This document shows positions 1-64,000 of a DNA stretch of 64,000 bases, in pieces. A program made the translations under genes and the position numbers. The stretch is from the NCBI GenBank assembly GCA_017524405.1, contig JAFWSJ010000015.1, forward strand, positions 124,001-188,000, read 5' to 3'. The notes under the pieces were generated by a model. The model worked only from the letters and a program-made list of their open reading frames with translations. It made no database searches and was not told where the DNA came from. Every line of letters starts with the position of its first letter. Position 1 is the first letter of the stretch. The stretch is from Candidatus Saccharimonadota bacterium. GTDB taxonomy: Bacteria; Patescibacteriota; Saccharimonadia; Saccharimonadales; Saccharimonadaceae.

Positions 1-1
1 T

Positions 2-358
2 ACCTTCACGAACATCGCTACGGCGGTAGCTCTCATTTTCGCTGTCGCTTGCGTCTATAGCACGGTTACTGCCACTACTCGCAACTGGCAGCTTGAGCAG
101 AAGCTGAGCAATCTCCGCCTCGAAAAGACTCGCCTTCAAATCGAAGTCGACACTCTCGAACTCGAGCAGAAGTATTACAATACCGAAGAATACCTCGAAA
201 TCATGGCCCGCAGCAAGGACGGCAAAATGCTCGAAGGCGAAACCATGGTCGTCCTCCCGAAAAACTCCGAAAAAGCCATCAACAAATACGCCGACATCGA
301 CAAAGCCGAGCAGAAGCGCAGCAACTTCAAGGAATGGCTTGACTTTCTATTCGGTTAA
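2..358 (+). CDS. Septum formation initiator, FtsB/DivIC-like (5' end outside window)
   Basis: Open from the window edge to a TAA stop. The visible part has a hydrophobic membrane segment (about residues 3-20 of the fragment), then a long charged heptad-like stretch rich in L, E, K and Q that should form a coiled coil, then an acidic tail ending in WLDFLFG. One membrane pass followed by a coiled coil is the plan of FtsB/DivIC, a structural part of the divisome that bridges FtsL and FtsQ/DivIB. The start codon and cytoplasmic end are missing. Other small coiled-coil membrane proteins cannot be excluded, but length and order fit well. Confidence 0.7.
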   Translation, partial: TFTNIATAVALIFAVACVYSTVTATTRNWQLEQKLSNLRLEKTRLQIEVDTLELEQKYYNTEEYLEIMARSKDGKMLEGETMVVLPKNSEKAINKYADIDKAEQKRSNFKEWLDFLFG

Positions 359-361
359 AGC

Positions 362-367
362 TATAAT
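362..367 (+). promoter_or_regulatory. -10 box of the initiator tRNA promoter
   Basis: A perfect TATAAT lies 12 bases before the first base of the tRNA, a normal distance for a -10 box. No strong -35 is obvious; it would fall in the end of the upstream gene. Confidence 0.6.
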
Positions 368-379
368 AGAGAGCATCGT

Positions 380-456
380 CGCGGGGTAGAGCAGCCCGGT
401 AGCTCGTCTGGCCCATAACCAGAAGGTCGTTGGTTCAAATCCAACCCCCGCCACCA
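380..456 (+). tRNA. Initiator tRNA-fMet (CAT)
   Basis: A 77-base cloverleaf with encoded CCA. Acceptor, D, anticodon and T stems all pair by eye. Initiator marks are the unpaired C1 x C72 at the acceptor end and the A11:U24 pair in the D stem. Two things are unusual. The anticodon loop reads CCCATAA, so the nearly universal U33 is C. The anticodon stem keeps only two of the three classical G:C pairs (29:41 is U:A). A TATAAT precedes it and a terminator hairpin follows. Confidence 0.95.
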
Positions 457-467
457 AGTTTTAGAAG

Positions 468-493
468 ACTAGCGAAATGCTAGTTATTTTTTT
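468..493 (+). terminator. Rho-independent terminator after tRNA-fMet
   Basis: ACTAGC and GCTAGT pair around the loop GAAAT, followed by a long T run. The hairpin abuts the stop codon of the convergent oxidoreductase gene and may serve both strands. Confidence 0.75.
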
Positions 494-1859
494 ATGAATT
501 CTGGATTCGTTCTGCGGCGCTGCGGATCAATTCGCCCCAGCTACTCATCACGTGCGGCACGGCCGCGATTTCTTCGGCAGTCATTTCGTAACGCACTGCA
601 TATGCGAGTTCCTGTGCAACAATGCTTGCGTCTGGCGACATCACGGTTCCTCCGATAAGAACGCCGGACTTGTTGAAAATCAGTTTCACGATGCCATCAT
701 AGTAATCGCTGACGATTGCTTTCTGAGAAGCGGCGAGCGGCATCACAATCTTCTTAATCTTGCGATCGCGGCGGATGCAATCATCCTCGCTAACGCCAAC
801 CTGTGCAATTTCTGGATAAGTATTTGTAACACGAATCATGCCGACATCGTTGCGGATTGCCTTGGAACGACCGATGATATGTGCCGCTGCAACGCGAGCA
901 TCGAACACGGCTTTCGCCATCGAACTATCGCCGCCGGTAACGTCACCAGCAGCATAAATTGTCTTCACATTCGTCATCATCGTCTCATCGACTTTGATGC
1001 CTTTCTTTGAATAGGCGATGCCAGTGTTATCGAGGCCGAGATCGACATTTGGTGCGCTGCCAGTGCAGAGCAAGACTGCGTCGACTTTTACGACTTTTTC
1101 CTGACCGCCACGCATGAAGACGACCTTCGTCTCGGCGCCCTCTCTCTCGAGCGCTATAACGCGTGACTGTGTCAAAACCTTGATCCCATCGCGGTTAAAA
1201 ATCTCATCAAGTACTTGTCCAACTTCTTCCTCTTCGCGCGGAAGTAGCCTACCGGCAATATCAGCGATAATAACGTCGCTGCCGAGTGCGCCAAAATACT
1301 GCGCCATCTCGCAGCCAGTCGAACCGGCGCCTACTACGAAAATCGAGCGCGGCATGCGCGGAATATCAAGTGCAGTGCTAGGCAATAAGTAGTTTACGTC
1401 CGGATTAATTTTGATGCCGGTGTCGGCGGTTGATGCGCCAGTTGCGATCAAGAATTTCTTTGCGCGATAACTTTCGGAACCAACGCTTATTTCTTCTTTT
1501 GACAAGAAACGAGCAAAGCCATGAATGCAAGTAATGCCAGCATCTTCAAAATTCTTTTTACTATTGGCGCCAGAACGCTTTGCGGCAATATTCTTCCAGT
1601 TTGCGAGAGTAGGGTAATTATAACGAAGGGCTCCGCTCGAAATGCCGAAGCGCGCGCCATCAATCGCGTGCTTGTAAGTCATCGCGGTGTTCATTGCTGC
1701 GCCGAATGGCACGTTGGTTTCATTGAGGCTCGAACCGCCCCATTTATTTGCCTCGACAAGCGCGACTTTCAGGCCGGATTTGGCTGCAATCAAAGCCGCT
1801 TCGCCACCCGCGTCTCCACTTCCGATTACGATTAAATCAAAGTCAAAACGTTTTTTCAT
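492..1859 (-). CDS. FAD/NAD(P) oxidoreductase of the dihydrolipoamide dehydrogenase fold, without the redox disulfide
   Basis: Length 455, normal for class I pyridine nucleotide-disulfide oxidoreductases. The N-terminal FAD motif VIGSGDAGGEAA, a central NAD(P) motif VVGAGSTGCEMAQYF, the ATG-type motif IATGAS and the C-terminal FAD motif IYAAGDVTGG are all present. The segment that normally holds the redox pair (GGTCxNxGCxPSK) reads GGSSLNETNVPFG here: cysteines at about residues 44 and 49 are Ser and Asn. The protein therefore cannot use the usual dithiol relay and may be a transhydrogenase-like or quinone-type reductase. It lies one base after the preceding small gene, with a TAAAAT inside that gene 8 bases before its ATG. 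Confidence 0.8.
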   Translation of the reverse strand: MKKRFDFDLIVIGSGDAGGEAALIAAKSGLKVALVEANKWGGSSLNETNVPFGAAMNTAMTYKHAIDGARFGISSGALRYNYPTLANWKNIAAKRSGANSKKNFEDAGITCIHGFARFLSKEEISVGSESYRAKKFLIATGASTADTGIKINPDVNYLLPSTALDIPRMPRSIFVVGAGSTGCEMAQYFGALGSDVIIADIAGRLLPREEEEVGQVLDEIFNRDGIKVLTQSRVIALEREGAETKVVFMRGGQEKVVKVDAVLLCTGSAPNVDLGLDNTGIAYSKKGIKVDETMMTNVKTIYAAGDVTGGDSSMAKAVFDARVAAAHIIGRSKAIRNDVGMIRVTNTYPEIAQVGVSEDDCIRRDRKIKKIVMPLAASQKAIVSDYYDGIVKLIFNKSGVLIGGTVMSPDASIVAQELAYAVRYEMTAEEIAAVPHVMSSWGELIRSAAERIQNS

Positions 1860-1860
1860 C

Positions 1861-2115
1861 TTATATTATTTTATCATGATTCCGATAAGCAAAAGCGAGA
1901 TTCGGCTCGAGCACTTTGAGCTCCTTTACGATCTGCTTGCGGAGATCATCCTCCGTTATTAACTCTTTGTCGGCAATCCACTTGTCGATATTTTTGACGA
2001 CACGATCAGCGATTTGCTTCGCCCATGCTTCGGGCAGGCGCAGGCTTTTTGCGTTCATTAAAATATTTTTTCTTAGGCCCGCAGACGAATACTCGTAGGT
2101 AATTTTCTTGCGCAT
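1861..2115 (-). CDS. Small protein with an ATP-cone-like helical pattern
   Basis: 84 residues, strongly charged, no membrane segment. After a basic N-terminus the pattern (IADRVVKNIDKW, then ITEDDLRKQIVKEL, then AFAYRNHD) resembles the ATP-cone found at the start of ribonucleotide reductases and in NrdR; compare the N-terminus of NrdD in this window. It lacks the zinc finger of NrdR. It overlaps the upstream membrane gene by one base and is followed at once by the oxidoreductase, so the three form one minus-strand operon. ATP-cone assignment is by pattern only and tentative. Confidence 0.65.
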   Translation of the reverse strand: MRKKITYEYSSAGLRKNILMNAKSLRLPEAWAKQIADRVVKNIDKWIADKELITEDDLRKQIVKELKVLEPNLAFAYRNHDKII

Positions 2116-2810
2116 TATTTCATGATCCAGAAGGCAGCCACAAAGAGCGCCAAGGTTAAGAAGCTACTGCCGGAAATAATCTTGAGGAAAGCTTTGTTTT
2201 TGAGACGCCATTGTTGCGCTTCGACTGCCGTACGACCGGCCTGAATGCGGAATTGCAGGATTACCATTGGGATAATGCTGATTAGCGTGTATGCAACTAC
2301 GCCAAGCACTTGCCAGGCGGAGCTGAGATTTAGAATCGCATTCGCAACAACGAAGAATAGCGCAATGCTAATCGGCATCTCCGCAAAACTACTGAGCAAC
2401 CCGAGCGAAAACGCTTCGACACCGTCGTTCGTTTGGCGTGCCTTTTTGCGGATAAAGCGCGTGATGCTTTTTGGCAGCCAAAGTTCAGTGCTGCCTTTGC
2501 CACGACGATAATAAAGAAGCCACATTACAATTGCGCATGCGCCAAGCGCGCCAAGTGCAATCACTAGCCACTCGGTCGTAAGTGCGCCGTTAAAGAAATT
2601 GCCGATAAGGAAACAGAACGCAGCGACAACCAGGAAGGTAATCGCGCCTGTGCCGAGAATATAATTCCTTGCAAGGTAGCTCGTGCGGCGGCGGCGATGT
2701 CTACCGAGGCTATTGTGATACAGCAAAATCAAACCTCCAAGACCGAGCTGGAGTGAAGCTTGTGCTAGCCCAGCTAGCAAAATCGTTGCGACACACACTA
2801 TATCGCTCAT
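2115..2810 (-). CDS. Six-pass membrane protein of unknown function
   Basis: 231 residues with about six hydrophobic segments, a strongly basic loop (GRHRRRRTS) after the first and another after the third. The arrangement recalls small LysE/CcdA-type transporters, but no diagnostic motif is visible. First gene of a three-gene minus-strand operon with the ATP-cone-like protein and the flavoprotein, so a redox link is possible but unproven. The start is supported by a TAAAAT hexamer ending 6 bases before the ATG, predicting a leaderless mRNA. Confidence 0.65.
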   Translation of the reverse strand: MSDIVCVATILLAGLAQASLQLGLGGLILLYHNSLGRHRRRRTSYLARNYILGTGAITFLVVAAFCFLIGNFFNGALTTEWLVIALGALGACAIVMWLLYYRRGKGSTELWLPKSITRFIRKKARQTNDGVEAFSLGLLSSFAEMPISIALFFVVANAILNLSSAWQVLGVVAYTLISIIPMVILQFRIQAGRTAVEAQQWRLKNKAFLKIISGSSFLTLALFVAAFWIMK

Positions 2811-2851
2811 GCTTTCATTTTATCACACTTGAGAGATTATTGAACTTATGC

Positions 2852-2880
2852 TTGAGGTGGCGCCATGCCTGCCGTAATAT
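2852..2880 (+). promoter_or_regulatory. Promoter of the lamin-tail surface protein, leaderless type
   Basis: TTGAGG and TAATAT are separated by 17 bases, and the -10 box ends 6 bases before the ATG at 2887. Transcription would begin at or next to the start codon. Confidence 0.55.
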
Positions 2881-2886
2881 GCCAGC

Positions 2887-3825
2887 ATGACAAAAATTAA
2901 AATTATTTTAGCCAGCATTCCGTTACTAACTTTAGCTCACGCGGTGTCCGCATTTGCGGCTGAAGCTGCGCCGCCAGCCCTGGCTTTTTCTGCCGTAAAC
3001 GCTGGCTACAAAGACGACTTGTCGTCCCAAAATTATGACTTCATTGAACTTAAGAAAACCGGCGATGATTTGTTGCTCGCTGACTATAAAATCGCATACT
3101 ATAACAGCTCGGACAATCTATCGGGGGAGATAAGTTTTGACGAGAATGCAGTGCTTGTCGCCGACGCGCTTGTACTCGGCTTTCATGGCAGCCCGCAGTT
3201 TAGCAAAATGACGGAAGAGTATCTCTACAAATTTGGCAGTAGCGGCCTCGCCTCGACTGGCGGGCGCCTGCAGCTGCTCCATACTAGCGAAGTAGTTGAT
3301 GAACTGTGCTGGGGCAAAATCGTTTGCGATCATTCGCTAAACAAATTCGTGACAAAACAAGAAGATAATCGTACTGCCGTGCGTTGCTTTGGCGAATGCG
3401 AGGACGCCTTTAGCTACGAGGACTATTATCCCGATCCAACTCCGGAGGCAATTCAATTCCTCGAACCGGAAATTGAGCAGCCGCTAGAACCTGAACCAAT
3501 CATCAGCTGCGAAGGTCTCGTCTTTACTGAGATTTATAGCTACTATGTCGACGACGTATCGGAACAATTTGTTGAATTGTATAATACCTCCGATCATACT
3601 ATCACGCTCGACGGCTGCTACCTACGTTATAAAAATAAACTCTATCCGATGAGCGGGGAAGTCGCGTCTGCTAGTTTCTACGTCTCGCAAGACTTAGTGC
3701 TCACAAAAAATCCGAACTCGCCACTAACTATCGAGTTGATTGACGACAATGGCGTTGTGGCGAGCGCAGATTATCCGCACGGCCAAAAGAAGGGCGTTTC
3801 CTACGCGCTCTTTGACGGCGCGTGA
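2887..3825 (+). CDS. Secreted lamin-tail-domain surface protein, N-terminal part before an in-frame TGA
   Basis: A signal peptide (residues 1-24, ending AFAAEA) is followed by a lamin-tail-like domain (FIELKKTGDD, IAYYNSSDN), an acidic proline-rich linker around residues 175-210, and a second lamin-tail domain (VFTEIYSYY, EQFVELYNTSD). The reading frame stops at TGA 3823-3825 just after ALFDGA. The same frame then stays open for another 166 codons (see next entry). Lamin-tail domains in secreted bacterial proteins usually serve in envelope or nuclease-associated roles. Either the surface protein is truncated and released, or UGA is read through. Confidence 0.75.
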   Translation: MTKIKIILASIPLLTLAHAVSAFAAEAAPPALAFSAVNAGYKDDLSSQNYDFIELKKTGDDLLLADYKIAYYNSSDNLSGEISFDENAVLVADALVLGFHGSPQFSKMTEEYLYKFGSSGLASTGGRLQLLHTSEVVDELCWGKIVCDHSLNKFVTKQEDNRTAVRCFGECEDAFSYEDYYPDPTPEAIQFLEPEIEQPLEPEPIISCEGLVFTEIYSYYVDDVSEQFVELYNTSDHTITLDGCYLRYKNKLYPMSGEVASASFYVSQDLVLTKNPNSPLTIELIDDNGVVASADYPHGQKKGVSYALFDGA

Positions 3826-4323
3826 CTGTTTACTTACCAGCCAACGCCTGGCGAAGATAACCAGGCGCAAGAATATCGTAATTGCCCAGAAGGTAAAGTC
3901 ATTAATCCGGACACGGGCAATTGCATAAACGAGGCAAGCATCGGCAATAGCGAGCCAAAAACTTGTCCTGAAGGGCAATATTTGAATCCCGAAACGAATC
4001 GCTGCAAGAAAGTTGAAACGGCCAAACAAAAAGAGTGCGCCGAAGGCTACGAACGGAATCCCGAAACGGGCCGTTGCAAAAAAGTTATTACGGCCACTAA
4101 GCAGGAATATCCGGTCGATCCGATTCCGGACGAGGCGACTCATGATAGCCCAAAGATTTTTATCGCGACTGCGGGCCTAATTGCTATCGCACTCATTACG
4201 CTCGGTGTAGTTGCATGGCAATTCCGCGCCGAAATCGGTAAGTTTATCAAGCGCATCTTTCCGCGCGGATTCCCACATCTGTCTCGTGTTAAACTATTAG
4301 TATGGCGACTAAGAAAGTCTTAG
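3826..4323 (+). pseudogene. C-terminal remainder of the surface protein: three Cys repeats and membrane anchor
   Basis: Same frame as the preceding gene, no start codon of its own before 3982. It begins LFTYQPTPGEDNQ, the usual continuation of a lamin-tail domain. Three copies of a Cys repeat of the form C(P/A)EGxxxNPxTxxC follow, then one membrane segment (about 23 residues, near 4156-4224) and a basic tail. These are what one expects of the cell-anchored end of the upstream protein. An internal ATG at 3982 could restart translation, but I see no ribosome site, so I treat it as the remainder of one interrupted gene. Confidence 0.65.
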
Positions 4324-4799
4324 GCATTGACCCGGGCACGGGCATCTGCGGTTTTGGCGTGGTAAGTTTTACGACTCACAAGCAGCCGCATATGGTTACG
4401 GCTGGTGTTATTACGACTCCAGCACATACTCCGCTCGCCGATCGCCTTTTCGACATCTACGAATCTCTTAATCAAATTATCGACGAAACTCATCCCGACG
4501 AAGTAGCAATCGAAAAACTCTTCTTCAATCAAAATATTACAACTGGTATTACCGTTGCTGAGGCACGCGGTGTTTGCATTCTCGTCGCCCGCCAGCGCAA
4601 TCTCCCGATTTATGAATATACTCCGCTTCAAATCAAGATGACGATGACCGGCTATGGCCGCGCCAAAAAGAAAGATATGCAGGAGGCCGTCCGCGTTTAT
4701 CTCAATATGAAAGAAATTGTGAAGCCAGATGACGCTGCCGACGCACTCGCTGCGGCAATCACTCATGCGCTCTCGACTCGTATTCAGTATCGCGACTAG
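4302..4799 (+). CDS. ruvC: Holliday junction resolvase RuvC
   Basis: 165 residues, normal for RuvC, the nuclease that cuts four-way junctions after RuvAB branch migration. It shows the RNase H-fold start LGIDPGTGICGFGVV with the first catalytic Asp, the VAIEKLFF Glu, and the closing KPDDAADALAAAITH with the last acidic residues. The ATG lies inside the end of the upstream surface-protein frame; a TAAACT hexamer ending 6 bases before it marks a leaderless start. ruvA and ruvB are elsewhere in the window, each with its own leaderless promoter, so the three are not one operon. Confidence 0.95.
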   Translation: MATKKVLGIDPGTGICGFGVVSFTTHKQPHMVTAGVITTPAHTPLADRLFDIYESLNQIIDETHPDEVAIEKLFFNQNITTGITVAEARGVCILVARQRNLPIYEYTPLQIKMTMTGYGRAKKKDMQEAVRVYLNMKEIVKPDDAADALAAAITHALSTRIQYRD

Positions 4800-4832
4800 C
4801 GAAACAACAGATACGGTGTTATAATATTTTTC

Positions 4833-6242
4833 ATGAAAAATATCTACATCACTACAGCAATCCCGTACGTCAATGGTAATCCGCACCTTGGCCATGCGAT
4901 GGACTATCTTCTTGCGGACGTGTGGCGTAGATATATGATGATGCAGGGCAATACTGTTCGCCTACAGGCTGGCACCGATGAGCACGGCAGCAAGATCTAT
5001 AAGAAAGCCATCGATAGCGGTATGCCGGTCAAGGATTTTGTTGACCAGAACGCACAAAAGTTTCAGGATTTCATTCATTCGCTCGGCGTCGAGTATACGG
5101 ATTTCGTGCGTACGACCGACGAAGACCACGAGCGTCGCTGCCAGTTGATTTGGCAGAAGCTCGGCGATCATATTTATAAAGGTAAATATGAGGGATGGTA
5201 TTGCGAAGGCTGCGAAGGCTTCGTGACCGACAAAGAATATGCCGAGAATGACGGCGTCTGCCCAGATCACCGCAAGCCATATACGAAGCTTAGCGAGGAA
5301 AATTATTATCTCCGCATTTCCGATTTTAAAGATCGCATCCGCGAAGCCATTGAATCTGACGAAATGAAAATCACTCCGACCTTCCGCAAAAAGGAATTCC
5401 TAAATCTTCTAAAAGACATGCCGGACGTTTCGATTTCCCGTCCAAAAGAATCTGTGGCTTGGGGCGTCCCGGTTCCTGGCGACGAAGACCAGGTCATGTA
5501 TGTCTGGATCGATGCGCTTTCGAACTACGTCACAATTCTTGGTTATCCAGAAAATGATATTTCGGATTTCTGGCCAGCCGATACTCAGATTGTCGGCAAA
5601 GACATTTTGCGCTTCCATGCTGGTATTTGGCCAGCAATGCTCATGGGCCTCGATCTCCCGCTTCCTAAGAACCTCCTCGCCCATGGCCACATTACGGTTG
5701 GCGGCGAGAAAATGTCGAAGTCCATTGGCAACGTAATTGCGCCAGAAGATATTATTGAAAAGCACGGTGTCATTCCGTTCCGCTATTATTTCTCGCGCCA
5801 CGCCTCCACGACCGAAGACGCAGATTTTACTTGGGAAAAATACGAAGCCGCCTACAACGAACTCGCAAATGATCTCGGCAACCTCGTCCAGCGCCTCGCA
5901 ACTCTCGCAAAGAAAAACGAAGTGAAGGGTAGCAAAGGCGAGCTGAAAGAAAACGCTGAGTTCGATGATCGCATGGCGAAGTATGAATTCAACTTTGCTT
6001 TCGAAGTTATTTGGAAGCAGATTCAGGATTTGAATAAGCGCATCGATGAAGAAAAACCTTGGGCGCTCGCAAAGACCGAGCCAGAAAAAGCCAAGGCAGT
6101 TCTTGCTGATATTATCCAGGAGCTTCTAAATATCAACGTCCGTCTCGGTATCTTCCTACCAGAGACTTCCGAAAAGATTGCAGAAATCTTCGGCGCCGAA
6201 GCAATCGAGCCGCCAGCAACGCCGCTTTTCCCAAAGAATTAA
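4833..6242 (+). CDS. metG: Methionyl-tRNA synthetase
   Basis: 469 residues, a short class I synthetase that charges initiator and elongator tRNA-Met. Residues 5-21 carry ITTAIPYVNGNPHLGH with the HLGH version of the HIGH motif. A zinc-knuckle-like CEGCEGF...CPDH insert sits near residues 130-150. KMSKS follows at about 293-297 and a helical anticodon-binding domain ends the protein. It lacks the C-terminal tRNA-binding EMAP-like domain of longer MetG proteins. TATAAT ends 7 bases before the ATG, predicting a leaderless mRNA. Convergent with, and touching, the LtaS-like gene. Confidence 0.95.
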   Translation: MKNIYITTAIPYVNGNPHLGHAMDYLLADVWRRYMMMQGNTVRLQAGTDEHGSKIYKKAIDSGMPVKDFVDQNAQKFQDFIHSLGVEYTDFVRTTDEDHERRCQLIWQKLGDHIYKGKYEGWYCEGCEGFVTDKEYAENDGVCPDHRKPYTKLSEENYYLRISDFKDRIREAIESDEMKITPTFRKKEFLNLLKDMPDVSISRPKESVAWGVPVPGDEDQVMYVWIDALSNYVTILGYPENDISDFWPADTQIVGKDILRFHAGIWPAMLMGLDLPLPKNLLAHGHITVGGEKMSKSIGNVIAPEDIIEKHGVIPFRYYFSRHASTTEDADFTWEKYEAAYNELANDLGNLVQRLATLAKKNEVKGSKGELKENAEFDDRMAKYEFNFAFEVIWKQIQDLNKRIDEEKPWALAKTEPEKAKAVLADIIQELLNINVRLGIFLPETSEKIAEIFGAEAIEPPATPLFPKN

Positions 6243-8126
6243 TTATTTGTTATACCAGAATTTCTTACCGCCTAGAATGTCATAGGTCAGTAATTTGTAG
6301 TCTTCGAGTACCTCGGTCATTTCGAAGTCGAGACCTTCGAGATAAGTCGTGGCAAGAATCGGCTGCTCTTTGCATGCCGCGGCCGTCAGGTACATATAAG
6401 TATCCTTCTGCCAGTTCAATTTATCGAGCATTGTATTGACGAGACAGTTTGGCGAAGTCGTCGGAAGCTCTTCGCCGGCTTTAAGCCCGGCGTCATAGTT
6501 CGTGTAGATAAAGTATGGCGTCACGCGGGACAGGTCGCGTACTTCTTTGTCTTCCGAATTATTAGTGATGTTGAATAAACCTGCGGCATGGTCGCCAAAG
6601 AAGAGCACGACGACTTTTTTGTCGAGCGTGTTTAACTCGTCGATAAACTCGCCCAAGTATTGGTCGGAAGTATGAAGCGACTGATAATACACTTCGAGCT
6701 GGCTCTTGCGCGTGTCGCTAATTTCTTCGGTCTGCTCGACGGCAAAGTCATAGGTCTCGTAATTCGTATCGTTATACGGCGTGTGGTTTTGCATCGTGAT
6801 GAGACCGACCATTTGGTTGCCTTTGCCTTCACGGAGAGTCTTTATGGTCTGGTCGTAGGCTGACTTGTCATTAATATACTCGGAGTTGCCATCACGTTCC
6901 GTATAGTCCATTTCGAGTTCAGTCGTGAACGTATCGAAGCCTTCGTTCTTGAGCGAGATGTTGCGCTTGTACATACCGCCATTGAATGGGTGGATTGCGG
7001 TCGTAACGAACTTTTTGCTCTTTAGCATTGAGGCAATCGAAGGGACTTTTCCAGTCTTCGGAATGAGGGAAGTATACGGAACGATATTCATCCAGAAATT
7101 TGAAAGGCCAGTAAATACCTCGAACTCGATATTTGCCGTACCGCCGCCGTAGTCGAGTGTGTACATATTGCCCGACGCCGCTTCCTTTTGGATGCGGTGA
7201 AGATTTGGCATAATGTCGCCGCCTTCATGCCGGTAGTAATCTGACATTTTCTTGCCTTGGAATTCGACGGTCGGATCGAAGAACGACTCGTTCAGAATTA
7301 CGACGACGCTAACGTCCTCGTCGGCCGGATCGATGCGACCTTCGTTTTCGTAGTCTGCGATCATTTCGTATTTCTTCTTTGTATTGCCGATGCGCTCCTC
7401 GCTATAGTTTTTCGGCGTATCGAGACTGAGTTTCTGGAAGTTGTATAGGAAGCCGAGGATGAAGCCGTTCTCGTCATAGTTTCGGTTCTGGTTCCAAGCA
7501 GTGAAGCGCGTGCCGAGGAAAATTGGCTCATAGCGGACGCCTTCATTATGGCGAACGAATATCGTTGAGGTAAGGAAAATAGTTACTGACGCAGCAAGGA
7601 TCAAAGTGCGCACTACGACAAAATGGCGTTTGATAATGCCTTCATCCTTTCCTTTTTCGTACTTGAGATGAAGCTTCTTGCCGCAATAATAACTAAACGC
7701 GAAGAACAGGCCCGCAGTGATGAGGATTGCGATCACGAGTCTAACAATTGACCAAATATCAACGAACTTCGTCAACGTCGACGCTTCGCTCGCGAGCTGG
7801 AAATCCTCGGGCAAAAGTGGATAGCCGCGCGAGTTGTATTTTGCGATATGAATATATGTAATGACAAGCAACGCGACTGCGCCAACGCCCGCAGCTAGAA
7901 TTGGACGACCGCAGATTACCCAAACAATGACTAGCATTAACCAAAGCAAGAATGCGTTGAATAAGAATACTTGTGGGGTTTTAAAGAAAAAGTCCCAGGC
8001 CTTACCAAAATCATTTAAGAAATAACGGTATTCCAGGAAGAACATTAAGAAGAGCGCGGCGATAAGCAAAAACAAAAGGGAAGCCATAATATGGCGAAAA
8101 CGCTTATTCTTGTATAACTCCTTCAT
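6243..8126 (-). CDS. LtaS-like phosphoglycerol transferase/sulfatase-fold membrane enzyme
   Basis: 627 residues. Five hydrophobic segments lie in the first 230, then an extracellular alkaline-phosphatase-like domain. Visible motifs are VVVILNESFFDP (metal-binding Glu), GGGTANIEFEVFTG with the nucleophile Thr near residue 330, and FFGDHAAG near the C-terminal metal site. These match the lipoteichoic acid synthase family, which moves glycerol phosphate from phosphatidylglycerol to a growing chain outside the membrane. The exact polymer made here is unknown. TAAAAT ends 7 bases before the ATG. Confidence 0.85.
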   Translation of the reverse strand: MKELYKNKRFRHIMASLLFLLIAALFLMFFLEYRYFLNDFGKAWDFFFKTPQVFLFNAFLLWLMLVIVWVICGRPILAAGVGAVALLVITYIHIAKYNSRGYPLLPEDFQLASEASTLTKFVDIWSIVRLVIAILITAGLFFAFSYYCGKKLHLKYEKGKDEGIIKRHFVVVRTLILAASVTIFLTSTIFVRHNEGVRYEPIFLGTRFTAWNQNRNYDENGFILGFLYNFQKLSLDTPKNYSEERIGNTKKKYEMIADYENEGRIDPADEDVSVVVILNESFFDPTVEFQGKKMSDYYRHEGGDIMPNLHRIQKEAASGNMYTLDYGGGTANIEFEVFTGLSNFWMNIVPYTSLIPKTGKVPSIASMLKSKKFVTTAIHPFNGGMYKRNISLKNEGFDTFTTELEMDYTERDGNSEYINDKSAYDQTIKTLREGKGNQMVGLITMQNHTPYNDTNYETYDFAVEQTEEISDTRKSQLEVYYQSLHTSDQYLGEFIDELNTLDKKVVVLFFGDHAAGLFNITNNSEDKEVRDLSRVTPYFIYTNYDAGLKAGEELPTTSPNCLVNTMLDKLNWQKDTYMYLTAAACKEQPILATTYLEGLDFEMTEVLEDYKLLTYDILGGKKFWYNK

Positions 8127-8160
8127 CTACTATATTTTAGCATGTATGAAATGAATTCGT

Positions 8161-8283
8161 ATGCCTCATTTTTCGGTTTTACCACTGATAGCGGCTATCG
8201 CAATTATCGTCTTTTCGGCCATATATAATATATATGGCAATAATTCAGAAAATCTTCTTCCGTACGGCCATAAGGTTGAATGA
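8161..8283 (+). pseudogene. N-terminal segment of comEC ending at an in-frame TGA
   Basis: The frame of the ComEC gene continues upstream to this ATG and encodes a membrane segment (residues 4-23) and NLLPYGHKVE before TGA at 8281-8283. It resumes at once as SGTLVGDV. That is the normal first transmembrane helix and first strand of the ComEC N-terminal OB-like domain, so the TGA looks like one lesion or one decoded codon inside a single gene. Another TGA at 8152 closes the frame further upstream, so 8161 is the earliest ATG. Confidence 0.6.
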
Positions 8284-8304
8284 AGCGGCACGCTCGTCGG
8301 CGAC

Positions 8305-9405
8305 GTGGCATATAAAAAGTCCGACTATCGTCTCGTCCTCGCGAGAGGCGACCTGGAAGTTTACGTTATGCTCGAGCATAGGCCGGACGCCAAGCGCTCG
8401 GACGTTTTGACGGTTCGCGGCGTTTTAGAGACGGGCTTTGGTAATTACGATGCATTTATCTACCGACCGGAACTCGTAAAAGTCAGCCATCCGACTACGC
8501 CAGATTTTGCACTCAAATTGCGCGATTCGCTAGCTAGTCGCATCGTTGGGCAAATCGGCGAAGGCGACGAATCGGATCTGGCGCTAAGCTATTTGCTCGG
8601 CCAGAAGGGCACTATGAGCGCGGAACTTAGCGAAAAGATGCGTCTTGTCGGCCTAGCGCATGTTATTGTTGCGTCCGGTTTTCATCTCGGCATCGTTGTC
8701 AGCTTCGCGAAGAAATATCTCGGAAAAGTCTCGCGCTTTGCGACGCTGGCCGGCGCCACGATTCTAATATTTGCCTATATTTCGGTTACGGGCTTTAGCC
8801 CGAGTATGATGCGCGCCGGTCTAGCCTGTGTTATGTCGCTATTCGCTTGGTATTTCGGTCGCCGTCTTCACCCGGCACGCTCAATTCTATATCTCATCGC
8901 AATTTCGCTTGTTATTAATCCGGGTTATCTTACGAATATTGCATGGCAATTATCATTCGCATCCTATGCGGGGATTATCTTTTTATATCCGCTCATTACG
9001 AAATTTCTTTACGGCGACAAACAGCCGGGCAAAATTGCAGGAATTATTCTTGTTAGTCTCGCTGCGCAATTATTATGTTTGCCGATTTGTATTTTTCATT
9101 TCGGTTCCATGTCGCTCGTCGCGCTGATAACGAATCTAGTCGTTTCGCCCGTTATCCCAGCAATAATGCTTCTGAGTTTACTGACAGGGATTATTCCGAT
9201 CCCGCTATTTTCGGTCCCAGCTAAGCTGCTTCTAAAGTTCCAATTAGTTGCCGTAAACTACTTCAGCGGCATCGATTGGTGCACTTTTGATTTCGGCGTA
9301 TTTAGCAAATATGCATTGCTTTTATATATCCCAATTGTCATTGGGGCATTGCTACTAAAGCGGCTTACGGGACATAGTTTTCGCCCGACCTACGCCCTGG
9401 AATAA
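8305..9405 (+). CDS. comEC: ComEC/Rec2 competence channel protein (main part)
   Basis: 366 residues counted from a GTG that is probably only the first alternative start after the in-frame TGA. The soluble N-terminal domain leads into a hydrophobic competence domain of about eight segments, with LAHVIVASGFHLGIVVSF as the hallmark loop and SVTGFSPSMMRAG following. ComEC carries single-stranded DNA across the inner membrane during uptake. There is no C-terminal metallo-beta-lactamase nuclease domain, which some ComEC proteins have. Pilins, a pilus ATPase and a secreted HNH nuclease elsewhere in the window fit a DNA-uptake role. With the TGA, the full-length protein needs readthrough or restart. 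Confidence 0.8.
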   Translation: MAYKKSDYRLVLARGDLEVYVMLEHRPDAKRSDVLTVRGVLETGFGNYDAFIYRPELVKVSHPTTPDFALKLRDSLASRIVGQIGEGDESDLALSYLLGQKGTMSAELSEKMRLVGLAHVIVASGFHLGIVVSFAKKYLGKVSRFATLAGATILIFAYISVTGFSPSMMRAGLACVMSLFAWYFGRRLHPARSILYLIAISLVINPGYLTNIAWQLSFASYAGIIFLYPLITKFLYGDKQPGKIAGIILVSLAAQLLCLPICIFHFGSMSLVALITNLVVSPVIPAIMLLSLLTGIIPIPLFSVPAKLLLKFQLVAVNYFSGIDWCTFDFGVFSKYALLLYIPIVIGALLLKRLTGHSFRPTYALE

Positions 9406-9431
9406 TCTGTAAAATATGGTAAAATATATAT

Positions 9432-9836
9432 ATGCTAATTCACAGTGAAGCAGATATGATTGATTTTGGTCGCAACTTCGCGGCAAATCTTTCTGCGCCT
9501 GCTGTCATTGAACTTATTGGCGACGTTGGCGCTGGCAAGACGACGTTTACGCGCGGACTTGCCGCCGGTCTTGGTATCGAAGAACCGATTAGCTCGCCAT
9601 CATTTACTATTTCACGTTTTTATCAGGGCGAGAAATATACACTCACCCACTACGATTTTTATCGTTTGGATGACCCTGGCCTAATGGCCGACGATCTTGC
9701 CGAATCGATTGGCGATCAGAATAATATTACAGTCATTGAATGGGGCGAGAGCATCGCGGATATTTTGCCGGCAGAGCATTACCGCATTTCGATTCGCTAT
9801 ATTGATGAAAACACTCGCGAGGTGAATGTCGAATGA
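9432..9836 (+). CDS. tsaE: tRNA threonylcarbamoyladenosine ATPase TsaE
   Basis: 134 residues, the usual TsaE size. Walker A is IGDVGAGKTTFTRGLA near residues 30-45, followed by SSPSFTISRFY and the HYDFYRL and VIEWGE motifs of this small P-loop family. It works with TsaB and TsaD to make t6A37 on ANN-decoding tRNAs. TAAAAT at 9420-9425 ends 6 bases before the ATG. The TGA stop overlaps the ATG of tsaB in an ATGA junction, showing UGA used as a stop and coupled translation. Confidence 0.93.
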   Translation: MLIHSEADMIDFGRNFAANLSAPAVIELIGDVGAGKTTFTRGLAAGLGIEEPISSPSFTISRFYQGEKYTLTHYDFYRLDDPGLMADDLAESIGDQNNITVIEWGESIADILPAEHYRISIRYIDENTREVNVE

Positions 9837-10165
9837 AAATGTATCTAGATACATCGACCTCGACTACAATTCTCGAGCTTGACGACCATCATTATGAATG
9901 GGAATCGGGCAGGGAACTCGCGCGCGATTTGTTGAAATATATTCATGATAAGCTTCAAGAAAATGGCTGTGATTGGCATGATTTAGAATCGATCAAATTC
10001 AATGCCGGACCAGGCAGTTTTACGGGCCTTCGTATTGGCGCAACTGTTATTAATACGCTCGCTCGCGATCTCAACATTCCGCTCTATAATCAGCGCGGCG
10101 AACAGGTAGAAATTATTCTGCCAGAATACGGTCGTCCGGCAAATATTACCCCACCAAAAAAATAG
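9833..10165 (+). CDS. tsaB: Shortened TsaB-like protein
   Basis: 110 residues, about half of a usual TsaB. Only the first ASKHA-type subdomain is present: MKMYLDTSTSTTILEL at the start and FNAGPGSFTGLRIGATVINTLA, the TsaB signature, near residues 57-78. The second half, which in longer TsaB proteins packs against TsaD, is absent, and the stop is TAG with no continuation in another frame. Position directly after tsaE with overlapping ATGA supports the call. The signature loop that contacts partners is intact, so the short form may still act as a scaffold. Confidence 0.85.
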   Translation: MKMYLDTSTSTTILELDDHHYEWESGRELARDLLKYIHDKLQENGCDWHDLESIKFNAGPGSFTGLRIGATVINTLARDLNIPLYNQRGEQVEIILPEYGRPANITPPKK

Positions 10166-10236
10166 TTGGCGTGCTAAAATATTTTTAGGGGGATTTGATT
10201 ATTCGTTTTTAATTATTTAACTCAGAAAGAGGTTGT

Positions 10237-11757
10237 ATGGAGATAGTGATTGCTGCTATTGCCGCGCTCGTCGTTGGCGCCGGTGCTGGCGTTGGTATTA
10301 CCTACGCGCAGAACAAACGAAAAGAAAAAGGCGGCCAGAACAAGGCCGATGAATTAATTCGCAAAGCGAAGCACGAAGCTTCCGAGATTGTTCTCGGTGC
10401 GAAAAAAGAAGCTACCGAAATTCACGACAAAACTCAGAAAGAAGAAACTGACCGTCGTCGTGAATGGAAAAAGACCGAGGATCGTCTCGCCGAGCGCGAA
10501 ACTTTGCTCGACAAGAAGCTCGACCAGCTCGACAAGAAGTCCGAAAATCTTCGCAAGGAAGAGGGCGAGCTCGAAAGCCTAAAGGACGAGGTCCGCGCCA
10601 TCCGCGAAAAGGCTCAGGAAAAACTCGAAAAAATCGCAGGCCTATCAAAAGCTGACGCTAAAGAAAAGCTCATGCAGATGACCGAGCGTGACATCAAAGC
10701 TGACCTTACTGAGCTCGTCGTAAAAGAGCAAAAGGCGCTTCATGACCACATTGAAGAAACCGCTGAATCGATTCTTCTCACGACCATGGAACGTATGTCT
10801 TCCGAGGTCACTGCGGATCGTACCGTCACGAGCCTCAAGCTTCCTGATGATGATATGAAAGGACGCATTATCGGTAAGGAAGGCCGCAACATTCAGGCCC
10901 TTCAGCACGCTACTGGCGTTGACGTTCTCGTCGATGACACTCCGGGCATGGTTGTCTTGAGCTCCTTCGATCCGATCCGCCGCCAGGTCGCTCGCTACGC
11001 TTTGGAGCGCCTCATGAAGGATGGCCGCATTAATCCATCCAGCATCGAAGAGGCCGTCGCGAAGGCAAACCGCGAAATCGAAAAGGAAGTCGTTCGCGCT
11101 GGCGAAGACGCCGCACGCGAAGTTGGCGTCATTGGCATTCCGAGCGAGATTCTTCACCTTCTTGGTGAGTTGAAGTTCCGCACTAGCTTCGGCCAGAACG
11201 TGTTGCTTCACTCCATCGAAATGGCTCACATGGGCGGCATGATTGCCGAAGAAATTGGTGCCGACGTTCAGATCACGAAGACTGCATGTTTGCTTCACGA
11301 TATGGGCAAAGCTGTTACTCACAAGATTGAAGGCAAACATGCCGATATCGGCGCAGAGCTCGCAAAGAAATATGGTATGGACGAACGCATTACACACGCT
11401 ATCGCTGCGCATCACAACGATATTGAGCCAACCACGCCAGAAGCTGTGATTGTGAAGATTATGGATGCAATCTCGGCAGCTCGCCCAGGCGCACGCAATA
11501 TCTCCGCAGAGAACTTTGCGGAACGCATGAAGGCTCTCGAAAATGTTGCTACTAGCTTCCCGGGCATCGACAAGGCTTACGCAATTTCCGCAGGTCGTGA
11601 AGTTCGCGTCATTGTTGAGCCAAAGCAGATTGATGATCTCTCTGCTTTGAAGCTTGCTCGCGACATTGCTGACAAGATTGAGGCTACGATGCAGTATCCT
11701 GGCGTCATCAAAGTCAACGTCATCCGCGAAACTCGCGCAATCGAATACGCAAAGTAA
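10237..11757 (+). CDS. rny: Ribonuclease Y
   Basis: 506 residues, typical for RNase Y, the membrane-bound endonuclease that starts mRNA decay. It has an N-terminal membrane anchor (residues 2-24), a long Lys/Glu coiled coil to about 190, a KH domain (LPDDDMKGRIIGKEGRNIQA), and an HD domain with HSIEMAHMGG, LLHDMGKAVTH and AAHHNDIEP metal ligands. A leader of about 60 bases carries AAAGAGG before the ATG, with a TAAAAT upstream near 10173. A strong terminator follows. Confidence 0.96.
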   Translation: MEIVIAAIAALVVGAGAGVGITYAQNKRKEKGGQNKADELIRKAKHEASEIVLGAKKEATEIHDKTQKEETDRRREWKKTEDRLAERETLLDKKLDQLDKKSENLRKEEGELESLKDEVRAIREKAQEKLEKIAGLSKADAKEKLMQMTERDIKADLTELVVKEQKALHDHIEETAESILLTTMERMSSEVTADRTVTSLKLPDDDMKGRIIGKEGRNIQALQHATGVDVLVDDTPGMVVLSSFDPIRRQVARYALERLMKDGRINPSSIEEAVAKANREIEKEVVRAGEDAAREVGVIGIPSEILHLLGELKFRTSFGQNVLLHSIEMAHMGGMIAEEIGADVQITKTACLLHDMGKAVTHKIEGKHADIGAELAKKYGMDERITHAIAAHHNDIEPTTPEAVIVKIMDAISAARPGARNISAENFAERMKALENVATSFPGIDKAYAISAGREVRVIVEPKQIDDLSALKLARDIADKIEATMQYPGVIKVNVIRETRAIEYAK

Positions 11758-11762
11758 AAAAC

Positions 11763-11807
11763 AAGCACGGTTTTGGCAGAAAGACATCGCTAAAGCCGTG
11801 CTTTTTT
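11763..11807 (+). terminator. Terminator after rny
   Basis: A 14-pair stem (AGCACGG...CCGTGCT extended by TTTTGGC/GCTAAAG with wobbles) ends in six T residues. It separates rny from the pseudopilin operon. Confidence 0.85.
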
Positions 11808-11832
11808 GCTTATGCTTATGTATAATATAAGC

Positions 11833-12771
11833 ATGGGCATCGTCTCGGAGGAGAAGCGTTCGGGCTTCACTATTATTGAAGTGATGCTATTCTTGGCATT
11901 GAGTGGTTTTTTGTTGGTAGGTATTCTTGCGGGTACCGGTTCTAGCATTGCAAATCAGCGTTATAAGGACGCCGTCCAAGACGCAGTCGACGCGCTCCGT
12001 GACGCCTATTCTTTCGTGTCTGATACCCAGGTCCAGCTTCGTGATAACGGCAAGGGCGTTTGCGGCGGGTTGACTTCTGCTCAGTTTGACGCATCGAATA
12101 TCGCTCAGGCTTACAACAGTGGCCGCGGCCGCACCCAGTGCGTCGTGTATGGCGCTGTAGTTTCCATTAATGGCGATCAGATTCAGACCACTACGCTCAT
12201 TGGCGAGGATTACGCGGACGCCATAAAGGACACCGAGCATCATGATGGCCTTAGCGTAAAGCATGACCTAGAAATATTGAAAGAGCTAAATGCAAATAAC
12301 CTCGCCGTCCAATGCGCAAAGAACGCTGCGGATTGTCTCGTTTCGACGGTCGATGTTCCAGCCACAACTCACTTGAAGTGGGGAACATCCTTCGTTAATC
12401 CGGCCAATGCTACAGGCGATCTTACGAAATTCCAGAAGACATTATTAATTTTCCGCTCTCCGCGTAATGGTTCGATTCGCACGTTCGTGATGGACGGCCT
12501 TATCATGGATGGCACTGAGCCAGTAGATTACACAAGATATAGCAATAATTCCGGCGTTTCGTATGCCGCCGAGGTGCTCGATCGCGTTGGCGTCTTTGGC
12601 AGCATTAGCTCCGACAAGTTCAAACAAGAAGAAGTTAAGATTTGCGTTAATAATGACGGTGCAGAGACCTTTGCTAACCACCGCCGTATGATCCGCATCG
12701 TGAAAAATGCGCATTCTCAGACTGGCATTGAACTAGTCGATATGGATGCAGATGAGGAGAGCTGCGACTAA
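11833..12771 (+). CDS. Type IV pilin-like protein, first gene of pseudopilin operon
   Basis: 312 residues from the ATG at 11833, chosen because TATAAT at 11821-11826 ends 6 bases before it; an upstream ATG at 11806 would lie in the promoter. The prepilin motif RSGFTIIEVMLFLALSG has the Gly-Phe cleavage site and Glu5, followed by a hydrophobic helix. The rest is a large Cys-containing extracellular domain of no recognised family. It should be processed by PilD-type peptidase and added to a pilus or pseudopilus, possibly as a minor or tip subunit given its size. TAATG overlap with the next gene. Confidence 0.85.
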   Translation: MGIVSEEKRSGFTIIEVMLFLALSGFLLVGILAGTGSSIANQRYKDAVQDAVDALRDAYSFVSDTQVQLRDNGKGVCGGLTSAQFDASNIAQAYNSGRGRTQCVVYGAVVSINGDQIQTTTLIGEDYADAIKDTEHHDGLSVKHDLEILKELNANNLAVQCAKNAADCLVSTVDVPATTHLKWGTSFVNPANATGDLTKFQKTLLIFRSPRNGSIRTFVMDGLIMDGTEPVDYTRYSNNSGVSYAAEVLDRVGVFGSISSDKFKQEEVKICVNNDGAETFANHRRMIRIVKNAHSQTGIELVDMDADEESCD

Positions 12772-13601
12772 TGACTAGAAGAGGCGATACATTAATTGAA
12801 GTGATGCTTTCGATTTCCATTTTTGCCGTCGTCGCATTGCTTTCGATTAACCTCATGAATGACGGTATCAATACTGCGCAGCGTACACTCGAGGTTGCGA
12901 TGGCGCGCAACGAAATTGACGCTCAGGCTGAGGCATTGCGCTTCATCCATCATAGCTATGTTGCCGAGCGCCAAATGACGACTGACGAAAGCAACTTCAG
13001 ATATCTCTGGAACAAGATTGTTAGCAAGGCGAATAAGCCTTCCGCGCTCGAGCGCGTCGACACGATCAATAGCGATGGCCGTAATAGCTTCGACATTAAT
13101 GATATTAATAATTGCGAAGTAGCCTATCTGAACCCAACTTCCACAACCACCGACGCTGGCCACCTCGCCTACTTTAACTCGTTCATTTTAAACACGCGCA
13201 TGGTTCTACCTCAGAAGGTAGATAATTACATGGGCACGAATTATGAAAGCCTCGTCGATGATGAAGTTGCGGTTCTTTACAAGAGCAACCCGGGAAAGTT
13301 CTCGGACCCGTCGCTCTATCCGCGCATCATTTATCGCAAAGACGGCAGCTCGACGTCCGATACGACCGAAGACATTGACATAAATAAAGGCGAGAAAATC
13401 AATAATCTCTACAATCGCATTGCCTCAGCGGAGGGAATTTGGATCGACGTCGCCGGCAACAAGGGCGACAATGGCGAGAATTCCGCCCGCTCAGATTATT
13501 ATGATTTCTATATTCGTACTTGTTGGCAGAGCGCTGGTACGCGCGTTCCGTCAACGCTCACGACCGTCGTCCGTCTTTATAACCCGGAGGTGCTTGAATA
13601 A
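12771..13601 (+). CDS. Pseudopilin, second gene of operon
   Basis: 276 residues beginning MTRRGDTLIEVMLSISIFAV, a prepilin signal with very short basic leader, Gly at the cleavage site and Glu5 kept, but Asp-Thr in place of the usual Phe-Thr after Gly. The hydrophobic helix runs to about residue 28. The C-terminal two thirds are polar and unrecognised. It overlaps both neighbours by one base (TAATG), so the four pilin genes are surely co-transcribed and translationally coupled. Similar PulG/PilV-type minor pilins prime pilus assembly. Confidence 0.85.
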   Translation: MTRRGDTLIEVMLSISIFAVVALLSINLMNDGINTAQRTLEVAMARNEIDAQAEALRFIHHSYVAERQMTTDESNFRYLWNKIVSKANKPSALERVDTINSDGRNSFDINDINNCEVAYLNPTSTTTDAGHLAYFNSFILNTRMVLPQKVDNYMGTNYESLVDDEVAVLYKSNPGKFSDPSLYPRIIYRKDGSSTSDTTEDIDINKGEKINNLYNRIASAEGIWIDVAGNKGDNGENSARSDYYDFYIRTCWQSAGTRVPSTLTTVVRLYNPEVLE

Positions 13602-14482
13602 TGAAAAAGACTCGCGGCTTCACGATTATCGAATTGATGCTATCGATGGCATTCCTCGGCACAATGCTTCTCGGCATTGCGGCGCTCGTGATGCGCATTA
13701 CGAATATTTACCAAAAAGGTCTCGCTCTTCGCGCCGTCAACTCGACTGGTCGTGAGATTATCTCGGATATGACCCGCACAATTAATGGCGCTCCGACCGA
13801 CATGGAGATTAACCCAGCCGTAACCAACAATCTAACTGGCACGACCGTTACAGCAAAAGCTGTCGCAGAGGCTCATGCAAATTATTATTTGAGTGTCGAA
13901 GATAACGGCAAGCAAACCGGTGGCGTATTTTGTACTGGAGCCTATAGCTATGTTTGGAATACGGCAGAGAATCTGCGCAAAGACGATGATGCGACTGACG
14001 TCTTTAGAATCAATACGAAGGATGGCCAGACTATCGTCCCGCGTCTAGCGCGTTTCGTCGATCGCCAACGCTTTGCATGCGCTCACGAGCCAATGGCAGC
14101 TGATGGCTATACGTTTGCTCCGGCCAGTAACGCCGACTATAAAGCAGGCGCGTATACTTTCGATCTTAGCGAAAGTGTTTCGAGCGACGACGTTACGGAG
14201 CTAATTAGCCGCGACGAGAACAACCTTGCGATCTATGACCTTCGCGTGCTTCCTGCTACGCAGAATGAAACCACGAAGCAAATCTTCTTCTCGGCTTCGT
14301 TCATCCTCGCGACCCTCCATGGCGGCGTTAACATTGAATCGAACGGCGATTTCTGCAGCGGCGAGGGGAACCTCGATGGTACCGACTTCACGCTCAATGA
14401 TTTTGACTACTGTGCAGTGAACAAGTTCAACTTTTCCGCTCGCGCGACCGGCGAAGCTGGTATAAAACAATACGGAGAATGA
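13601..14482 (+). CDS. Pseudopilin, third gene of operon
   Basis: 293 residues with a classical prepilin start MKKTRGFTIIELMLSMAFLG (Gly-Phe site, Glu5), then a PilW-like stretch with an SxGREIISDM segment typical of minor pilins. The remainder is a polar extracellular domain with four Cys. Stop is TGA followed directly by TAA, another sign that UGA terminates. Coupled by TAATG to the gene before; the next gene begins 16 bases on. Confidence 0.85.
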   Translation: MKKTRGFTIIELMLSMAFLGTMLLGIAALVMRITNIYQKGLALRAVNSTGREIISDMTRTINGAPTDMEINPAVTNNLTGTTVTAKAVAEAHANYYLSVEDNGKQTGGVFCTGAYSYVWNTAENLRKDDDATDVFRINTKDGQTIVPRLARFVDRQRFACAHEPMAADGYTFAPASNADYKAGAYTFDLSESVSSDDVTELISRDENNLAIYDLRVLPATQNETTKQIFFSASFILATLHGGVNIESNGDFCSGEGNLDGTDFTLNDFDYCAVNKFNFSARATGEAGIKQYGE

Positions 14483-14498
14483 TAAAATAAGGATAACC

Positions 14499-15968
14499 AT
14501 GAAGACAAGAAAAGCAGCAGCATCAATCTATATCGTTATCTTCACGACTACATTGCTTGGCGTCATCGCGCTTAGCTTCGTGCGCATTATGCTTTCCGAG
14601 TCTCTCCGCACGATTAACTATAGTCTTTCCCAGTCTGCCTACAACTCGGCTCTCGCTGGTGTTGAGGATGCAAAAATTGTCCTCCTTCGTTTCCAAAACT
14701 GTCTAAACAACTCGAATTATCTCTCGAATTGCCAAGAGTATCTCGACGCTTTCCAGACGGCGACGGCGGCAGAGAACACCGCGAAGGACTGTGATATTAT
14801 TCGTAAACTTCTCCACTATAATGCGGGCGAAAATGAGACCCTAGTTCAGACGAACAGCTCTGCTAGCGGCGCAACTAAGAGTGCGCAGAATTTTGATCAG
14901 GCCTACACCTGCGTAAAAATCGATACTCTTACGGACGATTATATTGCGACGCTCAACGACAACAACCCGACGAAGATTATCCCTCTCCGTGCAATCGATG
15001 AAGCCGCACAGAATGGCATGAATCGCATTTCGCTTCAGTGGTTTAGCACCGATGATTACCGCGTAGTTGCGCCAGACAATGAGCTTAAATCTGAGTGGTA
15101 TGGTCTGACTAATCTCACTGGCGATTTGCGCTCGAACAATACTGAGTATACTGCTGGCAACGATACCTACAAGAACTCGTTTGTCGCCAACTATAGCGGC
15201 ATTGTCCCGCCAGTATTGCAGAGCACAATCATCCAATCCGCAAAGACATTCACGCTCGATCAGTTCTATGTGAGTGACAAGGCTAGCGGCAGAAGTAACC
15301 GCGGCACTTTGATGCTTCGCCCGTCTATGAATTCGAATCTCAAGACCGCTCGTAACATTGATGGGAATGAACACCACTACTCGAATAGTCTTCCTGAAAA
15401 CGTCATCGTCGAGTCCGCAAACAAGCACTTCAATACCCCAATCGATATTTATTGTACGCTTGGTGACGAGGAATGGGCTGGTGGCTATGCCTGCCAGGCT
15501 GACTTTGTCGTGCCGCGCCCGATTGGTGGCGACGAACGCAACTACTCGACATCCTTCCTCGTGTTAAATCTGCCATATGCCGCTCCGTCGACTGAGGTTA
15601 GTGTCAAGATGTGGCAGTGCCACGACAATAGTAAGGCGCTCTTCGATAAGGTTCAGGACGGTAGCCAGACGGTAGATAACTGTAGCGGAGTTCAATTCTC
15701 GAATGTTCAGCCATCTGTCGACTCAACTGGACGTGCGAACGATCTATTCCGCCGCATCGAAGCACGCGTCGAACTCGTCGATACTTACTTCCCAATCGCG
15801 AACTACGCTCTTGCTATGACCGATCCGAACAACGTGAACGGTATTCAAAAGGATTTCTACGTTACTAATAACTGTACCTACTCGACTTCCTACTGGGATG
15901 TTTCGAGCAAGACGCTCAAATCCGAGAGTGGCAGCTGCCCGGATTCGTCTGGCGATAGTGGGGAATAA
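14499..15968 (+). CDS. PilX-like pilus assembly protein, fourth gene of operon
   Basis: 489 residues. The N-terminus (KTRKAAASIYIVIFTTTLLG) lacks a clear Gly-Phe-Thr site but has the long hydrophobic helix and a following NSALAGVEDAK segment that is typical of PilX-type minor pilins and of type II secretion K-like subunits. A large polar domain with several Cys follows. An AAGGATAACC stretch gives a ribosome site just before the ATG. Ends in a strong terminator. A role in the pilus tip is inferred from size and position. Confidence 0.75.
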   Translation: MKTRKAAASIYIVIFTTTLLGVIALSFVRIMLSESLRTINYSLSQSAYNSALAGVEDAKIVLLRFQNCLNNSNYLSNCQEYLDAFQTATAAENTAKDCDIIRKLLHYNAGENETLVQTNSSASGATKSAQNFDQAYTCVKIDTLTDDYIATLNDNNPTKIIPLRAIDEAAQNGMNRISLQWFSTDDYRVVAPDNELKSEWYGLTNLTGDLRSNNTEYTAGNDTYKNSFVANYSGIVPPVLQSTIIQSAKTFTLDQFYVSDKASGRSNRGTLMLRPSMNSNLKTARNIDGNEHHYSNSLPENVIVESANKHFNTPIDIYCTLGDEEWAGGYACQADFVVPRPIGGDERNYSTSFLVLNLPYAAPSTEVSVKMWQCHDNSKALFDKVQDGSQTVDNCSGVQFSNVQPSVDSTGRANDLFRRIEARVELVDTYFPIANYALAMTDPNNVNGIQKDFYVTNNCTYSTSYWDVSSKTLKSESGSCPDSSGDSGE

Positions 15969-15973
15969 AAAAT

Positions 15974-15999
15974 AGCGAGCTCCAAAAGCTCGCTTTTTG
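15974..15999 (+). terminator. Terminator of pseudopilin operon
   Basis: AGCGAGCT and AGCTCGCT pair around CCAAA, followed by TTTTT. Confidence 0.85.
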
Positions 16000-16011
16000 T
16001 TGCCTAAAATA

Positions 16012-16098
16012 TGGTGCCCGCGACTGGAGTTGAACCAGCACGCCCGTGAAGGCACTAGCACCTGAAGCTAGCGCGTCTGCCAATTCCGCCACGCGGGC
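16012..16098 (-). tRNA. tRNA-Leu (CAG)
   Basis: 87 bases with encoded CCA, a long variable arm (TGCCTTCACGGGCG region) as expected for a class II tRNA, anticodon loop TTCAGGT, and a T loop reading TTCAACT. Acceptor GCCCGCG pairs with CGCGGGC. A TATAAT on the minus strand at 16107-16112 lies just upstream. Confidence 0.95.
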
Positions 16099-16165
16099 AT
16101 AAATAGATTATAGCACGGGAGGGGGATAACAGGGCAAAACGCCAAGAATATGTTATAATAATGGC

Positions 16166-16588
16166 ATGAAACAATTTTTCACTGATGGTTCTGCCTCCCC
16201 GAATCCCGGCCCGGGCGGCTATGCAGTGATCGATCTTGATGCCAAACAGCCTGTTGCTCTCGGCAAAGAAGCAAACTCGACCAATATTCGTATGGAAGCG
16301 ATGGCGCTCATTGCTGCTTACAAAATTGCGGAACCTGGCGACAAGATTATGACTGATTCTGAATTCTGGGTTAATGTTGTCACGAAGTGGGCGGCCGGCT
16401 GGAAGAGCAATGGTTGGACAAAAAAGTCCGGCCCAATCAAGAATTTGGAATTAGTTCAGGAACTCTATGAGCTTTATCTCAAGAACCCAGATGTAATATT
16501 AGAGTGGACTCGCGGCCACGTTGGTACGGAAGGCAACGAACTCGCGGACGAGTGGGCGAATAAAGCGCGCGAAGGCGCAACAATCTAA
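16166..16588 (+). CDS. rnhA: Ribonuclease HI
   Basis: 140 residues, a compact RNase HI that removes RNA from RNA-DNA hybrids. The start FFTDGSASPNPGPGGYAV carries the first catalytic Asp, NIRMEAMALIAA the Glu, IMTDSEFWV the second Asp, and RGHVGTEGNELADEWA the His loop and last Asp. TATAAT at 16154-16159 ends 6 bases before the ATG, so the mRNA should be leaderless. A ribosome site AAGGAG precedes the next gene, with which it probably forms a two-gene operon. Confidence 0.96.
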   Translation: MKQFFTDGSASPNPGPGGYAVIDLDAKQPVALGKEANSTNIRMEAMALIAAYKIAEPGDKIMTDSEFWVNVVTKWAAGWKSNGWTKKSGPIKNLELVQELYELYLKNPDVILEWTRGHVGTEGNELADEWANKAREGATI

Positions 16589-16597
16589 GGAGAAGCT

Positions 16598-17170
16598 ATG
16601 AAAAAGACAATTATTAAAATGAAACTAAATAGTCGCTCCGATTTTGTCGAAGCACTCTCGGAAATTGATTTTAAGTTTTCCGCACCGTATTGGCAGCACG
16701 ACCGTGTATTCGTCCCTAAGCACTTCGCCCGCGATAAGGCTATGCCTCGTCTCGATCTTCGCACTGTCGTGAAAGATCCAGAAAAGAAAGCTACCTATGC
16801 ACTCGTAATGCGCCGTCACTTTGAGGACGAGAAATTTGACCTCGTGAACGCCACGGTTGTCGAGGATTATTCTGAGATGGCGCACATCCTCTTTCAGCTC
16901 GGCTATGAGCTTCGCTACGAAGTTAGCCGTCGCCGCGAAGAGCTCCGTATGGGTGACTCCGTGAACATTTATATCGACAAAATCGATGGACTCCCAGGCT
17001 ATTATGCTCGTATTGAGTCTGATCTCGCTGAAGGCGATGATCCGCAGGCCGCTTACAAAGATATTCTCGAAACCTTCAAGGTCCTCCGCGTCAATAATCG
17101 CCCAGTCAACGACACTTACGGCGAAATTCTCGAATCGTCCCAGAACGATCCGATGGACAAAATCAGCTAA
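16598..17170 (+). CDS. CYTH-domain protein
   Basis: 190 residues with alternating charged strands typical of the CYTH triphosphate tunnel fold: DFKFSAPYWQHDRVFVP, LDLRTVVKDPEKKATYALVMRR, YELRYEVSRRREELRMGDSV, VNIYIDKIDGLPGYYARIES. Family members include class IV adenylate cyclases and inorganic triphosphatases, which bind triphosphates in a tunnel lined with Arg, Lys and Glu. The first ExExK signature is not obvious here, so the substrate is unclear. Nine bases after rnhA with a good AAGGAG site. Confidence 0.75.
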   Translation: MKKTIIKMKLNSRSDFVEALSEIDFKFSAPYWQHDRVFVPKHFARDKAMPRLDLRTVVKDPEKKATYALVMRRHFEDEKFDLVNATVVEDYSEMAHILFQLGYELRYEVSRRREELRMGDSVNIYIDKIDGLPGYYARIESDLAEGDDPQAAYKDILETFKVLRVNNRPVNDTYGEILESSQNDPMDKIS

Positions 17171-17177
17171 GCACGAA

Positions 17178-17205
17178 AAAGCCACCAGTGAAGAGGTGGC
17201 TTTTT
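17178..17205 (+). terminator. Bidirectional terminator between CYTH gene and rpsT
   Basis: AAAGCCACC and GGTGGCTTT pair around AGTGAAGA, with T runs on both strands, so it can end both the rnhA-CYTH transcript and the minus-strand rpsT transcript. Confidence 0.8.
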
Positions 17206-17211
17206 GATTGA

Positions 17212-17625
17212 CTATTTCTTAGCAGCTGGCTTTTTAGCAGCGGTCTTTGCAGCTGGTTTCTTAGCTGCAGGCTTCTTTGCTGGAGCCTTGGCTGCGGTTG
17301 CCTTTGCGGCTGGCTTCTTTGCGGCAGCAGCTTTTGGGGCAGCGGCTTTAGCAGGAGCGGCCTTCTTGGCAGCTGCGAGCTTAACGCCCTTGGCCTTCGC
17401 GAAATCTGCGAGCTTTGCCTTGCGGCGGCTAGCAGTATTCTTCTTCATGAGACCTTTTTTGACGGCCTTGTCGTACTCGGACTGAACCTTTGCCATCTTT
17501 TCGGCGGTTGGCTTGCTGCGGAATTCCTTGAGAGCAGCACGAATCGTCTTCTTAATCTCTTGATTTTGTTCGCGGCGCTTAATGGATTGGCGCGCAGCTT
17601 TCTTTGCGGATTTAATAATCGGCAT
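17212..17625 (-). CDS. rpsT: Ribosomal protein bS20 with long Ala/Lys/Pro tail
   Basis: 137 residues. The first 85 or so match bS20 (PIIKSAKKAARQSIKRRE at the start, KKGLMKKNTASRRKAKLA near residues 57-74), a three-helix 16S rRNA binder. From about residue 83 there is a tail built almost only from A, K and P (AAKKPAAK-type repeats), like histone H1 tails, which normal bS20 (about 87 residues) lacks. Promoter boxes lie at 17665-17693 on the minus strand and a 45-base leader with AAGGA precedes the ATG. Confidence 0.95.
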   Translation of the reverse strand: MPIIKSAKKAARQSIKRREQNQEIKKTIRAALKEFRSKPTAEKMAKVQSEYDKAVKKGLMKKNTASRRKAKLADFAKAKGVKLAAAKKAAPAKAAAPKAAAAKKPAAKATAAKAPAKKPAAKKPAAKTAAKKPAAKK

Positions 17626-17664
17626 TTAAATACTTTTCCTTAAATTATTATTACAATTCCCATT

Positions 17665-17693
17665 ATTATATTCTATTTCTCAAGAAAAGTAAA
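17665..17693 (-). promoter_or_regulatory. Promoter of rpsT
   Basis: On the minus strand TTTACT and TATAAT are 17 bases apart, giving a leader of roughly 35-40 bases. Confidence 0.6.
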
Positions 17694-17704
17694 GAGTTTG
17701 TCTC

Positions 17705-17734
17705 TTGACAATTCGACCATGCTTATGCTTTAAT
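17705..17734 (+). promoter_or_regulatory. Promoter of the large secreted protein
   Basis: TTGACA (17705-17710) and TTTAAT (17729-17734) are 18 bases apart, with TGC just before the -10 as in an extended -10 element. The start codon is 30 bases further. Confidence 0.55.
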
Positions 17735-17764
17735 TATTCCAAATAACCTAGGTCAAAAACAAAA

Positions 17765-19612
17765 ATGAAAAACATCAAAAACAAGAGAGCATTGCTGTTT
17801 GGAGGTATTTTGTGCCTTGCCTTTGCAGCAATCGCAATAACTATCGCCTATAACATGGATCGTTCTGTTTTGGCGAACAGGTTTAAGCCCGGAGTATATA
17901 AAACAGTTACGACGGAGGAGTTCATTGGTCCGGACAACTGGGCTCCATGCCAAGCCGTCCCAAAAACTGTGACGGTCAAAAACGAAGGCGACATTGACGT
18001 CTCGGTCCGCATCAGCTATGAGGACTATTGGAAAGACTATGACGATAACAGACTTGACTCGGAAAAGGACGGTATCCAGCTCGTCAATATTGTCTTCCAA
18101 AATGAGTCTGACTGGGAATTACGAGGCGGCTATTATTATTACAAACATATTCTGGCTCCTGGCGAAGAGTCTAACTCGCTGTTCAAAGAAGTCGTTCTAA
18201 ACTGTGATGCCGATTTAGGCGAGGAAAACCAATGCGTAACAACTGCTACCGGCACTGAATGTACAAAACCATATCATATAAGAATATGCACATCGAATGG
18301 TTGCTATACTGGCGAGTATTCGGCCGCCAAGTACTACCTAAATATTAAGGTAGAGACTATTCAGGCCGACGCTGCCGATACGTGGGAGCAGTTATACTAT
18401 ATAGTAGCTAACAGCCAAGGCCTACAGCAAAAGACGGAAAAGGGTGTAACTGTTAGCGCATTTACCGGTAACGCAAGCAATAACAATGTCATATGGTCGA
18501 ATATGTGTTGGCAGATTGTTCGTACTACCTATTCTGGCGGCACAAAGATGATTTTCAACGGTCTTCCTACTACGGTCAACGGTGCGCAGACTTGCGCTGG
18601 GGACAATCCGGCGATTGAATATGGCGGCACTAATACATTTACCTTTAGCGCGGCCGGTAGGAGTGGCTATATGAACGGAGGCGCAGCTATCCATCGGGAG
18701 ATTTATCTTGATGCAGACGACACGACGACATCCTTCGTCTTGTCAAACGGTGTTTCTCGTGATGGCCAGACGTATACGTTAGATATATCAGAAGGCCAGT
18801 TCATCGAAGGCGCCGGAGTTGATCGGCGGCCCGAGGCGCAGACCGGTTACCATTACTTCTGCACTGATGGTCTAGCCAGCTGCGACGAAACGAAAATTGG
18901 ATATTTAACGGGTCTCGTAGATGCCGGGCAGGCCGACGCTGACGGAATGATTTCTACGGAATCCAGAAGAATGATGTATGTTTCGCTAGGTGGCTACGAT
19001 AGCATAGATGATTATAGATATGCGATTTTTGCGAATACGAATGATTCGGATTTGAAATCGGTGACCGAGGCTTGGTTCACGGCAAATGGTCTTGACGACA
19101 ACGATCTTGAGGACGCCATATTCTGCAATGACCGCAAGATGGTTTCCGGCTCGTTAATCGGGATTGAAAGCGGCCTGAATAACGGCGCCGCCGTATTCGC
19201 GTTCGGCCAGCGTACGACTGCTCCAACCTTAGATTGCGTCAATAAAAACGATGCTTTTACCAAAGACGACACCAGGAATGGAAATGGGAAGCTATCTCAT
19301 AAAGTTGGCGCTCTAACTGCCGACGAGGCGATTATTGCTGGTATGCTATACGTCCCGCCTTTTCATGCCTACTGGTCAGACCCGACTCCGCGCTATTATC
19401 TAGACAAAGTCGATTCTTGGCTTATGACTCCTTGGGATGACGACAGCGTCTTGGCTATCACAAAGTATTCGAGCCGTTCTCTAGGAAAAGTCGCGACCAC
19501 TGGCGTCCGGGGCAGCAGGGCCATCCGGCCAGTTGTTTCTCTAAAGGCAAACGCCAAAGTGCTTGACGGTGACGGACGAACTGACAGCCCATATGTCGTC
19601 GAGTCGCACTAG
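17765..19612 (+). CDS. Large secreted or membrane-anchored protein with BsaA-like N-terminal and DUF6273-like C-terminal region
   Basis: 615 residues. An N-terminal membrane segment (residues 9-29) is followed by a strand-rich domain (KTVTVKNEGDIDVSVRISYE) resembling the SipW-exported BsaA/TasA-type biofilm proteins. The middle, about residues 205-380, has many Cys and aromatic residues (WSNMCWQIVRTT). The end, SRAIRPVVSLKANAKVL then DSPYVVE, resembles the closing motif of DUF6273-type secreted proteins of Firmicutes. No enzyme motif was recognised. It lies alone between rpsT and a DHH-like gene. A surface role is inferred from the signal and Cys content. Confidence 0.65.
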   Translation: MKNIKNKRALLFGGILCLAFAAIAITIAYNMDRSVLANRFKPGVYKTVTTEEFIGPDNWAPCQAVPKTVTVKNEGDIDVSVRISYEDYWKDYDDNRLDSEKDGIQLVNIVFQNESDWELRGGYYYYKHILAPGEESNSLFKEVVLNCDADLGEENQCVTTATGTECTKPYHIRICTSNGCYTGEYSAAKYYLNIKVETIQADAADTWEQLYYIVANSQGLQQKTEKGVTVSAFTGNASNNNVIWSNMCWQIVRTTYSGGTKMIFNGLPTTVNGAQTCAGDNPAIEYGGTNTFTFSAAGRSGYMNGGAAIHREIYLDADDTTTSFVLSNGVSRDGQTYTLDISEGQFIEGAGVDRRPEAQTGYHYFCTDGLASCDETKIGYLTGLVDAGQADADGMISTESRRMMYVSLGGYDSIDDYRYAIFANTNDSDLKSVTEAWFTANGLDDNDLEDAIFCNDRKMVSGSLIGIESGLNNGAAVFAFGQRTTAPTLDCVNKNDAFTKDDTRNGNGKLSHKVGALTADEAIIAGMLYVPPFHAYWSDPTPRYYLDKVDSWLMTPWDDDSVLAITKYSSRSLGKVATTGVRGSRAIRPVVSLKANAKVLDGDGRTDSPYVVESH

Positions 19613-19693
19613 TCTGTCTCACCCCTTGCCAAATCAAACAACTTATGCTAAACTAAATATGTTATTGGTCAAAAATAAACAGAGAAAATAAAC

Positions 19694-21517
19694 ATGCCAG
19701 AAAAAGAAAATAAGAGCGCTGGCGTCGCCGCACAGGTAGCTGAGCGCATCCAAGGAAGCGACAACGTTCTTGTCGCGCTGTCAAAAAACCCAAGCGTTGA
19801 CGATTTGTCTGCGGCGCTCGGTTTAACTTTCATCCTCGACAAAATGGGGAAGCATGCGACGGCAATTTTCTCTGGTGCTGTTCCAAATGCGATCGAATTC
19901 CTCGAACCAGAAAAAACTTTTGAGGCCAATACGAATAGTCTTCGCGACTTTATTATCGCTCTCGACAAAGAGAAGGCAGACCATCTTCGCTACAAGATCG
20001 AAGGCGACTACGTAAAAGTCTTCATCACTCCGTATAAGACCACTCTTTCTGAAAGTGATCTCGAATTTAGTCACGGCGACTTCAATGTCGACCTCGTTAT
20101 CGCACTCAATGTTTCGTCTGAAGCCGATCTCGACTCTGCGCTTACGGAATACGGCCGCATCAAGCACGATGCTAGCTCAATCAACATTACTGCCGGTGCA
20201 CCAGGGAAGTTTGGCGATCTCGAGTGGGGCGATCCGGGCGCTTCGTCTGTTTCGGAAATGATTGCGCACCTCTCGACCCTTCTCGATAAGAACGGCGAAG
20301 GCAAGCTTGTTGAAAAATCTACTGCGACCGCACTTCTTGCTGGTATCGTCGCTGCCACCAAGCGCTTCTCGAATGATCGCACCTCGGCCGAAACTATGGC
20401 TGTCGCCTCCGACCTTATGAGCGCCGGTGCTGACCAACAGCTAATTTCGTCGAGTATTCCTACTGATGTATTGAACCAAAAGACGGTTGATGTAAATTCT
20501 GAAGTTGAAGCCGTCGAAGCGGAAGCTGCGGAAGCACCAGCTGAAGAAACCCCTGAAGTTCCGGTAGAGCCAAAGGACGATACTGAAATTGTAATTGAAC
20601 GTGAGCCGCAACCGGCCGCCGCCGAATCAGCAGTAGAGGCTCCAGTTGAACCTGCTCCAGAAGCCGTTGCTGCGCCTGAAGCTCCAGTAGAACCGATAGT
20701 CGAAGCTCCGATCGAAGAACCGGCCCCGCAGATCATTCCGCAGAAACCTGCTGAGGCTATTTCCGAACCAAAGCCAGAAGAGGCTTCTCCAGTTGCGCCG
20801 ACAATTGAAGCGCACGCCCCAACTCCAATAGGAGAGGTTGATTATTCCGCCGAAATGGCCGCCGAACTTGAGCAGGCCGAGGCTGCACCGGCCGTCGCGC
20901 CAGCACCTGATCAGTATCCGACTGCAGCCGAGCTTCCATCAGTAGAAATCCCAGTCGCGCCAACTCCAGAATCACAAGCGCCAGTGGACGCAGTTCCAGT
21001 GGTTGCTGCTCCTGTAGTAAATGAAGTAATCGATACGCCAACTACGCCGCCGACTAATGTTGCGCCATTCCAGCCTCCTGTTGCTGACCCAACGGTCCCG
21101 CCAGTAGACAATTCTCAGGCTGAATATGTCGCTCCTCCATTCCCAATGCCGGGTGAAGGAGATATTCTCCCGCCGCCACCAGCTCCGTTTACGATGGACG
21201 ATGTTCCAGCTGCCGCTCCGGCCGCTGTCGAACCATTACCGTCCGCTGTGTCCGCGACGGCTAGCGAGCCAATTATGCCAGCCCCAGTAGTTACGCCGGC
21301 CGCTCCGGTTGCGCCAGCTCCAGCACCGGCCCCGACGCCAAACCCAGATTTGCTTCCAGGCGAAGTTCCGTCGACTCCGATTCAGCCGGCAACCCCGCCA
21401 GACTATAGTTCGGTCGTAGGCCCAACGGCTAGTAGTCCGAGCGTCAATGGCGTAAATCCGGTCATGCAGGATCAGATTTATAATGATCCGAGCGCATTCA
21501 AAATCCCAGGAATGTAA
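19694..21517 (+). CDS. Degenerate DHH-phosphoesterase-like protein with long Pro/Ala/Glu tail
   Basis: 607 residues in two parts. Residues 1-260 follow the plan of NrnA-type DHH phosphoesterases (NVLVALSKNPSVDDLSAALG, then VDLVIALNVSSEADLDSA), but the His/Asp metal ligands of the DHH motif are replaced, so catalysis is doubtful. Residues 270-607 are low-complexity P, A, E and V (APEAPVEP-like repeats) ending SAFKIPGM, likely disordered and able to span the envelope or act as a docking arm. No signal peptide is seen. A terminator follows. Confidence 0.7.
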   Translation: MPEKENKSAGVAAQVAERIQGSDNVLVALSKNPSVDDLSAALGLTFILDKMGKHATAIFSGAVPNAIEFLEPEKTFEANTNSLRDFIIALDKEKADHLRYKIEGDYVKVFITPYKTTLSESDLEFSHGDFNVDLVIALNVSSEADLDSALTEYGRIKHDASSINITAGAPGKFGDLEWGDPGASSVSEMIAHLSTLLDKNGEGKLVEKSTATALLAGIVAATKRFSNDRTSAETMAVASDLMSAGADQQLISSSIPTDVLNQKTVDVNSEVEAVEAEAAEAPAEETPEVPVEPKDDTEIVIEREPQPAAAESAVEAPVEPAPEAVAAPEAPVEPIVEAPIEEPAPQIIPQKPAEAISEPKPEEASPVAPTIEAHAPTPIGEVDYSAEMAAELEQAEAAPAVAPAPDQYPTAAELPSVEIPVAPTPESQAPVDAVPVVAAPVVNEVIDTPTTPPTNVAPFQPPVADPTVPPVDNSQAEYVAPPFPMPGEGDILPPPPAPFTMDDVPAAAPAAVEPLPSAVSATASEPIMPAPVVTPAAPVAPAPAPAPTPNPDLLPGEVPSTPIQPATPPDYSSVVGPTASSPSVNGVNPVMQDQIYNDPSAFKIPGM

Positions 21518-21529
21518 ACAACAAAAAAT

Positions 21530-21550
21530 GAGCCCTCGTGGCTCTTTTTT
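21530..21550 (+). terminator. Terminator after the DHH-like gene
   Basis: GAGCC and GGCTC pair around CTCGT, followed by TTTTTT. Confidence 0.8.
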
Positions 21551-21554
21551 GATG

Positions 21555-21630
21555 TGGTCGGGGTTATCAGACTCGAACTGATGACCTCACGCTCCCAAAG
21601 CGCGCGCGCTACCAACTGCGCCAAACCCCG
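21555..21630 (-). tRNA. tRNA-Pro (TGG)
   Basis: 76 bases with CCA encoded; acceptor CGGGGTT pairs with AACCCCG, anticodon loop TTTGGGA, T loop TTCGAGT. It faces the other tRNA-Pro gene 95 bases away on the opposite strand. Confidence 0.95.
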
Positions 21631-21724
21631 GACTTCAACAATTGTATCATATTTATTCGAAAAAGGGAAGAGCCACCGCGAAGGGCGACCGCTGAATTCT
21701 TTTTGTGATATAATCAATTCCAGT

Positions 21725-21800
21725 CGGGGCGTGGCGCAGCTGGTAGGGCGCGCGGTTCGGGACTGCGAGGTCGCCCGTTCGAATCGGGTCGCCCCGACCA
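21725..21800 (+). tRNA. tRNA-Pro (CGG)
   Basis: 76 bases with CCA encoded; acceptor CGGGGCG pairs with CGCCCCG, anticodon loop TTCGGGA, T loop TTCGAAT. A TATAAT at 21709-21714 lies 11 bases upstream. Confidence 0.95.
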
Positions 21801-21846
21801 TTAATCATTCCAAGCGGAGTGATTTTTTGTTATATATTACTTAGAA

Positions 21847-23133
21847 ATGAGCACGCAAAATCAGAAGACATTGGAAGCATACGATAAGGTTGCGGCGAAC
21901 TACTTAAACGGCGCCAAGCAATTTGGCGAAAAAGAGGATAAGTGGACGCAAGAGTTTATTAAAACCACTTTCGCGTGTGTCCCGAAAGGTGGCAGAGTTT
22001 TTGAGGTTGGTTCAGCGAATGGCGATCTCGCGAAACTGATTCGGAAACGCGGTTTTGATGTTACTGCGAGCGATGTCGCTGATGTTTTTCTTGCCGCCAT
22101 CAAAAAGAACGGATTTGGGCCGGTTAAGTTCAATCTCCTAGAGGACAGTTTTCCCGAAAAATATGATGCGATTATTTGCTGGAAAGTATTCGTGCACTTT
22201 ACGGCAGATGACGTGCGCGAGGCATTGACGAAATGTTATGACGCGCTCGAGAGCGGCGGCATTTGCGTATTCTCCATTATCGATCGCTCCTGCAAGAACA
22301 AGGATAGCGAGTGGGCAGATTTTCCTGGGATCTATCATATTGGCGCAGAGCGCTACTTTAGCTATTACTCCGAGGAAGAGATGGGCGATATTATTGAGCG
22401 AACGCCATTTCGTGTCGCTAGGCCGCTAACATTTACTACCGAAAACGGCGTAAAATGGTTGATTTACGTTTTGAAAAAGGCAGAGGCAACGATTAATGAA
22501 AAGCTAAAACGCCACATAGAAAAAGACGTTCTCCCGGTTTATGATAAAAACGAAGTAGGCCATGGCGCAGGGCATATTAAAGAAGTAATTACGCGCAGTT
22601 TTGAATTGGTGAAAGAAAACAATCTCGACGTAAATCCGGACATCGTATATACGGTTGCCGCCTTCCATGACCTAGGCCACCATATTGATCCAAAGAAACA
22701 TGAAATTATTTCCGCCGAGATGATGATGAAAGACGAGTCTTTGCCAAAATTCTTCACCGGTGAAGAACTAAAGATTATCAAAGAAGCAATCGAAGACCAT
22801 CGTGCGTCAGGAGACAGAGAGAAACCGCGTAGTATTTATGGTGAAATCATTTCTTCAGCCGACCGTAACACTACAGTCGAGGCGTGCCTCAGCCGCTTTT
22901 ATACTTACGGCAAACGCCTCAAGCCAGACGCGACTGACGAAGAGCTATTTGAACGAGCACACTTCCACTTATCCGAAAAATTTGGCGTTGGCGGCTATGC
23001 AAAATTTTATTTCAAAGATGCAAAATACGAGCAGTTCCTAAAAGACATTCGCGAGCTATTGAGCGACAAGCAAAAGTTCATAGAAACTCAGCGCACATAT
23101 ATTGCGAAGCTCAAAAAAGAGCACAAAATCTAG
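21847..23133 (+). CDS. Fusion of SAM-dependent methyltransferase and HD-domain phosphohydrolase
   Basis: 428 residues. Residues 1-210 are a class I methyltransferase: YDKVAANYLNGAKQF start, GGRVFEVGSANGDLA as SAM motif I, YDAIICWKVFVHF as motif IV and ESGGICVFSIIDR. From about 222 an HD hydrolase domain follows: KNEVGHGAGHIKEV (first His), AAFHDLGHHID (His-Asp pair), IIKEAIEDHRASG and a closing SADRNTT Asp. HD enzymes of this type often act on nucleotides or metabolites. Joining both in one chain suggests a salvage or modification pathway with a shared substrate, which is unknown. TATATT lies 9 bases before the ATG. Confidence 0.85.
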   Translation: MSTQNQKTLEAYDKVAANYLNGAKQFGEKEDKWTQEFIKTTFACVPKGGRVFEVGSANGDLAKLIRKRGFDVTASDVADVFLAAIKKNGFGPVKFNLLEDSFPEKYDAIICWKVFVHFTADDVREALTKCYDALESGGICVFSIIDRSCKNKDSEWADFPGIYHIGAERYFSYYSEEEMGDIIERTPFRVARPLTFTTENGVKWLIYVLKKAEATINEKLKRHIEKDVLPVYDKNEVGHGAGHIKEVITRSFELVKENNLDVNPDIVYTVAAFHDLGHHIDPKKHEIISAEMMMKDESLPKFFTGEELKIIKEAIEDHRASGDREKPRSIYGEIISSADRNTTVEACLSRFYTYGKRLKPDATDEELFERAHFHLSEKFGVGGYAKFYFKDAKYEQFLKDIRELLSDKQKFIETQRTYIAKLKKEHKI

Positions 23134-23203
23134 CCTTCCGCGGTAGCCAGTCACCTCCTGAAAGTGCTATAATAATAGATACTGTTTTAGATAGGAGACC
23201 ATT

Positions 23204-25099
23204 GTGCCAGAATACAAGAACAACGCCGGTCGCAGCCGTCGTCCACAAAAACCAAATAAAGCTTTTAATCTTATTCGCCTCGTTATTTTCTGGGGCCTAA
23301 TCGTCCTCATGGGCGCCGCAGTCTACACTTCGCTTAGCGGTGAAAACAAAGCCGTCGAAGAACGTAGTCTTACTGACGTTTTGACTTACGCCAAGGAAGA
23401 AAAGCTCGAAAAAATTGAGCTTCGTGGCAACGAACTGCGCATTACCGCGAAAGACAAGACTGATCTCCCGAAGAATATGATTTCCCGCAAGGATGCATCT
23501 GGCACGCTCCAAGAGCAGGGCTTCGAACAGGTCATCGAAGAGGGCAAAGTTGCCGTCGAAATTAAAGACGAAACTGATGTCTTCGGCATCATCGTCGACG
23601 TTGCGCTCATCGCAATCCCAACTCTTCTCGTTATCGGCTTCCTATTCTATATGATTCGCCAAGCGCAGAGCATGAACAACCAGAACATGGGCTTCGGCAA
23701 AGCAAAGGCTCGCCTCTATGGCAATGAGAAAAAGAAAGTTCTTTTCTCCGATGTTGCTGGTAACGAATCTGCAAAGCAGGACTTGTCTGAAATTGTCGAC
23801 TTCTTGAAGAACCCAAAGAAATACGAAAAGCTTGGCGCAAAGATACCGCGCGGCGTTTTGCTCGCTGGCGATCCGGGTACTGGTAAGACTCTCATGGCTC
23901 GCGCCGTTGCGGGCGAAGCCGGTGTTCCATTCTTCTCGATTTCCGGTTCCGAATTTGCTGAAATGTTTGTCGGTGTCGGTGCCTCTCGCGTCCGCGACCT
24001 TTTCGCAAAAGCAAAGAAGAATTCTCCAAGCATCATCTTTATCGATGAGATTGATGCGGTCGCCCACAAGCGCGATGCTCGTGGCGGTGCTGGTCGCGAA
24101 GACGAACAGACTTTGAACCAGATTCTCGTCGAGATGGATGGCTTCGACAACGAAACTGGCGTTATTGTAATTGCTGCAACCAACCGCGTCGACATGCTCG
24201 ACAAAGCTTTGTTGCGCCCAGGTCGCTTCGACCGCCACGTCAACGTTACGCTCCCAGAGCGAAAGGATCGTGTCGAGATTCTCAAGGTTCACTTCAAGAA
24301 CAAACCAATCGATGATTCCGTCGACCTCGATGCGCTTGCTGGCAAGACTGCCGGTAGCTCCGGCGCTGACCTCGCAAATATCGCGAACGAAGCCGCCATT
24401 GGTGCTGCGCGCGCTAACCACAAAACCATCACGAATGCTGATGTTACCGAAGCATTTGAGCGTGTCGCAATCGGCCCAGAACGTAAGTCCAAGGTTATGA
24501 GCGAAGAAGAGCGCCGCATTACTGCTTACCACGAAGCAGGTCATGCGATTGTTGGTCATGTCCTTCCAGATTCCGACCCAGTGCACAAAGTTACGATTAT
24601 TCCACGTGGCCGCACTGGTGGCGTGACTTGGTTCCTTCCTCCAGAAGACCGCAGCTACAAGAGTGTCTACGAGTTGAAAGACGTCCTTGCTCGCGCGATG
24701 GGTGGCCGCGTCGCTGAGCGTCTCATTTTTGGCGCCGATGGCATTACGACCGGCGCAAGCTCCGACCTTCAGCACGTTGCCGAACTCGCTCGCGAAATGG
24801 TTTCGCAAGAGGGTATGGGCAGCAAGCTCCGCGATCAGGTCTTCAATACTGATGAAGTAAACTTCTTCGGCGATCGCGCCAAGAATTATTCTGAGAAGAC
24901 TGCTGAGCTCATCGACGCAGAGATTGAGGCTCTTACAAAAGAAGCGAATGTCCGCGCTGAGGCTGTACTTAAAGCAAACAAAAAGTATCTCGACGATCTA
25001 GCAAGTGCTTTGCTCGAAAAAGAAACTCTCGAAGAAAAAGAAGTGGCCGCCATCCTCAAGGGTACGAGCATGCCAGCCGCTGCTAAACTCCATAATTAA
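23204..25099 (+). CDS. ftsH: ATP-dependent zinc metalloprotease FtsH
   Basis: 631 residues, the usual size. GTG start chosen for its AGGAG ribosome site and the natural N-terminus. Two membrane segments (about residues 25-43 and 128-150) flank a short outside domain. The AAA module has GDPGTGKT near residue 222, [10 protein letters not shown], and the [20 protein letters not shown]. The protease has HEAGH at 443-447. FtsH degrades membrane and regulatory proteins. A TATAAT sits about 30 bases before the start. Confidence 0.97.
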
Positions 25100-25117
25100 T
25101 TGTTATACTAAGGATAT

Positions 25118-26761
25118 ATGAAACGCAAAAACCATTTTCGTTCAGTAGTCTCGCTTGCGAATACCAAGCTTTCGGTGCGCACTGCGGCGATTGTGATTGC
25201 TAGTTCGACTTTGATCTCTGCGCTTCTCGGCATCTTCCGCGATCGCTGGCTGAACTCTATGTATTACGATACGTACCCAGCTGGCCTCGACGCGTATACT
25301 GCCGCCTTTACCGTTCCTGACTTCTTGTTCTTCATTATTACGTCGGGCGCGCTTGCGGTAACCTTTGTCCCGGTTTTCAATCAGCGTCTCGTCAATGGCA
25401 ACAAAAAATCTGCTTGGGAACTCAGTAAGAGTACGCTAAATTTCCTCGCGCTCCTTAGCTTCGTCGCATCGATTTTAATTATGATTTTTGCCGACCCGCT
25501 TGTCCGCTATGTCGTTGCACCTGGCCTCAACGAATCGGCAATGTCTCTCGCGATTAACATGATGCGTGTGATTGCGATTAACCCGTTCTTGTTCTCAATC
25601 TCTACGGTGCTTTCGAGCATGCAACAGGCAGTTGGGCGCTTTATCTTCTATTCGCTCGCGCCAGCGCTCTATAACGTTGGCATTATCGTTGGTATTCTTG
25701 TCTTCACGAATGGCATCAATATCTTCGGCATTCAAATCTTTGAAGGCGGCATCATGGGCGTCGCGCTCGGCGTCGTGTTTGGCGCTTTGCTCCAGCTTGC
25801 CGTCAGTATCATCGGCCTCGTCGGTCTTGGCTTCGACTACAATTTCAAAATTACTTGGAAAAACCAGGGTTTCCGCAAGGTACTGAAACTTTTGCCGTCA
25901 CGTTCGGCAGATCAGGGCATTGATTATGTTATGAGCATTATCAATACTAACCTTGCATCTCGTATGGGCGAGCAGTCAATCCGTGCATATCAGCAAGCCT
26001 CGTCGCTCCGCTCGATGCCTATTAATCTTGTCGGCGTCGCAATCTCGACCGCATTCTTCCCGCGCCTTAGCGAGGAGGCTGGCCGTGGCGACGATGCTGC
26101 ATTCCGGAAGACTTATCGTTCTGCGTTGAATACGATTATTCTCATCTCTATGCCGATTGCAATCATCGCGTTCTATACTCGCGGCTACGTCGTGAACTTC
26201 ATTAAGAATGGTGGCGATCCGAAAATTGCCAGCGTTCTCGGCGCCTTCGTTATCGCAATTATCACGCAGTCGATGTATCACATTGTCGCGCGCGGTTTCT
26301 ATGCCAAGCAAAACGCAAAGACTCCGCTGATTATTTCCGTCGCAGCCTTCGCCGTTCAGATTGTGGCGGCCGTGTTGCTGAGCTCCTCGGGGTTTGGCCC
26401 AGAGGGCCTTGCTTATGCGACCTCGATTTCTGCCGTCTTCGAAGTTGGTATGTTGCTCCTCATCCAGAACAAAAAGGGCAACAAACTAGTTGATCGCGAA
26501 TTTTGGAAAACCTTTATTCGAATCGCAATTGCTGCGACCCTCGCCGGTATCGTGTCGTGGGTCATGACGAAGATTCTTCCGCTCCGCGAGTCAGACAATT
26601 CCTTCCTCGCAACCTTCCCGAAGTTCTGCGTAATCACTCTCGTAAGCCTTCTTATCTACATTATTTCTTGCTCGCTTCTGCGCATCGATGAGATCAAGCC
26701 GTTTACTGCTCGCGTCAAAAAGATTCTCTTCCGCAATATCAACGATAGTTCGAAAAATTAA
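25118..26761 (+). CDS. murJ: Lipid II flippase MurJ
   Basis: 547 residues with about 14 hydrophobic segments, the MurJ/MviN plan. Conserved pieces are IASSTLISALLGIFRDRWL at the start, then TVPDFLFFIITSGALAVTFVPVF, and FFPRLSEEAG near residues 310-320. It flips peptidoglycan precursor lipid II across the membrane. TATACT ends 8 bases before the ATG. Its TAA stop overlaps the stop of the convergent ruvB gene in a shared TTAA. Confidence 0.94.
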   Translation: MKRKNHFRSVVSLANTKLSVRTAAIVIASSTLISALLGIFRDRWLNSMYYDTYPAGLDAYTAAFTVPDFLFFIITSGALAVTFVPVFNQRLVNGNKKSAWELSKSTLNFLALLSFVASILIMIFADPLVRYVVAPGLNESAMSLAINMMRVIAINPFLFSISTVLSSMQQAVGRFIFYSLAPALYNVGIIVGILVFTNGINIFGIQIFEGGIMGVALGVVFGALLQLAVSIIGLVGLGFDYNFKITWKNQGFRKVLKLLPSRSADQGIDYVMSIINTNLASRMGEQSIRAYQQASSLRSMPINLVGVAISTAFFPRLSEEAGRGDDAAFRKTYRSALNTIILISMPIAIIAFYTRGYVVNFIKNGGDPKIASVLGAFVIAIITQSMYHIVARGFYAKQNAKTPLIISVAAFAVQIVAAVLLSSSGFGPEGLAYATSISAVFEVGMLLLIQNKKGNKLVDREFWKTFIRIAIAATLAGIVSWVMTKILPLRESDNSFLATFPKFCVITLVSLLIYIISCSLLRIDEIKPFTARVKKILFRNINDSSKN

Positions 26762-27759
26762 GCTTTGCCCAAGTGCTTCTTGGCGGCCTCAGTTACGACA
26801 CGCCCTTTTGGCGTGCGCTGAATCATGCCAAGTTGCATGAGATATGGCTCGTAATAATCTTCAATCGTAGAAGCTTCGTCGCCAGTTAGAGCAGCGATAG
26901 TACTAAGACCAACTGGTCTGCTGCCGTAGCGATCGATCATCAAAGAAAGCATGTTGCGGTCGGCCGGATCAAGGCCGAGCTCATCGATTTCGAGTAGCTT
27001 CAAAGCGGCTTCCGTAATTGGCTTGTCGATGATGCCATCGCCGTTCACGTCGGCATAATCACGCACGCGCTTTAGCAAGCGGTTTGCGATGCGTGGCGTC
27101 AGGCGTGAGCGCTCCGCGAGCAGCTTTGCGGCGTCAGGTTCAATAGTTGTATTCAATAATTTTGCTGAACGCTCGATGATACTTTTTATATCATCGGGTG
27201 CATAATACTCGAGACGGAAGCTATGGCCAAAACGGTCGCGCAAAGGCCCTGCAATATTACCAGTCTGGGTGGTCGCACCGATCAAAGTAAAGTGCGGCAA
27301 ATCTAGGCGCACACTCCTACCGGCCGTGCCTTTTCCAATTACAATATCGAGTTTGTAATCTTCCATCGCGGAGTAGAGAATTTCCTCGACCGCGCGGCGC
27401 AAGCGATGGATCTCGTCGATGAAAAGAATATCACCATCTGCAAGATTAGTGAGGATGCTAGCGAGGTCGCCTGGCTTTTCGATCGATGGGGCAGAGGTGG
27501 CGCGGAAGTTTGCGCCCATTTCGTGCGCAATCACGCCGGCCATTGTCGTCTTGCCAAGACCCGGAGGGCCGTAGAGCAAAATATGGTCAAGCACATCGCC
27601 GCGCTTCTTCGCTGCGTCGATTGCTAGTTTCAAATTCGTCTTCAAATGCTTCTGGCCGATGTATTCGCTGAAGGTCGTCGGGCGCAAACTAAACTCAACG
27701 TTAGACTCTTCGTTATCGTCTTCGTGTAGGCTAGTATCAATCACTCTCTCAATTGCCAT
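26758..27759 (-). CDS. ruvB: Holliday junction branch migration helicase RuvB
   Basis: 333 residues, normal. Conserved start LRPTTFSEYIGQKHLKTNL, Walker A LLYGPPGLGKTTMAG, Walker B DILFIDEIHRL, sensor LIGATTQTG, and the C-terminal winged helix GLSTIAALTGDEASTIEDYY with RTPKGRVVT. RuvB is the AAA+ motor that, with RuvA, moves Holliday junctions for RuvC. On the minus strand TATAAT (27766-27771) ends 6 bases before the ATG, predicting a leaderless mRNA. Confidence 0.97.
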   Translation of the reverse strand: MAIERVIDTSLHEDDNEESNVEFSLRPTTFSEYIGQKHLKTNLKLAIDAAKKRGDVLDHILLYGPPGLGKTTMAGVIAHEMGANFRATSAPSIEKPGDLASILTNLADGDILFIDEIHRLRRAVEEILYSAMEDYKLDIVIGKGTAGRSVRLDLPHFTLIGATTQTGNIAGPLRDRFGHSFRLEYYAPDDIKSIIERSAKLLNTTIEPDAAKLLAERSRLTPRIANRLLKRVRDYADVNGDGIIDKPITEAALKLLEIDELGLDPADRNMLSLMIDRYGSRPVGLSTIAALTGDEASTIEDYYEPYLMQLGMIQRTPKGRVVTEAAKKHLGKA

Positions 27760-27816
27760 AGCTCTATTATACCATCTGACGAAAAACTGCTAAAATAGAT
27801 AGAAACAGGAGGTTTT

Positions 27817-28356
27817 ATGGCAGAAATTAAAGGTACCAAAACAGAGCAAAACCTAAACGCCGCATTCGCAGGCGAGTCTCAGGCGCGCGTAAAATATCAG
27901 TTCTATGCAAGCAAAGCCAAAAAGGAAGGCTACGAGCAGATTTCTGCAATCTTCCAGGAAACTAGCGACAACGAAAAAGAGCATGCCAAAATTTGGTACA
28001 AGCTCCTTCATGACGGTGTTGCCGACACGATGACCAACCTCAAAGACGCCGCTGACGGCGAGAACTATGAGTATACCGACATGTATAAAAAATTCGCCGA
28101 GGACGCTCGCGAAGAAGGCTTCAATGAAATCGCTGAGCTCTTCGAAAAAGTTGGCGAAATTGAGAAGCATCACGAAGAGCGCTATCGCAAACTCATCGAA
28201 AATATCGAGAAAGGCATGGTTTTCAAAGGCGATGGCGTCACTGTTTGGAAGTGCCGCAACTGTGGCTACATCCATATTGGCGACTCGGCTCCAGAAAAGT
28301 GCCCAGTCTGCGACCACCCGCAATCCTACTTTGAAATCCAGGCCGTTAATTATTAA
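27817..28356 (+). CDS. Rubrerythrin
   Basis: 179 residues with both parts of the family. An N-terminal ferritin-like four-helix domain has its diiron Glu/His ligands ([34 protein letters not shown]), and a C-terminal rubredoxin-like site has two CxxC pairs ([15 protein letters not shown]). It reduces hydrogen peroxide in anaerobes. Preceded by an AGGAGG site and TAAAAT, so unlike most core genes here it has a leader. The TAA overlaps the next ATG (TAATG). Confidence 0.95.
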
Positions 28357-29096
28357 TGGCTAGACGTTATCGCGCGCATCGTATCGGGGCGGCTTTAGTA
28401 ATTGCCTTGGCTTTTGCTGCATTCCTTTTGCTAAACCCAAAAGCCTACGAAAAGGCAAGTCTGCTCTGGCTCGGCGAGAAACTTCCAGAATATCGACTTG
28501 AGCAGACGAAGGCCGATTCGCTACTTGCGAAAGACGTCCTCGAAAACCTCGCGGTCAAAGAAAAATACACCGACACGAAGTACTATCGAAAAGCCTTTTA
28601 CGACAACTGGGGCTCAACCGCGAATGGCTGCAATACGCGCGAGGCGATTCTTGGACGAGATTTAAAAGATGTGGCATATAAACCAAATTCTTGCAAAGTG
28701 CAAACCGGCACGCTCAATGATCCATATACGGGCAAAACAATCGAGTTTGTGCGCGGCCAAGACACTTCGAGCGTTGTTCAAATCGACCACGTTGTGGCAC
28801 TCAGCAATGCATGGGCAAGCGGGGCAGCATTACTCGATAAAGATGCCCGTTATGATATTAGCCAGGATCCGTTAAACCTTCTTGCCGTTGATGGCCCAGC
28901 TAACCAAGAAAAATCCGACCAAGCTGCCGACACTTGGCTGCCGAGCAACGAAGCATTTCGCTGCCAATATGTGGCGCGCCAAATCTCCGTGAAATACAAA
29001 TACAAACTCTGGGTTACGCCGGCCGAAAAACTCGCCATGCAAAAAGTCCTCGCCGACTGCCCAGACGAGCCTACTCGAGGACTAGAAAATCAGTAA
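28356..29096 (+). CDS. Secreted HNH endonuclease, DUF1524/GmrSD-type
   Basis: 246 residues. A membrane segment or signal anchor (residues 10-26) is followed by the nuclease core: WGSTANGCNTREAILGRDLK, then VVQIDHVVALSNAWASGA with the catalytic DHV, and PLNLLAVDGPANQEKSDQAA with the Asn residues of the HNH fold. It should act outside the membrane, possibly degrading captured DNA before ComEC-type uptake; that link is inferred. Translationally coupled to rubrerythrin and overlaps the convergent RNase HII gene by 26 bases. Confidence 0.85.
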   Translation: MARRYRAHRIGAALVIALAFAAFLLLNPKAYEKASLLWLGEKLPEYRLEQTKADSLLAKDVLENLAVKEKYTDTKYYRKAFYDNWGSTANGCNTREAILGRDLKDVAYKPNSCKVQTGTLNDPYTGKTIEFVRGQDTSSVVQIDHVVALSNAWASGAALLDKDARYDISQDPLNLLAVDGPANQEKSDQAADTWLPSNEAFRCQYVARQISVKYKYKLWVTPAEKLAMQKVLADCPDEPTRGLENQ

Positions 29097-29967
29097 CTTG
29101 GTAATTGTCGCCGCTAGCGGCAATCGCTGCGAGTCGTGCGGATTTATTTTGGAACTTCTTCAAATATAACTCTGCTGCGAAGCGCATTTGTTCTTGCTTC
29201 TTTTGCGTGATCGCATCGAGTCCGCCACCCATGCGGCGATATTTTACTTCCGTAAAATACAAAACATCGTCTTTTTCTGACACGATATCAATCTCGCACC
29301 ATTTCGTCTTCCAGTTGCGTGCGCGGATTTTGTGGCCGAGGCCTTCGAGATATTTAGCGGCCGCGTCTTCGCCTCTATGGCCAGCATCTACATTGTGCGC
29401 TAGCTCGGCGACTGGGCGGAAGCTTTTGCGGTGTTCCTCGCAGGGGCCTAGATCTTCGAGCGCCGCGCGGTGCAGAGCAGTGCCGTAGCCAACATGCTTT
29501 TCAAAACCGTAGCCGGGGAAACGCTCGGCTAGTTCAATCATATAGTTATCGCGCGCGACTTTTGCAATAATCGAGGCGGCAGAAACTTCTGGCACGAGTG
29601 CGTCGGCTTTTGGCAGAACTGAAACGTATTTGCCGAGCGGGGTATCGCTCAGGAAATTCACGGTACCATCAATAATAATTTCGTTAAACTCTGGCTTCTG
29701 TGCCTGCACAGCTTTTACGGCTTCGCGGCAAGCTTTGCGGAGGGCCGCGGAGAGTCCAAGCTCATCGAGCTCGGCTGCGGAAACCCAGCCCAGCCCGCAA
29801 TAGGCCTTCTCGTGAATCTCGGCCGCTAGCTTCTCGCGGCGTTTCGCGGTCAACTTTTTGCTGTCGCTCAAACCTTCAATGGACTCGCGTAAAACACACG
29901 CGCCCACAACAAGAGGCCCCGCCCAGGGGCCTCTGCCAACTTCATCTATTCCTAGTAGCTTTTTCAA
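29071..29967 (-). CDS. rnhB: RNase HII fused to a YraN/UPF0102 nuclease-like domain
   Basis: 298 residues. Residues 1-190 are RNase HII: LLGIDEVGRGPWAGPLVVGA with the DEVGRG site, LSDSKKLTAKRRE, IIIDGTVNF, and VSAASIIAKVARD. From about residue 196 a second domain starts (GHRGEDAAAKYLEGLGHKI, CEIDIVSEKDDVLYFTEVKY), matching the UPF0102/YraN family of restriction-endonuclease-like fold with the EID and ExK residues. rnhB and yraN are often neighbours in bacteria; here they share one chain. The product probably repairs RNA-containing or processed DNA, though the YraN function is not well known. Confidence 0.92.
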   Translation of the reverse strand: MKKLLGIDEVGRGPWAGPLVVGACVLRESIEGLSDSKKLTAKRREKLAAEIHEKAYCGLGWVSAAELDELGLSAALRKACREAVKAVQAQKPEFNEIIIDGTVNFLSDTPLGKYVSVLPKADALVPEVSAASIIAKVARDNYMIELAERFPGYGFEKHVGYGTALHRAALEDLGPCEEHRKSFRPVAELAHNVDAGHRGEDAAAKYLEGLGHKIRARNWKTKWCEIDIVSEKDDVLYFTEVKYRRMGGGLDAITQKKQEQMRFAAELYLKKFQNKSARLAAIAASGDNYQVTDFLVLE

Positions 29968-29969
29968 GC

Positions 29970-30419
29970 TTAAGCTTCCGTTTTCTCTTCGGCTGGAGCC
30001 TCAGTCTCGGCTGGAGCTTCGACTGGTGCTTCTTCCTCAGCTGGGAGTTCGTTCACTGCATGGCGATCGAAATCCTTCTGAGAGAGGCGAGCGGACTTAC
30101 CAGAACGCTCACGGAGGAAGCGGAGATTGTTGCGGCGAACCTTGCCACGGCGGACAATTTCGACCTTTTCTACGAGAGGGCTGTGCATGAGGAAGCTCTT
30201 CTCGACACCGACACCGCTCGTGACCTTGCGGACAACGATACGCTCAGTATGGGAAGCCTTGCGATCAACACGGATAACAGTACCTTCAAAAATCTGAATG
30301 CGGAACTTGTCACCTTCCTTAATTTTTTGCGACACACGCACCGTGTCGCCAGAACGCACGTCAATCACGGCCTTCTTTTTCTGTGCATCACCCACTTTTT
30401 TCAATAGTTCAAACGACAT
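29970..30419 (-). CDS. rplS: Ribosomal protein bL19 with acidic tail
   Basis: 149 residues from the ATG at 30419, chosen because AAAGG lies 8 bases upstream; the longer open frame upstream is not L19-like. The core RSGDTVRVSQKIKEGDK, then FEGTVIRVDRKASHTERIVVRK and SPLVEKVEIVRRGKVRRNNL, is bL19, a 50S protein at the subunit interface. After about residue 115 comes an E/A/P-rich acidic tail (EEEAPVEAPAETEAPAEEK) absent from ordinary bL19. rnhB follows after two bases. Confidence 0.95.
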   Translation of the reverse strand: MSFELLKKVGDAQKKKAVIDVRSGDTVRVSQKIKEGDKFRIQIFEGTVIRVDRKASHTERIVVRKVTSGVGVEKSFLMHSPLVEKVEIVRRGKVRRNNLRFLRERSGKSARLSQKDFDRHAVNELPAEEEAPVEAPAETEAPAEEKTEA

Positions 30420-30503
30420 ATATTTACCTTTAATATTAAAAACTTTCCTCATTTTATCACATTTTTCACTGTTTGAAAAGGGTTTTATAGGTATAATATA
30501 GGT

Positions 30504-31082
30504 ATGATCGCTCATATTAAAGGCATTTTGACCGAAAAATTCGACAACTCTGTAATTATTGACGTGAATGGCGTCGGCTACGAGGTGGCACTGAGCGCCA
30601 TCGACTACGACCAGCTCAGTCTCGACGACGAGATAAAACTCTACACTTATCATCTTGTGCGCGAGCAGTCTGAGGAGCTTTTTGGCTTCACGAGCCTCGC
30701 CGCCAAGAAACTATTTGAACTACTGATATCTGTTCAAGGCGTTGGCCCGAAGGCTGGCATGGCAATCTTAAGCCTCGCGCCAGCCGAAGAAGTCCGTAAC
30801 GCCATTGCGAACGCCGATTCTGCCTATATCTCTAAGGCTAGCGGTGTCGGCAAAAAGTCCGCTGAGCGCGTTATTGTCGATCTTCGTGACAAGGTTGGCC
30901 TGCCGACCTATTATGGCCGCAAGTCTGATCCGGCCGCAGCGAAACCTGCCGAAAACGACGAGGCACTCGACGCGCTCATGGCGCTCGGCCTCACGCTCGC
31001 TGACGCAACCAAGGCGCTCGAAGGTGTCGACTCAACTCTCAGTGTCGAAGAGCGCATTCGCCAAGCGCTCAAAAATCGCTAA
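30504..31082 (+). CDS. ruvA: Holliday junction helicase subunit RuvA
   Basis: 192 residues. OB-fold start MIAHIKGILTEKFDNSVII, central helix-hairpin-helix pair VQGVGPKAGMAILSL and ASGVGKKSAERVIVDL, and a C-terminal UBA-like domain that contacts RuvB (EALDALMALGLTLADATKAL). RuvA holds the four-way junction open for RuvB. TATAAT at 30492-30497 ends 6 bases before the ATG. Confidence 0.97.
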   Translation: MIAHIKGILTEKFDNSVIIDVNGVGYEVALSAIDYDQLSLDDEIKLYTYHLVREQSEELFGFTSLAAKKLFELLISVQGVGPKAGMAILSLAPAEEVRNAIANADSAYISKASGVGKKSAERVIVDLRDKVGLPTYYGRKSDPAAAKPAENDEALDALMALGLTLADATKALEGVDSTLSVEERIRQALKNR

Positions 31083-31092
31083 AAGTTTATGC

Positions 31093-31121
31093 TTGAATGG
31101 CCAAAAATCCTTTGCTACAAT
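31093..31121 (+). promoter_or_regulatory. Promoter of the small structured transcript
   Basis: TTGAAT and TACAAT are 17 bases apart, with TGC before the -10 as in an extended -10 element. Transcription should begin near 31128. Confidence 0.6.
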
Positions 31122-31127
31122 AATATA

Positions 31128-31251
31128 CGTTGCTCTGGGAACGTGTGTTGTCCAACATGTTTGGGGAAATAGTCGTAAAGAGCGATGGCTCTGCTAGTTT
31201 TATGGGAAACTAATAAAAGAAGCGGGGCAAAATTACTAAGCAGGAGAAACC
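31128..31251 (+). ncRNA. Structured leader RNA with competing helices
   Basis: About 120 bases between promoter and a tiny ORF. GCTCT (31132-31136) and GCTCT (31188-31192) can each pair with AGAGC (31179-31183). CTCTGCT (31189-31195) can also pair with AGCAGGAG (31239-31246), which contains the ribosome site. TAGTTT and AAACTA form another hairpin (31195-31212). The arrangement allows a state in which the ribosome site is masked and one in which it is free. Read by eye; no match to a known RNA family was recognised. Confidence 0.5.
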
Positions 31252-31323
31252 ATGAAAAAGCGTAACCGCAAGGGGACGCTCCAAGTGGATGTACTTCATT
31301 GGAATGAGTTCATTGAAGTATAA
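31252..31323 (+). CDS. 23-residue peptide
   Basis: A tiny ORF preceded by an excellent AGGAG site 5 bases before the ATG, in its own transcription unit with promoter, leader and terminator. The peptide starts MKKRNRKGTLQVD and ends in WNEFIEV: basic first half, acidic hydrophobic second half, no membrane segment. It resembles no family I know. Because the terminator follows directly, it is not a leader peptide for a downstream gene on this strand. It may be the product itself or a sensor ORF. Confidence 0.5.
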   Translation: MKKRNRKGTLQVDVLHWNEFIEV

Positions 31324-31352
31324 AAATATCTGCCTCAAGGCAGATATTTTTT
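31323..31352 (+). terminator. Terminator after the 23-residue ORF
   Basis: A 12-pair stem (AAAATATCTGCC and its complement) around TCAA ends in T residues. It can act on both strands and so may also end the convergent DsbA-like transcript. Confidence 0.85.
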
Positions 31353-31358
31353 GTCAGC

Positions 31359-32090
31359 CTATTCTTCGCTCTTTGCTTTCGGCCCGGTTTCGATTCCGTT
31401 AGCCTTGAGCTCCTTATTGATCATCTCTTCGATTAGGTCTTCGATCGGTTTTTCGGACTCCATGTTAGCGAGTTCGCCATTCACAAAAATTGATGGAGTG
31501 GCGTTAACTTTGTCGTTGTTTTTCCCGAGATTGCGGTCGAAATCGATTTTCTTTTGAATGTTGGTGCTACTAAGTTCGCTGACGAATTTTTCGACGTCGC
31601 CTTTGCCGTCGGTTATCTCCACGAAATATGAAGAGAAGATGTCGGTGCGTTTCTGAGTGTCATAAATCGACTCCCACTCATTCTGGTTATCATAAAGCGT
31701 TTCGAGCATTTCCCAGTAATAACCCTGTTCGCCCGCAGATTCTACGGCCGCACTAGCAGCGCGAGCGTTCTGATGATAGCTCAAAGGGAAGTGACGGAAG
31801 ACGAACGCGACGCGATCGCCGTAATTCTCATATAGCTTATGCATTTTTGGCATCATCGAGCCGCAGCCTGGGCATTGCGGGTCGGCGTATTCAACGACGA
31901 TGACTTTCGAATCGGCTTTGCCGCGTACGTGATCGCCAATATTGCCGTTTTCTTCCGAAGCCTCGATGATCGAGCGCGCATCAAATTTCGTATAGTCAGT
32001 CTTGTCATTGGAATTTAGTGACGCCCACGCAATAAGTCCGCCAAATGCCGCCAAGATAATAATAATTGCTGCAACTGTAACTTTGTTCAT
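31359..32090 (-). CDS. DsbA-like thiol oxidoreductase, membrane anchored
   Basis: 243 residues. One N-terminal membrane segment (residues 4-24), then a thioredoxin fold with CPGC at residues 73-76, FRHFPLSYHQNARAAS and the cis-Pro motif ATPSIFVNG. It should form or shuffle disulfides in exported proteins such as the Cys-rich pilins and surface proteins of this window. A TAAACT on the minus strand ends 6 bases before the ATG, divergent from the tilS promoter in a 34-base gap. Confidence 0.92.
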   Translation of the reverse strand: MNKVTVAAIIIILAAFGGLIAWASLNSNDKTDYTKFDARSIIEASEENGNIGDHVRGKADSKVIVVEYADPQCPGCGSMMPKMHKLYENYGDRVAFVFRHFPLSYHQNARAASAAVESAGEQGYYWEMLETLYDNQNEWESIYDTQKRTDIFSSYFVEITDGKGDVEKFVSELSSTNIQKKIDFDRNLGKNNDKVNATPSIFVNGELANMESEKPIEDLIEEMINKELKANGIETGPKAKSEE

Positions 32091-32124
32091 AAGGATAGTT
32101 TAGCACAGATGGTATAATACCATC
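32091..32124. promoter_or_regulatory. Divergent leaderless promoters for dsbA-like gene and tilS
   Basis: Minus strand TAAACT (32097-32102) and plus strand TATAAT (32113-32118) each end 6 bases before their start codons. The whole 34-base gap serves both genes. Confidence 0.6.
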
Positions 32125-32952
32125 ATGAAAATTTTGGCCGTTTCGGGTGGCATCGACTCTGTTGTTATGTTGCATTTTCTCCGAAATGACCCGGAGGTAA
32201 TCATTGCGCATTTCGACCATGGTATCCGCCCGAATTCAAAAGACGACCGCGTCTTCGTTGAGCGATTGGCAAAACAATACGGCAAACCGTTTTATTATGA
32301 ACGCCAGGAACTAGGCGAGAATTGCAGCGAGGCGACTGCGCGTGAGAAGCGCTATGAATTTCTAAACCGCATCGTGAAAGAGCACGATGGCAAAATCTAC
32401 GTCGCGCATCATGCTGACGACATTTTAGAATCGATCGCAATTAATGTCTTGCGCGGCACCGGTTGGCGTGGCCTTGCTCCTATGGCAAATCCGAATATTG
32501 AACGCCCGCTCATCGACTGGCCGAAGTCGAAAATCTATCGTTATGCCGCGGAGCACAATCTTAGCTTCCGCCAGGACCAGAGTAATACTGAGGGCGACTA
32601 TCTCAGGAATCGTGTCCGCGAACAGCTCCGTTTCGCGAACGATGAGCAGAAGGCGAAGCTGCTAGAACTCTACAAAAAGCAGTGCAATTTGAAAATGGAA
32701 ATCAATTTCATTTTGGACGGCCTGTCCGACAAAAATCGCTACCCGCGCGAGCTCGCTAAGCTAGACATCGCGGCCGAACTCCTCCGTAGTATCCTTGCGA
32801 ACCAGGACGTTCGGCTCACGCGCCCGCAGCTCGATAATTGCAAAAAGGCAATTCTCGAATACGCTCCAGGCAAGCGTTTTAGCCTCGATCGCGATCATTT
32901 TCTCCTTATCGAGCGCTACTCCTTCCTTGTGGAAAACACCCAAGAATGCTAG
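32125..32952 (+). CDS. tilS: tRNA(Ile)-lysidine synthetase
   Basis: 275 residues, a short form without the C-terminal domain of long TilS proteins. The PP-loop SGGIDS is at residues 7-12, followed by IIAHFDHGIRPNSKDD, YVAHHADDILESI and QDQSNTEGDYLRNRVR, all conserved in TilS. It converts C34 of the CAT-anticodon tRNA-Ile to lysidine so that AUA is read. TATAAT ends 6 bases before the ATG. Confidence 0.95.
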   Translation: MKILAVSGGIDSVVMLHFLRNDPEVIIAHFDHGIRPNSKDDRVFVERLAKQYGKPFYYERQELGENCSEATAREKRYEFLNRIVKEHDGKIYVAHHADDILESIAINVLRGTGWRGLAPMANPNIERPLIDWPKSKIYRYAAEHNLSFRQDQSNTEGDYLRNRVREQLRFANDEQKAKLLELYKKQCNLKMEINFILDGLSDKNRYPRELAKLDIAAELLRSILANQDVRLTRPQLDNCKKAILEYAPGKRFSLDRDHFLLIERYSFLVENTQEC

Positions 32953-32963
32953 AATAAAACTGC

Positions 32964-34148
32964 ATGAAAATGCGTTATGCAAAGGGGAAATTATCCCTGT
33001 TAGCTGTGGGCATTTTGTCTTTTGTTAGTATTTTTGTGACTTCCGGAATCTTGAACGCCGTGAATGCTTCTGCCGAAGGCGATGAGCCGCGTATTATTTC
33101 CATTTACGACAGCGGCTCTAGCATCAACGTGAAAAGTGATGCCGCTACTGTTCGCGAAGCGCTCATTCGCGCCAAGATCGAACTAAACCCTGGCGATAAA
33201 ATCGAGCCAGCTCTCGACGAAGAAATCAATTCGAAGAACTTCAATATTAATATTTATCGTGGCCGCGATGCCATCGTACTCGATGGCGAGAAGAAGCTTT
33301 ACGTTCGTACCGCATCGTCGACGCCGAAAGACGTTGCACTTGATGGTGGTGTCGAATTGTTGGAAGCGGACGTCGTGAAAGTTGTTCCATTCAACAATCT
33401 CCTAGAGACCGGTACGACTGTAGCCTATCAGGTTGTCCGCGCAAAAACCATCAACCTAAATTTCTATGGCAAACAAATCGAAAAACGTACCCAGGCCGAA
33501 ACGGTTGCCGACTTCTTGGTTGAGCAGGGTATCGACAGTAATACCGACAAGACTTGGGTTTCACTGCCGCATGACACGAAAATTACCGACGGTATTAGTT
33601 TTGCAATTCAGCCGCAGGGCAAGCAAACTATTACGCTCGACGAAGAGATTCCGTTCCGCGAGACTATCACTTATGATTACGAACTCGATCATGGCAAGCG
33701 TGAGATTATCGAGCCAGGCAAAAATGGCCAAAAGACTGTAACTTATGAAATCGAGATGTATGATGGCGTCGAAAAGTCGCGCCGCACGATTTCTGAAATT
33801 ATCGTTAAGAACGCCGAGACTCAGGAAGTGAAAGTCGGCATGAAAGTCAATCTTCCGACCGGCTCGCATGAAGACTGGATGGCTGCCGTTGGCATTTCAC
33901 CGAGCGACTATGGCTATGTAAACTTTATCATCACGCACGAATCACACTGGAATCCACTCGCGAAGAACCGCAGTTCTGGCGCAACCGGTATTTGCCAGGC
34001 ACTTCCGGGCAAGAAGATGGCATCTGCTGGCGCCGACTGGGAGACTAATCCAATCACGCAGCTCCGCTGGTGTAACGGCTACGCAATTGGGCGCTACGGC
34101 AGCTGGCGCAAAGCTTACGAATTCTGGACAATACATAAATGGTGGTAA
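32964..34148 (+). CDS. Secreted DUF348/G5 protein with lysozyme-like C-terminal domain
   Basis: 394 residues. A signal peptide (about 1-35) is followed by ubiquitin-like DUF348 repeats (AATVREALIRAKIEL, AETVADFLVEQGI), then a G5 domain (RETITYDYELDHGKREII to VEKSRRTISEIIVK) and, from about residue 318, a transglycosylase-like fold (FIITHESHWNPLAKN with catalytic Glu, GATGICQALPG, YGSWRKAYEFW). Rpf/YabE-type proteins of this plan cut peptidoglycan. TAGAAT ends 8 bases before the ATG. ksgA begins two bases after the stop. Confidence 0.9.
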   Translation: MKMRYAKGKLSLLAVGILSFVSIFVTSGILNAVNASAEGDEPRIISIYDSGSSINVKSDAATVREALIRAKIELNPGDKIEPALDEEINSKNFNINIYRGRDAIVLDGEKKLYVRTASSTPKDVALDGGVELLEADVVKVVPFNNLLETGTTVAYQVVRAKTINLNFYGKQIEKRTQAETVADFLVEQGIDSNTDKTWVSLPHDTKITDGISFAIQPQGKQTITLDEEIPFRETITYDYELDHGKREIIEPGKNGQKTVTYEIEMYDGVEKSRRTISEIIVKNAETQEVKVGMKVNLPTGSHEDWMAAVGISPSDYGYVNFIITHESHWNPLAKNRSSGATGICQALPGKKMASAGADWETNPITQLRWCNGYAIGRYGSWRKAYEFWTIHKWW

Positions 34149-34149
34149 T

Positions 34150-34920
34150 ATGAAAAATCGAAAATCTCTCGGACAACACTGGCTAAAAGATCGCGATATC
34201 CTCATCGACATTGCCGATCATGCTTCGGTAGAGAATACAAATGTCGTAGTCGAAATTGGCCCAGGTCTCGGTACGCTAACCTCGGCCCTATTCCAATTCT
34301 TTGAGCAGGTCATTGCCGTCGAGCTCGACGATCGCCTCGCCGAAAACCTGCCAAAATCATTCCCAGGCAAAAATCTCACAGTCGTTCACAAAGATGTTTT
34401 GCAACTCGACTTAAATGAGTTGAATCTCCCAGACAATTACGTCGTAGCGGGGAATATTCCTTACTACATTACTTCGCCAATCATTCAGAAATTCCTCCAT
34501 GCCGAGCATAAGCCGCAGAAAATCGTTCTCCTTATTCAGAAAGAAGTCGCTGAACGCCTCGCTGCCGAAGCAGGAGATTATTCCATCCTCGGCCTCTCGG
34601 CCCAGATTTATGCGAAGGTCACGCTCGGCCCAGTCGTGAAGCGCGAATTCTTTACGCCGCCACCAAAAGTCGACAGCCAAGTCGTTATTCTCGAGCCACT
34701 TGAAGCCCCACTCGCAAACGAAACCACGATGTCGCTCATCAAACTCGGCTTCAGCGCCCCGCGCAAAAAGCTCGCTGGTAATCTTGTTGCTGGTCTCCAG
34801 CTGCCAAAGGAGCGCATCAAAAAGGCCATGGACGCTTGCCAAATCTCCGAAAACGCTCGCCCGGCTGACCTTACGGTCGAGAACTGGGTCGCGCTTGAAA
34901 AAGCCCTAAAAAACGAATAG
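34150..34920 (+). CDS. rsmA: 16S rRNA dimethyladenosine transferase KsgA/RsmA
   Basis: 256 residues from ATG 34150; the longer frame upstream runs inside the previous gene. Motifs: KSLGQHWLKD start, VVEIGPGLGTLTSAL (SAM motif I), AVELDDRLAENL, and NIPYYITSPIIQKFL, the NLPY-type catalytic motif. It methylates two adjacent adenines in helix 45 of 16S rRNA late in 30S assembly. The start lies two bases after the G5 gene stop, so the two are probably co-transcribed; yabE-ksgA linkage is also common in Firmicutes. Confidence 0.96.
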   Translation: MKNRKSLGQHWLKDRDILIDIADHASVENTNVVVEIGPGLGTLTSALFQFFEQVIAVELDDRLAENLPKSFPGKNLTVVHKDVLQLDLNELNLPDNYVVAGNIPYYITSPIIQKFLHAEHKPQKIVLLIQKEVAERLAAEAGDYSILGLSAQIYAKVTLGPVVKREFFTPPPKVDSQVVILEPLEAPLANETTMSLIKLGFSAPRKKLAGNLVAGLQLPKERIKKAMDACQISENARPADLTVENWVALEKALKNE

Positions 34921-34936
34921 AATAAGCTTAAAGATT

Positions 34937-35179
34937 ATGAGCGAAGAAGAAATCAATCAATCACTCGGTGTAACGGAGGCTCCTGTTGCTGAACCGCCGA
35001 AAGATATTGTCCCAGAAGTTGCCGACGAATTACCTAGCCTTAGTACTGTTCCAGAACCAGAAAAACCAGTCGAAAAAGAAGAAAAACCCTTCAGCAAATG
35101 GCCAACCTATGTCCTAATCGGCCTAACCGTCATCGCTGTCGCGCTCGTAACTATCGCGCTTGTTTTGTCTTTGCGTTAA
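34937..35179 (+). CDS. Small single-pass membrane protein
   Basis: 80 residues: an acidic proline-rich N-terminal 55 residues, then one membrane segment (YVLIGLTVIAVALVTIALVL) near the C-terminus, a tail-anchored plan. No family recognised. It follows ksgA by 16 bases and its stop overlaps the stop of the convergent pilus ATPase in a shared TTAA. Confidence 0.6.
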   Translation: MSEEEINQSLGVTEAPVAEPPKDIVPEVADELPSLSTVPEPEKPVEKEEKPFSKWPTYVLIGLTVIAVALVTIALVLSLR

Positions 35180-36786
35180 ATCACGCGTCCAATTTCATCA
35201 ATCGTCGTGTCGCCGCGTAGTGCTGCGAGCACGCCTTTTTGCTCGAGCGTGAGCATACCCTCTGCGCGGGCTGCTTTTTCAATGTCGTTCGTATTAATGT
35301 CTACCACGTCGCCACGAATGAAGCGCTGGATTGGCTCCGTAACGGACATTTGTTCCATAATCGCAGTGCGGCCCTTGAAGCCGAACGGACTTTCCTCGCT
35401 TGGCTTTTCGCGCCAAAGCGTAATATCGTCAAGATTATAATCGGTCTGAACGCCCTCGAGCACCTTGCGGATATAACGCGCAACGCTTTCGTCTGGGTGG
35501 TAAGCCTCTTTGTTGTCGTCGAGCTTGCGCACCAAGCGCTGAGCGATAAGCAAACGCACGGAGGTCGAGAAAATTGGGTTTACGCCGATAAGATCAATCA
35601 TGCGCGAGAATGCCGCAGCTGTAGAATTTGCGTGGAAGGACGAAAGCACTAAGTGGCCAGTAATCGAAGCCTGAATGGCCGTCTTTGCAGTATCGCCATC
35701 GCGAATCTCACCGACCATCACGACGTCAGGGTCGAGACGAAGCACGCTGCGAAGACCATCCGCGAAGCTGCCGCCCTCGGTGGTGTTAATCGGAATCTGC
35801 GAAATACCAGGAATGCCATATTCAATCGGATCCTCGAGTGTAATAATCTTACGCTCGGTGCTATTCAGGGCATTAAGAATCGAATAGAGTGTCGTAGATT
35901 TACCAGAACCAGTAGGACCGACCATGAGAACGAGCCCGCGTGGGTGTGAAATGACTTCCTCGATTACTTTACGCTCATCTTCGGAAATGCCGAGCAAATC
36001 AAGGTTTAATAAGCTCTCGTCGAAGTTAAAGAGACGAAGCACGGCATCGAGTCCGTACATCGTCGGCACGACCTCGACGCGGATATTTAGCACGTGCGAA
36101 GCGCCATCGCGATGGATATCCATCTGCATATGGCCAGACTGTGGCTTATTGCTGGCGGTCGAAATGTTTGCACGGGAGCTGAGCTCGCCGAAGAAAATAC
36201 GATACTTATCGCGGCTAATTTCGGCTACTGGGTGAAGAATACCGTCAACGCGCATGCGAATACGAATCACGTCGCGCATATTCTCGATGTGAATATCGCT
36301 CGAGCCGAGCTTATCTGCCTGGTCGAGAAGGTAATCAAAAACTCTATCGGTCGAAACCTGATCGAGCGTCTGAGAAACTTGCTGAATCGTTTCGCTATCG
36401 CCTTCGCTTGCGATCTCGATATCGTCATAATGCACCTGCATTGGTGGATCGTGGCGAAGCATAAAGACATGGTAAGCAGAATTTGAAATGAGGAAGAATT
36501 GGGCTCTGAGGCCTCTCGACTCGTAATCGGACATCATGCGCTCAATCACGCTGCGTGGCGTTTGGCTCGTCACCATAAACTGATATGGCCTAGTCTCATC
36601 GCCGCCCTGCAGAGGAATCATGTAATCCCTGTGCATCTGGTCTTTGTCGAGCACGTTCATCGCGAGCGGCAAAGTCTGTTCAAACTCGCGCGTATCAAGA
36701 TAGGCTAAACCAAGAATACGCGCCCGTCGCTCGGTCGCCTCTTCTTCATTCTGCCTACGCTTGGCTTGTACCTCACCCTCATTCAT
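35176..36786 (-). CDS. pilB: GspE/PilB-type secretion ATPase
   Basis: 536 residues. After an N-terminal domain, the core has LGSSDIHIENMRDVIRIRMR, Walker A MVGPTGSGKSTTLY near residue 290, ITLEDPIEYGIPGISQ (Asp box), VVMVGEIRDGDTAKTAI (Walker B) and a His box GHLVLSSFHAN. The usual tetracysteine zinc site is missing. It powers extension of type IV pili made of the pilins in this window, or a type II-like pseudopilus. On the minus strand TATACT ends 6 bases before the ATG, in a 14-base gap shared with the divergent methylase gene. Confidence 0.93.
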   Translation of the reverse strand: MNEGEVQAKRRQNEEEATERRARILGLAYLDTREFEQTLPLAMNVLDKDQMHRDYMIPLQGGDETRPYQFMVTSQTPRSVIERMMSDYESRGLRAQFFLISNSAYHVFMLRHDPPMQVHYDDIEIASEGDSETIQQVSQTLDQVSTDRVFDYLLDQADKLGSSDIHIENMRDVIRIRMRVDGILHPVAEISRDKYRIFFGELSSRANISTASNKPQSGHMQMDIHRDGASHVLNIRVEVVPTMYGLDAVLRLFNFDESLLNLDLLGISEDERKVIEEVISHPRGLVLMVGPTGSGKSTTLYSILNALNSTERKIITLEDPIEYGIPGISQIPINTTEGGSFADGLRSVLRLDPDVVMVGEIRDGDTAKTAIQASITGHLVLSSFHANSTAAAFSRMIDLIGVNPIFSTSVRLLIAQRLVRKLDDNKEAYHPDESVARYIRKVLEGVQTDYNLDDITLWREKPSEESPFGFKGRTAIMEQMSVTEPIQRFIRGDVVDINTNDIEKAARAEGMLTLEQKGVLAALRGDTTIDEIGRVI

Positions 36787-36800
36787 AATATAAGTATATC
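36787..36800. promoter_or_regulatory. 14-base bidirectional leaderless promoter between pilB and a SpoU methylase gene
   Basis: Start codons on opposite strands are only 14 bases apart. The minus strand has TATACT exactly 6 bases before pilB. On the plus strand the hexamer at the same spacing is TATAAG (36789-36794). The two -10 boxes overlap, so polymerase cannot occupy both at once. Confidence 0.5.
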
Positions 36801-37325
36801 ATGAATACGCTAATGGTTATCCTATATAATATCCGTTCCACCTATAATGTTGGTGCAATTTTGCGCAGCTGCGAATGCCTCGGCGTAAAAGACGTCGTTT
36901 TAACGGGCTACACCCCTTATCTCGACAAGGGTCTCCCACACGAGCAGGCCAAGCTGAAGAAGCAAATTCACAAGACAGCCCTCGGCGCGGAGGAGATGCT
37001 GAACACTCGCCGTATTGACGACATTAATGAAGCAATCATGACACTCAAAGCCGACGGTTATCAAATCTTAGCGCTAGAGCAGGGCGAACATTCGCTCAAC
37101 CTTGCCGACTCACCGAAACTCGAAGGCAAGCTCGCGCTCATCCTCGGCGAAGAAGTCCACGGCATTCCGCAGGACATTCTCGCAAAATGCGACCATCTCC
37201 TCGAAATTCCAATGCTCGGCAAAAAAGAATCCTTCAACGTTTCAGTCGCGACCGGCATCGCGCTCTGGGAGCTTACCAAACCTTCCCTGAGTGGAACAAG
37301 AAAACATCTACGTACGCAAAACTAA
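36801..37325 (+). CDS. SpoU/TrmH-family RNA 2'-O-methyltransferase
   Basis: 174 residues, a short SPOUT enzyme. VILYNIRSTYNVGAILRSCE is motif 1, ALILGEEVHGIPQDILAKCD is motif 2 with the SAM knot, and LEIPMLGKKESFNVSVATGIALWEL is motif 3. It methylates a ribose in tRNA or rRNA; the target cannot be told from sequence. Its last 53 bases overlap the convergent membrane gene. Confidence 0.93.
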   Translation: MNTLMVILYNIRSTYNVGAILRSCECLGVKDVVLTGYTPYLDKGLPHEQAKLKKQIHKTALGAEEMLNTRRIDDINEAIMTLKADGYQILALEQGEHSLNLADSPKLEGKLALILGEEVHGIPQDILAKCDHLLEIPMLGKKESFNVSVATGIALWELTKPSLSGTRKHLRTQN

Positions 37326-37731
37326 TCCCGACAATCATCGCAATCCCGCGAACCTGGTCGAGCCAGACGGAAATGTTGTAGGCGAGAGTATCGAACGCGA
37401 AGATAGACGATAGTGGTTCGGAAATCAAAATCACGAGCACGATTGCGAACACAATCGACTCAATAATGCGCAGCGCCCCGAAGAGGCCGCTTTTACCTGA
37501 GCGCATATAGAGCAGAAGGGGGAAGCCGAGCACGAGCGCGCCATAGAGGATATATCCCACGATATGGACCTGTGCGCCTGGTAGCCAATCGGCCAATGCG
37601 CGCGCCGCTTCAAGCCCCCATGCCTGATAAACGGCATAACCAGCAATCATCGCGAGGAATGGCACGCCGACATTATGGCGAACCAAAATGAAGAGTAGAA
37701 GTAGCGCTGCGAGTACGATTGCTAATATCAT
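37273..37731 (-). CDS. CvpA-like four-pass membrane protein
   Basis: 152 residues with about four hydrophobic segments, resembling small CvpA-type membrane proteins, but no diagnostic residues are seen. The start is weakly supported: no -10 at leaderless distance and only GGAGA some 20 bases upstream. The 3' end overlaps the methylase gene by 53 bases, which is long for this window, so part of the C-terminus may be misread, but the transmembrane pattern argues for a real protein. Confidence 0.55.
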   Translation of the reverse strand: MILAIVLAALLLLFILVRHNVGVPFLAMIAGYAVYQAWGLEAARALADWLPGAQVHIVGYILYGALVLGFPLLLYMRSGKSGLFGALRIIESIVFAIVLVILISEPLSSIFAFDTLAYNISVWLDQVRGIAMIVGISFAYVDVFLFHSGKVW

Positions 37732-37791
37732 GTGTTTGTTTTGGCTTCTTTCTCCTTAAATTTAAGCACAAACGGCATAAAAAATCAAGAA

Positions 37792-37816
37792 AAAGCCTCC
37801 GGTCAAGGAGGCTTTT
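37792..37816 (-). terminator. Terminator of the rimB-rimK operon
   Basis: AAAGCCTCC and GGAGGCTTT pair around GGTCAA with T runs on both strands. Confidence 0.8.
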
Positions 37817-37818
37817 TG

Positions 37819-38730
37819 TTAGGCACCTACGCGGTCTTTCTTCTGGCCACGTTTAGCGTTGTGTTCAACATATTCAATGATTTTGCCCGCCACGTTGCGG
37901 CCGGTAATCTTCTCGATACCGAACCCAGGCGAAGCGTTAACCTCGAGTACTAGTGGTCCACGGCTAGAGCGCATAATGTCGACGCCCGCCACATTCAGGC
38001 CCATCGCCTTTGCGGCGGCGATTGCCATTTTTTCTTCCTTAGCAGTGAGTTTAATCGGCGTACCGCTACCGCCCTTGTGGAGGTTCGAGCGGAAATCATC
38101 ATCGAGACTCTGGCGCTGCATCGAAGCCACTACCTGGCTACCGACCACGAACGCACGAATATCTGTACCGGCCGATTCTTTAATAAATTCCTGAAGCAAA
38201 ATATTGGTACCATTATCGTTCGTGAGGTAGAATGCCTGCATCGTAGACTTGGCGGACTTCTTCGTCTCAGCCAAAATCACACCGTTGCCGTGCGTGCCGT
38301 TTGCGAGCTTGATAATCACTGGCATCTCGCCAAGCTGATCGAGCAAATCGTCGATATCGGCCGTGTTGCGGCTAACGACGGTTTTCGGAATATCCACGCC
38401 GTATTTTGCGAGCACCTGCATCGAGCGAAGTTTGTCGCGCGCGCGGGTGATTGCAATCGACTTCGAAAGCACATATTCGCCCTGCATCTCAAGCTGGCGC
38501 ACGATTGCCGTGCCGTACTTGGTCATATTTGCGGAGATACGCGGAATAATTGCGTCATAGGAACCTAGCGGCTTACCCTTGTAGTAGACCTTGTTCTGGT
38601 GCGGCTCAATCGAAATGTAGCAGTTCTTGTACTTGATAACGTCGACTTCGTGACCGCGCGCCTTTGCCTCTTCTACGAGGCGGCAGGTGGAGTAGTTGGC
38701 GTTGCCGTTGGATAAAATCGCGATTTTCAT
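37819..38730 (-). CDS. rimK: RimK-type ATP-grasp ligase
   Basis: 303 residues. Start MKIAILSNGNANYSTCRLVE, ATP-grasp motifs PVIIKLANGTHGNGVIL and FIKESAGTDIRAFVVG, and GLNVAGVDIMRSSRGPLVLE with EVNASPGF at the metal site. RimK adds glutamate to the C-terminus of ribosomal protein bS6; related enzymes build other oligo-glutamate tails. Its start overlaps the stop of the preceding protease-like gene (TAATG), a pair found together in many bacteria. Confidence 0.93.
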   Translation of the reverse strand: MKIAILSNGNANYSTCRLVEEAKARGHEVDVIKYKNCYISIEPHQNKVYYKGKPLGSYDAIIPRISANMTKYGTAIVRQLEMQGEYVLSKSIAITRARDKLRSMQVLAKYGVDIPKTVVSRNTADIDDLLDQLGEMPVIIKLANGTHGNGVILAETKKSAKSTMQAFYLTNDNGTNILLQEFIKESAGTDIRAFVVGSQVVASMQRQSLDDDFRSNLHKGGSGTPIKLTAKEEKMAIAAAKAMGLNVAGVDIMRSSRGPLVLEVNASPGFGIEKITGRNVAGKIIEYVEHNAKRGQKKDRVGA

Positions 38731-39241
38731 TATGCATCCTCTCCGTTTAGGTAATTTTCTTTATAAAACTTGTATGGGTTTTTCTGCATCTTCTCGTTCA
38801 GACCCAAAGGGGTATTTTTCTTTCGTTTGACTAAATATTCAGTTTGACTAACATCTACTATAAATCTGCCACTCAGGGTTTTACGCCCAATCAGTATCGG
38901 GTAATTATGCGTCGCGCGGTCGCTCAGGCCGAAGGTCGTGCGGAGCTTGCGGCCAGCGAGGCTAATGCAAAGCTTTACGCGGTATTTGAGCGCCGTTTCG
39001 CCGAGCGAGCTTTTGGTCATTGCGACGCTAAAATCGCGCGTCGTGTGCTCGATGCCGGTGTAATACTTCGAGCCCTTACCGAAGAGCTTGAAGTGGAGCA
39101 CGTGCTCTGGGTCAACAAAAATGTCGCTTGCCCACACTGCGGAACTATCGGCTCCAGTGTCTACCTTGGCAGGTACATTTCTGATCTCTTTGTCGAAGTC
39201 TACTGCGACTTCGCGCCCGATAACTTTCTTTCTGTTAGCCA
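38730..39241 (-). CDS. RimB-like retropepsin-fold protease
   Basis: 170 residues from ATG 39241, chosen because the family begins with KKVIGREVAVDF and promoter boxes lie just upstream. The active-site motif is VPAKVDTGADSSAVWA (DTGA as in aspartic proteases), with PILIGRKTLSGRFIVDVS following. This family is coded beside rimK and is reported to trim poly-glutamate tails, so the two genes may form a modify-and-trim pair on bS6. Confidence 0.88.
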
Positions 39242-39265
39242 TAATAATCTCGTTTCTAACCGTCT

Positions 39266-39330
39266 TATTATGGCACAAACACCGTAAAAAGTCAATACTG
39301 CTTGTATTTTTCGCTATTTTGTGATATAAT
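39266..39330. promoter_or_regulatory. Back-to-back promoters of rimB-like gene and PH-domain gene
   Basis: Minus strand: TTGACT, 17 bases, CATAAT. Plus strand: TTGTAT (39302-39307), 17 bases, TATAAT (39325-39330). The two -35 boxes are only 7 bases apart. Both spacers begin TTTT and have TTTGTG near the -10. Confidence 0.65.
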
Positions 39331-39361
39331 GTAATTATATTATCTATCAGGGAGTGATGAG

Positions 39362-39958
39362 ATGAAAAAAGAGTTATCCAAGCTTCAGCACGCTAGAAGT
39401 GCTAAAGATTTCCCAGAAATCGACCTCGAGTCGGACGAATATGTCGTGCTCCACATCAAGCGCTCTCGCATTGGTATTGCTTTTATTTGGGTAGTTGTTG
39501 CGATGATGGTTATGGCGCTTAGCCTCGCCCTCATTTTGCTAGCAGGGAACGTCAGCGACAACACCGTTCTCTCTGTTAACGCTGGCGCGATGCATTATCT
39601 TCGCCTCGGCATCCTTGCGCTTTACGCCGTGTTTATCTTTGGCGGCTTCATCGGCCAGAGCATCTATGATGCAAACCAGATCTATGTTACGAACCGCCGT
39701 CTCATTCAGAAATCCCGCAACTCTCTCTTTGCGAACTCGACGAACATCATCGAGCTTCGCCGCATCGAGGACGTTTCGTTCCGCCAGGCCTCTTTGGTCG
39801 ACCACCTCTTCCACCTAGGCGTTCTCCGTATGTCTACCGTCGGCGAGGAAACCACCTACAGCTTGAAATATGTCGATACGCCACGCGACGAAGTGAAGAC
39901 TATCTCCCACCTCGTCTACAAGTGCAAGAAAAACACTGACGATCCATCGAGCAAATAA
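39362..39958 (+). CDS. Membrane protein with bacterial PH-like domain
   Basis: 198 residues: a polar N-terminus, two membrane segments (about 39-62 and 78-103), and a C-terminal bPH_2-type domain (YVTNRRLIQKSRNSLFANST, IELRRIEDVSFRQ, LGVLRMSTVGEETTY). Proteins of this type are common in Saccharibacteria and Firmicutes; their role is mostly unknown. It has a GGGAG site before the ATG and a terminator after it. Confidence 0.85.
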   Translation: MKKELSKLQHARSAKDFPEIDLESDEYVVLHIKRSRIGIAFIWVVVAMMVMALSLALILLAGNVSDNTVLSVNAGAMHYLRLGILALYAVFIFGGFIGQSIYDANQIYVTNRRLIQKSRNSLFANSTNIIELRRIEDVSFRQASLVDHLFHLGVLRMSTVGEETTYSLKYVDTPRDEVKTISHLVYKCKKNTDDPSSK

Positions 39959-39962
39959 AAAA

Positions 39963-39987
39963 GGCCCCGGTCAAACGGGGTCTTTTT
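39963..39987 (+). terminator. Terminator after PH-like gene
   Basis: GGCCCCG pairs with CGGGGTC around GTCAAA, followed by TTTTT; it also faces the convergent pilin gene. Confidence 0.8.
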
Positions 39988-39992
39988 GATGG

Positions 39993-40385
39993 CTAATTGC
40001 GGCTAGATTTGATGTAGCTAGCTTCTTTTTCCATCTCGGCGCGGAGCACGTAAGACTGGCATTTGCCATCAGTGCAGTCGCTTGCCTCATAGGAATAGTT
40101 GCTGCCTTCGTCCCAGAGGTTAATGCCCATTGGGTCAGTGAAGAGGTTCGGGTCAATCCACGGCAAAACGTCTGCCTTCTCGATATGCTCCGGATAAGCC
40201 TCGTTCTGGACGTAGTAGCCTTCCTCGAGCGCGTAGTACATCGCGTTAATCGCGGTCTTGCGCTTCTCGTCGCGGTCCATCGCAGCGAGGTTAACCTTCT
40301 GCAGGAAGAACAGAACCACAAACACGCCCACGAAGATAATCGCGAGCACCAATTCTAAAACAGTAAAAGCTTTCTTCGTTTTCAT
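39993..40385 (-). CDS. Type IV pilin-like protein
   Basis: 130 residues. The N-terminus KTKKAFTVLELVLAIIFVG is a prepilin signal with Ala before Phe instead of Gly and with Glu5, followed by a hydrophobic helix. The short globular domain has two Cys (ASDCTDGKCQS) that could form the D-region disulfide of pilins. Small size suggests a major-pilin-like or core pseudopilin. On the minus strand TAAAAT ends 6 bases before the ATG. Confidence 0.85.
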   Translation of the reverse strand: MKTKKAFTVLELVLAIIFVGVFVVLFFLQKVNLAAMDRDEKRKTAINAMYYALEEGYYVQNEAYPEHIEKADVLPWIDPNLFTDPMGINLWDEGSNYSYEASDCTDGKCQSYVLRAEMEKEASYIKSSRN

Positions 40386-40498
40386 GACTCAATTTTATCA
40401 TAATCCAAAAAGAAGTTAGGACATGTGCCTAACTTCTTTTTCATAATAAGTTCTTTTGACGTCGGGAACTTTTCTTTCTAAGAAAAGTGCCCGTTTCC

Positions 40499-40575
40499 TG
40501 GTAGCACCGACTGGGATCGAACCAGTGACCTTAGGCTTATGAGTCCTACGCTCTAACCAGCTGAGCTACGGTGCC
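40499..40575 (-). tRNA. tRNA with CAT anticodon (elongator Met or lysidine Ile)
   Basis: 77 bases with CCA encoded; anticodon loop CTCATAA. Acceptor GGCACCG faces CGGTGCT with a G1:U72 wobble, which sets it apart from the initiator tRNA. An A31 x G39 mismatch closes the anticodon stem. Whether it is tRNA-Met or the TilS substrate tRNA-Ile2 cannot be decided by eye. TATAAT lies just upstream on the minus strand. Confidence 0.92.
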
Positions 40576-40605
40576 ATGGCGAGTATTATAACACAAAAAA
40601 TACTC

Positions 40606-40694
40606 TGGCGGAAGGAGTGAGATTCGAACTCACGGTGGTTATTCGCCACGCCGGTTTTCAAGACCGGTGCCTTAAACCGCTCGGCCATCCTTCC
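40606..40694 (-). tRNA. tRNA-Ser (TGA)
   Basis: 89 bases with CCA encoded and a long variable arm. Acceptor GGAAGGA pairs with TCCTTCC, anticodon loop CTTGAAA, T loop TTCGAAT. An extended -10 (TATGCTAAAAT) lies upstream on the minus strand. Confidence 0.95.
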
Positions 40695-40718
40695 AACAGA
40701 TTGATTTTAGCATAAAAA

Positions 40719-40743
40719 ATGCCCCCTGTAAAAAGAGGGCATT
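40719..40743 (-). terminator. Terminator of dut
   Basis: On the minus strand AATGCCC and GGGCATT pair, with a T run after. It lies between dut and the tRNA-Ser promoter. Confidence 0.65.
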
Positions 40744-40751
40744 GAAGTTGA

Positions 40752-41336
40752 TTAAACGCCTGTGCTGCCAAAACCGCCAGTCTCGCCTCTTGCTGACAGG
40801 GAAAGCTCATCTGTCTCTTCGATTTCGAAACGATGCCGCTCCTGAATGATACCCTGCGCGACCCGGTCGCCCGGATTGATGGTGTAGGGGAACCTCCCGG
40901 CGTTGTATAGCAGAATGCTTAATTCTCCGCGGTACCCCGGTTCGATTACACCTTCATGTGCGCAGAAGAGTCTGTTATTTTCGAATTTCTTCAGCATCTC
41001 GTCGTGCCTCTTTTGGAGCTCTTCATACACCTTCTGAAGCGAATCGTAGGCCTTAACGAGCTCCTCGAACGTCTTTGCGAGCTCGGGGTGGATCGCGGTA
41101 TCGTCTACGCACATTATGTTCTTTACCCCCTCCAGGCTGCTTCGCCCTCGAAGATCGAGCCAATAGCCCATCGGCAGCTCGTAAGCGATTCCGAAACTGA
41201 TCATTCTGAACTGATGCGGCAAGATTGCAACCGAATAATCCAAGCAAGCGAAGAAATCCATGCCCGCAGCGTCCTCGGTCATATATTCAGGCAGCCGCGC
41301 GTTTGGTCTCAACTTCTTAACTTTCATGACGCCCAC
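40752..41336 (-). CDS. dut: dUTPase with a coiled-coil insertion
   Basis: 194 residues, about 45 more than a usual trimeric dUTPase. Motifs are EDAAGMDFFA (1), LRGRSSLEG (2), VIEPGYRGELSILL (3), PGDRVAQGII (4) and RGETGGFGSTG (5). Between motifs 2 and 3 lies an insert (about residues 82-125) of heptad-like EELVKAYDSLQKVYEELQKR that should form a helical hairpin. GTG 41336 is chosen as start because a perfect AAAGGAGGTGAT ribosome site lies 8 bases upstream; the ATG three codons later is too far. It hydrolyses dUTP to dUMP. Divergent from nrdD across NrdR boxes. Confidence 0.92.
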   Translation of the reverse strand: MGVMKVKKLRPNARLPEYMTEDAAGMDFFACLDYSVAILPHQFRMISFGIAYELPMGYWLDLRGRSSLEGVKNIMCVDDTAIHPELAKTFEELVKAYDSLQKVYEELQKRHDEMLKKFENNRLFCAHEGVIEPGYRGELSILLYNAGRFPYTINPGDRVAQGIIQERHRFEIEETDELSLSARGETGGFGSTGV

Positions 41337-41387
41337 TCACATCACCTCCTTTAAGGTACGAGTCTATGGCCCACTAATACTGCCGCG

Positions 41388-41416
41388 ATTATACCACAAA
41401 GCGCCCGCCTAGTGTT
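41388..41416 (-). promoter_or_regulatory. Likely dut promoter
   Basis: Minus strand TATAAT at 41388-41393, with AACACT in the -35 position 17 bases away; the -35 is weak, as in regulated promoters. An NrdR-type box lies about 20 bases further upstream. Confidence 0.45.
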
Positions 41417-41432
41417 GTAAATATAACCACAA

Positions 41433-41448
41433 ACACTATATATAGCGT
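41433..41448. promoter_or_regulatory. NrdR box 1
   Basis: ACACTATATATAGCGT matches the NrdR consensus (ACACTATATATAGTGT type) at 15 of 16 positions. It lies on the dut side of the dut-nrdD gap. Confidence 0.75.
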
Positions 41449-41507
41449 CTGAAACCAAAAAATCTTCATCTGTAAGCATTGTTTTTTTTACAATTTGTAT
41501 GGACAAT

Positions 41508-41523
41508 CGTCTACATATAGCGT
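41508..41523. promoter_or_regulatory. NrdR box 2
   Basis: CGTCTACATATAGCGT, a weaker NrdR box centred 33 bases from box 3, about three helical turns, the known spacing of tandem NrdR boxes. Confidence 0.6.
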
Positions 41524-41540
41524 TAACATTATGACAACAA

Positions 41541-41556
41541 ACACTATATCTAGTGT
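41541..41556. promoter_or_regulatory. NrdR box 3
   Basis: ACACTATATCTAGTGT, a near-perfect palindromic NrdR box. It covers the probable nrdD -10 (TATATC, with TTAACA 16 bases upstream), so binding would block transcription. Confidence 0.8.
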
Positions 41557-41611
41557 TTAGGAATCAGAAAAAACAGGAATAACAGCAAGAGATTGAACTA
41601 CGGAGGTAAAA

Positions 41612-43957
41612 ATGTTCAAGTCAATTCGCAAGCGCGACGGTAAGGTCGCCTCTTTTAACCTAAATAAAATCACCGAGGCTATCGCCAAGGCTGGCGCCGC
41701 TACCGGCGAGTTCGGCTACGATCGTGCCGAAAACATCGCCGAGAAGGTCGCCCGCACTGCAGAGAAGGAAATCAAGACTCGTATTCCAACGGTCGAACAG
41801 ATCCAGGATATCGTCGAGAAAGTTCTCATGGAATCCGCCTTCAAGCGCACCGCCAAGGCCTACATCGAATATCGCGCTGAGCGCAGCCGCATCCGCAATG
41901 CCAAGTCTAAACTTATGCAGATTTACGGCACCATTTCTCAGGCCGACGCTACTGAAGATTCCGATGTGAAGCGTGGTAACGCAAACGTCGACGGCAACTC
42001 CGCCATGGGCAAGATGCTCCAGTTCGGCGCAGAAGGTTCCAAGGAATACGCTAAGCTCTGCTTGCTCAAGCCAGAATTCGCCTATGCTCATGATCATGGC
42101 GACATTCATATTCACGATCTCGACTTCATGGCAACCGGTACTTTGACTTGCTGCCAGACCAACGTCCTTCAGATGTTTGAGCATGGTTTTAACACCGGTC
42201 ACGGCTTCCTCCGCACGCCAAATTCCATTGGTACTGCCGCTGCCCTCGCCGCCATTATCCTCCAGGCCAACCAGAACGAGCAGCACGGCGGTCAGTCCAT
42301 TCCTAACTTCGACTACGCCCTCGCACCAAGCGTCGACAAGACCTACCGCAAGAGCCTCAAGAGCAATATTGCCAAGTACGAAGATTTCACTGGCAAGAAG
42401 ATCAACTTCGAGGTAACCGACGACATCGCTTACGGCGACGACAAGAAGCTCGCTAAGAAGGTTCCAGAATGCGTCCTCAAGGAGTCCAAGGAAGACACCG
42501 AGCATCAGACCCTCCAGGCAATGGAAGGCTTCGTCCACAACCTCAATACTATGCACAGCCGTGCTGGCGCTCAGGTTCCATTCACCTCGATTAACTTCGG
42601 TACGGATACTACCGAATCTGGCCGCCTCGTTTCGAAGATGCTTCTCGAAGCAACCATGAACGGTCTTGGCCATCATGAGACGCCAATCTTTCCAATCTCC
42701 ATTTTCAAGGTCAAGGAAGGCGTCAACTACAACCCAGAAGATCCAAACTACGATCTCTTTAAGCGCAGCATGGAAGTATCCGCTAAGCGTCTCTTCCCGA
42801 ACTTCAGCTTCCTCGACGCGCCTTACAACCTCCAGTACTACAAGAAGGGCGATCCAAACACTGAGCTCGCAACCATGGGCTGCCGCACTCGCGTCTTCGG
42901 TTCCTGCTTCAAGGAAACTGATGGTAAGGTCTTCGGCCGCGGCAACTGTTCCTTCACCACTTTGAACCTCGTCCGCATTGGTATCAAGCACGGTATCTGC
43001 CTCGGCGAGCGCAAAGAACCAGATTGGGACGGCTTCTACCACGAACTCGACGAGAAACTCCGCCTCTGCGCCGATCAGCTTTACCAGCGCTTCGAATTCC
43101 AGGGCAACCAGAGAGTTAAGAACTTCCCATTCCTCATGGGCCAGGGCAACTGGGTTGGTAGCGAGAAGCTCAAACCAAACGACAAACTCCGCGACGTCAT
43201 CAAGCACGGTACGCTTTCTATCGGCTTCATCGGCCTCGCCGAAACGCTCGTTGCTATGATTGGCAAGCACCATGGCGAATCCGCCGAAGCTCAGGAAATC
43301 GGTCTCGATATCATCGGTCACATGCGCGACTTCTGCGATGAAGAAACCAAGAGAATGCACCTCAACTACTCGCTCCTCGCGACCCCAGCTGAAGGTCTCT
43401 CCGGCCGCTTTACCAAGATGGACCGCAAGGAATTCGGCACAATCAAGGGTGTCACTGATCGCGACTTCTACACCAACTCCTTCCACGTTCCTGTTTACTA
43501 CCCAATTTCCGCCTTCGAGAAGATCGACATTGAGGCGCCATACCACGCCCTCTGTAACGCCGGCCACATCACCTACATCGAAATGGACGGCGATCCAAGC
43601 GAAAACATCGAGGCCTTTGAGGCTGTTATCCGCCACATGAAGGAAGTTGGCATCGGCTACGGCTCCGTCAACCACCCAGTTGACCGCGACCCAGTCTGCG
43701 GCTTCTCCGGCATCATCAAGGGCGACACTTGTCCAAACTGTGGCCGCAAAGAATGTGACGGCGAATGTGGCTTCGAACGTCTCCGCCGCATCACCGGTTA
43801 CCTCGTCGGCTCGCTCGAGCGCTGGAATGATGGCAAGAAAGCCGAGGAAGCTGCTCGCGTCAAGCACAACGTCTCTGTCGGCCAGTACGACCTCAAGACC
43901 AAATGCGATCGTGAGGCCAAGAAAGCTTGCTCCAAGAAGGCTCTCGGAAAGGCTTAA
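41612..43957 (+). CDS. nrdD: Anaerobic (class III) ribonucleoside-triphosphate reductase
   Basis: 781 residues. An N-terminal ATP-cone (IRKRDGKVASFNLNKITEAI) senses ATP/dATP. The barrel domain shows HDHGDIHIHDLDFM and the Cys-containing CQTNVLQMFEHG. The C-terminus has a Cys4 zinc site (DPVCGFSG, CPNCGRKECDGECG) and the glycyl radical loop RITGYLVG with Gly729. It reduces NTPs to dNTPs without oxygen, using a radical made by NrdG. GGAGG precedes the ATG. It starts an operon with nrdG and a formate-nitrite-type channel, under NrdR boxes. Confidence 0.97.
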   Translation: MFKSIRKRDGKVASFNLNKITEAIAKAGAATGEFGYDRAENIAEKVARTAEKEIKTRIPTVEQIQDIVEKVLMESAFKRTAKAYIEYRAERSRIRNAKSKLMQIYGTISQADATEDSDVKRGNANVDGNSAMGKMLQFGAEGSKEYAKLCLLKPEFAYAHDHGDIHIHDLDFMATGTLTCCQTNVLQMFEHGFNTGHGFLRTPNSIGTAAALAAIILQANQNEQHGGQSIPNFDYALAPSVDKTYRKSLKSNIAKYEDFTGKKINFEVTDDIAYGDDKKLAKKVPECVLKESKEDTEHQTLQAMEGFVHNLNTMHSRAGAQVPFTSINFGTDTTESGRLVSKMLLEATMNGLGHHETPIFPISIFKVKEGVNYNPEDPNYDLFKRSMEVSAKRLFPNFSFLDAPYNLQYYKKGDPNTELATMGCRTRVFGSCFKETDGKVFGRGNCSFTTLNLVRIGIKHGICLGERKEPDWDGFYHELDEKLRLCADQLYQRFEFQGNQRVKNFPFLMGQGNWVGSEKLKPNDKLRDVIKHGTLSIGFIGLAETLVAMIGKHHGESAEAQEIGLDIIGHMRDFCDEETKRMHLNYSLLATPAEGLSGRFTKMDRKEFGTIKGVTDRDFYTNSFHVPVYYPISAFEKIDIEAPYHALCNAGHITYIEMDGDPSENIEAFEAVIRHMKEVGIGYGSVNHPVDRDPVCGFSGIIKGDTCPNCGRKECDGECGFERLRRITGYLVGSLERWNDGKKAEEAARVKHNVSVGQYDLKTKCDREAKKACSKKALGKA

Positions 43958-44566
43958 ATGCCCGCAAACGAAGATTTGAACCCAAACACCGTCTCGAAAA
44001 CCCACAAAGTGGCGGACGGTGAACGGACCGGCCGGCCGCAAATCTGGCTCTGCCGCCCTCAGCTCGATGTGCCGGACGGCTATATTCGCCTCTCCGGCGA
44101 CCTCGAGCATGATTCCATTGTGAACGGCCCAGGTCTCCGCGCCGTGCTCTGGACTCAAGGCTGCCGCCAGCATTGCCCAGGCTGTCAGAACCCAGAAACC
44201 TGGACCGAGGATCCATCTGTCGGCGCGACCGTAACTATTGAAAAAGTCAAAGATGAGCTCCGTAAGCTCAAAGGCCAAACCGGCATCACTTTCTGCGGCG
44301 GCGAACCAATGCTCCAGTGCGGCCCGTTGCTCGAAATCGCAAAGTTCTGCCACCAAGAACTCGGCTGGAATGTCTGGTCCTTCACTGGCCTCGTCTACGA
44401 GCGCATCCCGCGCGATGGCATCGAATGGGAATTCGTCAAAGAGCTCGACGCTCTCATCGACGGCCCATTCATCATGAGCGAGCGCGACCTCACTATGAAA
44501 TTCCGTGGTAGCCGCAACCAGCGCATTCTACATCTGAAGGACGGCGAAATCGTATCAGAAGAATAA
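43958..44566 (+). CDS. nrdG: Anaerobic ribonucleotide reductase activating protein
   Basis: 202 residues. The ATG directly follows the nrdD stop. The radical SAM cluster motif CRQHCPGC lies at residues 69-76, the GGEP motif is TFCGGEPM, and NGPGLRAVLWTQGC is typical of activases. It makes the glycyl radical on NrdD. A 40-residue N-terminal extension is not part of the core fold. Confidence 0.96.
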   Translation: MPANEDLNPNTVSKTHKVADGERTGRPQIWLCRPQLDVPDGYIRLSGDLEHDSIVNGPGLRAVLWTQGCRQHCPGCQNPETWTEDPSVGATVTIEKVKDELRKLKGQTGITFCGGEPMLQCGPLLEIAKFCHQELGWNVWSFTGLVYERIPRDGIEWEFVKELDALIDGPFIMSERDLTMKFRGSRNQRILHLKDGEIVSEE

Positions 44567-44575
44567 GGAGTCAAT

Positions 44576-45190
44576 ATGGCCAAGAAAAAACCCGCCAAAA
44601 AGGCATCAATCTACCCAGAATTAATCAAAAAATCCGTCGCCGCGAGCCTTCTCATCGGTCTCGGCGACTACGTATTACTAAAGATTGGCTCGCCGCTTGG
44701 CCCAATTCTCTTTGCATTCGGTCTCCTCGGCGTTTGCGTGATGGGCGCTAACCTCTTTACGGGGAAGTGCGGCTTCCTCTTCGAGGACAAGATCAAACCG
44801 CTCCATCTCCTCACGATTTTGCTCGTGAATCTCGCTGCCGGTTATCTGGTCGGTCTCGCTTTCAGCGCCTGCGATGGCGCCGTCGTCGAAGCTGCTCGCG
44901 CCAAAGTCGAGAGCTGGGACATCAGCTGGAGCTTCTTTATCCGCTCCATCCTCTGTGGCATTATCATGTATCTCGCGGTCGCTATCTATCGCAAGGGCTC
45001 GCCGCTTGGCATCATCTTCGGTATTCCGCTCTTCATTTTCTGCGGCTTCCAGCACTGCATTGCGAATATCATCACGATGGGCGTCGCCGCAACCTGGGAC
45101 TGGTCCATCCTCGTCTGTGTCCTCGGCAACTTCGCCGGTTCGCTCATGGTCTGGTGGCTCCTCCCAATGGGCGCCAAACTCAAAAAATAA
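44576..45190 (+). CDS. Formate/nitrite transporter (FNT) family channel
   Basis: 204 residues, somewhat shorter than usual FNT proteins. Six hydrophobic segments; LGVCVMGANLFTGKCGFLF fits the first re-entrant loop (family: LFTGN/C) and GFQHCIANIITMGVA the second (family: GFEHSIAN with the central His). SD AAGGAG precedes the ATG. Being third in the nrdD-nrdG operon, it probably imports formate, the known reductant of many NrdD enzymes. Nitrite or another small anion is possible. A terminator follows. Confidence 0.85.
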   Translation: MAKKKPAKKASIYPELIKKSVAASLLIGLGDYVLLKIGSPLGPILFAFGLLGVCVMGANLFTGKCGFLFEDKIKPLHLLTILLVNLAAGYLVGLAFSACDGAVVEAARAKVESWDISWSFFIRSILCGIIMYLAVAIYRKGSPLGIIFGIPLFIFCGFQHCIANIITMGVAATWDWSILVCVLGNFAGSLMVWWLLPMGAKLKK

Positions 45191-45199
45191 GAACGCATA

Positions 45200-45226
45200 A
45201 AGCCGGCGCGCCCCGCCGGCTTTTTG
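45200..45226 (+). terminator. Terminator of the nrdDG-FNT operon
   Basis: AAAGCCGGC and GCCGGCTTT pair around GCGCCCC with TTTTT after. Confidence 0.85.
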
Positions 45227-45239
45227 TTGGGGCGCCGCA

Positions 45240-45268
45240 TTGACGCAGACCAGCGTTTATTGTATAAT
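45240..45268 (+). promoter_or_regulatory. Promoter of accessory gene 45406
   Basis: TTGACG and TATAAT are 17 bases apart. Transcription should start near 45275, giving a leader of about 130 bases. Confidence 0.65.
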
Positions 45269-45274
45269 AATGCA

Positions 45275-45405
45275 ATCATGTGGCGGCAACGCTAACAGAG
45301 GTACATTAGTTACGGTCTGCAGAGTTTTGGCTCGTCCTGGCTATTAGACTAGTAGCTAGAACGAGCTAAAGCTCGAGAATAATCTTATAAAAGGGGGACA
45401 GACCT
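45275..45405 (+). ncRNA. Structured leader RNA of gene 45406
   Basis: A long hairpin runs 45330-45366: GCTCGT with ACGAGC, then CTGGCTA with TAGCTAG, loop of 9. Its 3' arm can instead pair with GCTCG (45371-45375) across TAAA. GGTCTG (45314-45319) is complementary to CAGACC (45399-45404), which sits between the AAGGGGG ribosome site and the ATG, so it can mask the start. A GCAA-loop hairpin lies near the 5' end. No known riboswitch family recognised. Confidence 0.5.
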
Positions 45406-45879
45406 ATGAAATATCATGTAAAGGCGGCAAAAATCCTTTCGTCTTTCGACTTCTCCGGCGTCGAACGTTGCAGGGTGAACTGCGACCTTATCGGAGCCGA
45501 CGGGAAATTAGCTCGCCGTAATATCTGGGACACTAGTTGGGGAGACCCGGCTACGCAGAGCGAGGAAGATTGGACTGGTCTTATAGTGGCGTCAGTATAT
45601 GACGTGGCCTCGCGTCCTGTTAAACGCGTTGGCGGCTTGCATATATATTTCAAGAAGGACGGCAAGCACTACGAAGTCCAGATGACCGACATCCGCAATG
45701 GCCTTTTTAATAAGTTGATTGACGCCGACGCCGAAAGCAAGTATGTGCTTTTGGCTGAGCCCGAATCGAGACAGATTAAAGGCGTTTCCGATGTCGTAGC
45801 TATTCAGAATGAGCTCTCAAGCGACAGGTGGAGCTTCGAGTGTGATGACGATATCGCTGGATTCGTTGGCGACTGCTGA
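45406..45879 (+). CDS. Protein of unknown function, 157 residues
   Basis: Soluble, acidic, with scattered Cys (ERCRVNCDL, SFECDDDIAGFVGDC) and no membrane segment or signal. I recognise no family; the spread of strands suggests a small beta-rich fold. It stands alone between a structured leader and a terminator. Stop is TGA directly before the terminator hairpin, good evidence that UGA terminates in this genome. Ribosome site AAGGGGG. Confidence 0.6.
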   Translation: MKYHVKAAKILSSFDFSGVERCRVNCDLIGADGKLARRNIWDTSWGDPATQSEEDWTGLIVASVYDVASRPVKRVGGLHIYFKKDGKHYEVQMTDIRNGLFNKLIDADAESKYVLLAEPESRQIKGVSDVVAIQNELSSDRWSFECDDDIAGFVGDC

Positions 45880-45884
45880 CAAGA

Positions 45885-45912
45885 CCCCCGACACGCTAGT
45901 CGGGGGCTTTCT
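45885..45912 (+). terminator. Terminator after gene 45406
   Basis: CCCCCGAC and GTCGGGGG pair around ACGCTA, followed by a T-rich stretch. Confidence 0.8.
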
Positions 45913-45983
45913 GTTGCTAAATTAACCAAAAAATGTTATAATAATTCTAGTATTGTTCCTTTTGAGAGTATCCAGAGAAGGAG

Positions 45984-46616
45984 GTGATTTTTATCACTTA
46001 TTTATCTGATTTTTATTTATCTGCCCCGTGGCACCCTATCATACTAGTCATCTGTTTCTGGCTCCTTTGGCCAGGGGCGATGTTCTTCGTAGCTGCGGTT
46101 TTCGAATCGCGCCCAGTCTATCTGGGAAAAGGGCAATCGCGCATGTTCTTCCCGGGTGATTTCTTGCTCGGGACCTCTGTCGTCATGCTTCTCGGCATGT
46201 ACACGAAAGAAACGGTTGGTTGGCATGAGGTATATCTGCCTAGCTATTGGATCGTAACTGGCATTTTCCACTTTGTACTCGCGTGTATTCTGCACATTCC
46301 GGACGCCGGAAGGTACAAAGAAGCCGGCTCGCGCCGCAGCCCGACCAAATTGACTCACGATTTCTTTGGCTATTTCCTCTGTCCGTGGCTCATGGCTTCA
46401 CGCGGAATTCCGCAGTTAGTCTGGCTCATTATGTCTAGAGGTTCGGTATCGTGTTGGATAGAATGGATTGTAGTGTTTATCTCATTCTCCGGTTTCATGG
46501 TCTTCACAGTCTATGACATCAAGCACGCGCCAACAGATGAGGAACGACTTTTAATGCATCCAGCGACCTACGCGCCTTGCTGGAAAAACAAGGATACTCT
46601 CAAGAAAACTCCCTGA
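45984..46616 (+). CDS. Multi-pass membrane protein, unusual start codon
   Basis: Up to 210 residues with about five hydrophobic segments (WHPIILVICFWLLWPGAMF, FPGDFLLGTSVVMLLG, YWIVTGIFHFVLACIL, CWIEWIVVFISFSGFMV). Function unknown. The start is odd. A full AAGGAGGTGAT anti-16S match ends right where the first possible start (GTG 45984) begins, so that GTG lies inside the ribosome site. At the proper distance of 8 bases lies ATC 45993, with ATT at 45987. The next ATG is inside the first membrane segment. A TATAAT lies near 45935. The stop TGA is inside the terminator stem. Confidence 0.6.
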   Translation: MIFITYLSDFYLSAPWHPIILVICFWLLWPGAMFFVAAVFESRPVYLGKGQSRMFFPGDFLLGTSVVMLLGMYTKETVGWHEVYLPSYWIVTGIFHFVLACILHIPDAGRYKEAGSRRSPTKLTHDFFGYFLCPWLMASRGIPQLVWLIMSRGSVSCWIEWIVVFISFSGFMVFTVYDIKHAPTDEERLLMHPATYAPCWKNKDTLKKTP

Positions 46617-46638
46617 CCATCCGGCCAGGGAGTATTTT
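46608..46638 (+). terminator. Terminator overlapping the stop of gene 45984
   Basis: ACTCCCTG and CAGGGAGT pair, followed by ATTTTTAT. The TGA stop is part of the 5' arm. Confidence 0.8.
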
Positions 46639-46669
46639 TATCTAATGAATTTTCGAGACCAATTAAATA

Positions 46670-46689
46670 CCCCCAGCTTTCGCTGGGGG
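46670..46689 (-). terminator. Terminator of gene 46698
   Basis: CCCCCAGC and GCTGGGGG pair around a 4-base loop; on the minus strand a T-rich stretch follows. Confidence 0.7.
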
Positions 46690-46697
46690 CGAGGTTG

Positions 46698-47285
46698 TCA
46701 CAACCCTTTTTCTTCTTCCTCGATCTCTTCATCGCTGGTTCTGATGGGCATCTCAGCATGCGCGATTGCGTAATCCTTGAGCGTCGCTCTCATGGCTTCG
46801 CTATAGGCGAAGTTTATCTTGTATGCGATCTCGGCGGCATTATAGCCATCGGGCAGCCAGAGCTTAATGAGCCAACGGCCGGGATTCTCGTGAATCTCGA
46901 CAGGGACTTTCTCTTCCTTCTTCTTGTTTTCTTCTTCCTTCTTCTCGTCATCTTTCTCGATGGCGCGAGAATGGAAGTCGAGGTACGGAACCTTGAAAAC
47001 AGAGTAATGGAGACCGCTTTCGGGCTCTCCCATATCAAAGACGTAGTGCGGGTCGGGTTCGCCAAGATAATGTCTATCCTCGATGCGGATTCTCCAGGGG
47101 TGATTAGCAGAAAATGTCCACTTCTTCGGGAGATAGGTGAGCGGGAAAATTTCCGTAATGATTGCGTAAATTAACCTTGTGTTTATCTCGGGATCCATCT
47201 CCATATCGAAGTCGGAATCTTTGATAAACTTCTTACTAAACATTTCTCCGAATCTTGCTTTTAACTCTTCAAGTGACAGTGACAT
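46698..47285 (-). CDS. Protein of unknown function with charged linker, 195 residues
   Basis: Start at ATG 47285, chosen for its GAGAGG site; the open frame extends further but through the leader. Strand-rich middle (KKWTFSANHPWRIRIEDRHY, DMGEPESGLHYSVFKVPYLD), then a Lys/Glu run near residues 115-135, then RWLIKLWLPDGYNAAEIAYK and an acidic end. No membrane segment or known domain recognised. Its promoter and leader resemble those of other accessory genes here. Confidence 0.6.
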   Translation of the reverse strand: MSLSLEELKARFGEMFSKKFIKDSDFDMEMDPEINTRLIYAIITEIFPLTYLPKKWTFSANHPWRIRIEDRHYLGEPDPHYVFDMGEPESGLHYSVFKVPYLDFHSRAIEKDDEKKEEENKKKEEKVPVEIHENPGRWLIKLWLPDGYNAAEIAYKINFAYSEAMRATLKDYAIAHAEMPIRTSDEEIEEEEKGL

Positions 47286-47370
47286 ATTGTTTACCTCTCT
47301 TTTTAAAATAGCGATTCCGCGCATTTGCGGAATAAGTCCTATCTGATCTCTCAAACAATCAGTACCTTTC
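47286..47370 (-). ncRNA. Leader RNA of gene 46698 with start-masking helix
   Basis: On the minus strand AAACAAT directly before the ATG (47286-47292) is complementary to ATTGTTT at 47353-47359. The latter is also the loop region of a hairpin CTGAT...ATCAG (47343-47362), so the two pairings compete. A 7-pair hairpin (ATTCCGC/GCGGAAT, 47314-47333) lies between. Read by eye. Confidence 0.4.
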
Positions 47371-47399
47371 ATTATAGCACAAAACAGCGAAAAAGTCAA
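47371..47399 (-). promoter_or_regulatory. Promoter of gene 46698
   Basis: Minus strand TTGACT, 17-base spacer TTTTCGCTGTTTTGTGC, TATAAT. The spacer is nearly the same as that of the promoter at 39302-39330. Confidence 0.7.
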
Positions 47400-47476
47400 T
47401 AGCGCTCCTGCTAAAATAATCTTGTCCAGGCTTGGTATAATAAGGGTATCAACCTAGCAACGGAAGCGAGAAGAAA

Positions 47477-49369
47477 ATGCACAATGAGACCTTGATGACT
47501 AGCGGTGGCGAGGATAATCCTGCGGCCGGCAACGAATGGTCCAAGATGGCCGAGGAGGTCACGCCATTTGACGGCGATGTTTATTCCTATTACAGGAGCA
47601 ACGCTATCCCGACCAACCCAAACGGCGATTTGGTTTTGGATCCGAACGCCAGCCAGCTCCCCCGAGATGAGAAAGGTTATAGCCTTCTGGATTCCTACGC
47701 GGTTACGACTGAAAAGGATGCAAATTTCTTGAAGGCTGCCGAGAAAATAAAGCTATCTAATGGCGACGCGGTTAATTCCGAACTCCTCAAGAGATGTCTG
47801 ACGATTGACGCATACTATTCGTCCGCCAAACAACAGATGCTTAAAGAAAAACCGCTCAGGGTTCTCAGCGCGGCGAAGCTCTACTATGATGACGTGGAAG
47901 ATATACGCCAGGGCCGAGTTGACATAGGTGGGGGCGATTCAATTATTAGTAAGAATGATCTGGTAAAAGGTCTTATGGCGCTCGAAGAAAGCGGGCAGCT
48001 TGGCGAATTATCCGAAACCGGGAAGGAAAGACTAGAAGAATTTAAGGAGATAGCTTCGCCAAAAGCTTTCATCAACAAAACGCACGGGGCGCAATATGAA
48101 ACTACTATTGACGATAAACAATGCGCGCTTCAAGGCGACGATGTGCTAGATTTTCTGTTTTTGCCATCAGATGAACTCGAAAAGACCTGTACGACAGATC
48201 CCGATGGCAAAATCGGCCAATTGACGAAGACGGAATTTGCGTATGCCGCAGCGAAATATTTGGGGGAAAACAAAGTCATCGACAATTACGCATTGCCCGA
48301 CGCCCTAGAAGATCGTATAAATCATTTAATGAGTGGCGAGCTCATCGATTTCAGTGCCGTCAACAAGTTGATGGAGACGCACGATACGCTATACAAAAAA
48401 GCCGATTTAAACCCAGAGCTTAGAAGCGCGATTTTTGAGCAAATGCCAGAAGATGCCTCTAGTCTTGAAAAAGCCGCCTATATCTACATAAAAATGTGTA
48501 CGCTTCTGACTTACGACAACAAATTTATGGCCGCAAATCAGAAAGGCGAAGCTGCCAAACGGCACAAAAACATAGAGTACGTGTCGCAAATTACGCCAGA
48601 AAACAACGAGGTGGTTTGCTTCGAATTCAACATAATCTACGCCAAGATGCTGAACGAGCTGGGGCTGAATTTTGAGAGCGAATATGAAGGAATCGTCGGC
48701 GAGTATTATGGTGAAGGCCACGCCTACCTAACGTTCAGGGATGACAAGTATATTGTCACGGCGGATTCAGTAAGCAGCATCTTGCACGGCGATATTGCAA
48801 GGGTAAAAATGGGGCTACCGCTCGCCGGCTTTAAGTGCGAAAGCAAGAATGAACAAACTCAACGCGAGTTCCAGGATTCGGTTTCCAAAATGTATGATCT
48901 GGTGTTAGAGCAAGAGCGAGAAAAAGGCCTCAAAAGGGAATACGACTCGCTGACCGAGAACCTAAAGCCGGTAGAGTTTGCCGAAAAGCAGTCGCTTTTG
49001 CTAGAAAAGTTGCGAAACACTAGCCTCAGTGGCATAGACGCGATGTCTTACGCGCTGAAATTGAGAAAAGTCCTGTTTAGCGAGCAGGAGCAAAAAGATA
49101 ACGCCTCTGTGGCGGTAGTACGAAATAATGGCGTCATCAGTGAGGGGCCGCAGCTTGAGGCCTGCGCGATCATTGCGCTAAATAACGCCGGTTTTGACAG
49201 GCAGCCAGAGACGACTAGCTACTTCTATTTGTCGAGCCGCCAGGAATTGGCCCCGCTCACCCTCGATGAAATCCAGGCAAAACTAAATGATGGAACGTTT
49301 GAATACATTCAGCGCAAAGACCCTAGAATTCCTGGGGCTACTATTACGGAAAAACAGGAGGGAAGATAG
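47477..49369 (+). CDS. Transglutaminase-like cysteine protease-fold protein, possible effector
   Basis: 630 residues, no signal peptide or membrane segment, acidic. From about residue 315 a helical lead-in (EKAAYIYIKMCTLLTYDNKF) precedes a transglutaminase-like core: NEVVCFEFNIIYAKMLNELG with Cys381, YGEGHAYLTF with His415, YIVTADSV with Asp430. That is the Cys-His-Asp triad in order. The first 300 and last 180 residues are unrecognised helices. Such proteins act as cytosolic or exported proteases or protein modifiers. The 72-residue gene that follows with no gap may be its partner. Confidence 0.75.
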   Translation: MHNETLMTSGGEDNPAAGNEWSKMAEEVTPFDGDVYSYYRSNAIPTNPNGDLVLDPNASQLPRDEKGYSLLDSYAVTTEKDANFLKAAEKIKLSNGDAVNSELLKRCLTIDAYYSSAKQQMLKEKPLRVLSAAKLYYDDVEDIRQGRVDIGGGDSIISKNDLVKGLMALEESGQLGELSETGKERLEEFKEIASPKAFINKTHGAQYETTIDDKQCALQGDDVLDFLFLPSDELEKTCTTDPDGKIGQLTKTEFAYAAAKYLGENKVIDNYALPDALEDRINHLMSGELIDFSAVNKLMETHDTLYKKADLNPELRSAIFEQMPEDASSLEKAAYIYIKMCTLLTYDNKFMAANQKGEAAKRHKNIEYVSQITPENNEVVCFEFNIIYAKMLNELGLNFESEYEGIVGEYYGEGHAYLTFRDDKYIVTADSVSSILHGDIARVKMGLPLAGFKCESKNEQTQREFQDSVSKMYDLVLEQEREKGLKREYDSLTENLKPVEFAEKQSLLLEKLRNTSLSGIDAMSYALKLRKVLFSEQEQKDNASVAVVRNNGVISEGPQLEACAIIALNNAGFDRQPETTSYFYLSSRQELAPLTLDEIQAKLNDGTFEYIQRKDPRIPGATITEKQEGR

Positions 49370-49588
49370 ATGGACCAACTAAATATTTTGCGCGAGCGCG
49401 CGGATGAACTGCTCCAAAATAGCAATAATGAACGCGATAGCAAAAAATACCAGATTATTCGAGATTTCCTAAAAGATGACGATTGCTTCTTGAAAACGGA
49501 TATTGAGCACGCGTACGCCATTCTTCGCGACCTCGGAGCCGCCGAAGAACGAATTCGCGAGTACTACTCCTCGTTGATTGCCCGCTAG
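49370..49588 (+). CDS. Small helical partner protein
   Basis: 72 residues, almost all helical and charged, start ATG placed directly after the TAG of the transglutaminase-like gene, with GGAGG within that gene's last codons. No family recognised. Such tight coupling of a small helical protein to a large possible effector resembles toxin-immunity or effector-chaperone pairs, which is inference only. It ends two bases from the convergent beta-lactamase-fold gene. Confidence 0.6.
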   Translation: MDQLNILRERADELLQNSNNERDSKKYQIIRDFLKDDDCFLKTDIEHAYAILRDLGAAEERIREYYSSLIAR

Positions 49589-49590
49589 AG

Positions 49591-50322
49591 CTATAGCTCA
49601 AAGACGTCGCCATCATTCGGGACGATGAGGTTGGCGACATCTTGCTGGATCGTTTTTCGCGTCTCCTCAAACAGATGGGTGGCGACGATTTTCTTGTCCG
49701 GATATGCGTGGCACAACCCATAAATGTCGTCTAGTCCCATGTGAATCGCACTCCCGGATTTCGGGCACGAAGTATCTAGAACTGCCCAGTCCGACGCCTC
49801 CACAATTTTCTTGATACCGTCACACATGATGCTATCGCCAGAAAAGCCGATCTTTTTGCCGGCCTTTTCGACGATAAACCCGCTAGCCCTTAGCTCGCCG
49901 TGTACGACCTTAACGGGCTCTACCGTGGCGCCATTTATGGTGAAATTCACCCCGTCCTGGTATTCGACTAGTTCCACATTCTGCGGCCACCAAGATTCCG
50001 TGGTGCCCTCTGGGCTCCAGATGTATTTTGCGATTTCATGAGTAGCCTTCGCGCCGCCTTCTGGCAAGAAAATGGTCAGTTTTTGCCCATTTTTCTTCGC
50101 CGCCAGCATCATAAACGGCACATCCATAAAATGGTCCGCATGCAAATGAGTAATCAGAATCGTATCAATTTTCGCAACATCGCAGCCCAATCTGAGGAGC
50201 TGCTTGAAGGTGCCGGCTCCACAGTCCACCAAGATATTGTCATCAATAAGGGCGGACGCGCTCGCATCTGTCGCGAAAATCGCACCGCTTCCGATAATTT
50301 GTAGCTTCACTTTGCTCATCAT
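49591..50322 (-). CDS. Metallo-beta-lactamase-fold hydrolase, RNase Z-like
   Basis: 243 residues. GSGAIFATDASASALIDDNILVDCG at the start (split around the first strand), TILITHLHADHFMD with the HxHxDH metal motif, VVHGELRASGFIV, KIGFSGDS with the metal Asp, and KKIVATHLFEET with the last His. The order matches small RNase Z/arylsulfatase-type hydrolases. Substrate cannot be told. On the minus strand TATATT ends 6 bases before ATG 50322. Confidence 0.85.
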   Translation of the reverse strand: MMSKVKLQIIGSGAIFATDASASALIDDNILVDCGAGTFKQLLRLGCDVAKIDTILITHLHADHFMDVPFMMLAAKKNGQKLTIFLPEGGAKATHEIAKYIWSPEGTTESWWPQNVELVEYQDGVNFTINGATVEPVKVVHGELRASGFIVEKAGKKIGFSGDSIMCDGIKKIVEASDWAVLDTSCPKSGSAIHMGLDDIYGLCHAYPDKKIVATHLFEETRKTIQQDVANLIVPNDGDVFEL

Positions 50323-50372
50323 GTAAATAATATATCACGGCAAGGGTATGGCGTTGGCGGTCAGCCCCATCA

Positions 50373-50392
50373 ATGTAAAACAAACTTTACAT
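50373..50392. promoter_or_regulatory. Palindromic operator 1 before XRE gene
   Basis: ATGTAAA and TTTACAT flank a 6-base spacer, perfect inverted repeat. The right half overlaps the TTTACA -35 box of the likely promoter (TTTACA, 17 bases, TAAAAT at 50409-50414). Confidence 0.6.
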
Positions 50393-50405
50393 ATACTAGC
50401 GAATT

Positions 50406-50425
50406 ATGTAAAATGTCTTTGACAT
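50406..50425. promoter_or_regulatory. Palindromic operator 2 before XRE gene
   Basis: ATGTAAA ... TTTGACAT, one mismatch from the same repeat as operator 1 and 33 bases from it. Its left half covers the -10 box. Confidence 0.5.
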
Positions 50426-50504
50426 ATACTTATAAAATAATTGATAGAAATATCAAGCCGGGCGGCATATCATAAGGTTGTAAAAGCTAAACAAGGAGTG
50501 AAGT

Positions 50505-51290
50505 ATGGCAACAGAAACATTTGGGCAAAGATTGCGCAGATTGCGCCAAAAATACAACATCAGCCAGGATCAGTTGGCCGAGGCGCTTCGCACGACTAGA
50601 CAAACCGTTTCCAACTGGGAAAACGACAAATGCGCTATCGACTATTTCTCGCTCCAGGACCTCAAGGTCGTGTTGTGCTGCGACTGGAAAGAATTGATGG
50701 AGGACGAGGAAAAAATCGCCAAGGATCGTCGCGGCGACGCCTTTAACACTATGGACGACCGAGAGCAATACCTCAAGGAATGCCGCAATCACGGGATTAT
50801 TTCCCCATCGACTAATATCTCGGCCCTCTCGAAAGCCGGCCTTTATAGAATTACGAGCGACGACTTCCGCGTGGCCTATAAACTATTCCATTATTTTCCA
50901 GATGCTATTATGGCAATCGCCAAAGAGGTAAAGGAGGCCGGATTCACGATAACGCTCGTAAACTGGGACGACATCTGGGTAAAGCTCAAGACTGACGACG
51001 AAGCGAAAAGACTAAAGAAACTCTTCGACGATATGCATACCAACCACTACGAGCATGCCCCAAGATTCAGGCTCACCAGTAGTAAGCTCAGCCAACCGCT
51101 GCGAGCAGCTGTTGAAGAGGTCGAGAGGCAGGGAATTAAAGAGATTTTCGGCATCGAGGGCGACGAAATCTACTATGTCGTTGACTCGGAGCATGGTGGC
51201 ACGCCTCTAGGCTACGTCGGCAGTGTCGAAGAGGGGAAGAAGCTTGCCGAGCAAGAAGGCGTCAGCAGCTACTTCGTCAGAGAAATCTAA
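50505..51290 (+). CDS. XRE-family transcription regulator
   Basis: 261 residues. Residues 5-60 are a Cro/cI helix-turn-helix (FGQRLRRLRQKYNISQDQLA, RTTRQTVSNWENDKCAID). The remaining 200 residues are an unrecognised sensor or oligomer domain with helices and strands (YRITSDDFRVAYKLFHYFP). AAGGAG precedes the ATG. Two palindromes cover the promoter upstream, so it probably represses its own gene. The trigger and other targets are unknown. Confidence 0.85.
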   Translation: MATETFGQRLRRLRQKYNISQDQLAEALRTTRQTVSNWENDKCAIDYFSLQDLKVVLCCDWKELMEDEEKIAKDRRGDAFNTMDDREQYLKECRNHGIISPSTNISALSKAGLYRITSDDFRVAYKLFHYFPDAIMAIAKEVKEAGFTITLVNWDDIWVKLKTDDEAKRLKKLFDDMHTNHYEHAPRFRLTSSKLSQPLRAAVEEVERQGIKEIFGIEGDEIYYVVDSEHGGTPLGYVGSVEEGKKLAEQEGVSSYFVREI

Positions 51291-51315
51291 TAGCTTCTGG
51301 GTAACACAAATAGTA

Positions 51316-51344
51316 TTGACTTTTTCGGCAATGTATGCTATAAT
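51316..51344 (+). promoter_or_regulatory. Promoter of membrane gene pair 51371-52317
   Basis: TTGACT, 17-base spacer TTTTCGGCAATGTATGC, TATAAT. Same -35 and spacer start as two minus-strand promoters at 39.3 and 47.4 kb. Confidence 0.7.
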
Positions 51345-51370
51345 TATACATAATTATTCAGGAGAATATT

Positions 51371-51718
51371 ATGGAAATATGGCAAATTGTCTTGTTGGGC
51401 TATTTCGGCTTCTTGGTCGCTTGGCTCATTTTTAATGCAGTTTTACTATTAATATCAATGATTGCTAAGCGCAAAGTCTTTGTTGTCGTAGAGGGGCTAA
51501 CGGCCATATTGGCGACGCTCTTTGGCGCAGCAACTGGTATTGGCGATATTGCTTTCGTCGTCTGGCTATTTTCTATCGGTCAGGTTTTCTGGGCAATTGT
51601 CGCAATCATACTCGGAATCGGGCTGGTGTCATTTATTGGCCAATTACTAGCTATTCCTTTCATTGCTATCGTTGCTGGCTTTAGCGGCTGGTATGACAGC
51701 ATGGAAGAGAAAGAATAG
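51371..51718 (+). CDS. Small membrane protein, three to four segments
   Basis: 115 residues, nearly all hydrophobic: LGYFGFLVAWLIFNAVLLL, EGLTAILATLFGAATGIG, VVWLFSIGQVFWAIVAII, LLAIPFIAIVAGFSGW, ending in acidic MEEKE. No family recognised. CAGGAG precedes the ATG. The next gene follows after 8 bases with GGAGG, so the two are an operon. Confidence 0.6.
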   Translation: MEIWQIVLLGYFGFLVAWLIFNAVLLLISMIAKRKVFVVVEGLTAILATLFGAATGIGDIAFVVWLFSIGQVFWAIVAIILGIGLVSFIGQLLAIPFIAIVAGFSGWYDSMEEKE

Positions 51719-51726
51719 GAGGAGCT

Positions 51727-52317
51727 ATGGCTTCAAAATTCAGGGCGAATAGCATAGCGATTCTTCTGGTCATTATAGCCGGAGCGGGTTGCATCCTCGG
51801 CGCCGTCATTCTTCCATCTCTAAAAGAACAATCTCCGTCAGATTGTACCTCTTTGCAAAGCTACAATTACAAAACGAAGAGGTGTAGAGAGAAGACTGCG
51901 GACGAGATTAAGAAAGATAGAGAGGCGGAACAGAAAAAGCGACGCGAGTCTGAGGTCGCTACTGGTAAACAAAATGGCAGTGTCTGCCTTTCCGCTAACG
52001 AGGCATGGTATCATGTCGGCAAGAGGACCTGCGTGGTCTTTCGTCCGGGGTACTTCAAGCAATATAACGGCTATCTGTTTTTAGATGAGTACGAAAACTA
52101 TAAAAATGGTTTCGTGGCCTTCTTCGCGAAGAAAAATATGATGAGCTGGCAGGACTTTTTGAACAGATATGATGGCAAGGGATATATTGCCGTGTACGGA
52201 GATATATCGTGGTATGAGGGGCACCCTCAAATTAAGGTCTATGATTTGTCTCAGGTCTCATATCCGAAGCTATTGCATTGCGATACGAGCTACGGTTGCG
52301 TATATTCAAGAGGTTAA
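51727..52317 (+). CDS. Single-pass secreted or anchored protein with Cys-rich outside domain
   Basis: 196 residues. Membrane segment at residues 9-29 (IAILLVIIAGAGCILGAVIL), a charged coil (ADEIKKDREAEQKKRRESE), then a domain with paired Cys (GSVCLSANEAWYHVGKRTC, LHCDTSYGC). Unknown family. Cotranscribed with the upstream membrane protein; the charged coil could contact it. A terminator follows. Confidence 0.6.
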   Translation: MASKFRANSIAILLVIIAGAGCILGAVILPSLKEQSPSDCTSLQSYNYKTKRCREKTADEIKKDREAEQKKRRESEVATGKQNGSVCLSANEAWYHVGKRTCVVFRPGYFKQYNGYLFLDEYENYKNGFVAFFAKKNMMSWQDFLNRYDGKGYIAVYGDISWYEGHPQIKVYDLSQVSYPKLLHCDTSYGCVYSRG

Positions 52318-52336
52318 GGCTAATGCACAAAAAAAT

Positions 52337-52356
52337 GACCCTTCGGGGTCTTTTTT
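52337..52356 (+). terminator. Terminator after gene 51727
   Basis: GACCC and GGGTC around a stable TTCG loop, followed by TTTTTT. Confidence 0.85.
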
Positions 52357-52361
52357 GTTTC

Positions 52362-52438
52362 TGGTGGATCCAACAGGGCTTGAACCTGTGACCTCACGAA
52401 TGTGAATCGTGCGCTCTAGCCAACTGAGCTATGGATCC
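52362..52438 (-). tRNA. tRNA-Val (CAC)
   Basis: 77 bases with CCA encoded; acceptor GGATCCA pairs with TGGATCC, anticodon stem CACGA/TCGTG, loop TTCACAT, T loop TTCAAGC. Confidence 0.94.
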
Positions 52439-52501
52439 GCTAGAACCCATTATATCAGATACGCCATAGAAAAACAGCCAAAAATATTGTAAAATATGGG
52501 C

Positions 52502-53530
52502 ATGAACTTAGATTTTGATGCTCTCGAGGCAGAGCGCCAACAGATTACAGATTTCCTTAGCCAGCCAAATGCTTACGCTGACCCAGATTTTGCTGCCAAA
52601 AATCGCCGCCTCCAGGAGCTTGATGAACTAATCGCAACAGGGAAGAAGCGCGACCAGCTCGTTGCCGACATCGCCGAAGCCGACCAGGACCCAGATCTCG
52701 CCGAGATGAAGCCTGATCTCGAGGCAGAACTCGCCGCAACAGAGGCAAAACTCGCCGAAATGCTCATTCCGCGCGATCCAAACGACGACAAACCGGCTAT
52801 TCTCGAAATCCGCGCCGGTGCCGGTGGTGATGAGGCTAGCCTTTTCGCTGGCGACCTCTATCGCATGTATACTCGCTACGCCGAAACCCATGGCCTTAAG
52901 GTGGAGCTCCAGTCCGAGTCCATCAATGACGCCGGCGGTTATAAAGAGGTTATTTTCCGCGTTTCCGGCGACCAGCCATACGGCAAACTCAAGTTCGAAG
53001 GCGGCGTCCACCGCGTCCAGCGCATCCCTGTAACAGAGAGCCAGGGTCGCATTCACACCAGTACCGCCACTGTTGCCGTCCTCCCAGAGGCCGAGGAACA
53101 CGATCTCGAGATTAACCCCGAAGATCTCCGCATCGATATCTATCGCTCCGGTGGCCATGGCGGGCAGGGCGTCAACACTACCGACTCCGCCGTCCGCATC
53201 ACCCACCTTCCTACCGGAATCGTGGTTGCCATGCAGGATGAGCGTTCCCAACAACAAAACCGCATCAAGGCTATGACCGTTCTCCGTAGCCGCCTCCTCG
53301 AGCGCAAGATCGCTGAGGACCGCGCCAACGCCTCCGACGCCCGCAAATCCCTCATCGGAACAGGGGACCGCAGTGAAAAAATCCGCACCTACAACTTCCC
53401 GCAGGACCGCATTACTGATCACCGCATCCACTACAACCGTAGCAATATCACCGCCGCTATGAACGGCGACATCGAGGATATCATCGAGGCCCTCCAGGCC
53501 CACGAGCGCGAGCTAAAGACCGCCGAATAA
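52502..53530 (+). CDS. prfA: Peptide chain release factor 1
   Basis: 342 residues. RF1 rather than RF2: the anticodon-like tripeptide is P-V-T in [18 protein letters not shown], and the catalytic loop is [18 protein letters not shown]1 reads UAA and UAG, so it does not decide the fate of UGA. ATG 52502 is chosen because TAAAAT (52490-52495) ends 6 bases before it; ATG 52496 would touch the promoter. The N-terminal helical domain begins [17 protein letters not shown]. Confidence 0.96.
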
Positions 53531-53535
53531 AAATG

Positions 53536-53558
53536 CCCCTGTTATCAGGGGTATTTTT
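53536..53558 (+). terminator. Terminator of prfA
   Basis: CCCCTG and CAGGGG pair around TTAT, followed by TATTTTT; it reaches the stop of the convergent gene. Confidence 0.8.
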
Positions 53559-54009
53559 AACGCATAAATCCACCAGTTTTTGGCGTCGGCCGCGCCGGGG
53601 CGTCAAATCTCGCCGCGCGCGCCGCTCTGGTGCCGCCGGCCCCTGTTCTATTAATCGACCCCAGATATTGCTGCCTCGTGTCATATTTGCGCAGTCCGCC
53701 CCTCTCCATTCGGTTATTAAACTCCTGATGGGAGGTCGTAGTGTCGCTATATTCACTCGCAAGGGAAGCTCTCTGTTCCTCAATCGAGCGCGCTTTTGGC
53801 ATCATCTTCACATCGGACGCGATTCGGGCGTTTTTGTACCCCTGTATTAGCTTCCGATTTTGCTCAATTTTCTGCCTCTCGGCAAAAGTAGTGGCATCCG
53901 CGGCGCCGAAGTTACCTCTGTTGCCAACCTGGGCGTAGCCGCTGCTATGCATTACATCCGCGGCGGAAGTGTTCGAAATACGCTTAATAAGCTTAACATT
54001 TAGGCCCAT
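53557..54009 (-). CDS. Basic low-complexity protein of unknown function
   Basis: 150 residues from ATG 54009 (MGLNVKLIKRISNTSAADVM). TATAAT lies 10 bases before it with AAGGGG between, so the leader is almost absent. Rich in R, A, T and Q, with no membrane segment; the end is PARPTPKTGGFMR. No family recognised. It lies between prfA and the secretion locus. Confidence 0.55.
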   Translation of the reverse strand: MGLNVKLIKRISNTSAADVMHSSGYAQVGNRGNFGAADATTFAERQKIEQNRKLIQGYKNARIASDVKMMPKARSIEEQRASLASEYSDTTTSHQEFNNRMERGGLRKYDTRQQYLGSINRTGAGGTRAARAARFDAPARPTPKTGGFMR

Positions 54010-54086
54010 CTTACCCCTTATTATACCACTTATTCCGCTTATGTATAAAATAAAACGCTTAAGTTGTAAATTATGGCGTAATACTA

Positions 54087-54115
54087 TTGACAAAACGTAA
54101 AAAGTTTGATATAAT
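54087..54115 (+). promoter_or_regulatory. Strong promoter of the 54.3 kb operon
   Basis: Perfect TTGACA, 17 bases, perfect TATAAT, the best consensus promoter in the window. Start expected near 54122. Confidence 0.8.
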
Positions 54116-54121
54116 AAGCAC

Positions 54122-54341
54122 AGCTAATTGTGGGAGCGTGACCGTCCTCATAAGAGGCGCATCGTTAACAAGTCAGATCATTGCTGCACACAAGCAGCAA
54201 CTGAATCATTTACGGGTACAACCTAGTTGTTCCCGGCGATGGGGACAATTAGGTTTTACCTAAAAGAACTTTATCAGCCGTAGGAACAACTAAGAAGGAG
54301 AGTTGTTCTGAGATAGTCTTGTCATTAGGAGGAAATTAAAA
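54122..54341 (+). ncRNA. Long structured leader RNA with two mutually exclusive folds
   Basis: A 220-base leader in the 332-base gap before gene 54342. Fixed hairpins: CCTC/GAGG (54146-54157) and TTGCTGC/GCAGCAA (54181-54200). Fold A: ACCTAGTTGTTCCC (54221-54234) with the segment at 54241-54254, 14 pairs; GAACAACT (54284-54291) with AGTTGTTC (54301-54308); then CCTAA (54259-54263) with TTAGG (54325-54329) of the ribosome site. Fold B: TAGTTGTTCC (54224-54233) with GGAACAACTA (54283-54292), 10 pairs, enclosing TTAGGT/ACCTAA (54249-54263), leaving the TTAGGAGG site free. Each fold is nested in itself and excludes the other. No known family recognised. Confidence 0.65.
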
Positions 54342-54806
54342 ATGGCAACACAGAATAATAACAATCCAGTAGTACCGACCAACAACGCTAACGCTAGACC
54401 TACAGTAGCTTCGAACGAGAAGCTTATCAAGAAGGCGAGAGCAGAGGCAGCTGCTGCGCGCGAGCGCATGCTTGCTGCGATCATCGAGGGAAGAAATGCT
54501 TCCAGCGCGGAGCATAATTCCATCAACGAGAACATCCATATGGCAGATGCCAACGGGCAGACACGTCACGAGGAACAGTTGAAGTGGCTTAAGAAGATTT
54601 TTAAGTCACTCAACAAGATGTTTGGCGGTTATTCAAAGGGATTCAAGGCCTTTGTTATCGCTCTCTTCTTTGTCTCACTCGCAGCAATCCTCATAACGAC
54701 CATAGCATTGGGACTCAATGCTTGGTTGATTCTGGGGCTCGCTCTCGTGGGACCGTCGTTCCTTGTAGCAATCGCGGTAATGTGGTATGACATCCTCGCT
54801 CGCTAA
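54342..54806 (+). CDS. Two-pass membrane protein with disordered N-terminus
   Basis: 154 residues. The first 40 are N/P/A/T-rich, then a charged helical part (EKLIKKARAEAAAARERML), a basic stretch LKWLKKIFKSLNKMF and two membrane segments (FKAFVIALFFVSLAAILITT, AWLILGLALVGPSFLVAIAV). No family recognised. AGGAGG lies 9 bases before the ATG, after the long switch-like leader. Followed by the proline-rich protein in the same operon. Confidence 0.6.
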   Translation: MATQNNNNPVVPTNNANARPTVASNEKLIKKARAEAAAARERMLAAIIEGRNASSAEHNSINENIHMADANGQTRHEEQLKWLKKIFKSLNKMFGGYSKGFKAFVIALFFVSLAAILITTIALGLNAWLILGLALVGPSFLVAIAVMWYDILAR

Positions 54807-54823
54807 AACAGGAGGTGACTGAA

Positions 54824-56089
54824 ATGGACAGGAAGAAAAAATCAGTCCTTTCGTGCATAGTCATCGTACTGGGCGTAGTGCTATTTGTGCTGCTCTGCGT
54901 TGCGATGGGCTCTGCATTGAGAGGCTGTAGCGCTCAGACAACTGAGACTACAGAAACCACGATAGGCGTCACAACGCCTACTCCGACCCCCACGCCTACG
55001 CCGTCAGTCAGCGAAGAAGACGCTTCGTCTTATACGGACGAGCAGCTCCTCCTGATTTACGGCCAGCCACGCGAGTTCAAGAGAACGTCAACTAAAATTG
55101 ACGTCGAACCTCGCGTTGAGGCGACCAAGATTTTCGACGCGGTGACCTACAATGTCTCCCCTGAGGGACTTGATGGAATCTGCGAAGAAATCTTGGCTAA
55201 TCCTATCTATCTCACTGGGGTAGATCAGGCATTGAGGGAATGCAAAATTGTTGGTCAGTCTGACTGGTCCAACAAATTCCAGGCTTCTTATGAACCTGTA
55301 ACCACCGAATGGTGGGAACAGTGGATTGAGAAGGATGTAACAACGGGTAAGTGGTACGTAACCAAAGAATATCACCTTATCGCCGCTAGATACTGCTGTA
55401 TCGTAAAAGGTCTGCAGTACCTTAGAGAGATCGATAAGGCAAAGGTTCGCGTCCACTGGCCGTTGAACGTGGAGATGGAAGTTTGCTATAGGAGCGAGAA
55501 TGATGAAAAATATCCGTTCTGGGTATACAGATTCATTTTCAAGGACGGAAGGGAAATCTACATCGGTATCAATAAAATTGATTACCGTTGGGCGATAATC
55601 CCTCCGGTTCCTACGCCGACACCCACTTCAACCGTGACGCCGACGCCTCCTCCGAGCACGCCGACGCCGACAACGACACCACCGCCTTCTACGCCGACGC
55701 CTACGCCGACGACGACGAAGCCGAAGGATAGGGACCAAGATCCAGTTATCCGCAACACTGACCCCAGTGCTGCAGCGGATATTGGAACCCCGTCTGATCC
55801 TGGTAATCACAACAACCAGGTCGACGAGACCCCGGAGCCTACGAGCCCTAGTTCATATACGAACCAGGTAACTCCGACTCCGGAGCCTACAAAGGCTCCT
55901 ACCGCAGCGCCCACAGCGGTGCCTACAACACCGCCCAAGCCGACGTCGACTCCCAAGCCGACGTCACCCCCCGCTTCCCGTGGTTCCGGACAAAGTACAC
56001 CACGTACAACGCCGTCCGTCGAACCCGGAGTAGCGGACGACGGCATAAATAATGGGGACGCCGATTACGGTGACCCCGACGACAAATGA
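54824..56089 (+). CDS. Pro/Thr-rich envelope-spanning protein
   Basis: 421 residues from ATG 54824, chosen because AGGAGG is 8 bases upstream; the GTG at 54815 lies inside that site. N-terminal membrane segment (residues 7-28) followed by RGCSAQ, lipobox-like. A TPTP run (about 48-58) leads to a folded domain (about 66-260) with conserved-looking EWWEQWIEKDVTTGKWYVTK, then 150 residues of TP, PTPT and PEPT repeats, ending acidic. The repeats suggest a stiff arm across the cell wall. TGA stop. Unknown family; co-transcribed with 54342. Confidence 0.65.
   Translation: MDRKKKSVLSCIVIVLGVVLFVLLCVAMGSALRGCSAQTTETTETTIGVTTPTPTPTPTPSVSEEDASSYTDEQLLLIYGQPREFKRTSTKIDVEPRVEATKIFDAVTYNVSPEGLDGICEEILANPIYLTGVDQALRECKIVGQSDWSNKFQASYEPVTTEWWEQWIEKDVTTGKWYVTKEYHLIAARYCCIVKGLQYLREIDKAKVRVHWPLNVEMEVCYRSENDEKYPFWVYRFIFKDGREIYIGINKIDYRWAIIPPVPTPTPTSTVTPTPPPSTPTPTTTPPPSTPTPTPTTTKPKDRDQDPVIRNTDPSAAADIGTPSDPGNHNNQVDETPEPTSPSSYTNQVTPTPEPTKAPTAAPTAVPTTPPKPTSTPKPTSPPASRGSGQSTPRTTPSVEPGVADDGINNGDADYGDPDDK
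55605..55725 (+). repeat. Thr-Pro coding repeats
   Basis: Short tandem units of the type ACGCCGACGCC encode alternating Thr-Pro within the proline-rich protein; similar but less regular units continue to about 55970. Confidence 0.8.
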
Positions 56090-56141
56090 TTCAGTTTTGG
56101 GGTTTATCCCCGCCCATCCTTTTACAGGAAGCTCCTTTCGG

Positions 56142-56166
56142 GGAGGGCCAATTTTAACGGCCCTCC
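56142..56166 (+). other. Stable hairpin between proline-rich gene and adhesin gene
   Basis: GGAGGGCC and GGCCCTCC pair around AATTTTAAC. The bases after it are not a clear T run, so it is a weak terminator or a processing or stability element. Otherwise 56090-56286 holds the adhesin gene leader, with no clear promoter seen. Confidence 0.5.
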
Positions 56167-56286
56167 TCGATTCCATGTTTGTATTCGGCAACGATCTGAC
56201 TTGCGAGCGGAAGTTTAACAATACGGCTAATGTTTGTTACAAACTTCTTATCTTGGAATTATTTCTAAAGAAAGGAATCAATATTT

Positions 56287-57945
56287 ATGAAGAAACTTAC
56301 TAAGGTCAGTCTTGGCGTTGCAGCCGCTGCTGCTATCGTCGCTGGCGCTGGCGTAGTTTCGGCGTGGGGTCCTGCTCGTACTACTTTTACGATGGAGAAA
56401 CCAGCTAATTACGTCACTTTCAACTCTATTACTAACAACGTTATTGGTGATGAGCGCTACTTCGTTTCCGCTTCTGAATACACCGGTAACGGCAATAATA
56501 ACCATTATGTAGACGGCATTCAGGTCGAGGAAGGCAAGGAATATGTTGTGCGTATGTATGTCCACAACAACGCTGCTTCTAACCTCAACCTTGTTGCCGA
56601 AAACGTTCGCGCTTACGTGATCCTTCCTACGGACACTGCAAGCGAAATCACGGTCGCTGGTAAGATTAACTCTTCCAACGCCAACCCAAAGACTGTTTGG
56701 GATGAAACAACTTTTAAATCCAAGAATGGTAAGAAGTTTAGCCTCGCCTATATCGATGGTACGGCTAAGTATTACAACATCGACAAGAATGGTAAGACCC
56801 GTTCGTTTAGCCTTGATGCATTAAACGACGGCAACGACCTCTTTACTAGCAAGGGTCACCTCCTTGGTTACGACCAAATGGACGGTAAGATTCCTGGCTG
56901 TAATGAATATTCTGGTTACCTCACTTTCCACGTAACTCCAAAGTTCGAGGAAGAAGCTAAGCCTGAACTTGAAATCCAGAAGGACGTCAAGATTCGTGGT
57001 ACTTCTACCTGGAGCGAAACTGTTACGGCTAAGGCTGGTGACACGGTTCGTTATCGTATCCACGTGAAGAACATCGGCAACGCCGTTGTTAACAACCTCG
57101 TGGTTCGCGATATTTTGCCTGCTGGCTTGACTTATGTTAAGGGCAGCACGCAGCTTGTTAATACTGCGCATAAGGATGGTATTACCCTCAGCGATAATAT
57201 CGTAAATAATGGCGTCAACCTCGGTAGCTATGCTGCTGGTGCTGGTGCTTATCTCTACTTCAACGCTACTGTTGATCAGGCTGTTGGTGAGAAGTGCGAA
57301 AACTCTAAGCTTCATAACAACGCTCAGGTTTACGCAACTGAAGTTCCAACGCCAAAAGAAGACGGTGCCGACGTGCTCGTCAATGGTAAGGCTTGTAACG
57401 AAGACCCTAACTTTACCATCAACAAGATGGTTCAGTTAAAGGGCGGTAACAGCTGGGCAGAGAATATCACTGTTAAGGCTGGCGACACCGTTCGCTATCG
57501 CATCCAGTTCAAGAACACTGGTGATGTCGAACTCAAGAATGTTGCTATCCGCGATATCCTTCCTGCAAACATCAGCTATGTCAAGGGCAGCACTGTTGTT
57601 GACGGCAAGTCCGTTAGCGACGGTATCACTACTGCCGACGGCATCATGATTGGCAACGTCAAGAAGGGTGCTGAAGTTACTGTTTACTTCTACGCTACGG
57701 TTAATGCCGCTTTGGCAAACAACTGTAACGATTCTACCCTCACGAACATCGCGAAGGGTAAATACAATAACGACGCTAAGACTGAAAAGTCTGACACCGC
57801 TAACGTCTCTGTGAAGGGCAAGGTCTGTAACGATCCTGAAATTCCAAAGACTGGTGCTACTAGCATCGTTACCGGCATCGTTGGTGCAACCGCTGTTGCA
57901 ACCGCCGCTGGTTACTATATCATTAGCCGCAAAAAGCTAAACTAA
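56287..57945 (+). CDS. Cell-wall-anchored adhesin with DUF11 repeats and IPKTG sorting signal
   Basis: 552 residues. Signal peptide (1-26, ending VVSAWG). A unique domain runs to about 225, then two DUF11-type repeats: EIQKDVKIRGTSTWSE to about 365 and INKMVQLKGGNSWAEN to about 510, each with VKAGDTVRYRI-like and VRDILPAGLTYVKGST-like motifs. The end is a sortase-type signal: IPKTG, a hydrophobic helix, and RKKLN. It should be linked to the wall or a pilus backbone by a sortase, not seen in this window. SD AAAGGAA. Its codons look richer in U-ending forms than the neighbours. Confidence 0.88.
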   Translation: MKKLTKVSLGVAAAAAIVAGAGVVSAWGPARTTFTMEKPANYVTFNSITNNVIGDERYFVSASEYTGNGNNNHYVDGIQVEEGKEYVVRMYVHNNAASNLNLVAENVRAYVILPTDTASEITVAGKINSSNANPKTVWDETTFKSKNGKKFSLAYIDGTAKYYNIDKNGKTRSFSLDALNDGNDLFTSKGHLLGYDQMDGKIPGCNEYSGYLTFHVTPKFEEEAKPELEIQKDVKIRGTSTWSETVTAKAGDTVRYRIHVKNIGNAVVNNLVVRDILPAGLTYVKGSTQLVNTAHKDGITLSDNIVNNGVNLGSYAAGAGAYLYFNATVDQAVGEKCENSKLHNNAQVYATEVPTPKEDGADVLVNGKACNEDPNFTINKMVQLKGGNSWAENITVKAGDTVRYRIQFKNTGDVELKNVAIRDILPANISYVKGSTVVDGKSVSDGITTADGIMIGNVKKGAEVTVYFYATVNAALANNCNDSTLTNIAKGKYNNDAKTEKSDTANVSVKGKVCNDPEIPKTGATSIVTGIVGATAVATAAGYYIISRKKLN

Positions 57946-58001
57946 GTTGACCGCCAATCTATAGAGCTTTCCCAGAAGCTTTTATAACGACGGGAAACTA
58001 G

Positions 58002-58040
58002 AAAAATACCTCCAGCCCATCCGGGTTCGGAGGTATTTTT
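58002..58040 (+). terminator. Terminator after the adhesin gene
   Basis: AAAAATACCTCC and GGAGGTATTTTT pair around a 15-base loop, with seven T residues. Confidence 0.85.
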
Positions 58041-58067
58041 TTGTTGCTTTTCGCATTTTGCTTATGC

Positions 58068-58073
58068 TAAAAT
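58068..58073 (+). promoter_or_regulatory. Extended -10 of gene 58081, leaderless
   Basis: TATGCTAAAAT; the hexamer ends 7 bases before the ATG. The same sequence precedes the paralog at 62988. Confidence 0.6.
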
Positions 58074-58080
58074 AATAGAT

Positions 58081-59151
58081 ATGAATGAGGGTGAGAATAC
58101 TGGCATGCCTAAGTCTCCTGATTTTTCATCCCCAAATAATCCACCGAAAAATTCTGCATCGGCGTCTGTATATTCTGCCGCCGCGAGCCTTCCAGACGAA
58201 GACCCGTCGCAGCCTACGCAGTCAATTTCGTCCGGCAAACCTGCTCGTCCGCGCCTCGGTTTTTCTCGCAAATTCAAAGAATCGCAGCCGACTCAGCCGC
58301 GCGCTAATACATTTAGCAATGCACCAGAGTTTTTCAACCAAGCCGTTGGCGACATCGTAATCGCGAACGATAACGCAAAGGCGCAAAAAAAGAAGAACAA
58401 AAAATTTGCCATTCTTGCGGCCATTGTATTGGGCGCACTCGCTATCACGATTGTTGTGATTCTTGTCGTTAGCGGTATCAACCAGCCAAGCGCCAACAAG
58501 GTAAAGACCGCCTTCAATCGCTATGCAAACTATGTGCTCTACGGCGAAGAAAAAGATAGCAACATCGGAGAATATGACGAGTCTGCACATTATACAATCA
58601 TGGATAAACTCGTGAATACGGACGACAATTATAACAAACGTCTCAAGGAGCTTTTCGATATTTTCTACAAGGCATATAATGCCGCCGCGGAAAGTGGACT
58701 ATATGAAAAGGGCGGCATGAATGACTACAAGTGGATTGTCTATGATACCTACCTCAGTATTTATCTAGAAGACGCTCTTCCGGAAGATGAGCTGGCGGAA
58801 AAATTCTCAGAAGAAGGCGCGGAGGGGCTCAGGTCTCTTGTCAATGCTAAGACCGAATCGCTCCGGGACTTCCAGGAATCGTCTTATATCAAAGCATGGG
58901 CAGACGCTCGGCTCAGTTTTATCGCGGTACTAGAATATGAAAGTAAGTTTAGCTGCTACCTTGGTGACCCATCGAACAAAGCGAAATGCGACGTCAAACC
59001 TACGTCAGGAGAAGTATCTGCCATGGAGACGGCATATTCCAACTATAAACAGTCTGTGCAAGATCAAGAGTATTACGAAAAGATTAGTACACAAGGAATA
59101 ATAAACTACATATTTGACTACAGAGGAGCGTTTGATGGCAAAAAGAAGTAA
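58081..59151 (+). CDS. Single-pass membrane protein, paralog A, in T4SS-like locus
   Basis: 356 residues. A disordered S/P/N-rich N-terminus with the short motif APEFFNQAVGDIVIAND near residues 80-97, a basic stretch KKKNKK, one membrane segment (about 110-130), then an outside helical domain with VKTAFNRYANYVLYGEE. The same layout and many identical residues recur in the protein starting at 62988. The stop overlaps the VirB6-like gene start by 17 bases, so both are made together and may form a complex. Unknown family. Confidence 0.75.
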   Translation: MNEGENTGMPKSPDFSSPNNPPKNSASASVYSAAASLPDEDPSQPTQSISSGKPARPRLGFSRKFKESQPTQPRANTFSNAPEFFNQAVGDIVIANDNAKAQKKKNKKFAILAAIVLGALAITIVVILVVSGINQPSANKVKTAFNRYANYVLYGEEKDSNIGEYDESAHYTIMDKLVNTDDNYNKRLKELFDIFYKAYNAAAESGLYEKGGMNDYKWIVYDTYLSIYLEDALPEDELAEKFSEEGAEGLRSLVNAKTESLRDFQESSYIKAWADARLSFIAVLEYESKFSCYLGDPSNKAKCDVKPTSGEVSAMETAYSNYKQSVQDQEYYEKISTQGIINYIFDYRGAFDGKKK

Positions 59152-62100
59152 GATAATCGCGGCTCTCGTCCTAATTGTCGCAGCCATTTCTTTAGGCATA
59201 GCTATGACTACGAACGTCAGCGCGGACGGGGAGAGCTACCGCAGCTCTATCGATAAAAAGGCGCTATTCCAAGGGTTGGCAAAATGTATCTCGGACGGAT
59301 ACATGGACGACGTAGCGAACAGTGGCGCATATACCGGCCTAGAGTCTCTGTATAAGAGCAAAAGCGATTCGCTCAACAGACCTCTTGCTAGCTGGTCTGA
59401 CAGGGCAGTTAAGAATTCCAAGACGGCATATAAAGATATGGCGAGCTGCAAGGGCATTATTACCGGTAAAAACACCAGTGGCACGAACGCTGCCGACATA
59501 AAGAGCATATTTGTCACTATGGGTAACCAAACCATGGCTACCGGCAACGTTAACATGGGCAAGTATTTGACGCTGAAGTTCGGCTACGTCAATCAGGCAG
59601 TCGGCAAGACTGAGTGTATCCGATACAAAGTGCCGGTGAGATATGTGTTCGATAATGGCGCTAGAGCGTCGGCGGACAGGTATACGGACACCTTCTGTAT
59701 CGACTACAATGATAAGGATAAAAAAGTCACCAATGTGTATTGGACCGTAGACCCAGCATCTGTATCTCTCCAGACTATGAATTGCGATTGGGATGGTGGC
59801 GGCGTCGGCTGCTGGTATTCGAAATGGGGGACTGTTCTGCATGAACGTTGGGGCTGGAACCGTATTACGGATCTCAAATCTGCAATTATTGGTCTCGTTG
59901 GCTACATATATCGTCTAAGAAAAAACGAGAATGCTTTCGAGATTGACGCTACGAAAAAACAGTTCAAGCTAAAAGACATTGGCACTGTATCTTGGGACGG
60001 CGTTACTATAGACACGTTCAAAAATAACATCATGAACGGCATCACTAACGGTTCGAACTTCCAGGAGAGGAAAAGGGAGCGCAAGATTGGGGGAACCTAC
60101 AATGCGGCCTATATTGCTTGGAGCAATGAGCATAGTTGCTACGGCTTCGATACTCAGCAGGCTATCTGTGCGTATGACGGTAATACTGGCATAACGACAA
60201 TTCGGACCGAAGTACCTGATACTGAGGTAGTGTCGCGTGCGACCGGGGACGAGGGGGATGGCCCGTATAGCGTTTATACTGGTAAAGACTACGACCAGTA
60301 TAGGGCGATTGCGCAGATGAATGACTATACTGGCAAGATCGATACGAGCGACATGCGTAGCTTCGCTATCAAAAAGACATATCTCACGAAAACCGAGCAA
60401 GTACTTCTCTACATGCACTACTTGAATACGAACTTAGGCGCCGACGTAGACTGCGACGTCCCGGCCGATAAACAGTCGTATTACGGCGATCCTATCAAGT
60501 GGGTCAAGGACGGCGATACAAAAGTTTCTAAGCAGTGCTATATCAAGAACACGTCTAATAAAGATTTGAAGGCTCAGTTCAACGCGGTCGGTGACGCTTC
60601 TAGGAGACTCGGCGCCGCAGCCTTTGCTGGCGAGTTTGCGGGTAAGATAGGCTGGGATGGCCTTGTTGAATACTTTAAGAATCTCAACGAATCTCTCGTT
60701 CTAGACATGCCATCGGACAATGGCGGCAATGAAGGCTACAACGAGGGCACCGATCCTCGTGACGTCATTAGCACCACGGAAGCCGAGGCAGACAAGAACT
60801 GCTACAATTCCGCTGGTAGTTCAAACTGGATTGCTTGTCCGATTATCGATAACAGCTCCGTAGCATCCGAAGCTATGCAGGCATTCATTACTGGCATGCT
60901 CCAGGTAAACACTAAGCTATTCTCGAATGTTGACGGCGAAAACGGAACTTTCGAAGCATGGTCGGCTTTCCGGAATATCGCCAACATTGTATTTATCATT
61001 GTGTTTATAATAGTGATCATTTCCCAGGTCACCGGTGTGGGCATAGATAATTACGGCATTAAGAAAATCCTTCCTAAGCTCGTTCTTGGCGCGCTTCTCG
61101 TAAACGTTTCGTACTTCATATGCCAGGCCTGCGTAGATGTTGGAAACATCACTGGTGGCGGTATCAAGAATATCTTTGAGGGCATCGAACATAGCCTGAG
61201 CAATAACCGCTCTGTCGCATTCTCCTTTGCGCAGCAAAAGGCAGGTGCTGGTTTCATTGGCTTTAACGCAGCCGCAATTCTCATCGGTATCCTCGGCGCA
61301 GCATGGTATCTCTCGGGCGGTCAAATCTTAGTTCCGATCCTTCTCGCTGCGATTGGCGTTGTAATCGGTATTCTATTCCTTCTCATCCTCCTTGCCGTAC
61401 GCCAGGGCTTGGCGGTCGCGCTCGTCGTTCTTTCGCCGCTTGCGTTCGTTATGTATATGCTTCCGAATACCAAATCCATATTTAGCAAGTGGACAAAGCT
61501 ATTTGGTGGCGTTCTCTTAGCTTACCCACTCTGTAGCCTAGTCGTCTACGGCGGTCAAATGGTCTCCGCGATCATCCTCCTCTCCGCAGCTAAGGCGGCA
61601 GATGAAGGACTCGTCGTCACTAACTTTGCTCTAGCACTGACCTCAACAATCCTTTCGATCGCTCCAGTCTTCTTCATCCCGTCTCTCATCATGAAATCGA
61701 TGAGCGGTGTTGCGACCGTCGCTAATGGTCTTAAGGCTCGCGCAACCAGCCTTGGCAAGAGCGCATTCGATCGTAGTCACACCGCAGAAAATATGCGCAA
61801 TGTCGCCTTGGCTAGAAAAGACAATTTGAATGCCAGAAGCGCACGCAGGGCGCTTAGTCGTTATAAAGACGATAATTCCCTTACGGGTAGAGCGAGAAAG
61901 AGGGCGGCAAGAAACGTTCTCCTCGGCATCGACAAGAAGAATGCGGACTACTACGCAGGTGAGGCAAGGGGTATGAGCAAAGATGATCTCGTAATAATGG
62001 GGAACGAGGCGTTTGGAGCTGACGGTAGCTTCGACAATGAAAAGTATGATGCGGCACTTGCGCAGCTCTTTAATACAGGTAATGACGAGGAAGCGCTTAA

Positions 62101-62914
62101 GTTAATGAGCGATGTGTCCAATAGAGCTGCTGCGGCGAACTTGAATGGCGAGGTGCTCGAAAAGATTAAGTCTACTAACGCCCAAAGAGGCGGCACTATT
62201 GGCAAAGCCCTTTCGAAGGTTCAAGGAAAAGCAGGCAGGGCGGTGAGTCTCAACGAAGCAATGAGGGATGGCAAAATGGAAGAAGCCTTTAAAGGCATGG
62301 GTGATAATGTAATCGCTGGAATGACGAAAGACGAAATGAGCTTCCTATCAAGTGGCAGCTTCAACCTTTCTAATTTATTCACAAACGAGCAGTTGGCGAC
62401 AGCTGCTGCTACCCACACATCTGGCAAGGCGGGGGATAACTTTAATAAACTTCTTCGTGCAACTGGCCAAGCGGCTTCGGTAAGAGACACGGTATCAGTA
62501 GAACAGTGGGCTAAGATGAGCGAGCAAACTCTCAATGACCTCGGCTTTACCGATGCGCAAAACGAGACCTTCGCGCAGAGTATTATAGATAGCGGCGATG
62601 GCGAGCTCATGAACAGCGTTTCTGGTGGGAGACAGAGGGATCTCATCAATCAAAAGAATGCTGCAAAGGCAGCCGCAGAACAACTAGCGGCTCAGGCAGA
62701 AGAGGCTGCACGAAACAGCCAAGCTCAGTTCCAGCAGCGTATGACGCAGGCCGTTCAGAATGCGGAGCACGCTAGAGCTCAGCAGGCGCAATTGAACTAT
62801 AACGCTCAGCAAAGCCAACAGCGCTTCCAGCAGCGTATGACGCAGGCCGTCAATGAAATAAAACAGAACATGCAGCAGCCGCCAGAATCTTTTAGCGACG
62901 GCGGAGGCATCTAG
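59135..62914 (+). CDS. Large VirB6/TrbL-like membrane protein
   Basis: 1259 residues from ATG 59135, with GAGGAG 6 bases upstream; the upstream TTG is not needed. Signal peptide (1-34, ending VSADG), an outside domain of about 500 residues, then a helix-rich membrane region (FRNIANIVFIIVFIIVIISQ, LPKLVLGALLVNVSYFICQA, and six or so more to about residue 855) like TrbL/VirB6 channel proteins of type IV secretion. A cytosolic Ala/Arg-rich tail of about 400 residues ends in Gln-rich repeats. It probably forms a secretion or DNA-transfer pore. VirB4-type ATPase genes are expected nearby but lie outside the window. Confidence 0.8.
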   Translation: MAKRSKIIAALVLIVAAISLGIAMTTNVSADGESYRSSIDKKALFQGLAKCISDGYMDDVANSGAYTGLESLYKSKSDSLNRPLASWSDRAVKNSKTAYKDMASCKGIITGKNTSGTNAADIKSIFVTMGNQTMATGNVNMGKYLTLKFGYVNQAVGKTECIRYKVPVRYVFDNGARASADRYTDTFCIDYNDKDKKVTNVYWTVDPASVSLQTMNCDWDGGGVGCWYSKWGTVLHERWGWNRITDLKSAIIGLVGYIYRLRKNENAFEIDATKKQFKLKDIGTVSWDGVTIDTFKNNIMNGITNGSNFQERKRERKIGGTYNAAYIAWSNEHSCYGFDTQQAICAYDGNTGITTIRTEVPDTEVVSRATGDEGDGPYSVYTGKDYDQYRAIAQMNDYTGKIDTSDMRSFAIKKTYLTKTEQVLLYMHYLNTNLGADVDCDVPADKQSYYGDPIKWVKDGDTKVSKQCYIKNTSNKDLKAQFNAVGDASRRLGAAAFAGEFAGKIGWDGLVEYFKNLNESLVLDMPSDNGGNEGYNEGTDPRDVISTTEAEADKNCYNSAGSSNWIACPIIDNSSVASEAMQAFITGMLQVNTKLFSNVDGENGTFEAWSAFRNIANIVFIIVFIIVIISQVTGVGIDNYGIKKILPKLVLGALLVNVSYFICQACVDVGNITGGGIKNIFEGIEHSLSNNRSVAFSFAQQKAGAGFIGFNAAAILIGILGAAWYLSGGQILVPILLAAIGVVIGILFLLILLAVRQGLAVALVVLSPLAFVMYMLPNTKSIFSKWTKLFGGVLLAYPLCSLVVYGGQMVSAIILLSAAKAADEGLVVTNFALALTSTILSIAPVFFIPSLIMKSMSGVATVANGLKARATSLGKSAFDRSHTAENMRNVALARKDNLNARSARRALSRYKDDNSLTGRARKRAARNVLLGIDKKNADYYAGEARGMSKDDLVIMGNEAFGADGSFDNEKYDAALAQLFNTGNDEEALKLMSDVSNRAAAANLNGEVLEKIKSTNAQRGGTIGKALSKVQGKAGRAVSLNEAMRDGKMEEAFKGMGDNVIAGMTKDEMSFLSSGSFNLSNLFTNEQLATAAATHTSGKAGDNFNKLLRATGQAASVRDTVSVEQWAKMSEQTLNDLGFTDAQNETFAQSIIDSGDGELMNSVSGGRQRDLINQKNAAKAAAEQLAAQAEEAARNSQAQFQQRMTQAVQNAEHARAQQAQLNYNAQQSQQRFQQRMTQAVNEIKQNMQQPPESFSDGGGI
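62729..62754 (+). repeat. 26-base direct repeat, copy 1
   Basis: Exact copy of 62825-62850; encodes the QQRMTQAV unit in the Gln-rich tail of the VirB6-like protein. The two copies are 96 bases apart. Confidence 0.85.
62825..62850 (+). repeat. 26-base direct repeat, copy 2
   Basis: Exact copy of 62729-62754, in the same reading frame, near the end of the VirB6-like gene. Confidence 0.85.
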
Positions 62915-62925
62915 CCTCGCATAGA

Positions 62926-62949
62926 ACCGCCCGTTTTAGGGCGGTTTTT
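62926..62949 (+). terminator. Terminator after the VirB6-like gene
   Basis: ACCGCCC and GGGCGGT pair around GTTTTA, followed by TTTTT. Confidence 0.85.
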
Positions 62950-62987
62950 GTTGATTTTCAGATTTCGCTTATGCTAAAATTATAGGT

Positions 62988-64000
62988 ATGAATGAGGGTG
63001 AGAATTCTGGCGCGCCAAAGTCTCCAGTTTTTTCATCCCCAGACGCTTCACCGGAGAGTTTGGAACAGCTACAGCCGACTGCGGCTCCGGGCCAACAACC
63101 CGGTCAAATGATTGTCTCGTCCCCAGATGACGCCGCGGGCGTTTCGCCTCAGGCAGTTCAGGGCAGCGCTCGCCCAAAGCAGCGTATTAATTTCGGTTTC
63201 ACTCGCAAGTTCGCAGGGCATCAAGCGACCCAGCAACAGACGGTAATGCCGAACAATACGCCAGATTTCTTCAATCAGGCCGTCAACGATGTTGTTCTCG
63301 CCGATGAAGAAGCGGTCGCTAGGAAGCAGAAAACGAAAAAGATCGTTCTTCTTTCTGCGATTGCGCTCGGCGCGCTGGGCATTATCCTCATCGTAGTTCT
63401 TCTCGCCAAGCAGGCCGGTCGACCAAGCACTAATACGGTAAAAACCGCCTTTAATCGTTATGCGAACTATGTGCTTTACGGCGAAGAAAAAGATAGTGAC
63501 ATTGGAGGGCCGAGCAACGACGTCCGCTATACGATTATGGACAAATATATCAACGTGGACGATAACTACAACAAGCGCTTCAAGGAGCTCTTTGAAACCT
63601 TCTACGAGAAATATAATGCCGCTGCGGAAAGCGGGCTATACGAAAAAGGTGGCATGGACGGATACCGCGGCACGGTCCAAGACGTATATGCCAGCTTTTA
63701 TCTTGAAAATGTACTAGGCGAACAGGAGATTATTAGGAAATTCATCGATTTTGGTACGAGCGGCATCACGAAAGATATCGACGAATCAGTTAATGCATAT
63801 GGCTCTGGGCATAGCAACAACTATATTGACTACTGGGCAAAATCAAAAGAGACGTACTTGAATATGGTGGCTTATCTAGACGAGCACCATTGTCTTCCAT
63901 CGGATTACAGAAACTATGGCGATATCGCGTGCGACATTAATATGGAATCCGATGAAGGCTACAATAATGCTCGCTCCCAATACGAAGAATATCTCGACAA
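62988..64000 (+). CDS. Single-pass membrane protein, paralog B (3' end outside window)
   Basis: 337 codons open to the window edge. It begins MNEGENSGAPKSPVFSSP, nearly the same as paralog A, then a Q/P-rich region, the matching TPDFFNQAVNDVVLADEE motif, KKI-type basic stretch, one membrane segment (about 125-145) and VKTAFNRYANYVLYGEE as in paralog A. The outside domain diverges more. An identical TATGCTAAAAT -10 ends 7 bases before the ATG, so it too should be leaderless. A tandem duplication around the VirB6-like gene is the simplest explanation. Confidence 0.8.
   Translation, partial: MNEGENSGAPKSPVFSSPDASPESLEQLQPTAAPGQQPGQMIVSSPDDAAGVSPQAVQGSARPKQRINFGFTRKFAGHQATQQQTVMPNNTPDFFNQAVNDVVLADEEAVARKQKTKKIVLLSAIALGALGIILIVVLLAKQAGRPSTNTVKTAFNRYANYVLYGEEKDSDIGGPSNDVRYTIMDKYINVDDNYNKRFKELFETFYEKYNAAAESGLYEKGGMDGYRGTVQDVYASFYLENVLGEQEIIRKFIDFGTSGITKDIDESVNAYGSGHSNNYIDYWAKSKETYLNMVAYLDEHHCLPSDYRNYGDIACDINMESDEGYNNARSQYEEYLD

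Follow-up and report, generated by a model that had tools for sequence, protein, structure and literature searches.

A boxA-like motif and a leader-trailer-like helix around two protein-coding genes in Saccharimonadaceae: a candidate rRNA-operon-type module on a message

The window, a 64,000-nucleotide stretch of DNA from a member of the Saccharimonadaceae, contains a locus in which a long leader precedes three genes of the same orientation (Table 1). The protein of gene 1 had no match in 150 other genomes of the family, and the surface protein encoded by gene 3 is present in 90 of 121 family genomes. The promoter in front of the leader (TTGACA-17-TATAAT with TG) is the only perfect match in the window when both strands are scanned, which bears out the statement of an earlier note on this DNA that the best promoter of the window precedes the leader; its placement of the leader ahead of a surface and secretion locus also holds. 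The Shine-Dalgarno site of gene 1 (54325-54333) lies outside the LEAD strand described below. On the other side of the promoter, a small conserved divergent gene (53557-54020; MGLNxKLIxRxTxTSxSDxxHSSGYA) sits between prfA/prmC and the leader across the genus.

Table 1. Features of the leader, the enclosed genes and the downstream spacer
Feature	Position in window	Strand	Remarks
Promoter, perfect -35/-10, 17-nt spacer, extended -10	54087..54115	+	Conserved through the genus
5' leader domain, short covarying stem (ATTG.. with ..YAAGAGG) ending at TTAACAA	54122..54164	+	
TTAACAA, boxA-like	54165..54171	+	Directly 5' of LEAD, overlapping it; resembles the rRNA leader motif of the family
LEAD strand of the predicted long-range helix, CAAGTCAGATCATTGCTGCACACAAG	54169..54194	+	25-bp helix
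Local hairpin TTGCTGC/GCAGCAA	54181..54200	+	5' arm common to LEAD; mutually exclusive with the long-range helix
Two hairpins of the earlier note (54221-54254 and 54284-54308)	54221..54308	+	Present, stable; in a variable stretch of the leader
Gene 1, short fast-evolving membrane protein, 154 aa	54342..54806	+	Enclosed by the helix
Gene 2, Thr/Pro-rich protein, 424 aa	54815..56089	+	Enclosed by the helix
GC-rich hairpin GAGGGCC/GGCCCTC	56143..56165	+	Between gene 2 and ANTI
ANTI strand (trailer-like), TTTGTATTCGGCAACGATCTGACTTG	56178..56203	+	Complement of LEAD; gene 2-gene 3 spacer
Second boxA-like motif, TTAACAATACGGCTAA	56215..56230	+	Just 3' of ANTI
Gene 3, surface protein (LPxTG, DUF11 domains)	56287..57945	+	First gene past ANTI

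The earlier note had read the leader as a riboswitch-like device, in which two exclusive nested folds hide or free the ribosome site of gene 1. The repeats it named are all present, including the inverted repeats 54215-54234/54241-54260, 54224-54233/54283-54292 (10 nt, 100%) and 54284-54291/54301-54308 (8 nt, 100%), and the leader is indeed structured, with the 239-nt leader folding much better than its shuffles (z = -4.9, 0/200). Constrained folding and the sequences of two relatives were used to examine folds A and B. When the leader is folded in isolation, the two hairpins of fold A are stable, with pair probabilities averaging 0.97 and 0.91, whereas fold B (approximately 3% of the ensemble) reaches 0.03 in its 10-pair helix and about 0.03 in the inner hairpin, and the supposed masking of the Shine-Dalgarno TTAGG by CCTAA has a predicted pairing of 0.0. 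In the closest relative (L010, G040) the target of CCTAA is lost, because the Shine-Dalgarno region there reads ACAGGAGG. The compensating changes expected in both folds were found in that relative for hairpin 2, whose pairing is kept by a two-sided change (GAACAAC/GTTGTTC to GAACGAC/GTCGTTC), but the helix of fold B survives there only via a wobble. In addition, the segment 54221-54308 is variable, whereas the 5' part of the leader is conserved. Rfam covariance searches at gathering and permissive thresholds assigned the leader to no family, with permissive matches far below the cut-offs, and detected no rRNA in the window; the earlier note had likewise recognised no known RNA class. A riboswitch with a ligand core was rejected, as there was no evidence of such a core. 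Despite the presence of the repeats and the stability of fold A, a switch at the ribosome site is thus barely credible, fold B being minor and the pairing with the Shine-Dalgarno site neither predicted nor conserved. A short ORF within the leader, with its ATG at 54239, was also dismissed, as it has no Shine-Dalgarno site. One further observation concerns this part of the leader, a possible covarying pseudoknot at 54230-54285 and in six relatives (L014, L016, L017, L019, L020 and L028): the first-hairpin loop, which reads GGGTAA in many relatives, CGGCGA in the window and TGGCGA in L010, can pair with downstream TTAACCC, TCAGCCG and TCAGCCA, respectively.

The conserved leader consists of the promoter and the first ~80 nt (54080-54200). 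Matches to this region were found in 44 of the 45 genus genomes searched, the weak cases being promoter-like sequence only, and a model of the leader core matched 36 of 45 genus members and, more weakly, five other genera of the family. Aligned leaders share the order covarying stem, GTTAACAA, CAARTCRGATCATTRCTG and covarying hairpin. In alignment A1, the first leader helix is paired in 93.8% of cells with two-sided changes in three of its four pairs, and the local hairpin (the second helix) in 95.5% with two-sided changes in five of seven; taken together, 94.8% of cells are paired, 8 of 11 pairs show two-sided changes, and none of 500 shuffles did as well on pairing. In isolated leaders of the genus, the unpaired fraction averages 63% over the 11 nt with which LEAD begins and 17% over the hairpin arm; the difference is weaker in other genera (51% and 39%). 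Mutually exclusive pairings of the kind postulated in the earlier note thus exist and covary, but they involve a different pair of structures than folds A and B. The true alternative is that of the 5' arm of the 54181-54200 hairpin, which pairs either locally or with the spacer 2 kb downstream.

The partner of LEAD, ANTI, lies 2 kb downstream on the same predicted transcript. A complement of LEAD was found ~2 kb away in essentially every genus genome that has the leader and enough downstream sequence, generally ~1.9-2.6 kb 3' of the leader; the partner strands of L046 and L068 were missed by the first pattern and located by hand, and several of the genomes compared are drafts. Among 28 distinct pairs of the genus (alignment A2), 95.1% of cells are paired and 16 of 25 pairs show two-sided changes, and among 26 distinct pairs from other genera (alignment A3) the values are 97.5% and 6 of 17; none of 500 shuffles reached this in either alignment, a count that does not remove the relatedness among the compared sequences. 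When one of the A2 strands is slid by 1-3 columns, pairing falls to 28-39%. The matched changes include TCGGATC with GATCCGA and TTGC with GCAA, as well as GACTG with CAGTC in a divergent clade, and in several loci whole blocks have changed together, namely AAATCGGACTGTTAC with GTAACAGTCCGATTT (L069, L070 and L072), CAGATCAGATC with GATCTGATCTG (L067), and TTACCATAC with GTATGGTAA (L068). A conserved A.C mismatch within the helix (A2 column 12), present in part of the genus including the window, speaks against the reading favoured below. The predicted duplex energy averages about -33 to -35 kcal/mol, compared with -8.5 for shuffles and with -11 to -15 for the region of the local hairpin, and since the 5' arm of this hairpin is LEAD sequence, the long helix must displace it. 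Complementary strands thus flank the two-gene segment and covary, as in a leader-trailer helix of the rRNA type.

Matched changes in both arms would also be expected if the strands were DNA inverted repeats, such as cassette ends, sites of recombination or a pair of sites recognised by one DNA-binding protein, and the LEAD-ORF-ANTI units that genus g36 carries in tandem, with up to seven pattern copies per genome, do resemble gene cassettes. However, in every unit that has a leader domain the promoter and the 5' stem lie outside the repeat, so that the repeats do not bound whole units including the promoter as those of a mobile cassette would. The units are collinear, each with a promoter of its own, and the enclosed genes are oriented like gene 3 in the loci read. 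LEAD also keeps the covarying local hairpin, which supports RNA over DNA, and outside the genus the non-Watson-Crick cells comprise 36 G.U and 7 A.C, cells that are not independent of descent and whose G.U excess is weak inside the genus. A role of the strands as DNA repeats is accordingly quite improbable. An integron-like attC site at the ANTI-LEAD junctions of the arrays, suggested by the long imperfect hairpin that the junction can form, was rejected because the repeat includes neither promoter nor 5' stem and because G.U pairs are preferred.

In ribosomal RNA, leader-trailer helices with boxA serve processing and folding. At the present loci, TTAACAA occurs both at LEAD and 3' of ANTI, and it matches the rRNA motif of the family only in part. 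Within 60 nt 3' of ANTI it was found in 71 of 83 loci versus ~1.5% in shuffles, for a motif that is short and AT-rich and whose LEAD copy belonged to the search pattern for leaders of other genera. The distance from ANTI is 6-14 nt in most cases, and the consensus after ANTI is TTAACAATTCGGCTAA, also written TTAACAATxCGGCTAA. The rRNA leaders of the family itself carry TTTRACAATTTAGTTGTGCAA, with YTTTRACAATTTAGTTGTGCAA-like motifs in 21 of 33, and there the motif opens the 5' strand of the 16S leader-trailer helix. The same order is seen in E. coli rrnB, where TTTAACAA is followed by ATCAGACAATCTGTGTG, which is paired with the trailer. The genes nusB and rnc were present in all eight family genomes tested. 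In these eight, the two genes share a strand and are separated by no more than ~1.5 kb (e.g., G000:C11:170621-172145).

The arrangement extends beyond the genus. A de novo scan upstream of gene 3, which made no assumption about sequence, covered 40 loci, mostly without the LEAD pattern, with three shuffles per locus and a cut-off at a score of 15.5 or more. It yielded a strong complementary pair in 18 of the 40 loci, about half giving no pair, and none of ~120 shuffles scored as high. The pairs are mostly unrelated in sequence between genera (e.g., CAACCAAATCATCTCAGATTTCAA with TTGAAGTTTGAGATGATTTGGTTG), and their shared context comprises a promoter, a leader stem, TTRANAA, LEAD, one or two genes, a hairpin, ANTI, TTAACAATTCGG and gene 3. 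Paralogues of gene 3 within the genus (L280-L282), which served as negative loci, showed no such pair. The hairpin between gene 2 and ANTI recurs at its position in the genus and in other genera. In genus g36 (L153, L128 and L159), units of LEAD, a small ORF and ANTI stand in tandem, the LEAD pattern occurring up to seven times per genome; in some units ANTI directly abuts the next LEAD, and no gene 3 follows ANTI in the arrays. Matches to the pattern include Saccharibacteria of the sheep and water-buffalo gut and strain TM7i, a carrier of the module with a complete genome (CP075337.1). TM7i is grown together with its host. Scattered matches in unrelated bacteria, mostly without a partner strand, are taken as chance. 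Second copies of the leader were also seen elsewhere in G023, G004 and G010 (L116, L117 and L118), at least two of them with a matching partner of their own.

At the level of sequence, the comparisons establish the long-range pairing, the competing hairpin and the recurrence of TTAACAA, and they point, with slightly better than even confidence, to a boxA and leader-trailer module of the kind known from rRNA operons that is here placed around two protein genes and through which RNase III could separate the messages. Newly made LEAD would at first consist of a partly exposed 5' stretch and the local hairpin, as the comparison indicates, and NusB/S10 bound to the boxA-like TTAACAA may keep the nascent leader near RNA polymerase. 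Once ANTI emerges, it would pair with the exposed stretch of LEAD and displace the local hairpin, a pairing whose conservation is seen across genomes, and the resulting 25-bp duplex would close the two-gene segment. RNase III could then cut the duplex, parting the gene 1-gene 2 message from that of the gene 3 surface protein, and the hairpin 5' of ANTI might protect the new 3' end of the former. Where gene 3 seems to have its own promoter, or a unit its own terminator, the module would act on the enclosed message only. We infer Nus binding, tethering, RNase III cleavage and an effect on protein amounts.

A different function for the same pairing would be a lock of the closed mRNA like that of hok or AapA, in which completion of the 3' end lets the two UTRs (5' and 3') of the gene 1-gene 2 message pair with each other, controlling its translation or decay, until 3' trimming or ribosomes reopen them, with Nus factors and RNase III unnecessary. 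The units are bracketed at the 5' UTR and at the 3' UTR or spacer, as such a lock would have it, and in AapA a local 5' hairpin likewise gives way to long-distance 5'-3' pairing (PMC6733600). Some array units appear to terminate soon after ANTI, without a second boxA-like motif. However, the ribosome site of gene 1 lies in neither LEAD nor the local hairpin, ANTI is usually found mid-operon and is followed by the boxA-like motif and gene 3, and the enclosed segment mostly measures 1.3-3 kb, often with two genes. The lock is therefore rather unlikely, although it stays the main rival on account of the apparent gene 3 promoters and unit terminators. In several other genera a promoter-like sequence stands 3' of ANTI, so that gene 3 seemingly has its own promoter and its separation is not the function everywhere. 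The same sequence bears on the proposal that the long-range pairing acts on gene 3 only, with the leader pairing, in cis or in trans, to the 5' UTR of gene 3 and thereby setting its translation. This proposal would suit the genus, where ANTI lies in a conserved 5' UTR, ~85 nt before the start of gene 3, with a small hairpin beside the ribosome site, but gene 3 could be made without ANTI wherever a promoter follows it, and in the arrays ANTI is not followed by a gene 3; control of gene 3 alone is thus clearly less probable than the lock. The small hairpin that immediately precedes the ribosome site of gene 3 (56231-56286) is conserved as TCCA..TGGA in the genus, and its counterpart in the UTR of other genera reads TTGATTT..CTGCGAG..AAATCAA.

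For the family as a whole, it is conceivable, at a little less than even confidence, that a module of the rRNA-operon type moved onto protein-coding operons, where it cuts or insulates messages, and that in one genus it multiplied into portable units, as many as seven to a genome, that each surround small genes, some of them for membrane proteins. If true, this would show that a message can be assembled and cleaved in the manner of pre-rRNA, with compensatory change running over very different sequences. The hosts of the module are tiny parasitic Saccharibacteria, in which the matching of the two halves has been kept even where the letters changed completely. The module may place surface and secretion genes under control at the RNA level in obligate epibionts, whose control of differentiation has been described as unknown (PMC11665869). 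No description of boxA combined with a leader-trailer helix on a message was found in the literature searched, which was covered in part.

Among known systems, riboswitches (Rfam classes) share with this leader a structured 5' region with alternative pairings, but here there is no Rfam match and no ligand core, and the partner strand lies 2 kb away. The hok/Sok and AapA/IsoA systems likewise combine 5'-3' long-distance pairing with a competing local 5' hairpin (PMC6733600); however, those mRNAs are short and come with an antisense RNA and a toxin, whereas the present insert is mostly 1.3-3 kb long, the enclosed proteins have 154 and 424 aa, and the Shine-Dalgarno site is not sequestered in the 5'-3' helix. 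A boxA in an mRNA leader is known from suhB, again in the leader of a protein-coding gene, but here two boxA-like motifs flank a helix, and the parts of the suhB report consulted note no leader-trailer helix (PMC5725501). The closest parallel in layout is offered by the rrn operons of E. coli, where boxA binds NusB, a leader-trailer helix longer than 17 bp is critical and is cut by RNase III, and its 5' strand contains the conserved boxC (PMC10250234). In contrast to rRNA operons, the RNA enclosed here encodes two proteins and no rRNA, the strands differ in sequence from the rRNA strands of the family, and the action of Nus factors and RNase III is putative. As in E. coli rrn, however, a boxA-like motif, a 5' strand, a kilobase-scale insert and a 3' strand are followed by a second boxA-like motif before the next product, the predicted helix exceeds 17 bp, the conserved 5' strand shows Watson-Crick and wobble covariation, and the strand sequences are rather similar, with TTTAACAATTTATCAGACAATCTGTGTG in E. 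coli and GTTAACAAATCAGATCATTACTGTGT here (PMC10250234).
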